Assembly (NCBI GenBank): GCA_004154925.1
Contig: QJNS01000064.1
Span: 190,987-254,986, forward strand
Direction: 5' to 3'
Origin: Monosporascus cannonballus
Taxonomy: Eukaryota > Ascomycota > Sordariomycetes > Xylariales
DNA: 64,000 nucleotides
The position numbers and the translations under genes are program-made. Shown one piece after another: positions 1 through 64,000 of this stretch. Positions within the stretch are counted from its first letter, which is position 1. Every line of letters begins with the position of its first letter. Under the pieces are notes generated by a model. The model ran no database searches and was not told the DNA's origin. It saw nothing but the letters and a program-made list of their open reading frames with translations.

Positions 1-1335
1 AATATCGACCAGCATTTAGAAAACCCTTATTTAACAGCTTTAGGTTCGAATTCGAGAACTGGAGAAGAAAATTCGACGAATTAGGGTTACGCCACCAGCA
101 TAAGCCTTTTTCGCCCGCATAAAACCTAAAAAACCGGAGCCTTATAATAAAAAAGGCAACTTTCAAACTTTCTTAACTTAGGCGCAAATTTATCTTCGTT
201 TCCTAAATCTTAATAACCTAATAAATATGGTCCTAATAATAAAAGCATACCTAATAAAAATGAGGTTAATTAATTTAAACCCATTATAAAAAATTTCCTA
301 AAAATAAGAAAATTAAATAAGAAAAATTTTATTAACGAAATTTTTTTACTTTATATCAATTTCGAAAACAAAATACGCAATACTTTCGGCAATCCGGATA
401 AAAAACGATTTACAGCCTAATAAGTTTTATAACTTCGACAGAAAAAATTTATATCCAAATACGCCGTAACTTTTAAAAATTTCGCGGCTAAGGCCGGATA
501 AGGAAATAACGAAATTAATACCTTTATTAACATATTTTATAAAAGGTTAAAAATAATGTAAAAAAGGTTATTCGGATTAAATAATTAATTACTCTAAACC
601 GGTATATCGCAAAAATAATCAAAATTAATAATTAATAATTTAAAAAACAATAACAGAAAAAACAATATATCTTACGCTCGAAATACAATAAATCCAACCA
701 GAGGAAAAAATAAGACGCACCCCTTACTTTTTACGGAACGGCGCCAGGACCTATGGAACTCGGCGCTACCCACAAACAGGACTAAAACCAGATTAAATGC
801 TTTAACTATGGCAAAATGGGACATAAAGCTTACAAATATAAGAAACCCAAAAAACTACGGCAAAATAACTGGACCCCTATACCGGAAAAACAATCCAGGA
901 ACAACTAAGGAAACGACAGCAAAGCCATTAACATAATCTAAGCCAAATACGCATTAGGTCTACGGCAAAAAGTCCAATAAGGATTATCACGATAAGAGGT
1001 TCGACGAAAAATGCGAAAAGCCAAAAAGCTAGTTTGACAAATATCGCGAACATAACAAAAAGCACTGTAAAGATAACTATACAAATACCAAAATTAAAGA
1101 AAAAGATTTATCCCGGAACCCCTAATCGATACGGCAAAATATATACTATACATTATCGACGACGAGAATATCCTAATTACGAAAAATAAAAATAATATAT
1201 CTATAAAGGGATTACCCGTATATATTACGAAAAATTTAATTTCTCAAATCGTACCGGAAATAATAAAAATAATAAATAATAATATCGACATTTTCGAACC
1301 ATAACTCCAGGAGATATCCAATAATTAGCCGAAAT
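1..1335 (+). pseudogene. gag: El-1 gag, degraded
   Basis: Remnant of the structural capsid/nucleocapsid protein. In frame pieces it reads as a retrotransposon gag, with an RNTFGNPDKKRFTA-like stretch near 370-415 and KYAVTFKNFAAKAG near 450-495. The nucleic-acid-binding zinc knuckle (CX2CX4HX4C) is at 798-839: the first Cys and the His survive, while the second and fourth ligands are TAT (Tyr), the expected G-to-A product of TGT. The N-terminus is cut by the window edge. A Cys-to-Tyr change and several TAA/TAG codons show that it is dead. The boundary with protease near 1335 is approximate. Confidence 0.8.
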
Positions 1336-4300
1336 AAAAAGCTAGCCTAAAAAAAATAATACCCGCAGAAAAACCCCTTTTATTATTATAAATAATGCAA
1401 TTATTAAACGGAAAAAAAGTTAATCCAATATACAGTAAAAAAAATTATCAAAAACTTATTACGGATTTTTATTTTTAATTAATATTTATTACAAATCCCT
1501 ATAAAAGATTATTGAAGAAAAAATACGTTAATTTATAAAAACTCTTTGGAAAAACAATTAAGACGATATATAATGGGATATAATCGTAAATATTAAAAAA
1601 TAATTTATTCGATAAGAAAAGAAATTATAGCAAAACTAAAAAAATTAATACGGTTCGAAGGAATAATACGCTGGCAATAACGACAAATATAACAACTTAA
1701 CGCATTAAACGAAAAAACATAAACTAAGTTTAATAAATTCGAATAGGAATTAAAACATTAACTATAAAAAAGTTACAAAATAACAAAACCTAGAAAAATT
1801 AAAGAGAACTTTCGAAAAAAGCTTTAAACGTAATAATAGAAAACGTTAATAACCTTATTACTTTGGAAATATAAATTAGAATATATTGATATACCGCAAT
1901 AATGAATTACGGAGCTCTAGGCGGAAATTACATTATACTAAATATGGTCAATAAATTTAAACCGTTATAAAAATATAAGTTAAAACCTGATATAATGACG
2001 AATACCGAAGGTTAGGAATTTGTTTACGATAACGGAAAAATTATACGCGAAATTAATGATTTCGAAATTTTTATTAAAAAATAATACCAAATATTTAATT
2101 TTGATATCGTTTTATTCGGGAATTACGATATAATCTTAAAATTATTATAAATATGCCAGTACTGAATTTTAATTAATAAAAAAATTAACCAGGTAAGGTT
2201 CGCTTTATATCTTATTAACATATAAACAAAATTAAAATCTTAATATTCGATTAATAATGGCGACAAATATAGGCATAAAGATACGACAAAACCCTTATTA
2301 CTTAAAGAAACAAAATATAAAAAAAATAGATATTAAAAAAGAATACGACGTATCGTTGCTATTATTAGAATAAAATTAAGGCAATTAAATAACGATTTAA
2401 AACCAAACAAATAATAGCCCTAAACGTTAAACAATTTAATTAATATGTTATTATGATATTATAAATATAAAGAGTTTTTTAAAAAAAGTTTAATACGATA
2501 TTGTTAAAATAAAACAAATAAAATTATAAAATAATCCTCAAAAAGTTTATAACAAAGTTTTATCCCATTTATAAGCTTAGTAAAAACGAATTACGTATTT
2601 TTAGAAAATACCCAGAAAATTTACTATAAAAAAGTATATTCGACTTTTAAAATTATTATCAGAATATCCGATATTTTTTATATTTTAAAAAAATTGCGAT
2701 TTATAATGAATTATTAATAATTAAACGATATTATGAATAAGAATTAAATATTATTAGCCCTAATTACGGAAATAAAAGACCGATTTTACGGAACCAAATA
2801 ATTTATAATATTTAATCTTAAAAATGGATATAACCTTATTAAGATTAAAAAAGGATACGAATAAAAAATAAGTTTTAAAATAAAATGGGAATTATTTAAA
2901 TATTTAATTATACCAATAAAATTTAAAAATGCATTAATAACTTTTTAACAAATAATTAATTATATATTATAAAAATACCTTAATATTTTGGTCGTTTACT
3001 ATCTCGACGATATTTTTATTTTTTCAGAAATAAAAAAAGCATATATAAAATACGTTTATAGAGTTTTTTAAGCTTTACAAAGCGTAAAATTATTTATTAA
3101 TGCAAAAAGAAGTTATTTTATATATAGGAAATAAAGTATCTGGAATATATTATTATTTTAGAATATATTAAAATAAACTTTAAAAAATCGCTGCAATTAC
3201 AATATAACAAATACCAACGATAATTAAGAAGGTATAGGTATTTTTGGATTTATTAATTATTATAGGAAATTTATTCGAAACTTTAGTAAAATAACCATAT
3301 TTTTAACGAACTTTACGAAAAAAAAGAATTTAAATAAACGTTAAATACGGAAAAAATATTTTAAAATACTAGAAATGTGATTATTAATAAGCCAGTACTA
3401 ATTATATATAATCCAAATCGCCTTATTAAATTAAAAACCGATATTTTGGATTACGTATTAAGTATAATAATTGGATAACGAAATAATCGAAATAAATTGT
3501 ACCTTATTATATTTTTTCGTATATGTTAAAAGGAGCCGAACTTAATTACGATATTTTAAATAAGGAATTTATAATTATTATTATGGCATTTCGGAAATTT
3601 GAGTATTTTCTAAAAGGAACTTTGTATTAAATTAAGGTTTCTACGGATTATTAAAGTTTTACCCGATTTACTATAATTAAGGAATTTATGGAACGATAAT
3701 TTCGATACGTAAAAGAATTAGCAAACTTTGATTTCGTTATTATTTATAAAAAGTAATTCAAAAAAAGACAGAATAAATATTTTAAGTAAATAATCAAACC
3801 TCGAAAAGAAATTGGTTAAAATTAATTATATAATTTTCGATATTAATACAAAAAGATATTTACGTTTACGACAAATTATAATAATATAAGTAAAACCTTT
3901 TAATATATATCAGAAAATCTAATAATATAATAATAATTTCTCAGAAAACCAAAAAACAAATAGAATATAGGTTTTAAAAAAATACCAAAAGGATTTAAGG
4001 CAAAAATATACGAATATTAATTATATAAATATCAAGAGATATATAAAACCTTAAAAAGGCTTTAATATATATTTTTTTTTCTTAAAATAAAATTAATAAT
4101 ACAAAATTTTATACGACAATAAGATATTTGCGCTAAAGTAAAGGTTCGACGATATAAGCCATACCGAAAATTATAGCTATTACTAATTATAAAATAACCA
4201 TAATATTTAGTTATATTCGAGTTTATTACTAAACTTTCTATGTCAGAAAATATAGTTACGGGAATATTTTATGATAGTATTTTCGTAATCGTCGACCGAT

Positions 4301-5265
4301 TTACGAAATCTTTTTATTTTTCATTATATTACGAAAATATAAACGGTAAACAAATAATATATATTTTTTTAAACATATTTTTAATATATGTGTGTTACTT
4401 AGGGAAATTATATTAAATAAGTAATTAATATTTATCTCGAAATTTTGGCAAAATTTTATAATATAAATCGCCTTAAAATATAAATTATTCAACGTATTTA
4501 AATTATAAACAGATAAATAAATAAAACAAATAAATTAAATCTTAAAAGTTTATTTACGATATTACATTAATTACGAATAGAATAATTAAGTTAAAAAATT
4601 ACCAATCGTATAATTAATTAATAATACCAGTTACTATAAAAGCATTAAGATAATACCTGCGAACGCAAATTTTAGTTTTATTTTAAAAATTTACAAAAAA
4701 GTACGTAATAACGGTTTAATCAATATTAAAGCAATCCTTACGTTAAAACAATTACGATAATTATATTAAAAAGTAAAGATAAAACTGGAATTTATACAGA
4801 ACTAAATAAGTAAGTACTATAACCAGAGAAGAAATAAAAAAATTAACTTTCGAAAAAGGGAAAATAAATTTTTTTATTACCAAAAGTATTTAAATAAAAA
4901 ACCTAATAAAAAACTTAATTTTAAGTATATTGATCCATATAGAATCGCCAAGAAAATCTTAAAAAATAATTACTAATTAGAACTTTTACCAAAAGTGAAA
5001 CTTTATTCAATTTTTTACGTTTTTTTATTCGAATTAATAACAGATATAATTAAAGTATACATAATATAAAACGATATAAAAGTAAAAAACGAATAAATAT
5101 ACGAAACAAAGAAAATCCTTAATATACGAAAACAAAACAAACTTACCCAGTACTTAATTAAATAAAAAAAAACATCCAAATTCCGAGAACACTTAGGAAC
5201 CTGCTAGAAATCTTATCGGCGCCTAACACCTATTAAAAAACTTTCACCAGTAACAACAGGCGCGT
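1336..5265 (+). pseudogene. pol: El-1 pol (PR-RT-RH-IN-chromodomain), degraded
   Basis: Polyprotein remnant for reverse transcription and integration. Protease sequence lies near 1870-2160. The RT palm motif reads VVYYLDDIFIFSE at 2991-3029, with both catalytic aspartates intact. RNase H-like sequence lies near 3340-3800 and integrase near 4100-4700. The chromodomain remnant is at about 5096-5180 (LNIRKQNKLTQYLIK, then a stop replacing the Trp of the family's IKW). In chromoviruses this domain reads histone methylation and guides integration. Frames are broken by many RIP stops. The 3' end overlaps the C-terminus of the antisense ORF. Confidence 0.85.
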
Positions 5266-5905
5266 CCTAGTTAATAATTAACTAATCGGTAACCGGGATA
5301 TCGGGCCAATCGGCCGCAATATATACTAACGTAACAGCTATAACGGCAGCTTCTAATTGTTTTTATTCTTAACGTTTTTGCTTTTTTAGCTCGTCTAATA
5401 ATTAAAACCCCCGTTATACCATGGTATCGCTTTTCGAATAAATTAACGCCTTTTATTTACGCAAACAAATAAAACGAAAAAACACTTTATTTATCTTTTC
5501 TGAATATTTACGTTAAACCTCGAAATAAAGCCGTTAAAACTTTAATAATTATTCCTTAACAAACGTTTCCTTACGTTTTAGGCATTAATATTTACGACGA
5601 ATATTTTGAAAAAAAAACGGGTACGCCGGTGCTATCATAAAATCGATTTCGATTAACATATTTCTTATACCTTAAAACGTTTTCCATTATTTTATTACTT
5701 ATGTTTTTCGAGAATTAATAAGAATAAAGCATAATTTCGTAATTAAATCCGTTAAAGGCTTTTACGAGGTCAACATGACGAACGGTAAAAGAACGAAAAA
5801 CGCGACGAATTTTAAAAATATAAAAAACATAATCAAAAGCAAAAAAAGGGTTATTTACCGGACAAAAAAAAGAAAAAAAAAGAAATCTTGAGGGCAAGAT
5901 TTTGG
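5265..5905 (-). pseudogene. El-1 antisense ORF (pol-convergent), degraded
   Basis: This stretch occupies the slot between the end of pol and the 3' LTR, on the opposite strand to pol, as in El-2 and El-9 where the frame is clear. On the minus strand it starts just inside the polypurine tract (an ATG frame runs from 5897 to 5715) and heads towards pol. RIP has hit it hard and I cannot trace a cysteine motif. It is called by position and by the conserved layout of sister copies. The function is unknown. Confidence 0.5.
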
Positions 5906-5919
5906 AAAAGGGAAAATCG
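5904..5919 (+). other. El-1 polypurine tract
   Basis: The purine-rich run GGAAAAGGGAAAATCG lies directly against the 3' LTR. It is the expected primer site for plus-strand DNA synthesis and independently confirms the plus orientation of El-1. The same block precedes the 3' LTR in El-2, El-5 and El-9. Confidence 0.7.
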
Positions 5920-6294
5920 TATTATAACCTAACAAATTCCGGCCTTAAAAAACGGTCAAATAGGGAAGATACGGGCTACTCTATAAGGTTACGTAACGGT
6001 GATTACTGCTAAGCCAGTAATTATAAATAATTATTAATAAACTCCAAAAATCATAATTACTACCGATTACGGAACTAGAAATAATTAAACCAAAAATATA
6101 TATATATATATGCTTATTATTTCCATAATTTAAATAATTTCAGTTTATAATATAAGATCGTTACCCAAGGCACCCTTGATATTACGAGCCGTAATACGTT
6201 ATTGTATTTATTGCTCAGATTTACACGATACTCCTACCACCATAAACCTGTCGACTTAAGGTTTAATAGTTGGTTAAACCGCCTAGCCGTCACA
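5920..6294 (+). repeat. El-1 3' LTR (family A)
   Basis: A 375-bp LTR. It starts TATTATAACC (TGTTATGACC with two G-to-A changes) and ends CCGTCACA. The last 200 bases or so (from TGCTTATTATTTCCATAAT to the end) match all family A LTRs. The first part, including an AAATTCCGGCC stretch and a short TA run near 6095-6111, is unique to this copy. Confidence 0.9.
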
Positions 6295-6553
6295 CAAATA
6301 AAAAATCGATAAAAACGGAAATCCCGTTTATCGAAAAATAACCGATTACAAATAATTAAACGATATCATAATTAAACACGGATATCCTCTAACCTTTATA
6401 AATACCTTAAAGGAAAATGTCAGCAAAGCTAAATAATTTAAAGTACTTACCTTTGGTAACAACTATTACCACATCCGAATAACTAAAGGAAAAAAATGGA
6501 AAACGGCATTTAGAATAATATATAAACTTTACGAATACAAAGTAATGCCGATA
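6295..6553 (+). pseudogene. pol: El-3 pol fragment: N-terminal reverse transcriptase
   Basis: Reads as the fingers/palm part of RT: NGNPVYRKITDYKQLND near 6315-6365, then GYPL..INTLKENVSKAKYF and KGKEWKTAFRIIYKLYEYKVMPI up to 6550. These are standard gypsy RT blocks. The fragment is bounded by the 3' LTR of El-1 on the left and by El-2 on the right. It continues in frame at 13158 with the LTNAPASFQ block. Confidence 0.88.
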
Positions 6554-6871
6554 TGTGACGGCTAGGCGGTTTAACCAATTATTAAACCTTAGTCGTACGG
6601 GTTTATGTTGGCAGAAGTATCGTGGGAATCTGAGCAATAGATATAATAATCGTGTTACGTTTCGTAATATTAAAGGTACTTTGAGTAACGATGTTGTATT
6701 GTAAGCTGAAGCTATCTGGACTATGGGAATAATAAGCGTATATATCCTTTTTCTGCTAGCTGGCTTACTACCAGTGAGTTGGTGATTTATTACGTAACCT
6801 GCCCCACCGTGTACTTATGGTTGGATCGCGAGGGACCGTTTTTAGAGACCGTGGTTCGTTAGGTTATGATA
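6554..6871 (-). repeat. El-2 3' LTR
   Basis: A 318-bp LTR. On the plus strand it begins TGTGACGGCTAGGCGG and ends GGTTATGATA. It holds a single unit of the 35-bp repeat (near 6757-6790, GGCTTACTACCAGTGAGTTGGTGAT). The pyrimidine tract at 6872-6887 just outside it is the polypurine tract read from the other strand. Confidence 0.93.
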
Positions 6872-6887
6872 CGATTTTCCCTTTCCG
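6872..6887 (-). other. El-2 polypurine tract
   Basis: The minus strand reads CGGAAAGGGAAAATCG immediately before the 3' LTR, matching the tract of El-1. This confirms the minus orientation. Confidence 0.7.
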
Positions 6888-6945
6888 CAAATCTTGCCCT
6901 TAAGATTTCTTTTTTTTTTTCGGTAAGCTTCTGTATTTATTTAAT

Positions 6946-7506
6946 ATGTCGTCTGGTGTATTTAAGCGTCGTTTTCGTAAATCCGAATAGCGATTTGTTT
7001 TGGTTAATTTAATTGAACTTAAAGTGTTAAACGCCATAGTTTGCTTTTTTTGTTCCGTTAGGCGGCTTAGTTGCCAAATGATGGACGAGGTTTTTCGTTG
7101 TAAAGAATGTGTTCGCCGGGGTCGTTCGTGTAATGAGATAGGAGTTCCTGTTTTTATGATTAATTGTTATATCGCAAAGTCGAAAAAATTAAAATAGGAA
7201 AAGTTAACGGCCAAGAAATTATTATCCGAAACTTTTGTGCGTTTTTTTCGCATACGTCGTTAACGTTAATACTACTAGTTATAAGGTGCGAAATTGGTAA
7301 ATCGTGCTTTTTAATCGATAAACGAATTTCCGGAACTTATGTTATAGAAGATAAAGTCTGTTATGGCCGTTCAGGCTGCTAGGGGTGTAGATGTTATTGA
7401 TTGGAGCGTCGTAGGCTTTTTGGATGATGTGGATTGGAGCGCGATTATTTCCGGTGGCTCCGTTGTTGTTGGTGAAAATTCTTTAATAGGTGCTGCGCGC
7501 CAATAA
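6946..7506 (+). pseudogene. El-2 antisense ORF: Zn2Cys6-like cluster plus coiled coil
   Basis: A 186-codon frame from ATG 6946 to TAA 7504-7506 runs opposite to gag-pol without any frameshift. It is interrupted only by TAA/TAG codons (6988, 7195, 7261, 7267, 7276, 7282, 7312, 7345), all explained by CAA/CAG-to-TAA/TAG changes. Residues 33-62 (7042-7131) carry six intact cysteines spaced CX2CX6CX8CX2CX6C and end CKECVRRGRSC, the spacing of the fungal Zn(II)2Cys6 DNA-binding cluster. A Lys/Arg/Gln/Leu-rich, coiled-coil-like segment follows (about residues 70-135). The tail has two Asp-Trp-Ser repeats (7399-7440) and ends AARQ. The ATG lies 75 bp inside the 3' LTR and the stop falls in the pol C-terminus. 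The coding pattern is seen; DNA binding is inferred. Confidence 0.8.
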
Positions 7507-10500
7507 GGTTTTTGGTAAGTTTTTAAGTGTTTTCGGAGTTCGGGTGTTTTTTTATTTGATTAGGTACTGGGTAAGTCCGTTTTGTTTTTGCATATCGAAT
7601 ATCTTTTCTATTTCGTACGTTTGTTCGTTTTTTATTTTTACGTCGTTTTATGCCGTATGTATTTTGATGATATCCGCTATTGATTCGAGTAAGGAAACGT
7701 AAAAAATTGGATAAAGTTTGATTTTTGGTAAAAGTTCTAATTAGTAATTGTTTTCTGAGATTTTTTTGGCGATTTTGTATAGACCGATATATTTAAAATC
7801 GAGTTTTTTGTTAGGTTTTTTTATTTAAATGTTTTTTATAATAAGGAAAATTATTTCCCTTTTTTCCAAAATTAGTTTTTTTAAACCTTTTAGTAATAAT
7901 ATTTATTTATTTAATTCTGTATAAATTCCAATGTTGTTTTTATTTTCTGGTATAATTATCGTAATTATTTTAACGTAAAAATTGTTTTGATATGAATTGG
8001 ACCGTTATCGTATATTTTTCTATAAATTTCTGAAATAAACTCAAATTTACGTTTGTAAATGTTATTTTAATATTTTAATAATAACTGATATTATAAGTTA
8101 GTTATGCAATTAGTAATTTTTTAATTCAATTATTTTATTCGTAATTGATATAATATCGTAATTGAAGTTCCAAAGTTTGGTTTATTCGTTTTATTTATTT
8201 ATCCGTTTAAGGTTTAAATGCGGTAAATAACTTGTAATTTAGGCCGATTTATATTATTAAGTTTTGTTAAAATTTATATACATATATCAATTTTTAGTTT
8301 AAAATAATTTATATAAGTAATCCGTATATGCTGAATATATGTTTAAGAAAATGTATATTATTTGTTCGGCGTTTGTATTTTCATAATATGGTAAAAAATA
8401 AGAAAACTTTATAAATCGGTCGACGATTACGAAAATGCTGTCGTAATATATTCCGGTAGCTGGATTTTCTGATATAGAAAGTTTGGTAATAAAGTCAAAT
8501 ATAACTAAATATTATGGTCGTTTTGCAATTAATAATGGCTGTAATTTTCCGTATAGCTTATGTCGTTAAAGCTTTACTTTGGCGCAAATATCGTATTATC
8601 GTATAACTTTTTATACCGTTGATTTTATTTTAAAAAAGCAATATATACGTTAAAACCGTTTTAAGGTTTTATAGATTTCTGGATATTCGTATAACTGATA
8701 TTTATGTATTTTTCCTATTAAACCTTTTTGGTATTTTTGTGGAATTTATATTTTATTCGTTTTTTGGATTTTTCAGAAATTATTATCATATTATTAAATT
8801 TTCTGGTATATGTGGAAAGGTATTACTCGAATTGTCGTAATGTATCGTAAGCGTAAATATCCTAGTATAATAATATCGAAAATTATATAACTAATTTCAA
8901 TTAATTTCTTTTTAAGGTTTAGTTATTTACTTAAGGTATTTTCTTTGTTATTTTCTAAATTTTTCTTATAGATAATAACAAAGGCGAAGTTCGCCAATTT
9001 TTTTACATATTTTAATTATCGTTCTGTAAATTCCTTAATCGTAGTAAATCGGGTAAATTTTATTAATCCGTATAAATTTTAATTTAATACAAATTTCCCT
9101 TGAGGAAATACCTCAATTTTTAAAATGCTATAATAATGGCCATAAATTCCTTACCTGGAATACCGTAATTAAGTTCGGCTTTTTTTAATTTATACGAAAG
9201 AAATACAATAAGGTATAATTTGTCTTAATTATTGCGTTATTTAATTATTGCGTTTAACATATAATACGAAATATCGGTGTTTAATTTAACGGTACAATTT
9301 AAATTGTATATAATTAATATTAATTTATTAATAGTTATATTCTTAATATCCTAAAATACTTTTTTCGTATCTAGCGTCTATGTAAACCTTTTTTCTTTTT
9401 TCGTAAAATTTGTTATAAGTATAATTATTTTATACAAGTTTTAAATAAACTTTCTGTAATAATTAGCGAATTTAAAAAATGCCTATATTTCATTAATTAT
9501 GGTTAAAGTTTATTATTTTATAATTACACCAATGTTTTAGGGGTTTATTTTAATATATTTTAAGGTAATAATATATTTTAGATATTTTATTTCTTGCTTT
9601 TGGAAATAGTTTTTTTATGTTAATAAATAACTTTACGTTTTATAAAACTTAAAAAACTCTATTAACGTATTTTACGTATGGTTTTCTTATTTTCGAAAAA
9701 ATAAAAATATTGTCGAAATAGCATACAACGAAAACTTCGAAATATTTTCGTAATATATAATTTATTATCCGTTAAAAAGTTATTAGTACGTTTGTAAATC
9801 TTATTAATATAGCTAAATACTTAAATAATCCGTATTTCGATATAAAGGTTATTTTTTATTTATATTTCTTTTTAATTTTAATAAGGTTATATCCATATTT
9901 AAGATCGAATATTATAAATTATTTGGCTTTATAAAATCGGTTTTTTATTTTTGTAATTAAGGGTAATAATATGTGATTTTTAACAGTAATATCATTTAAT
10001 TATCGATAATTAATTATAAATTGCAATTTTTCGTTTTTTAGTACGAAAAATATCGGCTATATTATTGGTAATTTCGAGGGTTAAATCCATTTTTTCTATA
10101 TCCAATTTTCTATGTATTTTTTGAAAATACGTAATTCATTTCTGTTAGGATTATAAATAGAGTAAAACTTTATAGAATACTTTTTCTTAAAAGGTATCTT
10201 ATAATTTTATTCGTTATATTTTAATAATTTCGTATCGAATTCCTTTTTTAAAAGCGGCTTGTATCTATTGTATTACGGTAATATATTAAATAAATCTTCT
10301 AACTCTTTGGGCTATTATGTGTGTTATTCCAAATTATTATTTAATTATTTTAATTTCGTTCGAATAATAATAATAATATGTTATTTTTTTAATGTACGTT
10401 TCTTTTCATATTTTATCCTTTTATATAAAAAACCTTCTGTTATATTCTTATACATATATTCGTTATTATTATCGATCGAATATTAAAATTTTAACTTTCT

Positions 10501-11350
10501 TTTTCGTTTATTAATAAGAAATAAAACGAATTTTATTTAATTAGTTTTACCGTTTATCAAAATTCCGTATTAACGTATCAATGGTAATCTTAAAATCATA
10601 TTGTAATTCCTAAATAAAATAATGTCGAAATTAATTATTTGGTATTGTTCTTTAATAAAAATCTTAATGTAATTAATTTTGCGTATAACTTTTCCGTTAT
10701 CGTAAACGAATTCTTAATTTTCGGTATTCGTTATTATATAAGGTTTTAATTTGTATTTTTATAATAATTTAAACTTATTAACCATATTTGGTAGAATATA
10801 ATATCCGCTTAAAGCTTTGTAATTTATTATTACGGTATACTAATACGTTCCGATTTGTATTTTTAACGTAATAAAGTTATTAATGTTTTTTATTATGACG
10901 TTTAAAGCCTTTTTCGGAAATCCTTTTTAATTTCTTTAAATTTCGTTATTTTTTAATTGTTTTATAAGTAATTCTTTTCTTTTAATTTTTATTCGAATTT
11001 GTCGAATTTTGTTTATATATTTTCGTTTAACGCTTTAAGTTACTATATTTATCGTTATTGCCGGCGTATTATTTTTTCGAATCGTATTAATTACTTTTGA
11101 TTTTTTTACAATATCTTTCTTAGCGAATAAATTGTTTTCGTATTATTGCAATTATAATTCCTTATACGTCGTCCTAATTATCGTGTTAAAAATTTCCTAT
11201 AAACTAATATATCTTTTTTAATAACTTTTTTTTCATAAACATCTGTAATAAATATTAATTAAAAATAAAGGTCCGTAATAATTTTCTAGTAATACTTTTT
11301 AACCGTACGCTAAATTAACTTTTTTTTCGGTTTAATAATTATACCATCGA
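7500..11350 (-). pseudogene. pol: El-2 pol, degraded
   Basis: On the minus strand this gives protease near 10650-10850, RT near 9600-10250, RNase H near 8900-9500, integrase near 8050-8700 and a chromodomain at about 7510-7640 (KQNGLTQYLIK, then a stop at the family's Trp). The RT active site is FDNIFIFS at about 9709-9717, so the second catalytic Asp is Asn. Stops are frequent. Subdomain limits are estimated by comparison with the sister copies. Confidence 0.85.
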
Positions 11351-12700
11351 TATTAATAAAAAGGGTTTTTCTTACGGATATTATTTTTTTCGAGTTACAT
11401 TTTTGTTTCGGCCAGCTATTCAATATTTTCTGGGGTTATGGTTCGAAAATGTCGATATTATTATTTATTATTTTTGTTATTTCCGATACGATTTAGAAAA
11501 TCGAATCCTTCGTAATATATGCCGGTAATCCTTCGTAAATATAATATTTTTATTTTTTATAATTAAGATATTTTCGTCGTTGATAATATATGGCGTACAT
11601 TTTGCTATATTAATTAGAGATTTCGAGGTAAATTTCTTTTGTTTAACCCTAATATTTACGTAATTATCCGTATAATATTTTTTGTTATATTCGTAATATT
11701 TATTAAAATAATTTCTTGGTTTTTTGTATTTTGCGTTAAATTCTTTTTCGTAATAATCCTTATCCGAATTTTTGTTATAGGCCTAATATATATTTGGTTT
11801 AAATTATTTTTAAATTATGTTTCCGGTATAAATATTGAGTTATTTTGTTATAACCTTTTAGGTTTTTTGTATTTATAAACTTTATATCTTTTTTTGCCAT
11901 AATTAAAGTATTTAATCTTGTTTTAATTTTGTTTATAAGTTACGCCGAGTTCCATAAATCCTGGCATTATTCCGTAAAAAATAAAAGGTACGTTTCGTTT
12001 TTTCCCTTAATTAAATTTGTTATATTCCGAACGTAAAGTTTATTATCCCTTTCTTTTAATCCTTTTTCAAACTGTTAATTATTAATCTTAATTACCTTTA
12101 TAATATACGGATTTAAGGTAATTAATCGTTTAATCCAAATAATTTTTTTTTATATTATGTTTTAACCTTTTATAAAATATATCGATAAAAGTATCGGTTT
12201 TTTCGTTTTTTAATTTTGTTTTGGCCATAAACCTTTTAAAGGTTATGGCGTATTTAAACGCAAATCCTTTTTATCGGAATTATAAAAATTGTTAAACCGG
12301 AAAATATTTTTTATCCAAATTATGAAAATTATCCCATATTTTATCCTCGAACTTAATATAAAATAAAAAATCTTATTAATAAAATCTTTTTTATTTAAAC
12401 TTTTTATTTTTAATAAAGTTTTTATAATAGGTTTAAATTAATTAATATTATTTCCCGTTAGGCATATTTTTATTCTTAGGACGTTAGCCGCCGGATTACT
12501 AAAATTTAAAAAGTAAAAATAAATTCGTACCTAAATTAAGAAAATTTGAAAGTTACATTTTCTGTTATAAGGTTCCCATTTCCTAAACTTTATACGGGCG
12601 AAAAAAGTTTGGGCAAGTAACATAACCCTAATTTGTCGGATTTTTCTTTTTAATTCTCAAATTCGAACCCAAAACTGCTAAATATAAGTTTTATCAATAT
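11350..12700 (-). pseudogene. gag: El-2 gag, degraded
   Basis: The minus strand reads as the same gag type as El-1. The zinc knuckle at 11869-11910 keeps its spacing, but all four ligands are gone (Cys, Cys, His and Cys all read Tyr), the pattern expected from G-to-A/C-to-T changes. The N-terminal region near 12450-12680 matches El-1 and El-6. Confidence 0.78.
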
Positions 12701-12770
12701 TAATTAATATTTTAACATTAATAAATATTACGTAAAGTTTAACAGTATTATTAAATAAAAATATATAACG

Positions 12771-13157
12771 AATAACAGCTAAGCGGTTTAATTAATTATT
12801 AAACCTTAGTCGTATAGATTTATATTAATAAAAATATCGTAAAAATCTAGGTAATAAATATAATAATCGTATTACGTTTCGTAATACTAAAGGTATTTTA
12901 AGTAACGATATTATATTACAAACTAAAGTTATCTGGATTATAAAAATAATAAACGTATATATCTTTTTCTATTAATTGGCTTATTACTAATAATTTGGCG
13001 ATCCGGCTTACTGGCTTACCACCAGTAAGTTGGCGATCCGGCTTACTGGCTTACCACCAGTGAATTGGTAATCCATCACGTAACCTGCCCCACTGTGCAC
13101 TTGTGGTTGGACCGCGAGGGACCTTTTCTGGAGACCGTGGCTCGTTGGGCCATGACA
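12771..13157 (-). repeat. El-2 5' LTR
   Basis: A 387-bp LTR. The plus strand ends GGGCCATGACA directly before the CGATA duplication. It contains three units of the 35-bp repeat (about 12985-13085; GGCTTACTGGCTTACCACC and related), against one unit in the 3' LTR. The plus-strand left half is heavily RIPed while the repeat half is GC-rich and nearly untouched. Confidence 0.9.
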
Positions 13158-14795
13158 CGATAAGACTTACTAATGCTCCCGCCAGTTTTCAAAGCCTGGT
13201 CATAACTATTCTCTGATAATTTCTAGACAAATTTGTATTTGTCCACCGCGACGACATCTTTATTTACTTTAAAACGTTGAAAAAGCATAAAAAATATCTG
13301 GTTTAAATACATAAAACTCTAAATAAAACGAATATTGGAATTAACAGAACCAAAAATATATAACATATACAAAAACTGAATTTTCTGAAATTCATTTGTA
13401 TTTCAGGCCAAATTCAAATTTAACGCTTTAAGTTAAAAGCAATCAAGGACTAACTTATCTTTAATAAGGCGAATATTATAAATATCCGACAAATCTTAAG
13501 ATGTACAACTTATATACGTACCCTAATTAAAGAATATAAAGACATAATTAAACTATTAACGAAACTTACTACTAAGGAATACGTTGGGAAAAATTCTAAC
13601 TCCTAAAGGAAGCCAAAAAAGCATTTCGAGAATTAAAGAAAACAATTACTAACGGATCTATCGATAAAATACCAAACCCAAAAAAAACGACTAAAAACCG
13701 ACGCCTTAAAATACGCACTGGGTGCAGTTTTAAAATAACAAGAAAATAATAACAAATAATACCTAATAACATATTACTCAAAAGAATTCCGAAATTCAAA
13801 ACTCAAATACCAGATTTTACGACAAAAAGCTATTAATAATTATTAACGTTTTTAAAAAAACAAGAATTTTTCCTTAATAAAAAAAAACTTTTCGATCTTT
13901 ACTTTAATTACAAAAACTTTACGCAATTCATAAAAGCTTAAAAATTAAATAAACGATATAAAAAATGGATAATTTTTCTATCGAGATTTAACTTTAAGAT
14001 ACACCATATTAAAGGAAAAAAAATATCCAGGTGGATATCTTTAATCGCAAAGGAGATTACGATCTCAAATTCCCCCAAAAAGGCATATAGATATTACAGT
14101 ACAATAAGGACGGTACCGTATAATTGTGTAAAATAGTAAAAAAACTAACTACCGAACTTTTGATACGGTTCCGGAATTCCTACGATATAAAGGAACGAAA
14201 AAAGGTCCAGCGACTAAAAGGGCAACCAAAAAATCAGCTATTGTACCATGACAAAATCTATGTTCCCAAAGATCAATAGAAACAATTTGTAAAAGAATTC
14301 CATAAAGATTTACTGCACGGATACCAAGGAATTTTTAAAACCATTAAACGATTACAAAAAAAATACGACTTTCCAGAATTACGCCGTATAATTAAAAAGG
14401 TAATTAAAAATTGCAACACTTGTAACAAAGCTAAAATAATACGCCATAAGCCTTACGGGCTATTATAATTTATTAATTTTCCTAATAAAGCATAAAATAT
14501 TATAACTCGGGATTTTATCATTAATTTGTCTTTATTTAAGGACCCAGTTATTAAATTCGAATACGACGGAATATAATCAATTATTAATAAACTTACCAAA
14601 TATAAGAATTTCCTACCTTTTAGAAGAAACGCAACGGCAAAACAATTAACTTACGCCTTTATCAAATACTATCTTAACAATCATGGGATACCAAAAAAAA
14701 TCATTTCCGACAAAAATACGTTTTTCTCTTCAAAATTTGGCACCAGTTTTTTTTTAAACAAATTGGTGCTAAGTTCAAATTCTTAACAGCGTATC
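13158..14795 (+). pseudogene. pol: El-3 pol fragment: RT palm, RNase H, integrase N-terminus and core
   Basis: Continues the RT from 6553 with LTNAPASFQSL, then a palm motif reading FVFVHRDDIFIY at 13235-13264 (catalytic DD at 13250-13255, where the family usually has YLDD). RNase H shows TDA.KYALGAVLK at 13697-13738. The integrase zinc finger is intact at 14301-14423: His 14301, His 14316, Cys 14412, Cys 14421 (HX4HX31CX2C). The core region follows, with Asp codons near 14512 and 14567. El-4 interrupts it at 14795. Several RIP stops are present, but it reads more cleanly than family A pol. Confidence 0.9.
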
Positions 14796-15215
14796 TGTAA
14801 CGAACCTGTTATACATCCACCTAGAGGTATAAGCAGTATCCGAAAAGGGTCTTGATTTGCAGGTAATAATAGGGCGAGGTATAATTCAGTGGTCTGTTCG
14901 TTAAAGAGATTTTAGGTACTTTTCCCTTAATTAGAAAACGATGTAGTTACCTCTAAGTTAAAAGCTTAGATTAATATCTAAAGAGCGAAAATAAGTAGAT
15001 GTTATTTATATAAAAGACCGATTCCTTATACATCCCATTTCCTTACAGTAATTGTATCTTGGATCTATATGATATATACGATTTAATTAATTTATTAGAT
15101 TACTTAAATCACCTCATCTGGGCCAAGAATTTTCCTCCGGAGTTTAGCCGTAACAGCTTTACGTTAGGCCTTAAAAGTTAGCTTCTTTAAGATAGGAACC
15201 CTTATTTCCGTAACA
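14796..15215 (-). repeat. El-4 3' LTR (family B)
   Basis: A 420-bp LTR. The plus strand runs from TGTAACGAACCTGTTATACA to TTCCGTAACA. Immediately beyond it (15216-15230) the minus strand reads AACAAGGGGAAATAA, a plausible polypurine tract. Confidence 0.93.
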
Positions 15216-15360
15216 TTATTTCCCCTTGTTATGGATTTTTATTCCAAAGATAAGAACCGTAAGTCGTTATTTTGTTTTGTTAAAGAAAGTTGGAGGTATT
15301 TTAGCTAAATTTAACATAATAGGCCCTATTCAAAAAAAGAAAAAAAAACCTCGATTAAAT

Positions 15361-15906
15361 TAATGCGAAACGCACGATAACCGTATAAATTTTATCGAAA
15401 AATTTGGCTTCAAAGTCGTTGTTTACTTAAATTATGTTCGTTTCGGGGAACACGATTATTTTTACGTGGTAGATATTCCAAGTTATGGTTATTATACCCG
15501 TCGCCAAAGTTCGGCCTGTAACGTATTAAATATAAATTCCCTAGTGAAGATTAGACAGAAACGCGAAAGTTTGCAAAAGGAATAGCGCGAAATAAAGGAT
15601 AAATTAATAAAGTTTCTAGGTCGGTTAAAACGCTTACGTTTTTAACAAGCTATTTTGCAGAAAAAGGTTTTTGTTATTTTGAAGGAAGGTTATGAAATAG
15701 ATTAATTGGAAAAATAGGAAACACTTGAGGAAAAATAACGGCGCGTAAAAGCGGAATAAGTATAATTTGTTTCTGAGATAGATGCTATTATAGGAACGTC
15801 GGCTTTTTTCGATTGGAACGCCGTAAGGTTGGATTTGGGTGAGAGAACCGTTATCGCCTGTGACCTTGGCCGTATTGGAAACGGTCGGTCAGGATTCTGG
15901 CGGTAA
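15361..15906 (+). pseudogene. El-4 antisense ORF: family B relative of the Zn2Cys6-like gene
   Basis: A frame without frameshift from about 15361 (N-terminus uncertain; RIP stops upstream) to TAA 15904-15906, on the opposite strand to pol. A six-position array at 15424-15519 has spacing CX2CX7CX8CX2CX7C. Five positions read TAC/TAT (Tyr, expected from TGC/TGT) and the last is still TGT. It is followed by a Lys/Glu/Gln/Leu-rich stretch (RQKRESLQKE, LGRLKRLR, QAILQKK) that looks like a coiled coil, then AFFDWNAV and a short tail. In-frame stops are TAA/TAG at former Gln positions. It has the same layout as the El-2 gene but little sequence identity. Confidence 0.7.
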
Positions 15907-15939
15907 AACGTCTTAACCAGGTGTATCGTATTCGTTAAA

Positions 15940-18900
15940 TGGTTAAATAATTTCCAAATGTTTTTTTATGTAAATATCTTTTTTATTTACCTAGGTACTG
16001 AATTTTATTTTTGATTATTTTGGAGTCTAGTATTTGTTCGATTTTGTACTTGTTAACATTTTTTTCGATTTTTAGGCTTGTTTTTAACGGGGCGTTTTCG
16101 GGTATTAGTTTAAGTAAAGAAACGTGGTAAACAGGGTGTATCTTTATGTTTTTGGAAATAATCTTTTTCAATTTTAAACGGCCTGAGTTTTTTAAAATCG
16201 ATTTTGTCGTTAGGTTTTTTCGTTTGGATTTAAGAAATGTTCAAAATTGCGTTTTGTTTTTAGCGTAATAAATAAATTTTATTTTTTTTCGCTAAAATTA
16301 ATCCCTTAATTTTTTTACTATAATACTGGGTTATCCGGTATTAAAAGAATCGTAATTTATTTTGGAAACGGATTTGGACTATTTTAATTTTTATTATTAA
16401 TATTTTTGTTTTTGGTGTAATTATAATAATTTTTGGTATTTTGTTAAACGCTTAATTAGGTCGTTTTATTTTTGCCTTAAACTTCGTATATAGTTGTACA
16501 AAGAAATACCTTTATGTTTTCGTTAATAAATATATTGTAAACGATTTGTATTAATAGTAAAAGTTTTATTTAATTGTTTTGTTAGTAGTTAACATAATTT
16601 CGAAAATATTATTCCAGAGTTTAATTTAATTTTTCGGTTTGGCCGTCCGTTTAAAGATAATAGGCTGTTAAGAATTTAAGTTTGGTACTTATTTATTTGA
16701 AAAAATTAGTATTAAAGTTTGAAGTAAATAGCGTATATTTATCGGAAATAATTTTTTCTGGTATGTTATATTTGTCGAGGTAATAATTAATAAAGCCGTA
16801 AATTAATTGTTTTATTGTTATGTTTTTTTGAAAGGTAAAAAGTATCTATATTTAGTAAGTCTGTTGATAATTACTTATATTCCGTCGTATTCGACTCCAG
16901 TAATTGGATCTTTAGATAAAGGTAGGTTAATAAAGGTTTAAGTTATGGTATTTTATGTTTTGTTAGGAATATGGGTAGGTTATAGCAATCCGTAAGGTTT
17001 ATAGCGTATTGCCTTTGCTTTGTTGCAAATATTGTAGTTTTTGATGATTTTTTTGACTATCCGACGTAGTTCCAGGAAATTATACCTTTTTTGTAATTGT
17101 CTGGTAGTTTTGAAAATTTTTTGATATCCGTATAATAAGTTTTTGTAAAATTCCTTTACAAGTTATTTTTGTAAATCCTTAGGAACATAAATTTTGCCAT
17201 GATATAGTAATTGATTTTTTGGTTGCTTTTTTAGTTATTAAACCTTTTTTCGTTTTTTTTATATTATAAGACTTCCGGCACCGTATTAAAAGTTCGGTAA
17301 TTAGTTTCTTTATTATTTTATATAATTATACGGTACTGTCCTTATTATATTGTAATATCTATATGCTTTTTTTAGGGACTTTGCAATCGTAATCCTTTTT
17401 GGGACTCAGGATATCCGCCTGGATATTTTCTTTTCCTTTAATATAATATATTTTAAAGTTAAATCTTGATAGAAAAATTATTTATTTTTTATGTCGTTTA
17501 TTTAATTCTTAAGTTTTTATAAATTGCGTAAGGTTTTTGTAGTTAAAGTAAATATCGAAAGGTCTTTTCGTTGTGTTAAAAAGGTTTTTATTTTTTAAAC
17601 TATTAATAATTAATAATAACTTTTTATCGTAAATCTGGTTTTTGAGTTTTGCATTTTGGAATACTTCTAAGTAATATGTTATTAGGTATTATTTATTATT
17701 ATTTTTGTTGTTTTAGAACTGTACCCATGGCGTATTTTGAAACATCCGTTTTTAGTCGTTTTTTTTTGTCTGGGTTTAGTATTTTAACGATAAATTTGTT
17801 AGTAATCGTTTCCTTCAGTTTTCGAAATGTTTTTTTTGGTTTTCTCCAGTTGTTCGAATTTTTTCCTAACGTATTCCTTAATAATAAATTTCGTTAATGG
17901 TTTAACTATGTTTTCGTATCCTTTAATTAGGCCGCATACGTAACTCCTAAACTTTAGGATTTGTCGGATATCTATAACGGTTGCCTTATTAGGGATAAGC
18001 TAGTCCTTAACTGTTTTCAACTTAAAATGTTAAATTTAAATTCGACCGGGAATAAAAGTAAATCCTAAAAAATCTAGGTTTTGCGTATACTATATATTTT
18101 TAGTTAGGTTAATTCGAATATTCGGTTTATTTAAAGTTATAATATTTAAGCTATATATTCCTTATATTCTTTTAATATTTCAGAATAAATTAGGATATCG
18201 TCGAGCTAAACAAATATAAATTTATTTAGAAATTATTTAAAAATAATTATGACCAAACTTTGGAAACTAGCCGGAGCGTTAGTAAATCCTATCGGCATTA
18301 CTTTGTATTCGTAAAGTTTATGTATTATTCTGAATGTCGTTTTTTATTTTTCTTTTTTGCCTATTTAGATGCGGTAGTAGTTATTGCGAAAATCAAGTGG
18401 CGTAAACTATTTAGCTTTGTTAATATTTTTTAAGATATTTATAAATATTAAGGGATATCCGTTTTTAATTATGATATCGTTTAATTATTTGTAATTAATT
18501 ATTTTTCGATAAACGGGATTTCCGTTTTCGTTAATTTTTTGTTTATTATCCTTTATGTTTAGCACCATAAAAACGGGATATTTATGAAGAAAGTTGGAAG
18601 GTTAAATATATTTCTTTTTCAGATTTAGTTATATGCCTTTACATAATGCTTTTAGTTTTTCGGGATTAATATGGTATATTTTGTGAAGTTTCAGATAATG
18701 TTTTTTCTTAATAAGTATTTGGTAATCTTATTAACCGTAAGGAAATAATTAATGATTTTTCCTGTCTTTAAATAATTATTTAAACTCTTGGTAATCCGGG
18801 AGTGCCGTAAAGGGATAATTAGGGATCCGTATTTCCTTAATAATATAGCAAATCTTTCGATTATTCTTTTCTGATATTTTTGTTTTATTTTTCCAGGAAA

Positions 18901-19150
18901 GTATCCGTTTTTTCCAATTACTCCGGGGGTTGCTAAAATAAAATTAAGGTATTTTCAAAATGATATCGTATTTAAAGATGTCAACGATATTCAACGAAAC
19001 GCGTTTTTGGTATCTTTGAATTTGTACAATAAGTTTTTTGTTTTTCGTAGGATTTGTCCATTTTCGTAGGATTTGTCCATTTTCGTAGATGAATAGGTTA
19101 TTATTTATCGTACGCAACTTCTAGAACTTTAACTTATATCTCTAAAAGAT
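15940..19150 (-). pseudogene. pol: El-4 pol (RT-RH-IN-chromodomain), degraded
   Basis: Minus-strand polyprotein. The RT block APASFQSL lies near 18240-18275 and LDDILIYS near 18185-18205; the Tyr before LDD is a stop. RNase H lies near 17640-17790, in register with TDA.KYALGAVL of El-3. The integrase zinc finger lies near 17040-17180. A clean 62-codon piece at 16171-15983 holds HPVYHVSLLKLIPENAPL and the chromodomain start KYKIEQILDSKIIKNKIQYL. Domain order matches El-3. Many RIP stops are present. Confidence 0.85.
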
Positions 19151-21490
19151 CTGATATTTTTCTGCTATTACAGGAAAAATAAAATTGCTTTTTGCTCCGG
19201 AATTAATTATTGTTTTGAAAGTTCGGCCTTCGTATTAAAGAGGAATCTTAATTTGACTACGTATTTCCTTAATTACCTTATATAAGGTTTTGTAAATTGG
19301 GATTTTGCGATATTTTATTTTTAAGGGTTTCGATTTTTTTTAATTAATATTATTTGTTTGCAAAAAGGCATTTTTATTTTCGTATTTTCTTATCGGCATA
19401 CTTGAAACAATGGTTATTTATATATTTATATTATTTGTTTTGTTTAATTAGTATTTAAAACTAATTATATTTTTGGTTTACATCTTAATTTTGTATTTTT
19501 TGAATTATAAGGTCTGAAAGGTATATTTCCGAAAAAGGTATTCCTATATTCAGGAGTTTATATTAAGCACAAAATATCGGGAAGTAATATACCTATTTTT
19601 GCGATATAGCCTTTTGACTCCGTTTTGAATCGGGATATAAATAGTAAAACTTAGGGTATTCTGGCTATCGAGAAATTTCGGTATATCGATATTTATCCTT
19701 TGGTTCGGTAAGTATTTTTTCATGCAATTTAAACCAAAAGTTATTATTTTTTTAGCTTTAAAATAAACGAGATAATCGTCGATGTAGCAAATAGGAAAAT
19801 GTAATAGGTTATAAAGGTTTACCGATAGTGTTTTCGAGTAAATAATGTATTTTAGGAGCTTCTAAAGCTTTGGGGGTAATTATTTATAGTTACTGATATC
19901 CGGCCGAAATTGGCCGTCCTTTATATGTATCTTATATTTCTGGGAATTAAGGTGGCACTGATATTTTAGCCCTATGGTTATTTTGGAAGCCGTTTGTCCT
20001 AGATGGTATTTGCAAGCTTTAACCTTAAAATGATGGCAAATGGGACAATTTTCATATTTTGGGTTATTATTCTGGATCTGAGTGGTTATGGCGATAGTGA
20101 ATTTTGGCTGGAAGGAAATCGAGCTGATTTTTTTCTTTTTTTTTCTGCCTTATTGTCGGTTTTTTGTTTAGCCGTTTTGGCTTTTTTCTGGGATTAAGGA
20201 ATCCTTTTTTTTAGAGTTTCTTTTGGCGGGAAAGCGATATTCGTTTTTAAAATGTCCCTTTTTGCCACAATTAAACTATTTTATTTTGGATTTGGTTTTT
20301 TTTAGGCTTTTTCGAAACGGAATTTGTTTCCTTTTAAAGCTTGCCCTTATCCTTTTTGGCTTGGTTATTAGAGCTTTTATCGTTACTTTATTTATCGGTC
20401 CCTTTTTCTAAGGTACCGATCAAAAGTGCGTCGGTCCGCAATAATAGCTTTATTTATATATTTCGTAAAAGATTTTATTTTGGGTTCCATATATAATTTG
20501 TCCTGAATTTACGGATTTAATATATTATAATAAGGATAAAATAATATATTTTCTGGCAAATTTGATGTAGCTGCTAAACGATTAAATTTAATCGTATATT
20601 TAGGTATTAATTTAGTTTGGTAAAGGAAATAAAATCACTTAATTATATGTTAATTTTTATTTAGATTTCCGAATAAAATTCGTATTTGTTTTTAAAAAAA
20701 ATATTTATATTTGTTGAAAATATAATGGGTTATATCCGAAAATTGCTTAAAGTAATTTCGTAAATAATCTTTCATAATAAGTTTAAACCATAAAAAGATT
20801 TTTCCGGTAAATAACTGAAAAATGGCTATCATTTTTTAATAATCCTTAATTAAAGAACTTTTATAAAACTTAAGGTACAATTTGGCTTGGACCAGGAATC
20901 CTTCCGGGTCCTTTGATTTATCGTAAGGCGTGGGGAGAGTTGGCTTATAGCTTTTGACGTCCGGCATTCCATAGTAGTTGGGAGGTGGAATGGTTCCTTT
21001 ACGTATCTGGTTTGCATCAAATAATGGTAGGGTTAAGGCTTTTTGCTGTTAAACGAACTTAGCATTTTTTAGAGCCTTAACCTTTGTTATTAAGATATAT
21101 AGTTTTTTCTTAATAGTTAGTTCTTTTTCTTTTTTTTTGAAATTTTACTCCATACTTTTTCTTAACCTTTTCCTTAATGTTTTCCTGCTTTGATTTTTCC
21201 TCTTGGATTTTAATAAAGTTCTTAGAAATCGAGGTAGGTTATTATTAGAGTTATAAAAAAAGGTTTTTCTTAAGATTAGGTGATAAGGAGTATTATGTTA
21301 TTAACTAATTAAAGGACTTTTTTAATAAGGGGTAAATCGTTAAGTTTTGTTAATGATATTTTATTAGCCAATAATGGGGATCGGGTGTATTATTTGTTTT
21401 CTGAATATCGTCCTATGTTATCGTTTGTACCGAGTTCAGAAAAACGTATGCCTAATTGGGCGATAAATTATTCGTCGACTATTGATTAAG
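19150..21490 (-). pseudogene. gag: El-4 gag and protease, degraded
   Basis: The zinc knuckle near 20230-20275 reads CFNCGKKGHFKNEY, with the last ligand changed from Cys to Tyr. The protease active site near 19180-19210 reads INSGAKSNFI where an IDSGA-type motif is expected, so the catalytic Asp is Asn. The N-terminus lies near 21480, just inside the 5' LTR. Several minus-strand pieces of 20-60 residues read well, but no frame spans the gene. Confidence 0.78.
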
Positions 21491-21502
21491 AAATTATCAA
21501 AA

Positions 21503-21922
21503 TGTAACGAACCTGTTATACATTTACCTGGATGTATAAATAATATCTAAAAAGGGTTTTGATTTGCAGACAATAATAAGGCAAAGAATAATTTAGTGGT
21601 CTATTCGTTAAAAAGATTTCAGGTATTTTTCCCTTAATTAAAAAACGGTGTAATTATTTTTAAGTTAAGAGCTTAAATTATTAACTAAGAAGCGAAATTA
21701 AGTAAATGCTATTTACATAAAAAATCGATTCTTTATATATCCTATTTCCTTAAAATAAATATATCGTAAATCCATGTAATCTATATGATCTAACCAATCC
21801 ATTAGATCGCCTAGATCACCTTGTCTGGGCCAAGAACTCCCCTCCGGAGTTCAGCCGTGGCAGCTCCACGCTAGGCCTTAAAGGTTGGCCTCCTCAAAAC
21901 AGGAACCCCTGTTCCCGTAACA
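21503..21922 (-). repeat. El-4 5' LTR (family B)
   Basis: A 420-bp LTR starting TGTAACGAACCTGTTATACA and ending GTTCCCGTAACA on the plus strand, followed by the GTATC duplication. The last 120 bases are GC-rich and almost free of RIP; the rest is mutated. Confidence 0.93.
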
Positions 21923-22740
21923 GTATCATCCTTAAACGGATAAACAAACAGAAAAATTAAACGAGACAATGGAACAACATTTCCGAAACTATGTTAACTA
22001 CCAGCAAAACAACTGGGTAAAATTTTTATTACTGGTACAGATCGCCTATAGTATATCTGTTAACGAAAATATAAGCATATTTTCCCATATAGCTATATAC
22101 GGATGCGATACAAAAACGGAACGACCCAAATAATCGCTTAATAAGGCGCCAAGGATTATTACAATTGCCCAAAAAGCAAAAACGTTAACCACAGAAATTA
22201 AGACGATCCAAACCCATTTCTGGAACGAATTACGATTCCTTTAATAACGGATGGCCTAGTATTACAATAAAAAAATAATTAAAGGATTAATTTTAACAAA
22301 AAAAAACAAGGTTTACCTGCTACGCTAAAAATAAAACGCAACCTTAAACATCTTACAAATCAAAACAAAAAGACTTAACGACAAACTCGGTTTTAAAAAG
22401 CTTAGTTTATTTAAGATTAACGAAATTATTTAAAAAACCAACTACCAGCTGTCGGTACCTAAAACAATGCAAATATACCCTATTTTCTATATTTCCTTCC
22501 TTAAACCAGCACCTAAAAACGCCCTGTTAAAAACAAACCTAGAAATCGAAAAGAACTTAAATAAGTACGAGGTTAAGCAAATATTGGACTTTAGAATAAT
22601 CAAAAACAAAGTTTAGTACTTAATTAAATAAGAAAAATATTGACATAAAGAAAACATTTGAGAACTATTTAACCACTTAACGAATATGATGGACCTAGTT
22701 AAAACGTTCTACCACCAGAATCCTGACCGATCGTCTTTAG
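21923..22740 (+). pseudogene. pol: El-3 pol fragment: integrase C-terminus and chromodomain
   Basis: Continues integrase across El-4: LTAYHP, a stop, then TDKQTEKLNETMEQHFRNYVNYQQNNWVKF (21928-22020). This includes the Glu that completes the catalytic triad. Next come IAYSISVNENISIFPYIAIYGCDT and the post-core domain. The chromodomain is at about 22557-22670 (KYEVKQILDFRIIKNKV, then a stop and YLIK); the Trp codons are stops. About 800 bp read almost uninterrupted, the best-preserved pol stretch in the window. Confidence 0.9.
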
Positions 22741-22764
22741 TACGGCTAAAGTTGCAGGCGATAA

Positions 22765-23171
22765 TGTTACGACCCAAGCCAGCTGGGCCTGCGAAAACGG
22801 TCCAGCAGGGATTACGAAGTTACGCTAGTTCAAGCTTACGTAATTAGTGTTCAACGGGTTTCAACTGAGCACGACTAAGCACGACTAAGCACAATTAAGC
22901 AGCATTAAGCAATTACTTAATAAGGCTTTACTAAGTAAAAATAAGCAGTACTAAAGGGATAAAGATATATACGCTTATTATTTCCATAATTTAGATAGTT
23001 TTAACTTGCAATACTTATTAATATTAATCGTTTGCAATAAAACATCGCATTTTGAGTAATGCGAAACGTAATACGTTGCTGTATTTATTGCTTAGATTCC
23101 TACGATATTTCTGTTAATATAAACCCGTACGACTAAGGTTTAATAATTGGTTAAATCCCTAGCTCGTTATA
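22765..23171 (+). repeat. El-5 5' LTR
   Basis: A 407-bp LTR, TGTTACGACC...CTCGTTATA. The variable part has a run of 10-bp units (GAGCACGACTAAGCACGACTAAGC near 22866-22915). The last 200 bases or so match other family A LTRs. Confidence 0.92.
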
Positions 23172-23219
23172 CGTTATAAGCTTTTGTTTAATAATACCGT
23201 TAAATTCTAAATAATATCG

Positions 23220-24790
23220 ATTAAAGTTACATTTACCAGCAAGGAGCCCGAACAGCCTATATACCAGGTCCCCGATTACCCGGATACTGGAATGGAATTT
23301 AAGAAGGAAAAGGAGAAATCTTGCTTTTTTCGTAAAGAAGTTTTTCGGCGACTAGATGCTATAAATAAACGCATCCTCTAGTTTGAAAAAGATCATAATA
23401 ATCTTACGACATTTTTTTAAGCCGTTCATAAAAAACTTAAAAAAAAGGAAAAGCCCCCGAAACCGGAAAGCCCTTTCGAACAAGCCAGGTTATTTAGCTG
23501 AATTTTACCAAGGAACTAGAAAAGGTCTTTAAGCCTCTTAAGCCAGAATTTTTTAATAAAACCTTAACCAAATTATAATTATTTTTAACCTAATACCGAA
23601 CATATTTCGGGAATTTTCCTATTCGACTTATTACGCTTATTATAAGAATCGAATTCGTAATCGAATAATTTACTAGAAATACGGTTATTTGGTTCGAATC
23701 TATAATAAGAAAATACGTCATTTTATCGGTTAAGAAAAGGAACCCGGAAGTAATACGAATTTATAACGATTACGAACAATTCGAGCAAGCATTAACGAAA
23801 GCTTTCAGAATGGTAAACGAAAAAGCAAAAGCCAAAATATATATTTAGCAATTACGTTAAAAAGGATTAATATCAAGTTACAGCAGTACATTAATTCAGT
23901 TAGCAGTTAAGCTAAATTAGGGATAAAAAATATTAATAATTAAATTGTTTCACGGTTTGAAAAAAGAAATGCAAAAAAAGTTTTTTAAGTTCGATCGACC
24001 TAATTATTTGTCGGATTATATCGTTATGGCGGTTAAAATTAACAATCAATAATACGTATAACGAATTAAAGGTATTAAAGGAAAAAATAATAGCAAACCT
24101 ATATAAGTAATTAATATTAACGTTTTTCGATATAGCAATATTTTTTACGGCATAGAACTAGGACTTATAGAACTAGGAATTACGTATAAAAAGAATTGGA
24201 ACCAGATTAAATACTATAATTATAACAAGATAGGATATAAGGCAGCATAATACAAGGTATCTAAAAAGCCCCGTCAAGATAACTCGAAACCAGTATCTAA
24301 GGGACAGTTCAGAAAAAATCAAAAAAACGGAAGTAAATCTATCAGTATGATTTAGCTTAAGTACAGGCCAGGTCCTCCATAGCAAAAGGTTTAATAAGGA
24401 CCATTACGATAAGAAATTCGACGAAATATGCGAAAAGACAGAAAACTGGCTTAATAAATAATGCGAACACAATAAAAAGCATTATAAGGATAATTACGTG
24501 AATATCGGAATTAAAAAGAAACATTCTGCCCCGGAACGATAAATCGATACGGCAAAATGTACGCCATATATTATCGACGACGCGAATATCTCGATTACGA
24601 AAAATAAAAATTACGTATCTATATACGAATGATCCGTATATATTATAAAAGATTTAATTTTTTAATCAGTACCGGAAATAATAAAAACGATAAGTAATAA
24701 TATCGACAACTTCGAACCATAGTTCCAGGAGATATCTAGTAACTGGCTAAAGTAAAAAATTAGCCCGAGAGAAAATAATGCCCGTAAGAA
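23220..24790 (+). pseudogene. gag: El-5 gag, degraded
   Basis: The N-terminal part reads KEPEQPIYQVPDYPDTGMEF, then a Lys/Glu-rich, coiled-coil-like stretch with RRLDAINKRI (about 23240-23480), the same gag type as El-7 and El-8 and different from El-1, El-2, El-6 and El-9. The zinc knuckle at 24212-24253 keeps its spacing, but all four ligands read Tyr. Multiple stops are present. Confidence 0.78.
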
Positions 24791-27700
24791 AACCCCTTTG
24801 GTTATTTTTAATAATATAATTCCTAAACGGAAAAGGAATTACTTTAACGTACAGTAAAAAAACAATATTAGAAAGTTATTACCTATCTTTATTTTTAATT
24901 AACATTTATTAAAAATCCCTAAGAAAAAAAGCTATTAAGAAAAAAATATATTAATTTATAAGAAATCTTTAAAACAATAACCACAATAACGTATAATGGG
25001 ATATAATTGCAAATGTGAAAAAAACAATTTACATGCTGGCAAAAGAAATGATTAAAAAGTTAAAAATAATTAATATACCTTAAAAGAATACTACGTTGGA
25101 AATAACGATAAATATAATAGTTTAACGCGTTAAATAAAAAAATATATATAAGGTTCGATAAATTCGAATAGGAATTAAACAAAAAAGTTACCTATAAAAA
25201 GCCGCAAAATAACGAAACCTAAAGAAATTAAAATGAATTTTTACGAAAGGTTTTAAATGCGATAATAGGAGATGTTAATAACCTTATTATTTTGGATATA
25301 CGAATCGGAACGTATTGGTATATCGTAATAGTAAATTGCGGAATTTTGGGCGGGAATTATATAGTACTAGATATAATTAATAACTATAAATTGCTATAAA
25401 GATATAAGTTAAAATTTTACATAATAATAAATGCCGAAAATTAGGCATGTACTTACAGTAATAAATGATTTATACGCGAAATTAATTATTTCGAGACTTT
25501 CGTTAAAAAATGATATTAAATAGTTAATTTCAATGTCGTTTTATATGGGAATTATGATATAATCTTAGGATTATTATAAATACGCCAATACGGAGTTTTA
25601 ATTAACGATAAAATTAACCAGGCAAAGTTTATTTTATTTCTTATTAATAAACGAAAAAGAAAATTGAAATTCTAACATTTAATTTATAATAACGATAAAT
25701 CTAAATATAAAAATATGACAAAAGCTTTATTATCTAAAAGGATAAAATATAAAAAAGACGGGTATAAAGAAGAATACGACGTATCGTTATTTTTATTAAA
25801 GCGAAATTAAAATAACTAATGAACGATTTAAAATAATAAGAATAATAGTCCAAAAAGTTAAAAGGTCTAATTAATATATTATTATAACATTATTAACATA
25901 AGTAGCTTTTTAAAAAGAAACTTAATATAAAGTTGTTAAAATATAATGAAAAAATTTATAAAATAATTTTTAACCAAGGAATTTTAACGATGTTTTATTT
26001 TATTTATAATTTTAACAAAGTGAATGACGTATTTTCAAAGAATATCTGGAAAATCGGTTACAAAAAGGATAAATTCGACTTTCGAAATTATTAGCAAAAA
26101 ATCTGATATTTTTCGGATTAAAAAAATAAATAGTGGCGATTTATAATTGATTATCAAATATTAAATAATATAACGGTTAAAAATCGAATATTATTATTTT
26201 TAATTACGGAAATAAAAAACCGTTTTTACGGAGCCAAATAATTTACAATATTCGATTTTAAAAATAAATATAATTTTATTAAAATTAAGAGAAAATATAA
26301 ATAAAAAATAACTTTAAGAACGAAATACGGATTATTTTAATATTTAATTACGCGAATAAGATTTACGAACGTATTAGTAACTTTTTAACGGATAATAAAT
26401 TATATGTTACGAAAATATTTCGATATTTTCGTCGTTTATTATTTCGACAACATTTTTATTTTTTTAAAATTAAAAAGAATATACGCAAAATACGTTTATA
26501 AGGGTTTATAACCTTTATAAAACGTAAAATTATTTATTCATACCGAAGAAAATAAATTCCATAAATAAGAAATAAAATATTTAAAACATATTATTATCTT
26601 AAAATATATTAAAATAAACTCTGAAAAATCCGTATAATTATAAAATAATAAGCATTAATGATAATTAAGGAGGTATAAATATTACTTAAATTCGTTAATT
26701 ATTACAGGAAGTTTATCCGAAACTTTAATAAAATAATTATACCCTTAATAAATTTCAGGAAAAAAGGTTTAAATAAATATTAAATACGGAAAGAACGTTT
26801 GAAAATATTAAAAATACGATTACTAGCAAACTAATATTAATTATTTACGATTTAAATCGTTTCGTTAAACTAAAAACCGATATTTCGGATTACGTATTAA
26901 ACGTAATAATTAAATAACGAAATAATTAAGGCAAATTATACCATATTATATTCTTTTCGTACAAATTAAAAGAAATCGAAATTAATTACGGTATACTAAA
27001 TAAAGAATTTATGGTTGTTATTATGGCATTTCGGGAGTTTAGGCATTCTTTTAAAGAAAGTTTATACCAGGTTAAGGTTTATACGAATTATTAAAATCTT
27101 ACCCAATTTATTACGATTAAGGAATTTATAGGACAATAATTAAAATATATAAAAACATTGGCAAATTTCGATTTCGTTATTATTTATAGAAAAAGCTTAA
27201 AGAATAACAAAGCAAATACCTTAAATAAATAACCACATTTCGAAAAGAAAATTAATTAAAGTTAATTATATAATTTTCGATATTATTATAGAAAGATATT
27301 TACGCTTACGACAAATTGCGATAATTCAGGCAGCACCTTTCGATATATATTAGAAAGTCAAATAATATTATAATAATTTCTTAAAAAACTAAAAAACGGA
27401 TAAAATATAAATTTTAAAAAAATACTGAAAAACTTTAATACGAAAAATATACGAATATTAATTAAACGGATATCCAGAAATTTATAAAACCTTAAAAAGT
27501 TTTTAACGCCTATATTTCTTTTTTAAAATAAAATTAACGGCATAAAAAATTATATAGTAATACGATATTTGCGTTAAAGCGAAGATTCGACGACATAAGC
27601 TATACGGAAAATTACAGCTATTTTTAATCGTAAACTAATTATAGTATTTAATTATATTCGACTTTATTACTAAACTTCTTATGTTAGAAAATCCAGTTAC

Positions 27701-28690
27701 AGAAATATATTATGATAGCATTTTCGTAATTGTCGACCGATTTACGAAATCTCCTTGTTTCTTACTATATTATAAAAATATATACGCCGAGTAAATAGTA
27801 TACATTTTCTTGAAATATATTTTTAGCATATACGGATTACCAATAGAAATTATTTTAAATAAAATATTAATATTTATATCAAAATCTTGGCAAAGTTTAA
27901 CGGCCTAAATTAATTTAAACTATAAGTTATCCAGCATATTTAAAGCTTAGACGGACGGACCAACGGAACAAATAAATTAAACCTTAAAAATTTATCTACG
28001 ATATTACATTAATTATAAACAGAATAATTATTAATCGCATAATTAGCTTATAATATTAATTACTATGAAAATATTAAGATAATATTAATAAAGGCAAATT
28101 TAGGTTTTACTCCAGAAATTTACAGAAAAATATGCGACGATAATCCCATTAATATCAAAGTAACCCTTACGTCAAAACAATTACGATAATTATACCAGAA
28201 GATAAAAACAGAATTGGAATTCGTACAGAATTAGATAAGCAAATATTATAACCAAAAAAATTAAAAGAACTAATTTTCGAAAAGAGGAAGATAGTTTTCT
28301 TCGCCACTAAAAATATTTAAACAAAACGACCTAACAAAAAACTCGATTTCAAATATATCGGTCCATACAAAATCACTAAGAAAATCTCAAAAAATAACTA
28401 TTAATTGAAACTTTTACCAAAAGTTAAATACCATCCAATTTTTTATGTTTTTCTATTCGAATTAGCAATAAATATAATTAAAGTATGTACGGCACAAACC
28501 GATAAAAAGGTAAAAAACTAACAAATATACGAAATAGAGAAAATTTTGGACATACGAAAACAAAACGGACTTACCCAGTACCTAATTAAATAAAAAAAGC
28601 ACCCGGATTCCGAAAATACCTGAAAACCTGCTAAAAACCTTATTAACGCTTAACGCCTGTTAAAAAACTTTTATTAATAACGGCGGAACT
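24790..28690 (+). pseudogene. pol: El-5 pol, degraded
   Basis: Protease lies near 25480-25640, RT near 26060-26480 with VVYYFDNIFIF at 26431-26463 (second catalytic Asp changed to Asn, AAC at 26449-26451), RNase H near 26870-27240, integrase near 27560-28250 and the chromodomain near 28545-28640 (LDIRKQNGLTQYLIK, then a stop). Stops and small gaps run throughout. Confidence 0.83.
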
Positions 28691-29300
28691 ACCGGAGATA
28701 ATTACGTCCCAATCGACGTTTTCCAGCGGCCAGGTAACGCCAGGTAACTTAAAAAAAAGAGCCAAGGCGGCTAGGGAGGCCTCGGCGTTGGCCTGCTCCT
28801 AACGCTCCTGCCTTTCCAGCTTCTTTAGCGACTGTAATTCTTGTTGTACCATTTTAACTTCCTTCGAACGAAGGAACGCCTTTTGTTTTCGAAAACGAAT
28901 TAACCGCGTAATGGCCTCGTTCATTTTTTGCTGATAACGTTTTTGCAATTCTTAGAAACGCCTTTCCGTTAACATTTTTTCGCGTTTTAAACGTTAATTT
29001 TCGGCACGAATGTTTTTTACGGAGGATAAGAGAATATTATTATCACAAGGATAGCCACGTTTAACGTACGCCTTACGTTTGGAAACGTTCTTTATTATTT
29101 CGCATTTTCAGCCTTTAAAAAAGCATAATAAATACGGTATAACTTCAAAACTAGAATCGTTAAAAATAAGAAACAGATTTTGACATCGCGCAATGGACGA
29201 AAAAACCTAACGACGACTTTTAATGATACGGGCTGATATTTTAAGGAAAAAAGGCTTACTAGAAGAAAAAGAAAATCTTAAAGGCAAAATTTAAGGAAAG
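28690..29300 (-). pseudogene. El-5 antisense ORF, degraded
   Basis: Opposite to pol, between the chromodomain and the 3' LTR. Minus-strand pieces show SVSYF and VHCAMSKS near the start and a Lys/Glu-rich middle (SAKNERGHYAVNSFSKTK near 28880-28980), but no continuous frame. It is called from its conserved position; most cysteine ligands cannot be assigned. Confidence 0.5.
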
Positions 29301-29309
29301 GGAAAACCG
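29293..29309 (+). other. El-5 polypurine tract
   Basis: AAGGAAAGGGAAAACCG lies directly before the 3' LTR and is nearly identical to the tracts of El-1 and El-2. Confidence 0.7.
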
Positions 29310-29453
29310 TATTATGACCTAAGCCAGCTGGGCCTGCAAAAACGTCCAGCAGGAATTACGAAGTTACGCAAATTCAAAGTTACATAATTAATGCTTAGCG
29401 GGTCTTAACTAAATACGACTAAGCACGAATAAATATAACGGAATAGCATTAAG
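29310..29453 (+). repeat. El-5 3' LTR, left part
   Basis: The first 144 bases of the LTR, starting TATTATGACC and including the variable AAATACGACTAAGCACG region. It is broken at ATTAAG by El-6 and resumes at 36206. Confidence 0.92.
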
Positions 29454-29858
29454 TGTGACAAGCTATAAGGTTTAACCAACTATTAAACCTTAAGTCGACG
29501 GGTTTATGTTAGCAGAAATATCATGGAAATCAAAGTAATAGATATAGTAACGTATTAGGTCTCTTAATACCGGAAATGCCTTATTACAAACGATTAGTAT
29601 TGATAAATATTGCAAGCTGAAGCTATCTAAACTATGGAATTAATGAGCGTATATATATTTGGACGTAGTTCCCCTTAGTTCTAGGACTCGCTGGACTCGC
29701 CAGCGATCCTGGCGATCCAAGATTCGCTGAGCTTGCCAGCGATCCTGGCGATCCAAAACTCGCTGAGCTCGCCAGCGATCCTGGCGATCACGTAATTTGC
29801 TAAGCTTCCCACTTCTGTATAACCGTTTCTGGTTGTGCCAAATAATTAGGTCATAATA
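29454..29858 (-). repeat. El-6 3' LTR with 36-bp tandem repeat
   Basis: A 405-bp LTR beginning TGTGACAAGCTATAAGG on the plus strand and ending GGTCATAATA. At about 29684-29790 it has three units of a 36-bp repeat (ACTCGCTGAGCTCGCCAGCG...). Each unit has a perfect stem CGCCAG-CGATC-CTGGCG. The 92-codon open frame here is only the translation of this repeat. Confidence 0.93.
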
Positions 29859-29984
29859 CGATCCTTTTTTTTCCAGGATTTTCGTCCCGAAAATTAACTT
29901 GTAAATATTTATTTCCAAAAATATTTTTCCGCATTCGAAAATATGTTAAACTTTTTTCCAAGGTAAAAATTGTATAACGCGACT

Positions 29985-30513
29985 TATTTTTGGCCGTTAT
30001 TTTATCCAGTCCTTACTTAATGGCGCCCTGTTTTTATTACGAACGCCGGAAATTTAAATATTAATTGTCCGAAAAAGACTTTTCTCGTTATTTTTTGTAT
30101 GTTTGTTATTAATAGGCTAATTGTGACGTTTACGGTTTTAATTCGGAGCAGTTGCAAAAAATTATTACTTAATATCGTAAATTCGAGGAAGAGCTAAAAG
30201 CCGCCATAGAGGTTAAGAAGTTTGCCAAAGGCTATACTTATCGTATTTAGAAACAAAAAAAAAGTGGTACGACAAAATAATAAAAACCGTATCTCGTGGT
30301 ATCGATAATTTGGAGAAATTGGAGAGGTTGGAGCGTTAAGAAAAACAGGCCGAATTGGAAGCCGCCAGGGTTACGTCGGCAGAGATTACGCTTTCTTTTA
30401 ACTGGTCCAACTTTAAGTCTATGGATTGGTCGTTTATTAATTAGGGGACTTTTAACCTTGCCGATTTCGGCGTTGTTGGTAAAAGTTCTTTAACAAATGC
30501 TGGGCGCCAATAA
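29985..30513 (+). pseudogene. El-6 antisense ORF with short Cys motif and coiled coil
   Basis: Runs against pol. Near 30088-30260 it reads YVCY, two stops (former Gln), ANCDVYGFNSEQLQKII and then YRKFEEELKAAIEVKKFAKGYTYRI: a short Cys motif followed by a charged, coiled-coil-like segment. The C-terminal frame MDWSFIN...VVGKSSLTNAGRQ stops at TAA 30511-30513, the same Gly-Arg-Gln-stop end as El-7. At least one frame change separates the N- and C-terminal parts. It lacks the second half of the six-Cys array seen in El-2. Confidence 0.62.
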
Positions 30514-33500
30514 GAATTTCAGCAGGTTCCTAGGTATTTTTGGAATCCGGGTGCTTTCTTTATTTGATCAGATATTAAGTAAATCCGTTTTGTTTTCGCA
30601 TGTCAATTATTTTTTCTATTTCGTATATTTGTTCGTTTTTTATTTCTGTATCGTTTTATGACGTATACACCTTAATTGTATCTGTTGTTAACTTAAGTAA
30701 AAAAATATAAAAGATTGGATGGAATTTAATTTTTGATAGAAATTCTAATTGGTAATTATTTTTTGAGATTTTCTTAGCGATTTTGTATGGACCGATATAT
30801 TTGAAATCGAGTTTTTTTGTTTAAATGTTTTTGGTAGTAAGGAAAACCATTTCCCCTTTTTCGAAAGTTAAATTTTTTTAATTTTTTCTGGTTATAGTAT
30901 TTGCTTATTTAATTCCGTATAAATTTTTATTTTGTTTTTATTTTTTAATGTAATTATCGTAATTATTTTAACGTAAGAATTATTTTGATATTAATTAGAC
31001 TATCGTTACGTATTTTTCTGTAAATTTCTGGAATAAAACCAAAATTTGCGTTCGTGAGTATTATTTTGATGTTTTCGTGGTAATTAGTGTTTTAAGTTAA
31101 TTGTACGATTGGTAATTTTTTAACTTAGTTATTTTGTTCGTAATTAATGTAATATCGTAAATAGGTTTCCAAAATTTGATTTATTCGTTTTGTTTATTTA
31201 TCTGTTTAAGGTTTGAATGCGTTAAATAATTTGTGATTTAGGCCGATCTATGTTATTAAGGTTTGCCAAAGTTTTGATGCAAATATTAATCCTTTATTTG
31301 ATACAATTTCTATTAATAATCGGTATATGTTGAAAATATATTTAAAAAAAACGTATATTAGTTATTCGGCGTTTATATCCTTATGATATGGTAGGAAATA
31401 AGAAAATTTCGTAAATCGATCGACGATTACGAAAATATTATCGTAATATATTCCCGTAACTAAATCCTTTGATATAGGAAGTTTAATGATAAAATCGAAT
31501 ATAATTAAGTACTATAATTATTTTGCGATTGGTAATGGTTATAATTTTCCGTATGGCTTATGTCGTCGAGCCTTTACTTTGGCGTAAATATCGTATTGCC
31601 GTATAATTTTCTGTACTATTAATTTTATTCTAAAAAAGGAATATATATGTTAAAATCGTTTTAAGGTTTTATGGATCCTTGGATATCCGTATAATTAATG
31701 TTCGTATATTTTTCGTGCGAAATCTTTTTAATATTTTTCTAATATTTATATTTTATTTATTTTTTGGTTTTTTGAAAAATTATCGTTATACTATTGGATT
31801 TTCTGATGCATATTGCTGGGTATTACCCGAATTATTATAATTTGTCGTAGGCGTAAATATTTTTTATAGTAATATTAAAAATTATATAATTAATTTTAAC
31901 TAATGTCTTTTTAAAATTTGATTATTTACTTAGGATATTTGCTTTGCCGTTTTTTAAATTTTTCTTGTAAATAATAACGAAATCGAAGTTCGCCAATTTT
32001 TTTATGTAACGAAATTATAGTTTTATAAGTTCCCTAATCGTAGTAAATCGGGTAAAATTTTAATAATCCGTATAAACTTTAACCTAGTACAAACTTCCTT
32101 TTAGGAAGTGCTTAAATTCTCGAAATGCCATAATAATAGCTATAAATTCCTTATTTGGAATACCGTAATTAAATTCGGTTTTTTTAAATTTGTACGAAAA
32201 GAATATAATAAGGTACAGTTTGCTTTAATTATTTCGTTATTCGATAATTACCATTAACGCGTAATCCGAAATATCGGTTTTTAATTTAACGGGACAATTA
32301 AAATCGTACATAATTAATATTAATTTGTTAATAATCGTATTCTTAATATCCTGAAAAACTTTCTTCGTATCTGGTATTTATTTGAATTTTTTTTTTCGTA
32401 AGGTTTATTAGGGGTATAATTATTTTACTAAAGCTTTGAATAAACTTCCTATAATAATTGGCGAATCCAAGGAATGCCTATATTTCCTTAACTATTGTTG
32501 GCGTTTACTATTCTGTAATTATAACAATTTTCTTGGAATCCATTCTAATATGTCCTAAAGTGATAATATATCCTAGATTTTCCATTTTCTATATTTGTAA
32601 TTAATTGTTTTTTGAATTAATAAACAACCTTACGTCCTATAAAGCTTAAAAAATCTTTTAAATATATTTTACGTATACTTTTTCCGTCTTTAAGAAAATA
32701 AAAATGTTGTCGAAATAATAAATAACATAAATATTAAGGTATTTTCGTAACATATGGTTTATTATCCGCGAAAAGGTTATTAATATGTTCGTAAATCCTA
32801 TTAATATAATTAAATATTTAAATAATCCGTATTTTATGTTAAAAACTATTTTTTATTCGTATTTTTTTTAATCCTAATAAAGTTATATCCATTATTAAAA
32901 TCGAATATTATGAATTATTTAACTCCGTAAAATCAATTTTTTATTTCCGTAATTAAGGGTAATAATATTTAATTTTTAATAATAATATCGTTTAATTATC
33001 GATAATCAACCATAAGTTGTAATTTCTCATTTTTCTTTAGTACGAAAAATATCGGGTATTTTATTGGTAATTTCGAAGGTCGAATTTATCCTTTTTATAG
33101 CCGATCTTCCAGGTATTTCTTAAAAATACGTAATTCGTTTTTATTAAGATTATAAATAAGGTAAAACTTTATCGAAAATCCTTTTTTAAGGATTATCTTA
33201 TAATCCCATTCGCTATATCCTAATAACTTTATATCAAGCTCCTTTTTGAAAAGCTGCTTATATTTGTAGTACTATAATAACATATTAGTTAGATTTTTTG
33301 ACTTTTAAGGCTGTTATTCTTATTTTAGATCGTTATTTAGTTATTTTAGTTTCGCTTTAATAATAATTACCATACGTCGTATTCTTCTTTAATACCCGTT
33401 TTTTTTGTATTTTGTTTTTTTGAGTAATAAGGTATTTGTCATATCTTTATGCCTGCATTCGTCGCCATTATCGATCGAATGTTAAGATCTTATTTTTTTT

Positions 33501-34390
33501 TTGTTTATTAACAGGGAATAAAACGAATTTTACCTGGCCAGTTTTACCGTTAATTAAAACTCCGTATTAACGTATTTATGGTAATCCTAAAATTATATCG
33601 TAATTCCCGAATAAAATAATATCGAAATTAATTGTTTGGTATCGTCCTTTAATAAAAATCTCGAAATAATTAATTTCGCGTATAATTTTTTCGTTATCGT
33701 AAGCGAATTCCTAACTTTCGGCATTTGTTGTTATATAAGGTTCTAACTTATATCTTCATAGTAATTTAAATTTATTGACCATAATTAGTACCATATAATT
33801 TCCGCCTAGAATTCCGTAATCCATTATTGCGGTATACCAGTACGTTTCGATTCGTATTTCCAAAATAATAAAGTTGTTAACGTTTCTTATCGTTACGTTT
33901 AAAGCCTTTCTTAGGAGTTTCCTTTAATTTCTTTAGGTTTCGTCACCTTACGGCTTTTTTACAAATAATTTTTTTTTAATTTTCTTTTGAATTTGTCAAA
34001 TTTTGCTTATATTTCTTCGTTTAACGCGTTAAACTGCTATATTTATTATTATTGCCGGCGTACTGTTCTTTCGAACCGTATTAATTGTTTCTAGTTCTGC
34101 TGTAATTCCTTTCCCTATTAAATATATTGTTTTTTTATATTTATGATTATATCCCATTATACGTCGTTTTAGTTATCGTTTTAAAAATCTCTTATAAATT
34201 AACGTATTTTTTTAATAATTTTCTTTTCGTAAAAATCCATAATAAAAGCTAATTAAAAATAAAAATCAGTAATAACTTTCTGATAATGCTTTTTTACCGT
34301 ACGCTGCATTAATTCCTTTTCCGTTTAATGGTTGCATTATCCATAATAACAAAAAAAAATCTTTTTATAAGCATTATTTTCCTTCAAGCC
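30510..34390 (-). pseudogene. pol: El-6 pol, degraded
   Basis: The minus strand has protease near 33640-33870, RT near 32600-33270 with the active site FDNIFIF (32706-32714, second Asp changed to Asn), RNase H near 31900-32400, integrase near 31050-31800 and a chromodomain at about 30530-30650 (YEIEKIIDMRKQNGFT, a stop, then YLIK). Confidence 0.84.
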
Positions 34391-35760
34391 AATTCTTTAT
34401 TTCGGCCAGCTGCTGGACATCTTTTGGGGTTATAATTCGAAACTGTTAATATTATTACTTATCGTTTTTGTTATGCCCGGTACGGTTTGGAAAGTTAAAT
34501 CCCTTATAATACATACGGGTAATTCGTACATAAATATATTATTTTCATTTTTTGTAATCGGGATATTCTCGTCGTCGATAGTGTATAATATGCATTTTAC
34601 TATATTAATCGGGTATTCCGGGGCAAAGTTCTTTTGTTTAATTTCGGTACTTATATAACTATCCTTATAATGCTTTTTGTTATATTCGTAATATCTATTA
34701 AGCTAACTTTCTATCTTCTTATTTTTTTACCGAATTTTTTATCGTAATGGTCCTTATTGGACTTTTTGTCGTAAACTTAATGTATACTTGGCTTAAATTA
34801 TGTTAATGGCTTTATTATCGTTTCCTTAATTATTCCTAAACTATCCTTCCGGTATAGGGGTCCAGTTATCCTATTATGGTTTCTTGGGCTTTTTACACTT
34901 ATAAGCCTTATATCCCATCTTGCTACAATTAAAACATTTAATCTGGTTCCAATCTTATCTGTAAGTAACGCCAAGTTCAATAAATCTTGGCGCCGTTCCG
35001 TAAGAAATAAAAGGTATATTTCATTTTTTCCCTTAATTAGATTTATATCCCGAACATAAAACATATTATCCTTTTTTTTCTATCGTTTTTTAAGCTGTCG
35101 ATTATTAATTTTAATTATTTCTGTAATGTACCGGTTTAAAGGAATTAATCGTTTAATCCAAATAATCTTATTTTCTATATTATCCTTTAGCTTTTTGTAA
35201 AATATGTTAATAAGGGCGTCGGCTTTATTATTTCCCTATCTTGCCTTAGCCGCGAAACTTTTGAAAGTTACGGCGTATTTGAACGTAAGTCCTTTCTATG
35301 GGAATTATAGGAATTATTAAGCCGTTAATCGTTTTTTATCAGAATTGCCGAAATTGTTACGCATTTTGTTTTCGAAATTGGTATAAGTTAAAAAAACTTA
35401 TTAATAAAATCCTTTTTATTTATTTTTTTTATTTCCAAAAAGTTTCTTATAATAGGCTTAAATTAATTAGTCGTATTTTCCGTTAGGCATATTCCTACCA
35501 TTAGGACCATATCCGCTGGGTTATTAAGGTCCAAAAAACGAAAATAAACTCGTGCCTAAATTGGAAAAATCTAAAGGTTGCTTTTTCTATTGTAAGGTTC
35601 CGGCTTCTTAAGTTTTATGCGGGCGAGAAAAGGTTAGGCAGGTGGCATAATTTTAAGTTGTCGGATTTTTCTTTCCAGTTCCCGAATTTGAGCCTAAAGC
35701 TGTTAAATAAGGGTTTTTTAAATGCTGGTCGACATTTTGACGATGTTAAATATTGCTTAG
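34390..35760 (-). pseudogene. gag: El-6 gag, degraded
   Basis: Same gag type as El-1 and El-2. The zinc knuckle at 34895-34936 reads CFNCSKMGYKAYKC: three of four ligands are intact and only the His has become Tyr. The N-terminal block near 35480-35720 matches the start of the window. Stops and frameshifts are present. Confidence 0.8.
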
Positions 35761-35795
35761 AATTTAACGGTATTACTGAATAAAAGTTTGTAACG

Positions 35796-36200
35796 TATAA
35801 CGAATTATAAGGTTTAACTAATTATTAAACCTTAAATCGACGGGTTTATGTTAATAGGAATATCGTAAAAATCTAAGCAATAAATCCAGTAACATATTAA
35901 GTCTCTTAATACCGGAAATACCTTATTACAAACGATTAATATTAATAAATATTCCAAACAGAAGTTATCTAAATTATGGAATTAATAAACGTATATATAT
36001 TTGGACGTAATTCCCCTTAATCCTAGGATTCGCTGAACTCGCCAGCGATCCTGGCGATCCAAAACTTGCTGAGCTCGCTAGCGATCCTGGCGATCCAAAA
36101 CTCGCTGAGCTCGCCAGCGATCCTGGCGATCACGTGACTCGCTGAGCTCCCCACTTCTGTATGACCGTTTCTGGTTGTGCCAAGCAGTTGGGTCATAACA
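35796..36200 (-). repeat. El-6 5' LTR with 36-bp tandem repeat
   Basis: A 405-bp LTR, TATAACGAATTATAAGG...GGTCATAACA. It has three units of the 36-bp repeat at about 36026-36132, the same number as the partner LTR. The repeat half is nearly free of RIP. Confidence 0.94.
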
Positions 36201-36205
36201 TTAAG

Positions 36206-36467
36206 TAACTGATTAGTAAGGTTCTGCTACGCAAAAATAAGCAATATTAAAGGGATAAGAATATATACGCTTATTATTTGCATAATTTAAATAGCTTTAG
36301 CTTGCAACACTTATTAATACTAATCGTTTGCAATAAGATATCGCACTTTCGGTATTACGAAACGTAATAGGTTACTATATTTATTGCTCAAATTCCCACG
36401 ATACTCCTGCTAACATAAACCCGTACGACTAAGGTTTAATAGTTGGTTAAACCCCTAGCTCGTCATA
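36206..36467 (+). repeat. El-5 3' LTR, right part
   Basis: Continues from 29453 after El-6 and ends CTCGTCATA, followed by GATAA, the target duplication of El-5. Together the two parts give about 406 bp against 407 bp in the 5' LTR. Confidence 0.92.
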
Positions 36468-37145
36468 GATAACGGCCCCTTATTTAAATCCAATCCTGCG
36501 GCGTTCCAATCAAAAAAAGTAAATACCTTTACAATAACGTTTATCTCGGAAACAAATCGTATTTGTTCCGTTTTCATTCGTTGCTATTTTTTTTTTTCTA
36601 ATTTCTCCTGTTTTCCTAATTAATCCATTTCGTAACCTTCTTTTAAAATCGCAAAGGCTTTTTTTTAAGACGCCTAGTTGTAAGCGAAAACCGTTTTAAT
36701 CGATTAACGAACTTTTTCGTTTTTTTTAGCAGGTTCCTGGTATACGGCCAAAACTTCTTATTACGCGATTAAAACATCCTTTACCTCGCGTTATTCCTTT
36801 TGTAAGCGCTCGCGTTACTCCTTAATTTTTATGAAAGAATTTATGTACAATACGTTATAAATTAAACGATAACGGCAAATTAATAACCACAACTAGGAAT
36901 GTTCGATACGAAAAAACAGTAAAGCTCCTTTAGACGGACGCAGTTCGAATATACGATAACTTTAAAACCAAATTTCTCGATAAAATTTATACGGTTATTA
37001 GGCGTTTTTCGCTAATTTAAACGAGGTTTTCTTTTCTCTTTTTAAATACGGCCTATTATGGTAAAGTTAGCTGGGATATCCCCAGTTTTTTCTAACAAAA
37101 CAAAATGGCAACTTACCGTTCTTATCTTTAAGATAAAAATCTTTA
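36468..37145 (-). pseudogene. El-3 antisense ORF (family B), degraded
   Basis: Minus-strand counterpart of the El-4 gene. Its C-terminal end lies at 22735-22764 across El-5; the rest runs from 37145 to 36468. It reads Phe-Asp-Trp-Asn near 36510 (FDWNAAGLDL type) and has a Lys/Glu/Gln-rich middle at 36560-36820 (KRAL..EKQREVKDVL; EVLAVYQEPAKKNEKVR) that suggests a coiled coil. The N-terminal cysteine positions cannot be traced safely. Confidence 0.6.
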
Positions 37146-37158
37146 AAAAAGGAAATGG

Positions 37159-37599
37159 TATTATAGGAATAGGGGTTCCTATTTCAAAAAAAAATAATTT
37201 TTAAAGGCCTAACGCAAACCTGTCGCGGCTAAATTATGGACAGGAAAGTTTGGCCCTTAAGATGATCTAGTTAATCTAGGTAATTCAAGTAATCTGGAAC
37301 AAATTACATAAATTACATAGATCACATAAATCCACGATACACTTACTTTAAGAAATTGGGATATATAACAAATCGATTTCTCATATAAATAGCACCTACT
37401 CAGTTTCGCTCCTTAGCTATTAATCTAAGCTCTTAATCAAGAGATAATTGTACCGTTCTTTAATTAAGGGAAAAAAATTTTAAATCTCTTTAACGAATAA
37501 GACCACTAAATTATTCTTTGCTCTATTATGATCTGCAAATCAAGACCCTTTTCGGATACTGCTTATACCTCCAGGTGGATATATAACAGGTTCGTTACG
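37159..37599 (+). repeat. El-3 3' LTR (family B)
   Basis: A 441-bp LTR starting TATTATAGGAATAGGGGTTCC and ending CAGGTTCGTTACG (CA changed to CG). It is preceded by the purine tract AAAAAAGGAAATGG. It matches the reverse complement of the El-4 LTRs with small insertions. It marks the right edge of the left-hand nest. Confidence 0.9.
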
Positions 37600-40574
37600 T
37601 TAATATTATGAAAATAACGGTTATATAACATATATTATAAAATATATGACGATTTTATATCGCTTTTAATCGGGATTATAACATTACTATATTCTTAATA
37701 TTATCCATATTATGTAAATCGTTATAAATTATAAATTTTCGAAAATAATTAACGGCTTATATTAAACAGTGTTTTTAGAAAATATATGTTGGTTAAATTT
37801 GTAATATAGAGGATGTTTATTTTATAATTTTAAAGATTGATTATTTAATAATCCGTATTATCCGTATCGATAATTTTATTATTACGTTCTAATATATGGG
37901 AAAAAAACAAATAATATTATATGTTATTTAGTAATCTTTTTAAGATTTAATAAAAACGAAATTTCAAAATGGGTAGAATATATAAATATATTTCTTATTA
38001 ACCCTTTATAAGTTATATATATATATATAAAATATCGAAATTTTAATTTAAGTATTATTTTAAGATTATTACAAGTAAGGTATACGTTAATATATATATA
38101 ACGGTAAGTAATTTACGTTTTTTGGCATATAATAATAAAATTTACCTCATAAAAACTTTTAATATTGGGATTTTATCAAATAATAGTTTAATTTAAAAAG
38201 ATCTATTTTGTAAGTTAGGCCAGGGTTTAAAAAGATAGTATATATAGTAGAAAGTAAGGTACGGAAAATAGCGCCGTAATTAATATAATTTTTATCGAAA
38301 GTTAATTTAATATTATTACGATCTTTATATACGTTTTAATTTTTTGTTAAATTGTTATATATTTTCCAAATACGATTATCGTATTTTATTTTATCAAACT
38401 GCGAAAATATTATTTTAATAATTTCATAATGTTAAAAATATATAAATAAGCAGGTATAATTAGAACATTTAATAAGATTATAAGTGTATTAATATAAATT
38501 CGGCTTAATTAAAATTAGAAATATAAATAAAAAATATAAAATATAATGAATAAAATAAAGTTTATATATTATATAATTACCAAATATACTATAAATATTA
38601 ATACTAAATAGATAAAATTTTATAATATATAAATAAGGTTTATAAATAATTGTTAAATTATAAAAATATCTCTAAATAATATATATATTTAAAATTAAGA
38701 TATATGTAAATTTTAGGATTATACAATTATATAGATATAAATTATTAAGTTTATATAGATTATTAAATATAAATAAAAGATTTAACGTTATATTTGAATA
38801 ACAAAACAATAATATATAAGACACAAATTTAACCACCACATATAAATTATACGAAATCTATATTATATTATAAGTGTTTTAATATTAGTTATGAAATTAT
38901 TTTAATTAAATACATAGTAAATATAATTATTTTAATTATTTAATATATAACTAATATTACTTACGTAATTGTAATTTTTAATATTTCTAGATATTTATTA
39001 TATTTTAATATATAGAATTACGCTATTTATTATATTAGAAATATTATTTAATCATTTTTCTTTCGTACTTAAAATCTATATTATAATATATATTTTTATG
39101 TATTTTACGCTATTACAAAGGGTAAATAAATTCTTTACCGATATAATAAAAATATTTTTTTCTGTAACTCCTAATAATATATCTCGAACAAACCTAAATA
39201 ACCTTACTCGCCCGGCTAAAAGAATTAAATTCGATAATAATATCCCCGAAACACAACTTGCCTCCGAAAAATAACCTATTTTCGAAAAAATAACTTACCT
39301 TTAAGAAATAACTTTAAGAACGGGTAACAAAATCTCGGCTTAAACAATAATGGGAATAGGTATTAAAATAAAAATAATTTACCTCCGAAATATAACTTTA
39401 AAGACGGATAATAAAATTTTTAACTAAAAAAATAGCCAAAACCAATATTAAAATAATTTACGATAAGGCGAAACGAATAACATAATATTGATTAAAATAT
39501 TTTCGTATTAATTAAATAATATTTATTAATCTTAAAATATAAAATATTTCTTACAAAACATACATATTATACGTAATTAATTCCAGATATTAATTATATA
39601 CCATAAATTTATATTGATATGGCGGATGTTTATAAGGGAATAAATACTTTACGTTTCAACATTAATATAAATATATATTAATTACACAAAATGTACAATT
39701 ATTAAAAATTTATATGTTCGATAATATTACGAAAACCTTATATTACGAATAGAACTTTTTATTACGAAAAGAATACGGCATTTATATAAATATTAAATTC
39801 AAATAATATAATTCGAAATATTCTCTATAATAATAACCGGCAAAATAGGGTTTACGTTATGGCGAATTATGTCGGCCTTGTAAATTATTAAATTATTAAA
39901 TTAATTACGGGCCTTTAATTAATTACGGTTTTCGTAATTTAACGAAAAAGTTATATAAATTAGGCATTATATAAACGATACGAAAAAAAGTTTATAACTT
40001 TATAAACCGGGCCGCTTAATTAGAAAAGATATATTTTATAGCCCTTTTATGAGTATTATAATTTACGAAATTATACAGATAACAAATATATAAGTTACAT
40101 ATAAAAACGCGGCCAAAAATCTTGATACGCAATCTTCAAATATGTGATATTTTTATATAATCCGAATTAAACTTTCTAAGGAGATTTAAACGTAAATACT
40201 GTATTTAAAACGAATAAAGGTTTGGGACCCGAAAACCTAAAAAACGTTATTAATATATGAATTATAATAATATACGAAAAAAGGCAAAACAAAAAGAAAA
40301 GATTTTACAAAATACTTAAAAACGCTAATTGGTAACTTAATTACAAACAGGGTATACGGGTTAACTCGAAATTATACGTTATATTTAGTTACAGATAATA
40401 CGAAATTTTTATACGACCTTACGAAAAACAAAACGTTCGAACGAAATATAATTAATTAAGATTATGGAAATTATAAATTTAATTACCTATATTAGTTTCG
40501 TTAATAATTATGCTATATATCATATCGTAAAATATTATTTTTTGTTTGTAATTTTATTATCGAAAGCGAATAAG
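37600..40574. other. Unidentified AT-rich sequence left of El-7
   Basis: About 3 kb of very AT-rich sequence with no LTR, RT or integrase motif I can recognise and no convincing gene. It has short TA runs (for example 38014-38029) and a degenerate tandem repeat near 39293-39455. It is probably an older RIPed repeat or RIP-affected intergenic DNA. It is contiguous with 45881 onward once El-7 is removed. Confidence 0.5.
39293..39455. repeat. Degenerate tandem repeat, period about 84 bp
   Basis: Two copies begin ACTTACCTTTAAGAAATAAC (39293) and ATTTACCTCCGAAATATAAC (39377). They share the order TTACCT, ATAACTTTAA, GACGG/AACGG, TAA.AAAAT and TATTAAAAT. A partial third copy may lie near 39245-39290. 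The differences are mostly C/T and G/A. Confidence 0.55.
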
Positions 40575-40964
40575 TGTGACGAGCTAGGAGGTTTAACCAA
40601 CTATTATATCTTAGTCGTACAGGTTTATGTTAACAGGAGTATTGTGGGAATCTGAGCAATGAATATAGTAATATATTACGTTTCGTAATATTAAGGGTGT
40701 TTTGAGTAACGAATTATTATTACAAGTTAAAGTTATCTAAATTATGGAAATAATAAGCGTATATATCTTTATTCTGGCTTCAGGTGCTTATTACGGCTTA
40801 ACGACATTTTTCTAGTTAAATTTCTTTAAGTCCCTTTAAGCCTTTTTGACCAATTAGGGTCTTTAGGTCTTTTAAATTAGTTACGTAACTTTTTAACTAG
40901 GTTGGAGTTTGACTTTTTAGGATCTCGACCGTTTTTAGGAGTTAAAACTCTTAAGTTATAATAC
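40575..40964 (-). repeat. El-7 3' LTR
   Basis: A 390-bp LTR, TGTGACGAGCTAGGAGG...GTTATAATA on the plus strand. It lacks a roughly 26-bp segment (CTCCTTGGGTACTTAACCGG area) present between two TTAAGCCT direct repeats in the partner LTR. Confidence 0.9.
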
Positions 40965-41039
40965 GATCTCCTTTTTTTAGGATTTTTGTCATTAAAGATC
41001 AAATTATTTGTTTGTTAGTTTTTGGTAAATAACATTCTT

Positions 41040-41649
41040 TTTTTTATATTTATTTTGTTCGGTTGTATTGAAAAATCTAGGTTTTGGAAGTATATTAATG
41101 CTTTTGTTTTTTTACAATAAATTAACCGCCTTAGTTGTATTATATTTTCAAATATTTCCTGTTTTTGTTGCAAATCCGAGAACAACATTTGCAAAACTTA
41201 TGCTAACTTAGGGAAGTATATATTTTGTATTGTTTACGGAGGTCCTTGTGATTATTTTGATTTTTCCGAATTTGAATACCAGAAATTAGTTACCGAAAAG
41301 GACCGTTTGGAATTAAAGGCGCGTCTTGCCAAAAAGGAACTTTTGAAAGCTTAATAATATTTTATCGAGTTATTTGGTCGTTTACGCCGTTTGCGAAAAT
41401 AGAAGAAATTTTTTTCGTTAACTTAAGATTAAAATATTTTACTGCAGTATTTAAGGTACGGAGGCGATAAAAGAATTCGAACGTTTGGGAAAAAAACAGA
41501 AATAGTTAAAGGCCGCAGTTATAGTTGTTATGTTAACGCAAGCTGCGGCCGATTGGCTCGATATCCCGGCTATTAATTGGTTAACCGTTAACTGGGACGC
41601 GTCCGTTATTATTGGTAAAAGTTTTTTAATAGGTACTGGACGCCAATAA
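41040..41649 (+). pseudogene. El-7 antisense ORF with short Cys motif and coiled coil
   Basis: Runs against pol between the LTR and the chromodomain. It reads YCIVYGGPCDYFDFSEFEYQKLVTEKDRLELKARLAKKELLKA from about 41227 to 41355, then FGRLRRLRK: a compact Cys motif followed by a long charged helix-like stretch. The C-terminus WLTVNWDASVIIGKSFLIGTGRQ ends at TAA 41647-41649. In-frame TAA/TAG codons at Gln-like positions break it. Confidence 0.65.
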
Positions 41650-43850
41650 GGTTCTTAGCTGGTTTTTAGGTGTTTTCGAAATTCGAGTATTTTTCTACTT
41701 AATTAAGTATTAGGTAAATCCGTTTTATTTTCGCATGTTAACGATTTTCTTTATTTTGTATACTTATTTGTTTTTTATTTTTACGTCGTTTTATACTGTA
41801 TATATCTTAATTATATTTGTTATTAATTCGAATAAAAAACGTAAAAAATTGGATAAAATTTGATTTTGGGTAAAAGTTTTAATTAGTAATTATTTTTCAA
41901 AAATCTTTTTGGCGATTTTATATAGGCCGATATTTTTGAAATTAAGTTTTTTATTAGATCGTTTTATTTGTATATTTTTGGTAATGAAAGAAATTATTTC
42001 CCTTTTTTCGAAAATTTATTTTTTTAACTTTTTTTAGTTATAATATTAACTTACTTAATTTCCTACAAATTTTAATTTTGTTTTTATTTTTGAATGTAAT
42101 TATTTTAATTATTCCGATGTAAAAATTACCTTAATATTAATTGCACCGTTATCGGTGATTTTCTTTGTAAATCTTTAGAATAAAATTATAGCTTATATTT
42201 ATAAATATTATTTTAATATTTTCGTAATACCGGGTATTATAGGCCAGTTATATAATTAAAAACTTCTTAACTTAGATATTTTTTATAATTACTATAATAT
42301 CGTATATAGGTTGTTAAAATTTAATTTATTCGTTTTATTTATTTATTTATTTAAGGTTTAAATATGCTGGATAATTTATAATTTAGGCCGATTTATATTA
42401 TTTGTCCTTGCCAAATATTTGCTAAAAATATCGATCATTTATTTAAAATAACTTTTATTAGTAATGCGCAGATGTTAAAAATATATTTTAAAAAAAATAT
42501 ATATATTATTTGTTCTACGTTTATATTTTCGTAATATAGTAAAAAATACGAAAGTTTCGTAAATCGATCGCCGATTACGAAAATATTATCGTAATATATA
42601 TTTGTAATTGGAATTTTTGATATAGGAAGTTTGGTAATAAAGTAAAATATAATTAAATATTATGGTCACTTTATATTTAGTAGTAGCTGTAATTTTCCAT
42701 ATTATTTATGTCGTTATGTTTTCGTTTTAACGGAAATATCGTATTGCCGTATAAATTTTTGTAGTATTACGGTAGTATATTAATTCAACTTTTTAATATT
42801 TTAGGCTCTTATTTTTGTGTTTTCAGATTATTATTTAATTACTTTAATTTCTTTTTAATAATAATAACGATACTTTGTATTCTTTTCATATTTATTTATT
42901 TTTATGTTTTATCCTTATAGGTGGTAAAGCTTTTATATTATCCTTATATTTGTATTTGTTTTTATTATCGATTAAGTATTAAGATCTTAACTTTTTTTCG
43001 TTTGTTAATAAAAGATAAAACGAATTTTATTTGATTAGTTTTACCGTTAAATAAAATTTCGTATTAACATATTTATAATAATCCTAAGATTATATCGTAA
43101 TTATTAAATAGAACGATATTGAGATTAAATTTTTAATATTGTTTTTTAATAAAAATTTCCTAGTAATTAATTTTACGTATCATTTTTTTTATTATCGTAA
43201 ACAAATTTTTGATTTTTAGCATTTATCGTTATAGAAGGTTTTAACTTATATTTTTATAGTAATTTAAGTTTATTAAGTATATCGAGTATAATGTAATTCT
43301 CGTTTAAAGTTCCGTAATTTATTATTGCGGTATGTTAATGCGTTCTGATTTATATATTTAAAATAATACAGTTATTAATGTTTTTTATCGTCGTATTTAA
43401 AACCCTTTTCGGAAACTTTTTTTAATTTCTTTGGGTTTCGTCATTTTGCGGGTGTTTTATAAATAATCTTTTTATTTTAATTTTTATTTAAATATACCGA
43501 ATTCTTTCTGTATTTTTTGGTTTAGTGCGTTAAGCTGTTATATTTGTTATTATTACCGGCGTATTGTCGTTTTCGAACTATATTAGTTATTCTTAATATT
43601 ACTGCAATTTTTGTTTTATTAAATAAATTGTTTTTTTATATTTACGATTACATTTTTTTATATATCGTTTTTATTAATATCTTAAAGATTTTTTATAAAT
43701 TAACGTATTTTCTTAATAATTCCTTTAAGCATTTATAATAAATATTAATTAAAAATAAAAATCCGTAATAACCTTTTGGTAATATTCTTTTACTGTACGC
43801 TGGATTAATTGTTTCCGTTTAATAATTATATTATCCATAATAATACAAAA
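41640..43850 (-). pseudogene. pol: El-7 pol with RT and RNase H deleted
   Basis: The chromodomain remnant at about 41650-41790 and integrase at about 41850-42770 are followed directly by sequence that matches the protease-to-RT linker of El-6 (33265 onward), so RT and RNase H are missing. Protease lies at about 43080-43330. The remaining parts are RIPed. Confidence 0.82.
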
Positions 43851-45400
43851 GGTTTTTTTGCGGATATTTTTTTTCTCGCCAGCTTTTTCTTTTAGCTTAT
43901 TATTAAATACTTTCCGGAGTTATAATTCGAAAATATCGATTTTATTATTTATTATTTTAGTTATTTTCGATACGATTTAGAAAATCGAATTCTTCGTAAT
44001 ATATAGTGGTAATTTGTACGTAAATATATTATTTTGATTTTTCGTAATCGGGATATTCTCGTTGTCGACAATATATGGTATATATTTTGCCGCATCGATT
44101 AAAAGTTCCGGAATAAAAATTTTTTTGTCCAATCCTAATATTTGTATAATTATCTTTATAATATTTCTTATTAGGTTTGCGATATTTATTAAGCCACCTT
44201 TTTAGTTTTTCGTATTTTTCGTTAAACTTTCTATCGTAATGGCTTCTGTTATGTTTTTTGCTATAGAGGACTTGGTATGTACTTAGGTTAAATTATATTA
44301 ATAAATTTGCCTTTATCCTTTTAGTTATTTTTAAATTATTTTTTAAATATAGGTTTTCAATTATTTTAACGGGATTTTTTAACTACCTTATACCATAATA
44401 GCTTTTGTCTTATTTCTTTGCAATTATAATAATTAATTTGGCTTTAATCTTTTCTATAAGTAATTCTTAATTCCATAGGTCCTAGTTTTATGCTGCAAAA
44501 AATGCTACTTCGTCGAAAAACGCTGATATTAACTATATATCGGGATTTATTATTATTTTTTCCTTTAATACCTTTAATACGCCATGCGTATTATCGATCG
44601 TTAATCTTAAGTATTATAATAATATAATTCGATAAATAACAAGGCCGGTTAAACTTAAAAAAATTATATTTGTTAAGCCGTTAAAAAAATTAGCTATTAA
44701 TAATTTTTAGCCTGAATTTGATGTAATTGTTAATTAAATCAAAGTACTGCAATAATTAAATATTAATCTTTTTTAACGTAATTATTAGATTTATATCTTA
44801 ATTTTATTTTTTCGTTTATTATTCCGTAAACTTTCGTTAATATTTGCTCGAATTATTTGTAATTATTATAAATTAGCATTATTGTTGGGTTTCGTTTTTC
44901 GATTAATAAGGTAATATGCTTTTTTATAACGGGTTCGAACCAAATAATAAAATTTTCGTTAAACTGTCCGATTACAAATTCGATTCGTATAATGGACGTA
45001 CTAAATCAAATAAAAAAATACCTAAAATATATTCGGTACTAAATTAAGAACAATTATAATTTGGTTAAAATTCCGGGGAAAAATTCTAACTTAGAAAACT
45101 TAAAAACCTTTCCTAGTTCTTTGGTAAAATTTAATTAAATAACTTAATTTATTCGAAAAAGCTTCCTAATTCGGAAACTTTTCCTTTTTCCTTGAGCTTC
45201 TTATAGACGGCTTAAAAAACGTCGTAAAATCATTATTATTTCTTTCAAGCTGAAAAATGCGTTTATTTATAATATCCAGTCGTTGAAGAACTTCTTTGTA
45301 AAAAAGGCGAACCTTCTTTTTTTCCTTCTGGGATTTTATTTTAGTATCCGGATAATCAAAAACCTGCTAAATAAGCTATTTGGGCTGCTTAATAATAAAT
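43850..45400 (-). pseudogene. gag: El-7 gag, degraded
   Basis: A damaged knuckle (YYNCKE...) lies near 44390-44440. The N-terminal helix-rich block near 45180-45370 matches El-5 and El-8 (FYKEVLQRLD, INKRIFQLE). Stops are present. Confidence 0.72.
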
Positions 45401-45459
45401 ATAATGTTAATCGATATTAATTAAGATTTAATAATATTACTAAATAAAAGCTTATAATA

Positions 45460-45875
45460 TATAACAAATTAAAAGAATTAATTAATTATTAAATCGTAAT
45501 CGTACGGATTTATAGTAACAAAAATATTTTAAAAATCTAAATAATAAATATAATAACGTATTACGTTTCGTAATATCAAAGGTATTTTGGGTAACAAATT
45601 ATTATTATGAATTAAAATTATCTAAATTATGGATATATTAAACGTATATATCTTCGTTTTAGCTCAAAATATTTATTACGGCTTAATAATACTTTTCTGG
45701 TTAAATTTCCTTGAGCCTCTTTAAGCCTCCTTGGGTACTTAACCGGCTTAAGCCTTTTTGACCAACCAGGGCCTTTAAGTCCTTTGAGCCAGTTACGTAA
45801 CCTCTTGGCTGGGTCCGAGTCTGACTTTTCAGGATCCCGACCGTTTTCAGGAGCCAAGACTGTTAGGTTATAACA
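45460..45875 (-). repeat. El-7 5' LTR
   Basis: A 416-bp LTR, TATAACAAATTAAAAG...GGTTATAACA, followed by ATAAG. The plus-strand left half is strongly RIPed; the last 230 bases or so keep GC and carry irregular TTTGAGCC/TTAAGCC repeats. Confidence 0.9.
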
Positions 45876-48800
45876 ATAAGCCATATTAATATAATAATTA
45901 TATAATTACGGCAATATATAAAATAATCTCGAAATTAGCTAATTAAGATTATGCGAATAATAAAGTTATATTAGCATTAAAATTATAATATAAATATTAT
46001 ATCGCTTATATAAAGATATATTACAAAGTAATAAAAAATAAAAAAGAATTATATTAACGGCTTGTTTTCGTCCAATAAATCCTTATTTTGCTTATCCGAC
46101 AATAACGATAACGATAACGGACCGCCTTAATTAGGATTATTAATTAAGTTATTAACAATTTGCGTTATGAAATTATAATTCTTTTTCGCATGCGGGATAT
46201 TACGGTTGTTTTAAGCCAAATTATCCCTAGCGAATTCGATACTAAAAGTTTTTCGAACAGTTATATTAAGGCTATTTACAAATTGATTTTCGTTTTTCTC
46301 GTATTTTGCTAATTAAGCTTATTTGCGTTATTAATAATAAGTACAGTATTATTAAAATCGACAAACTTAATTTTTATAACTTTACGGCTCGTAGACTAAA
46401 TATTTTCGGATTCCTTGTTATTTCTTTTAGTCCGAAATAAATATCTTTTAATAAATTAGAAATTCCGAAGCCGAAAATAAATGCGTTCGAGGATTTCGTT
46501 ACGAAAATCCCGAATAACGTGGCGTTTATTTTGCGAAAAGGTATAACGGGTATGAAATTCGCATTATAAGGATATACGATATTTAATTAAAAACAAATTT
46601 CGGAAAAAATAATATTAATTTTATATATATTATTTTTCGTTCGGCGGAGTTCGCCAGCAAACTACAGATTATAATATTTGCCTTTTCGATTAAATATTTT
46701 TCATGTTTTTTTTCTGGATTTTGTCGGAACCAGATTTGAAATTAAGATCGAATTAATAAGGATTTAATTTAATATTATAAAACGTAATATTTAATTAAAG
46801 TAACATATTTTTATTATAATTAAATAAACCGGTCTCATAAAAAAGAAATAATAATGTCGATATTAATTACCAATTATAATTAACGTCGCCACATTATATA
46901 ATATACGAAAAATATAAATAAACCTGGGTTTTTTCAAGGAAATAATAATAACTTTATAATTTTGTATCGATAAAAACTGTATCGATCGACAGTTAGTTAT
47001 TATTTTCAATAAAATTAGAAAAGTTATTGCCCTATAAAATATCGGCCGTATTAAAAAGATTTCCGGCCTTATAAATATCGGATAAAAGGCTTTATTCGAT
47101 ACGTTTTAATTAAAACCGCGTTATTTAATAAATAATATAAATAAGTTATATTCTCGCATTAGAAAATAAAGTATTTACGAATTATCTGTTAAGTTATTTA
47201 TATTACTACATAATATATTGTTAATAAATAATAATAATAAATTTTCGTTAAAAAAACCCTTATTTATTAATACGTTTTTATTAGAATTTCTTAATATTTT
47301 CCTTATTTATCCGGTACGACCAAGATGTTTAGAAATTATATTATATGCGATAAATTTAAATTTGGCGACGGTTAACCGGGAGCATATATATTTTATGAAT
47401 TTGGTAAGTTTGGTTGTTAAAATAAGATTTTCGATTAAGGTATTCGGGGAAGCTTTATATATATTAAACGTTTTTATTATAAGTAATTCGTATCGAATAC
47501 GCAATTTTTGCAGAAATAACGTAAATATGTAAATATTATGCATATGAAAAATAAAGGGTTTAAAAAGTGGAATTTTGGCGATTTTTAATATAATTACGTT
47601 ATTTTATTTAAGAATTAATAATCCGTTTTTAAAATTATTTATATTTTATGCGTCTAGGCTATATTATCGAGCTAATAAATACGTATAACTATAAGTAAAA
47701 AATTTATCTATATTTAAAATAAAGCAGAAACAAAAGGGAGCTATTGTTTCTTATTATATAAATCGGTTATTTCGACTTAACTGGCCTGTATTGTCCGAAT
47801 ATAACTAATTGTTTTTTGATTTTTATGGATAAAATAAAGATATTTCAAAAATTAATAGGATTATTTTTTTTGAATCTATATATTCCTTGGAATAACTTTT
47901 GATAAACGTTATAAGTACCGTCGATAATGCCTTCGTTTTCGTTAATTATATTTAACAAAATCGAACGGCGTTTATTTTACGGTATGCGTTTTAACTTAGG
48001 AAAGCCGGGGAATTTTTACTTATTATATTTATAAAACGTATTAATAAAAACTGGAAATATAGTCCAGATAATATTAATTACGAATTAATAAAAATTATTA
48101 AGCGGTACCAGATATTATTATAACGCTTTATAAAATTATTTTATTCTATATTATTACTTAGGCCGGAATATAAATTATTTTAATTTTTTTACGGATATAG
48201 TTATAATAACGGATAAAGCCGGTCATAATATTTCGTATAACGATACTGTATTAAAACATTATATTACGAATATAATTTCAAATATTAAAAATATCGTACC
48301 AAAATACGATATCGTTTTATTATATCTAGTTATAAACCGTAACTTATTTTAATTAAAATTATATTATTATAAAGGAATTTATCCAGTTATTTTAATTTTT
48401 TTATTAATCGAATTACATATTTATTTAACGTATAATAATTTTCGTATATATTTAATTCCTTTAATATATCGATATTATACCGTAATAAACTCGAAAATAA
48501 TACAAATTTATTTAATAAATGAGGTAAATCATTGCCGTTAATTTTGAAAATTATTTTAATCATAATAATTAAAATTATAAAAAAAGAATATATAAAAATA
48601 TCCGGATTGTTATTATTATAATACAGTTTCGTTTTTCGTTTTGTATTATACGATTATTATTTTTTTCTTAAATATATAATTATTTATTTTAAAAGTTTGG
48701 ATTAATTAAAGGTAAACGCTTTTATAAAATATGAATCTTTATTTAAAGTAATATAAATTACGTTAATTTCGAATAATAATTTTTTTGGCAAGCGGCAAAA

Positions 48801-49389
48801 TTTAAGCTTTTTTAAGAAATTTATAAGCTTTTTATATAATATATTTTGGTATTTGCATATAACGGGGTTTTAATTAAAAAAATTAGAAATTTTTATTAAC
48901 TTTCGTATATTAATAGCTATTTGCGTATTTGTTTTTTTTTAATACGTTAATTTATCGGTTAATCCAAACGGTCAAATTAGTAGTTCGGCTTAAATCGTTA
49001 CAAAAAACCGAATTACGAATAACATTTTTAAACGTTATATTAATTTTTTTATATTAATGCCAGAAATTTAAAGTACGCATACGTATATCCTGTTCTAAGG
49101 GCATGGCCTGGTAAAACTAGAAAAATTCGAATTTATCGTATTTTGAAAAAGGGGATAATAATGCGATAGGTTTAGCTATAATTATTGTACGCGTTAAAAT
49201 CTAAAAGTGGCAAATAGGTCCTGATTAGAATTATCGTAATATTAATAATAAGCCATAATTAAGGTAATCGTATATATATATATATATATATATAATTGCA
49301 GAAACGTATTGTTATTAAATTATTATAGATTTTTGTTTTTTTAAAAAAAAACAAATATACCAAACGAAGCCGTTTTTACATAATTATAA
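45876..49389. other. Unidentified AT-rich sequence right of El-7
   Basis: About 3.5 kb continuous with 37600-40574 before El-7 inserted. It contains the longest open frame in the window (47218-47532 plus, 104 codons, with an overlapping 78-codon frame on the other strand) and minus-strand pieces near 46250-46560, such as FHTRYTFSQNKRHVIRDFRNEILERI. I recognise no family. The reading is consistent with an old RIPed transposon, but that is inference. The GC-rich motif TTCGGCGGAGTTCGCC near 46644 stands out. Confidence 0.45.
49271..49294. repeat. (TA)12 microsatellite
   Basis: Twelve uninterrupted TA units in the AT-rich stretch. Nothing ties it to a gene. Confidence 0.95.
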
Positions 49390-49520
49390 CTTGGGCCTCG
49401 TTAGCTCGTTACAGGGATTTGGGATTTGATTGGTTAATATTTAGCGTTGTGGAGCGGTACTTGAGTAACTTTGAAGAAATTGGGAAAACGAGCCAGGGAG
49501 GCCTGAGCTAGCTGAGGTAA
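49390..49520. other. GC-rich, RIP-spared island with inverted ends
   Basis: About 130 bp with near-normal base composition and intact CpA/TpG, between AT-rich DNA and the truncated El-11 fragment. Imperfect inverted arms CCTCGTTAGCTC (49396-49407) and GAGCTAGCTGAGG (49505-49517) frame it. It could be a short inverted-repeat element, a solo LTR of another family, or a scrap of host DNA. No coding sense was found. Confidence 0.5.
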
Positions 49521-49625
49521 GATACCAAATAGTTAGTTTCAATATCGTTTTATTTAGGAATTACGATATGATTTTAGGATTGCCATGGATACGCCAGTAT
49601 AAAACCTTGATTAATGGAAAAATTG
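49521..49625 (+). pseudogene. pol: El-11 protease fragment, left part
   Basis: Reads YQIVSFNIVLFRNYDMILGLPWIRQYKTLINGKI, the C-terminal part of a family A protease (compare El-5 near 25530-25620). CCATGG and CCAG are still present, so RIP is light here. The fragment begins abruptly at the GC-rich island, with no LTR, so El-11 is 5'-truncated or rearranged. It is interrupted by El-8 and resumes at 63881. Confidence 0.82.
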
Positions 49626-49965
49626 TGTTATGACCTAACGGTCTTGGCCTCTTACGAACGGTCAGGCCCACGAAGAAAACAACCCGACCTCAGCCGAGAC
49701 GTTACGTGACCGGCTGAAAGGGCTTAACGGGCTTAAAGGTTTAAACTGTTTAAGCATATTAAGCTAAAATAAAAATATATATGCTTATTATTTTCATAAT
49801 TTAAATAATATTAACTTACAATATAATATCATTATTTAACATATTTTTAATATTATAAAACATAATATATTACGATATTTATTATTCAGATTTTTATAAT
49901 ACTCTTATTAATATAAATCCTTACGACTAAAGTTTAATAACTAATTAAATTCTTTAGCCATTATA
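49626..49965 (+). repeat. El-8 5' LTR
   Basis: A 340-bp LTR, TGTTATGACC...GCCATTATA. The first 125 bases are GC-rich and hardly mutated; the rest is strongly RIPed. It lacks about 50 bp of the CTTAAGCC-type repeat region present in the 3' LTR. Confidence 0.9.
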
Positions 49966-49989
49966 TATTATAAGCTTTTATTTAATAAT

Positions 49990-50833
49990 ATTATTAAACT
50001 TTAAGTAAATATTACCGACATTATATCTATAAATAAATAATTTAAATAACCTATTTATCAGATTGTTGATTTTTCGGATACTAAAATGGAATTCGAAAAG
50101 AAAAAATAAAAACCTCGCCTTTTTCGCAAAAAAGTTTTTTTAATACCTAAATACTATAAACAAACGTATTATTCAGCTTAAAATAAATAATAATAACCTT
50201 ATAACCTCCTTTTAAGCCGCCTATAAAAAGCTTAAGAAAAAAAAGAAAATTCCTAAAACTGGGAAACCCCCTCGAATAAACCAGGTCATCCAGTTAAACT
50301 TTACCAAAAAACTAGAAAAAATCCTTAAGCCTTTTAAAGCAAAACTTTTTAACGGAACCTTAACCAAATTATAACTATTCTTAACTTAATGCCGAACCTA
50401 CTTCAGATATTTTTCTATGTAACTAAGTATGCTTATTATATAAATCGAATTCGCAATTAAACGACTTATAAAAAATAGAGCTATTTAGTTTAAGCCAGTT
50501 ATAAGGATATATATTACCTTATTAATTAATAAACAAAACTCAAAGGTAGTAAAAATCTATAATAATTACGAATAATTCAAACAAATATTAACGAAAACTT
50601 TGGATATAATAAACGAAAAAACAAAAACCAAAATGCAAATCAAATAATTATAACAAAAAAGTCGGCATCCAATTACGGCAATACGTTAATTTCACTAGCC
50701 TTTAAATTAAATTGGAAATAAAAAGTATTAACAATAAAATTTTTCGACGGCCTAAAAAAATATAAAAGGAACTTTTTAAGCTTAATCAACCTAATTATTT
50801 GTCAGTTTATATCGTTATAGTAATCAAGATTAA
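49990..50833 (+). pseudogene. gag: El-8 gag, N-terminal part
   Basis: Matches the El-5 gag type: a helix-rich N-terminus at about 50090-50260, then the capsid-like region to 50830. It is broken by the ATTAA target site of El-10 and continues at 58051 with the linker and zinc knuckle. Stops occur throughout this part. Confidence 0.78.
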
Positions 50834-50892
50834 TGTGGCGGCCTGGGGTTTAACCAACTATTAAACCTTAGCCGTACGGGTTTATGTTAGCA

Positions 50893-51332
50893 TATAACGG
50901 CTAGGCGAGTTAACCAACTATTAAACCTTAGTCGTACGGGTTTATGTTGGCAGGAGTGTCGTAGGAATCTAAGCAATGGATATAGTAACGTATTACGTTT
51001 CGTAATACCAAAGGCGCAAAAACATATTGCAAACGATTGGTATTAATAAGTATTACAAGCTGGTATTATTTAGATTATGGAAATAATAAGTATATATATA
51101 GTTTTTTGCTGTTAGCTGGATCATTACCAGTAAATTAATAATCCGGCTTACTGGCTTACCACCAATAAGTTAGTAATCCGGCTTACTGGTTTATTACTAG
51201 TAAGTTGGTAATCCGGCTTACTGGCTTACCACCAGTAAATTAGTAATCCATCACGTAACCTGCCTTATTACGTACTTATAGTTGGGTTATGTTAAACCGT
51301 TTCTGGGGGCCGTAACGCGTTAAGCCATAATA
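50893..51332 (-). repeat. El-9 3' LTR, four 35-bp units
   Basis: A 440-bp LTR, TATAACGGCTAGGCGAG...GCCATAATA. Four units of the 35-bp repeat at about 51120-51250, each built around CTTACTGG...CCAGTAAG. The minus-strand purine tract lies just outside at 51333-51349. Confidence 0.92.
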
Positions 51333-51409
51333 CGATTTCCCTTTTCCAAAAATCTTGCCCTTAAGATTTTCTTTTTTCTTTTTCGATAAGTTTTTTGCAT
51401 TCCTTTAAT

Positions 51410-51982
51410 ATGTTTTCCGGTATATCTAAACGTTATTCTTATAAATCCAAATAATAACTTACCTTAGTTAATTTAATTAAATTCGAAAGTTTTAATGTAA
51501 TATCCTATTTTTTTTGTTTTGCCCGGCAGCTTAATTACCAAATAATAAACGGGGTTTTTCGTTATAAGGAATATGTTCGTCGGGGTCGTTTTTGTAACGG
51601 AACAAAAATCCCTGTTTCCATTGTTAATCGTCATATCGCGGAATTAAAAAGATTAAAAAAGGAAAAGCTGGCGGCCGAAAAATCTTTATCCGAAACTTTT
51701 GCGCGTTTTTTTTGTATACGTCGTTAACGTTAATATTATCAATCCTAAGATACGAAATTTGTTAATCGTACACTTTAATCCTTAGATGATTTTAATAATT
51801 TTGCGTAATTGGAATCAAAGTTTGTAATCGAGGTATAAGCCTTAAATAAGGTAAACGTTATTAATTAGAATGCGGTAGATCGGGGGTTTTTTTCTTTAAA
51901 TCTTATAGATTAAAATGCTATTATTTCGGGTAACTCCGTCGTTATTAATAAATGTTTTTTAACAGGCGCTGAGCGCCAATGA
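51410..51982 (+). pseudogene. El-9 antisense ORF: Zn2Cys6-like spacing, Cys mostly lost
   Basis: A frame of 190 codons without frameshift from ATG 51410 to TGA 51980-51982, opposite to pol and 78 bp inside the 3' LTR. The six-position array at 51506-51595 has exactly the El-2 spacing (X2, X6, X8, X2, X6). Positions 2 and 6 are Cys; the others read TAT/TAC (Tyr). YVRRGRFC ends it, matching CVRRGRSC in El-2. KRLKKEKLAAEKSLSETFAR follows, then Gln-to-stop changes. The end reads GAERQ. Keeping the frame while codons decay shows that this was once a real coding gene. Confidence 0.78.
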
Positions 51983-54900
51983 GGTTTTTCGCAGGTTCTC
52001 AGGTATTCTCGGAATCCGGGTACTTTTTCCATTTGATTAGGTATTGGGTAAATTTATATGGTTTTTGCATATCGAAAATCTTTTCCACCTTATATACTTA
52101 TTCGTTTTCCATTTTTATATTATCGTATACTGTATACACCTTAATTGTATTTTTTGCTAACTTAAATAAGGAAATATAAAAAATTGGATGGAATTTAACT
52201 TTTGGTAAAAATTCTAATTGGTAATTATTTTCTGAAATTCTTTTGGTAATCTTATATGGACCGAGATACTTAAAATCGAGTTTTTTATTAGGTCTTTTTA
52301 TTTAAATATTTTTAGTAACAAAAAAGACTATTTTCTCTTTTTTACAAATTAACCCTTTTAATTTTTTCTAATTATAATATTTATATATTTAATTGCGTAC
52401 GAATTTCAATTTTATTTTTATGTCCTGATATAATTAACGTACTTATTTTAACGTAAAAAGTATTTTGATATTAATTAGGCTATCGTCGCGTACCTTTTTA
52501 TAAACTTTTAAAATAAACCCAAAATTTATGTTCGCAAATATTATCTTAATATTTTCGTAATAATTAATATTATAAATTAGCTATACGATTAACAATTTTC
52601 TAACCTAATTATTTTGTTCGCAATTAATATAATATCGTAAATAACCTTTTAAAATTTAGTTTATTCGTTTTATTTACTTATTTATTTATAATTTAAATAT
52701 ATTAAATAACTTATGATTTAAGCCAATCTATATTATCAAATTTTGCAAAAACTTACCTGCAAATATCGATCCTTTATTTGAAATAATTTCCATAAGTAAT
52801 CCGTATATATTAAAAATATATTTAAAAGAAATATATATATTTGTTCGGCATTTATATCCTTATAATATAATAAAAAAATAAAGAAAGTTTCGTGAATCGG
52901 TCGACGATTACGAAAATGCTATCATAATATACTTCCGTAAGTAAATTCTTTTTAATATAGGAAATTTAATAATAAAATCGAATATAACTAAATACTATAT
53001 TTACTTAACAAGTAGTAATAGCTATAATTTTCCGTATAGTTTATGTCGTTGAACCTTTATTCTGGCGTAAATATTATATTACTATATAATTTTCTATACC
53101 GTTAATTTTATTTTAAGAAAAGAATATATACGTTAAAGCCGTTTTAAGGTTTTATAAATTTCTGGATATTCGTATAACTAATATTTATATATTTCTAGGA
53201 TTAAATCCTTCTAATACTTTTCCGGAATTTACTTTTTATCGTTTTTTAATTTTTTAAAAGATTATTATTATATTATTAGATCTTCTAGTATATATCGAAA
53301 AATACTACCCGAATTATTATAATCTGTCGTAAACATAAATATTCTTTTATAATGGTATTAAAATTATACAGCTAATTTTAATTTATTTTTTTTCAAATTC
53401 TGGCCGTTTATTTAAGGTATTTACTTTATTATTTTTTAAATTTTGCTTATAAATAATAACGATATCGGAATTCGCTAATATTTCGGTATATTTTAATTAT
53501 CGTCCTATAAATTCCTTAATCGTAATAAATCGGGTAAAATTTTAATAATCCGTATAAACCTTAATTTAATATAAATTTTCTTTTAAAAAATACCTAAATT
53601 CGCGAAATACCATAATAATAACCACACATTCCTTATCTGAAATTCTGTAATTAAATTCGGTTCCTTTTAACTTATACGAAAAGAATATAATAAGATATAA
53701 TTTACTTTAATTATTTCGTTATCTAATTATTAGATTTAACGTATAATCCGAAATATCGGTTTTCAGTTTAATAAAACGGTTTAAATCGTATATAATTAAT
53801 ATTAACTTATTAATAATTATATCCTTAATATTTTAAAATGTTTTTTCCGTATTTATTATTTATTTAAATCTTTTTCTTTTTTCGTAAGTTTTATGAAAAA
53901 TACAAAGTTTTTATTAAAATTTCTAATAAATTTTCTATAACAATTAATAAATCCGAAAAATGCTTATACCTTTTTAATTATTATTAGCGTTTATTATTCC
54001 GTAATTATAATGATTTTTAAGGTTTATCCTAATATATTATAAATTCTTTATTTTTTATTTATGGAATTAATGTTTTTTACATAAATGAATAATTTTACGT
54101 TTTATAAAGTTTAAAAAGCTTTATGAATATATCTTACGTAGGCTTTTTTTGTTTCCGAGAAATTAAAAATGTTGTCGAAATAACAAATAACGAAAATATT
54201 AAGGTATTTTCGTAATACATAATTTATTATCTGTTTAAAAATTACTAGTACGTTCGTAAATCCTATTAATATAATTAAATATTTAAACAATCCGTATTTC
54301 GTTTTAAAAGTTATTTTTTATTTGTATCTCTTTTTAATCTTGATAAAATTCTATTTATTTTTAAAATCGAATATTATAAATTATTTAATTCCGTAAGATC
54401 GTTTTTTATTTCCGTAATTAAATGTAATAATATTTAATCCTTAATAGTAATATCGTTTAATTATTAATAATTAATGACGAATCGCAATTTTTCTTTTTTT
54501 TAGCATAAAAAATATCAGATATTTTGCTGGTAATTTCGAAAGTTAAATTTATCCTTTTTATAATCGATTTTTTAAATATTCTTTAAAAATACGTAATTCG
54601 TTTTTATTAAGGTTATAAATAAGGTAAAATTTCGTCGAAAATCCTTTTTTAAAAATTATCTTATAATTTTATTCGTTATCTTCTGATAATTTTATATTAA
54701 GTTCTTTTCTGAAACATTGCTTATATTTATAGTATTATAATAATATATTAATCAAATCTTTTGATTTTTAAGGCTATTATTTTCGTTTTTCTAAATCGTT
54801 ATTTAATTACTTTAATTTCGCTTAATAATAATAACGATACGTTATATTTTTCTTTAATACCTATTTTCTTTTCTATATTTTATTCTTTTAGGTAATTACG

Positions 54901-55850
54901 TTTTTATTATATTTTTATATTTATATTTGTCGTTATTATCGATCGAATATTGAAATCCTAATTTTCTTTTGTATTTATTAATAAGGTATAAGGCGAATTT
55001 TACTTAGTTAATCCCGCTATTAATCAAAATTTCGTACTGGCGTATCCATAATAATCCTAAGATTATATCGCAACTTTTAATTAAAACGATATCGAAATTA
55101 ATTTTTAATATTATTTTTAAATAAAGATTTCGAAAGAATTAATTTCGCGTATAATCTTTCCGTTATTATAAGCCAATTTTTAATTTTCGATATTCGTTAT
55201 TATATAAAGCGTTAATCTATATTTCCTTAATAATTTAAATTTTTTAATTATATTTAATATAATATAATTCCTGCTTAAAATTACGTAATTTAATAGTACG
55301 ATATATTAATACGTTCCGATTTATATTTTTAAGATGATAAAAGTATTAACATTTTTTATTATTACGTTTAAAACTTTTTTTGGAAATTCTCTTTAATTTT
55401 TTTAAGTTTCGTTATTCTGCAGATTTTTTATAGATAATTTGCTTTTTTTTAATTCCTGTTCCAATTTGTCGAATTTTGTTTATATTTTTTCGTTTAACGT
55501 GTTAAATTGTTATATTTATTAATGTTGCCGGCGTATTATTTCTTCGAATTATATTAATTACTTTTAATTTTTTTTAATTTGTTTTCTTTATTAAGTAAAT
55601 TATTTTTTCATATTTGCGATTATATTTTATTATGCATTATCCTAATTATTATTTTAAAGAGTTTTTGTAAATTAACGTATTTTTTCTTTAATAATTTTCC
55701 TTTCGTAAAGATTTGTAATAAATACTAACTAACAATAAAGATCCGTAATAATTTCTTAACAGTATTTCTTTACCGTACGCTGGATTAATTCCTTTTCCGT
55801 CTGGTAATTATATTATCCAAAATAACAAAAAGGGTTTTTTTACGGTTATT
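51975..55850 (-). pseudogene. pol: El-9 pol, degraded
   Basis: Chromodomain remnant at about 51985-52110, integrase about 52500-53300, RNase H about 53400-53900, RT about 54080-54700 with FDN at 54171-54179 (second Asp changed to Asn), protease about 55090-55330. Dense RIP stops are present. Confidence 0.83.
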
Positions 55851-57240
55851 ATTCTTTTTCGGGCTAATCTTTTATTTCGGCCAATTATTAAATATTTCTT
55901 GGAATTATGGTTCGAAAATATCGATATTATTATTGATCGTTTTTATTATTTCCGGTACGATTTAAAAAAATCGAATTCTTTATAATATATACGGGTAATT
56001 CGTTCGTAAATATATTATTTTTATTTTTCGTAATCGGGATATTTTCGTCGCCGATAGTATATGTCGTACATTTTACTATATCGATTAAGGATTTCGAGAT
56101 AAACTTTTCTGTTTAATTTTAATATTTGCGTAATTATTTTTATAATGTTTTTTATTATATTTACGATATTTATTAAGCTAGTTTCCTGATTTTTCGTATT
56201 TCGCGTCGAATTTCTTATTATAATGGTTTTTATTGGACCTTTTGCCGTAAACCTAATACGTATTTGGGGTAAATTATGTTGATAGCTTTGTTATCGTATC
56301 CTTAGTTATTTTTAAATTATTTTTTCTGTATAAGAGTTTAGTTATCTTATTATAGCCTTTTAAGTTTTTTATATTTGTAAACCTTATATCTTATTTTACT
56401 ATAATTAAAGCATTTAATCTGGCTTTAGTTTTATTTATGGGTAACGCCAAGTTCCAGAAGTCCTGGCGCCGTTCCGTAAAAAGTAAGAGATGCGTTTCGT
56501 TTTTTCCTTTAAATAAGCTTATTATATCCCGATTATGAAATATATTATCTTTTATTTTTCTGTCGTTTTTCAAATTGTTAATTATTAATCTTAATTGCCT
56601 TTATAATATATTAATTTAAAGTAATTAATTATTTAATCCGAATAATTTTATTTTTTTATATTCTCTTTTAATTTCTTATAAAATATGTTAATAAGGGTAT
56701 CGGTTTTGTTGTTTTCTTATTTTACTTTAGCCGTAAAGTTTCGAAAAATTATGACATATTTAAAAGTAAATTCTTTTTATTAAAATTATAAAACTTATTA
56801 AACTATAAATCGTTTTTTATCCGAATTACTGAAATTATCGCGTACATTATTTTCGAAATTAATATAAATTAAAAAGACTTTATTAATAAAGTTCTTTTTA
56901 TTCGATTTTCTTATTTCCAAAATATTCTTTATAATAGGTTTAAAATAATTAATAATATTTCCTATTAAGTATGTTTTTATTATTAAAACCTTATCGGCCG
57001 AGTGGTTAAGGTTTAAAAAATAAAGGTAAATTCGTACCTAAATTAAAAAAATTTTAAAGTTACCCTTTTTATTATAAAGCTTTAGCTTTTTTAGTTTTAT
57101 ATGGGCGAAAGAAATTTAAGCTAATAAGGTAACCTTAATTTGTCGGATTTTTTTCATTAATTCCCGAATTCCAATCTAAAGTCGTTAAATAAGGGTTTTT
57201 TAAACGTTAATCGACATTTTAACAATATTAAATATTACTT
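55850..57240 (-). pseudogene. gag: El-9 gag, degraded
   Basis: Same type as El-1, El-2 and El-6. The knuckle near 56372-56416 keeps the first Cys; the other ligands read Tyr. The N-terminal block lies near 56950-57190. A 60-codon minus frame at 56573-56391 (KGKNETHLLLFTERRQDFWNLALP) is a good match to El-1 near 700-780 and El-6 near 34960-35060. Confidence 0.78.
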
Positions 57241-57277
57241 AGAGTTTGACGGTATTACTAAATAAAAATTTGTAACG

Positions 57278-57682
57278 TATAACGATTAAATAAATTAACC
57301 AATTATTAAACCTTAGTTGTACGGGTTTCTATTAACAGGAATATCGTAGGAATCTAAGCAATAAATACAATAACGTATTACGTCTTATAATATTAAAAGT
57401 GCAAAAACGTATTGCAAACTATTAATATTAATAAGTATTATAAGTTAATATTATTTAAATTATGGAAATAATAAGCATATATATAGTTTTTTCCTATTAA
57501 TTAAATTATTATTAATAAGTTAATGATCCGGCTTACTGTCTTACCACTAATAAGTTGGTGATCCGGCTTACTGGCTCACCACCAGTAAGTTGGTGATCCA
57601 TCACGTGACCTGCCCCACCACGCACTTATGGTTGGGTTATGTCAGACCGTTTCTGGGGACCGTGGCGCGTTGGGCCATGACA
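57278..57682 (-). repeat. El-9 5' LTR, three 35-bp units
   Basis: A 405-bp LTR, TATAACGATTAAATAAATT...GGGCCATGACA. Three 35-bp units at about 57497-57600. The right half is GC-rich; the left half is RIPed. Confidence 0.92.
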
Positions 57683-58050
57683 TGGCAGAACTATTACGGG
57701 AATCTGAGCAATAAATACAATAATCGTGTTACGTCTCGTAATTCCAAAAGTACCTTGGGTAACGATGTTGTATTGCAAGCTGAAGCTATCTAAATTATGG
57801 AAATAATGAGCGTATATATTCTCGTTCTGGCTCAAGGTGCCTTGGACTGGCTTAAGGGTGTTTAGTTAGCTGAGTCCCTTTGAGCCCTTTTGAGCCTTTC
57901 GCGGCTTGACTGGCTTAACGTTCTTGAGCCAATAATAGCGTTTGAGCCCATTGAGCCGGTTACGTGACCTCTTGGCGTAGGTCGGGGCTGGCTTTCTCTG
58001 AGAGCCCGACCGTCCGTAAAGGGCCAAGACCGTTAGGTCATAACAATTAA

Positions 58051-58785
58051 CGACCGATAATACGCCTAGCGCACTAAAGGCACCAAAAGAAAAAACGATA
58101 ACAAACCTCGATATACGGCTAACACCAACGCACTTCGACGCAACAACACTTCTTACGGCACAGAACTAGGACTTATGGAACTGGGAGCCACTTACAGGAA
58201 GAACTAGAGCCAGACCAAATGTTACAACTGCAACAAAATGGGACACAAGGCATCATTGTACAGAACACCCAAAAAACCCCGTCAAAATTACTAAAAACCA
58301 GTACCTAAAGGACAATCCCGAGGATTTCAGAAGAACGAAAAATCCATTAACATAATTCGGCCTAAGTACGTACCAGGCCCCCTATGGCAAAAAGCTCAAC
58401 AGAGATTATTACAATAATAAATCCGACGAAAAATACAAAAAACCAGGAAGCTGGCTCGAAAAATATCGCGAACACAATAAGAAACCCTATAAGGATAATT
58501 ACGCGAACACCAGGACTGAACAAAGAAAATCTGTCCCGGAATTCCTAATCGATACGGCAGAATACATGCCATATATTGTCGACGACGAGAATATCCCGAT
58601 TACGAAAAATAAAAATAATATATCTACGGACGAATTACCTGCATATATTATAAAGGATTTAATTTTCCAAATCCAACCGGAAATAATAAAAATAATAAAT
58701 AATAATATCAATACCGTCGATCCAGAGCCCCAAGAAATATTTAGCAACTGCCCGAAATACAAAACTGGCCTAAAAAAATAATGCC
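58051..58785 (+). pseudogene. gag: El-8 gag, C-terminal part with zinc knuckle
   Basis: Continues gag after El-10. The zinc knuckle at 58220-58261 reads CYNCNKMGHKASLY: three of four ligands are intact and the last Cys is Tyr. A clean 71-codon frame at 58566-58781 (MPYIVDDENIPITKNKNN...) covers the C-terminal linker. RIP is much lighter here than in the El-8 pol downstream. Confidence 0.82.
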
Positions 58786-61700
58786 CATAGGAAAACCCTT
58801 TTTATTATTTCTAATAATATAATTACTAAACAAAAAAGGAGCTAATCCAGCACGTAGTGGAAAAACATTACCAAACAGCTATTACGGATTTTTATTTTTA
58901 ATTAATATTTATTATAAACCTTTACGAAAAATAAGCTATTAAAGAAAAAATACGTCAGTTTATAAATAAGCTTTAAAACGATAATTAAAATAACGCATAA
59001 TAAGATGTAATCGTACATATAAAAAAACAATTTACTTAATAAGAAAAATAATTATAATAAACTCAAAAACAATTAATACGATTCGAAAAAAATAATACAT
59101 CGGCAATAACGATAATTACAATAACTTAACGCGCTAAACGTAAAAATTTAAACAAAATTTGACAAATTCGAATAAGAATTAAAAAAAAAAGATTATTTAT
59201 AAAAAGACTGCAGGATAACGAAACCTAGAAAAATTAAAAGAAATTCCCAAAAAAAGTTTTAAATACGATAACAGAAACCGTTAATAACCTTATTATTTTG
59301 GATATATAAATCGGAACGTACTGATATATTGCAATAATAAATTACGGAACTTTAGGCGAAAATTATATTGTACTAAATATGATTAATAAGCTTAAATTAT
59401 TATAGAAATGCAAGTTAAAATCTTATACAGCGACGAATACCGAAAATTAAAAATTCGCTTACGATGATAAAAATATTATACGCGAAATTAATTACCTCGA
59501 GATTTGTATCCAAAGATAATATCAGAAAATTAATTTCGATGTCGTTCTATTTGGGAATTACGATATAATCTTAGAATTGCTATAAATACGTTAATACGGA
59601 ATTTTAATTAATAACGGGATTAACTAAATAAAGTTCGCCTTATATCTTATTAATAAACAAAAAAAATTAAGATCTTAATATTCGATCGAAAATAATAAAA
59701 AATGCAAACATAAGGATACGATAAAAACCTTATTTCTTAAAGGAATAAGATATAAAAAAGAAAATAAATATCAAAAAATACGACGTATCGTTGTTACTAT
59801 TAGAACAAAATTAAAGTAACTAAATAACGATTTAAAATCACAGCAACCTCAAAAATTAAAAAGTCTAACTAATATATTACTATAGTACCACAAATTCGAA
59901 CAGCTTTTTAAAAAGGAACTCGATACGAAACTACTGGAACGTAACGAATAAAATCATAAAATAATTCTTAAAAAAGGATTTTCAACAAAGTTTTGCCTTA
60001 TTTATAATTTTAGCGGAAACGAATTACGTATTTTCAAAAACTACATAGAAGATCGGTTACAAAAAAAATAAATTCGACCTTTTAAATTACCCATAAAATA
60101 TCTAATATTTTTCGTACCCAAACAAAATTAAAAATTTACGACATATAATTAATTATAAATAATTAAAGAACATTATCGTCAAAAACTAAATACTATTACC
60201 CCTAATTACAAAAATAAAAAACCGATTTTACGAAACTAAATAATTTACAATATTCGATCTTAAAAATAAATATACCGTTATTAAAATTAAACAAGAATAT
60301 AAATAAAAAGCAACTTTTAAAACGAAATACGGATTATTTAAGTTTTTGATTACGCCAATAAAACTTACGAACGTAATAATAATTTTCTAACGGATAATAA
60401 ATTATATGTTACGAAAATACCGCGATATTTTCTTTATTTGCTATTTCGACGACATTTTTATTTTCTTAAAAACGGAAAAGGTATACGCAAAATACGTTTA
60501 TAAAGTTTTTTAGGTTTTATAAAACGTAAGGTTATTAATTAACGTAAAAATATTAGTTTTATAAATAAGAAATAAAATATCTAGGATATATTATTACGTT
60601 AGGATATATTAAGATAAATACTCAAAAAATCGCTGGAATCATAAAATAACAAACGCTATTAACGGTCAAGAAATATAGGTATTTCTTGGATTTATTAATT
60701 ATTATAAAAAGTTTATTCGGAATTTTAGTAAAATAAAAATACTTTTAACGAATCTTACAAAAAAAGACGAAAAAATTAAAATGGACGCCAAATACGGAAA
60801 AAGCATTTTAAGATATTAAGGATGTAATTATTAACGAACTAATATTAATTATATACGACCTAAACCGCCTTGTGAAATTAAAAACCGATATTTTGGATTA
60901 TACGTTAAGCGTAATAATCGGATAACGAAATAATTAAGGCAAATTATATCTTATTACATTTCTTTGGTATAAATTAAAAAGAACCGAATTTAATTACAGT
61001 ATTGTAAATAAGGAATTTATAGCTATTATTATAGTATTTTGCGAATTTGGGCATTTTTTAAAAGAAAAGTTTATACCAGATTAAAGTTTATACGAATTAT
61101 TAAAATCTTACCTAATTTATTACAATTAGGGAATATATAAAACGATAATTAAAATACGTAAAGAAATTGGCGAATGTCGATTTCGTTATTATTTATAAAA
61201 AAAATTAACAAAAAACAAAATAAATACTTTAAGTAAACGATTAAACCTTAAAAAGAAATTAATTAAAATTAACCACATAATTTTCGATATTATTATAAAA
61301 CGATATTTACGCTTACAACAAATTGCAATAATTCATATAATACTTTTCGATTTATACCAGAAGATTTAATAATATAACGATAATCTTTTAATAATTTAAA
61401 AACCAGATAAAATATAAGTTTTAGAAAAATACCAAAAAACTCTAATACAAAATATATGTCACGGGCCAAGGGCCCTAGTGGACGGATTAGTATAGCGCTA
61501 ATCTCGTGGCTCCTGTATATACAGTTAGCTGCTCCCACGCATCTTCTTAGCTGTTCCCTAGATTTCTCAATAGACCTGTTGTGGCCCATATCCTTAGTTA
61601 CTGCGTATGCAGCCCCTTACAATATATATAAATATTAATTACATAAATATCTAAAGATTTACAAAATCTTAAAACGGCTTTAACGTACATATTCTTTTCC

Positions 61701-62880
61701 TAAAAGAAAATTAATAATATAGAAAATTATACGATAATACAATATTTACGTTAAAACGAAATCTTAATAACATAAATCATACGGAAAATTATAATTATTA
61801 TTAGTCGCAAAACGACCATAATATTTAATTATATTCGACTTAATTACTAAATTTTTATATCAAAAAAATCTAGTTACAGAAATATATTACGATAATATTT
61901 TCGTTATCGTCAATCGATTTCCAAAGTTTTTTTATTTCTTATTATATTATAAGGATATAAACGCCGAACAAATAATATATAGTTTTTTGAAATATATTTT
62001 TAATATATACAGATTATTAAGGGAAATTATTTTAAATAATAGATTAATATATGTATTTAAGTTTTAGCAAAGCATTATAATATAAATGAATTTAAATTAT
62101 AACTTATTTAGCATATTTAAATAATAAATAAATAAATAAATAAAACCAATAAATTAAACCTTAAACAATTATTTACGATACTATATTAATTACTAACAAA
62201 ATAAATAAATTAAAAATTTATTTATTATTATTCAATTACTTGTTAATATTAATTATTATTAAAATATTAAAATAATATAAACGAATATAAATTTTGCTTT
62301 TATTTTAAAAATTTATAAAAAAATACGGAATAACTGTTTAATTAATATCAAACTAATTTATATGTCGGAATAATTATAATAATTTCAACGAAAAATAAAA
62401 ATATATTTAAAATTCGACTGTAATTAAATAAATAAGTATTATAATTAAAACAAATTAAAAAAAGTAATTTTCGAAAAAGAAGAAACAATTTTCATTATTA
62501 CAAAAAATATTTAAATAAAATAACTTAATAAATACCGTAATTTTAAATATATCGATCTATATAAAATTAATAAAAAAATTTCAAAAAATAATTATTAATT
62601 AAAAACTTTACCGAAAGTTAAATTTTAATTAATCTTTTCCGTTTTTTTACTTAAATTAATAACGAATATAATTAAAGTACATATGGCATAAAACGATATA
62701 AAAATAAAAAACAAATAGGTATATAAAGTAAAAAAGATTTTCGACATATAGAAATAAAACGGATTTACCCAATATCTGATTAAATAGAAAAAGTACCTAA
62801 ACTTCGAAAATACCTAGGAACTCGCCAAGAACTTTATTAGCATTTGACGCCTATGGAAAAACTTTTATTAATAACGACGA
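58785..62880 (+). pseudogene. pol: El-8 pol, degraded
   Basis: Protease lies near 59480-59640, RT near 60060-60480 with ICYFDDIFIF at 60436-60465 (both catalytic Asp intact), RNase H near 60850-61220 and integrase near 61750-62350. The chromodomain is at about 62735-62840 (NGFTQYLIK, then a stop). A solo LTR (61457-61621) interrupts the RNase H-integrase linker. The integrase part is among the most AT-rich sequence in the window. Confidence 0.83.
61457..61621 (+). repeat. Small solo LTR of another family, TSD ATATA, not RIPed
   Basis: 165 bp starting TGTCACGGGCC and ending CCCCTTACA (TG...CA), flanked by ATATA at 61452-61456 and 61622-61626. It has near 50% GC and intact CpA/TpG in the middle of heavily RIPed pol. 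It matches neither family A nor family B LTRs. Size and ends suit a Copia-type or small non-autonomous LTR element; strand is arbitrary. It contains short palindromes (TGTATATACA near 61515; ATTAGTATAGCGCTAAT near 61486). Confidence 0.75.
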
Positions 62881-63472
62881 ACGCGTTCCAATTAATAGTT
62901 AACCAGTTAGTAGCCGGGATGTCGGGCTAATCGGCCGCGACCTATGCTAACGTAATAACCATAACGGCGGCCTTTAACTATTCTTATTTTTTTCGAGACG
63001 TTTAAATTCCTCCATTATTTTCGTACTCTGAATACCGTGGCGAAATATCTCGATATTACGGCGACGAAGTAGCCGTCTTTATTTTTGCAAACGGTCCAGT
63101 TTGTTAATAACCGTTCGTAACGTTTTATAAATCTATTTCTTTTTACGTTCCAAACGATTTTTTATTAAGAAGTTTTTGATATTTAACCTTTGAAGAATTA
63201 AAAATATTACAAGGACCGCTACAGTAAATATAACGCGTATATTTTAAAGAACTCCGAGCTATTTTGTACGTAGCATTTTTTTCTTATAACGAAAATAAAA
63301 AAGTATTATAAAATTAAGGCGTTTAATACATTTTTTAAAAAAAATTTAAAACGTTAATGCGTTTACGAAAACGAAATTTTTTAATACGGCCCGATATAAT
63401 GAGTATAAAAAAAGGAAAGTTACTTATTAAAATTAACAAACAAATAATTTAATCTTTAAAAATTAAAATCTT
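62880..63472 (-). pseudogene. El-8 antisense ORF, degraded
   Basis: Slot between chromodomain and polypurine tract, opposite to pol. The minus strand reads a Lys/Arg/Leu-rich, helix-like middle (KNFLIKNRLERKKK near 63140-63175; LRRRNIEIFRHGIQSTKIME near 63015-63075) and an Asp-Ile-Pro...NW...ASVVI-type tail near 62890-62950. No full frame survives, and the cysteine motif cannot be placed. Confidence 0.55.
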
Positions 63473-63487
63473 AAAAAAAGGAAATCG

Positions 63488-63880
63488 TATTATAATTTAA
63501 CGGTTTTGGCTTTTTACGAACGGTCGGGCCGACAAAAAAAATAACTCGACCTTAGCTAAGACATTACGTAACCGGCTTAAAGGTTTCAAGATGCCAAGTA
63601 CCTTAAGCCCCTTAAGCCGACGACAAAGTTCAAAGAGCTTAACGGGCTTAAGGGTTTAAGTCGTTTAAGTACATTAAGCCAGAATAAAAATATATATACT
63701 TATTATTTCCATAATCTAGATAGTACCAGTTTGCAATATAACATCGTTATCTAAGGCACCTTTGGTATTACGAAACGTAATACGTTACTGTATCTATTGC
63801 TTAGATTTCCACGATACTCCTGCTAATGTAAACCCGTACGACTAAGGTTTAATAGTTGGTTAAACCCCCTAGCCGTCACA
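63488..63880 (+). repeat. El-8 3' LTR
   Basis: A 393-bp LTR, TATTATAATT...CCGTCACA, preceded by the purine tract AAAAAAAGGAAATCG. The middle holds CTTAAGCC/GCTTAACGGGCTTAAG repeats. It is followed by AATTG. Confidence 0.92.
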
Positions 63881-64000
63881 AATTGGTTAAATGAAATTCG
63901 CCTTATATCTTATTAATAAATAAAAAAAGAAATTAAAATTTTAATATTCGATCGGAAATAGCGATAAATGCAGACATAAGGATACAATAGAAACCTTATT
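63881..64000 (+). pseudogene. pol: El-11 protease/RT fragment, right part
   Basis: After the AATTG duplication the reading of 49625 resumes (GKI, then NWLNEIRLISY, matching INQVKFALYLI of sister copies) and runs to the window edge towards RT. This proves that 49521-49625 and 63881 onward were once contiguous. Confidence 0.82.

What the first reader, a model, noticed from the sequence alone, without database searches (positions are those of the whole stretch)
6946..7506. Antisense gene with a Zn(II)2Cys6-like cluster inside a fungal chromovirus
Opposite to gag-pol, between pol and the 3' LTR, a 186-codon frame is kept with zero frameshifts and only Gln-to-stop damage. Six intact cysteines at 7042-7131 have spacing 2-6-8-2-6, the spacing of fungal Zn2Cys6 transcription-factor clusters, with CKECVRRGRSC very like the second half of such clusters. 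A coiled-coil-like segment follows, as in Zn2Cys6 dimers. A retroelement carrying its own small DNA-binding, dimerising protein could regulate its LTR, target integration or pair with host factors. The function is inference. Similar small proteins may already sit unnamed in fungal databases.
Basis: partly seen in the sequence, partly recalled or inferred. Interest (0 to 1): 0.82.

Follow-up and report, generated by a model that had tools for sequence, protein, structure and literature searches.

The report
Antisense zinc-cluster gene in fungal retrotransposons
A family of fungal jumping genes carries, on the opposite strand next to its terminal repeat, a real but here mutation-damaged gene for a small protein that resembles fungal zinc-cluster gene regulators, and the gene seems to be inherited together with a stretch of that terminal repeat that it could act on.

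Summary
Frame 6946-7506(+) carries six cysteines spaced 2-6-8-2-6 and 8 internal stops, antisense between pol and the 3' LTR of a stop-ridden Ty3 element. It is a gene, not chance: an intact homologue was found (E 9.7e-20) and 123 more from there, all named organisms fungi, with six Cys columns at least 90% conserved in 67 aligned. Against 30 genome copies, transversions fall 245/182/468 on codon positions 1/2/3. This genome has 150 scored places; 21 were shown with a pol domain antisense at near-fixed distance. Zn_clus matches, but below its curated cut-off, so I call it Zn2Cys6-like; a long predicted helix follows. Beyond the finding: in two of six gene families the adjacent U3 holds 35/36-bp tandem arrays, and gene family goes with the U3 zone (72 of 74 nearest neighbours) more than with pol (51 of 71). 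The window's seven gag-pol bodies are nearly alike yet carry four gene families. I infer a swappable regulator-plus-target cassette: a dimeric DNA-binding protein acting on its own LTR. DNA binding and transcription are not shown. Antisense genes here are known in kind (plant Grande, Retand; Botrytis brtn); homology to brtn was untestable.

The parts
6946..7506 (+). antisense gene (aORF), family a copy, 187 codons with 8 internal stops
7042..7131 (+). Zn2Cys6-like six-cysteine cluster, spacing 2-6-8-2-6
   Evidence: six Cys columns >=90% conserved in 67 homologues; Pfam Zn_clus only match
7141..7389 (+). predicted long helix / coiled-coil segment (by correspondence with residues 67-152 of P0001)
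   Evidence: AlphaFold2 of homologue P0001
7390..7503 (+). C-terminal tail with two DW motifs (DVIDWSVVG, DDVDWSAI)
   Evidence: [DNE]W in the C-terminal part of 54 of 97 homologues that have the cluster and 160 aa or more
7459..12700 (-). gag-pol body of the host element (RIPed chromovirus-type Ty3 element); ends approximate
   Evidence: DNA similarity to six other bodies in the window; H2C2 integrase domain beside the close copy C617:156921; Chromo domain in relatives L061, L063
6507..6875 (-). 3' LTR (U3 at the high-coordinate end, 70-75 bp from the aORF start); ends approximate
6757..6785 (.). one left-over unit of the 35-bp array in the 3' LTR U3 (position read by eye)
12716..13161 (-). 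5' LTR; ends approximate
12977..13068 (.). 35-bp tandem array (2.6 copies) in the 5' LTR U3, with ACTGG-N7-CCAGT twice
51404..51976 (+). aORF of element e5 (family a, 50% identical to the target)
29930..30504 (+). aORF of element e3 (family d; no match to the target by blastp)
28646..29242 (-). aORF of element e4 (family b)
5381..5807 (-). aORF remains of element e1 (family b), antisense to its plus-strand pol
41067..41351 (+). aORF fragment of element e6 (family e)
62992..63132 (-). aORF fragment of element e7 (family e: E 3.2e-13 to L070; only 0.005 to other fungi's homologues)
51126..51249 (.). 35-bp array beside aORF of e5; partner array 57513-57599 in the other LTR
29686..29789 (.). 36-bp array of another unit in the LTR of e3; partner array 36030-36153

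Best explanation
A lineage of fungal chromodomain Ty3 elements carries an accessory gene read antisense to gag-pol, between pol and the 3' LTR. Shown: it is a protein gene kept by selection, with open relatives in other fungi; it holds six conserved cysteines in Zn2Cys6-like spacing; in the target its start lies 70-75 bp from the U3 of the 3' LTR; in families a and d U3 often holds 35/36-bp tandem arrays; gene family and the U3 zone of those arrays are inherited together while gag-pol is largely shared. Inferred: the gene is transcribed out of U3 (its nearest room for a promoter), the protein dimerises through its long helix and binds DNA like a small Gal4/Put3-type regulator, its target lies in U3 (the array where there is one), and it tunes transcription of its own LTR. 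Activation is my guess over repression, because of the acidic-aromatic DW tail. Selection for matched protein and site then keeps gene and site together as a cassette while elements exchange it on a common gag-pol.
Confidence: 0.58

Rival explanations
1. The protein is a real Zn2Cys6-like nuclear protein of the element but serves integration or nuclear entry (tethering the integration complex to chromatin), not LTR regulation.
For: Chromo domain and integrase are encoded just beside it in relatives; a plant antisense protein has been located to the nucleus (Grande, as told in PMC7264820).
Against: Elements already have a chromodomain; aORF family follows the U3 zone (72 of 74) more than pol (51 of 71).
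Confidence: 0.17
2. It acts against other elements or against host silencing (for example a repressor of competing elements with the same U3), so families diversify like incompatibility groups.
For: Four aORF families ride on one gag-pol type in 64 kb; aORFs of different families rarely align as DNA while their pol does.
Against: No direct evidence of repression; a diversifying activator-site pair explains the same pattern.
Confidence: 0.15
3. The antisense RNA, not the protein, matters (double-stranded RNA feedback); the reading frame is secondary.
For: Antisense regulation without protein is discussed for other elements (PMC7264820).
Against: Protein-level selection: codon-position bias and Cys columns kept at >=90% among homologues of 22-70% identity to P0001.
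Confidence: 0.05
4. A host zinc-cluster gene fragment caught by chance, or a chance open frame.
For: Zn_clus similarity; an apparent intron after the cluster in some homologues.
Against: 150 scored places in several divergent families; antisense place by pol in the 21 copies where it could be shown and in all seven bodies of the window; homologues in many fungi. The context of the other copies was not examined one by one.
Confidence: 0.03

Closest known systems
brtn, antisense gene of Boty elements of Botrytis cinerea (Zhao et al. 2011, Virology 417:248; paper not held, seen only as cited)
   Same: Antisense gene between pol and 3' LTR of a fungal element (PMC7264820) whose gag-pol has gag, RT, IN and CHROMO domains (PMC4227169).
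   Different: The organisms named do not include Botrytis.
aORF-3R genes of plant elements: Grande gene23, RIRE2, Retand (TRP28 domain, PF04195), PvRetro13 (SMC)
   Same: Place and orientation; nuclear or DNA-binding function suspected (PMC7264820, PMC11963269).
   Different: Other protein families; Retand is a non-chromovirus; no zinc cluster reported in the passages I saw ('zinc finger' has 0 occurrences in PMC11963269).
HBZ, antisense protein of HTLV-1
   Same: Nuclear antisense protein of a retroelement (PMC11963269), antisense promoter in the 3' LTR (PMC7264820); that it is a bZIP regulator of the 5' LTR is recalled.
   Different: Other DNA-binding class, other host; analogy only.
Zn2Cys6 (Zn_clus, PF00172) regulators such as Put3, Gal4, Ppr1, Hap1, Pho7
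   Same: Six cysteines in fitting spacing, then a coiled-coil-like helix; only Pfam family matched by the window frame and P0001.
   Different: Below the curated score; loop proline absent in 80 of 105 clusters; first half lacks the usual CxxCRxRKxKC run (that motif is recalled, and seen in the host clusters); about 200 residues without a large regulatory domain.

Membership tests
Zn2Cys6 binuclear cluster (PF00172) | C-x2-C-x6-C-x5-12-C-x2-C-x6-8-C | tested here: met
   Window copy; 105 of 124 held homologues have a loose form of the pattern, 62 with exactly 6-8-6
Zn2Cys6 binuclear cluster (PF00172) | Pfam gathering score 21 bits | tested here: not met
   13.8 bits window copy with stops as Gln, 18 bits P0001; best E among 67 homologues 0.001
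Zn2Cys6 binuclear cluster (PF00172) | Proline in the loop between the halves | tested here: not met
   25 of 105 clusters have one; the window copy has none
Zn2Cys6 binuclear cluster (PF00172) | Fold with two short helices and two metals | tested here: inconclusive
Zn2Cys6 binuclear cluster (PF00172) | Sequence-specific DNA binding as dimer | not testable with these tools
   Needs experiment
Chromovirus (chromodomain Ty3 element) | RT, integrase and chromodomain in pol | tested here: met
   In relatives, not in the target itself: H2C2/RT beside aORF copies, among them family-a copy C617:156921; Chromo 4.4e-19 in L061 and 2.1e-14 in L063, rve 3.9e-08 in L063. The target's own open pieces gave no such match; it is filed by DNA similarity
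[quoted passage not shown]
   all seven gag-pol bodies in the window have at least a fragment
brtn of Boty | Sequence homology to BRTN | not testable with these tools
   Paper not held and no sequence at hand

The most novel reading that the evidence does not exclude
Fungal Ty3 elements run a set of swappable control cassettes, each a dimeric zinc-cluster regulator encoded antisense plus its own operator in U3 (a 35/36-bp array in at least two families), exchanged by recombination on one common gag-pol, so that co-resident elements keep separate (orthogonal) transcriptional circuits.
Probability: 0.33. Interest if true: 0.88.

Novelty: new variant of a known kind. Interest (0 to 1): 0.72.

Why it matters
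Antisense genes beside the 3' LTR have been noted in plants, in Botrytis and in retroviruses, mostly with no known domain or target. Here one has a recognisable DNA-binding-like cluster, a candidate dimerising helix, many natural homologues with open frames and, in two families, a candidate DNA target mostly 145-290 bp away. That makes the open question of what such genes do testable with simple binding and reporter assays. Small 'hypothetical' or 'Zn(2)-C6' proteins in fungal databases may in part be retroelement genes and not host regulators, which matters for annotation. Matched gene-and-site cassettes on one gag-pol would be a new way for retroelements to diversify.

Tried and rejected
Viral and prokaryote contig scans with the homologue alignment gave 6 and 16 pattern matches, none a relative, so the context of homologues outside this genome could not be seen. 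Eight open pieces of the target's own pol strand gave no retroelement Pfam domain. A tail of P0017 (Corynascus) resembles the antisense pol end in L005 and L014 (E 0.14 and 0.51): too weak to use. The 88-residue model gave no Foldseek match, which shows nothing about the fold. The idea that the two halves of the cluster are swapped came; by eye both halves resemble the canonical second half, so I dropped it. In one search the truncated copy L074 was counted with family a. A first nearest-neighbour test with the pol side in one piece gave 32 of 73, shuffles at most 41. The unit threshold was my choice and had no control. Papers seen: PMC7264820 (parts 1 and 2 of 3); passages of PMC11963269, PMC8365987, PMC4227169, PMC5987419, PMC3248453, PMC3441728; the rest only as listings. 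The eight answered searches listed no paper that I recognised as describing a zinc-cluster antisense gene in a fungal LTR element; Zhao 2011 is not held, so this is not proof.

Full report
What is there. The window is part of an 88.8 Mb assembly (G000:C575:190987-254986), fungal by its homologues, AT-rich and full of stop-ridden elements; I read the damage as RIP (transitions 3295 against 895 transversions between copies). The finding's frame at 6946-7506(+) is present exactly as described, with six cysteines at 7042-7131 spaced 2-6-8-2-6 and 8 internal stops. It lies between the end of a minus-strand gag-pol body (about 7459-12700) and a 3' LTR (6507-6875, partner 12716-13161). Its start is 70-75 bp from the U3 end.

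It is a gene. The frame with X at stops found one protein at E 9.7e-20 among 5.8 billion. That 193-residue protein found 35 others, and their alignment 130, of which 120 were listed; 124 proteins are held in all. The organisms named there are fungi; the four I looked up (Thyridium, Verticillium, Staphylotrichum, Pyricularia) are Sordariomycetes. In this genome P0001 matched all 150 places scored of 996 candidates, E<=1.6e-7. Across 30 copies of the window's family, transversions against the window copy, which RIP does not make, fall 245, 182 and 468 on codon positions 1, 2, 3. All pairs among the copies give 3396, 2722, 6452 against 2129, 2192, 1981 in the 3' flank. Counted per column with two or more, 25, 15, 38 of 187 each, p 0.003; with one or more the excess is weaker, 69, 50, 75, p 0.06. 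Inside the cluster itself the third position is not the most changed (67, 19, 23). The 285 stops of 31 copies sit mostly where other copies have Gln, Arg or Trp, with exceptions. Of these 31 copies only the window's has all six cysteines; the rest mostly read Tyr there.

What the protein looks like. The six Cys columns are at least 90% conserved in 67 homologues, and 105 of 124 homologues carry the six-Cys pattern, 62 with the spacing 6-8-6. Zn_clus is the only Pfam match of the window frame (0.063) and of P0001 (0.0031), both under the cut-off, and the commonest among 67 homologues (22 at E<=1). The open pieces of L061 and L062 did not match it. AlphaFold2 on P0001 with 67 sequences is confident (pLDDT 86.9): helix 13-28, two short helices in the cluster, one helix 67-152, a short helix at the DW tail. 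Searches by sequence and fold bring up Put3, Pho7, Hap1 and Ppr1, always weakly and beside unrelated helical chains. I therefore call it Zn2Cys6-like and do not file it in PF00172. Some homologues read into what looks like an intron just after the cluster (8 of 124 by a donor-like pattern; P0083 against P0037, 98% identical over the aligned part). Such an intron, antisense to the genomic RNA, would survive retrotransposition; this is inference.

Where it sits. Of 150 scored aORF places, 12 have an H2C2 integrase match and 16 an RT match within 6 kb on the 3' side and opposite strand, 21 distinct places together. The gaps are 1118-1301 (one 2287) and 2150-2355. Three matches had another arrangement. 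The pol lists were themselves capped at 150 of 1310 and 150 of 2353 candidates, so 21 is a floor. In better-preserved relatives pol ends in a chromodomain (4.4e-19 in L061, 2.1e-14 in L063), and in L061 gene and pol frames overlap tail to tail by 140 nt. L061's antisense frame is open for 220 codons from stop to stop, though two of its six cysteines read Tyr and the expected start codon reads Ile.

Beyond the finding: a cassette. The window holds seven gag-pol bodies that differ by 2.8-6.2% transversions. Yet their antisense genes belong to four families: a (target and e5, 50% identical), b (e1, e4), d (e3) and e (e6, e7). Target and e5 share a family but differ in the body (4.8% transversions) as much as target and e3 do (4.2%), which do not. 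Over 76 distinct loci the nearest neighbour by the U3 zone -320..-90 has the same aORF family in 72 of 74, by pol end in 51 of 71, by pol 1000-1600 in 48 of 73; shuffled labels never exceeded 44, 43 and 44, so pol too carries some signal. Pairs from different families are linked by DNA in 82 of 3372 (aORF), 1134 of 3372 (that U3 zone), 2322 of 3372 (U3 -420..-20) and 2546 of 3310 (pol end). So gene and the inner U3 zone go together better than gene and pol, and I read this as exchange of a cassette on a common pol. L041 is an exception, a family-a gene with a family-d-like array; L032 is the other mismatch.

The array. 35/36-bp tandem arrays lie mostly 145-290 bp upstream of the gene start. 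They were found in 35 of 76 loci in the window -330..-90, against 0 or 1 of 74-76 in nine windows further up or downstream: 31 of 44 in family a, the truncated family-a copy, 3 of 5 in d, none of 18 b, 5 c, 2 e and 1 f. Family-a loci hold 117 units in 43 of 44, all 74 neighbouring spacings exactly 35. Unit sequences differ between element types. Palindromes stand out in two of four types (10-78 and 23-25 of 1000 shuffles) and not in the others (225, 278). Transversions in the family-a unit are 1.3% in the palindrome arms, 2.8% in its spacer and 5.1% elsewhere, but the 8 bases after it are just as conserved. The array is thus a candidate operator, no more.

Mechanism and novelty. Most likely, at 0.58, the element encodes its own small dimeric zinc-cluster regulator of its LTR. 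Integration help, repression of rivals and antisense RNA are rivals. Antisense genes at this place are known in plants and in Boty of Botrytis, so this is a new variant of a known kind. New, as far as eight answered paper searches show (listed under Tried and rejected), are the zinc-cluster identity, its spread, and the linkage with the U3 zone and its arrays.

Noticed in passing
L041 (G000:C334:300090-300539): Family-a antisense gene with a 36-bp U3 array like that of family d (L064, L068, L072): probably a natural recombinant between gene and array.
   Followed up: partly
L061 (G000:C132:110600-114200): Well-preserved element end: antisense frame open for 220 codons, RT match without stops nearby, chromodomain matched; first two cysteines read Tyr and the start reads Ile.
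   Followed up: partly
P0018, P0020, P0021, P0023, P0029-P0033, P0075, P0083, P0085, P0098, P0100: Insertions or early ends at one point just after the cluster, as expected from an intron read through; an intron antisense to the genomic RNA would not be removed during retrotransposition.
   Followed up: partly
29464-29856 and 35806-36198: LTR pair, 88% identical, with a 36-bp array whose unit holds TCGCCAG-N5-CTGGCGA.
   Followed up: partly
6199-6294 and 6554-6649: Inverted repeat, 85%, apparently of nested LTR fragments beside the target's 3' LTR.
   Followed up: no
G000:C93:130095-130868, C93:102484-102930, C392:28112-28546: RT matches whose only stops are TGA: perhaps mitochondrial contigs where TGA reads Trp.
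   Followed up: no
19042-19088: 19-bp tandem repeat, 2.5 copies, 100% matches.
   Followed up: no
P0024 (Thermothelomyces), P0006 and P0014: Homologues that are open but read Tyr at one or more cluster cysteines, as RIP would do.
   Followed up: no
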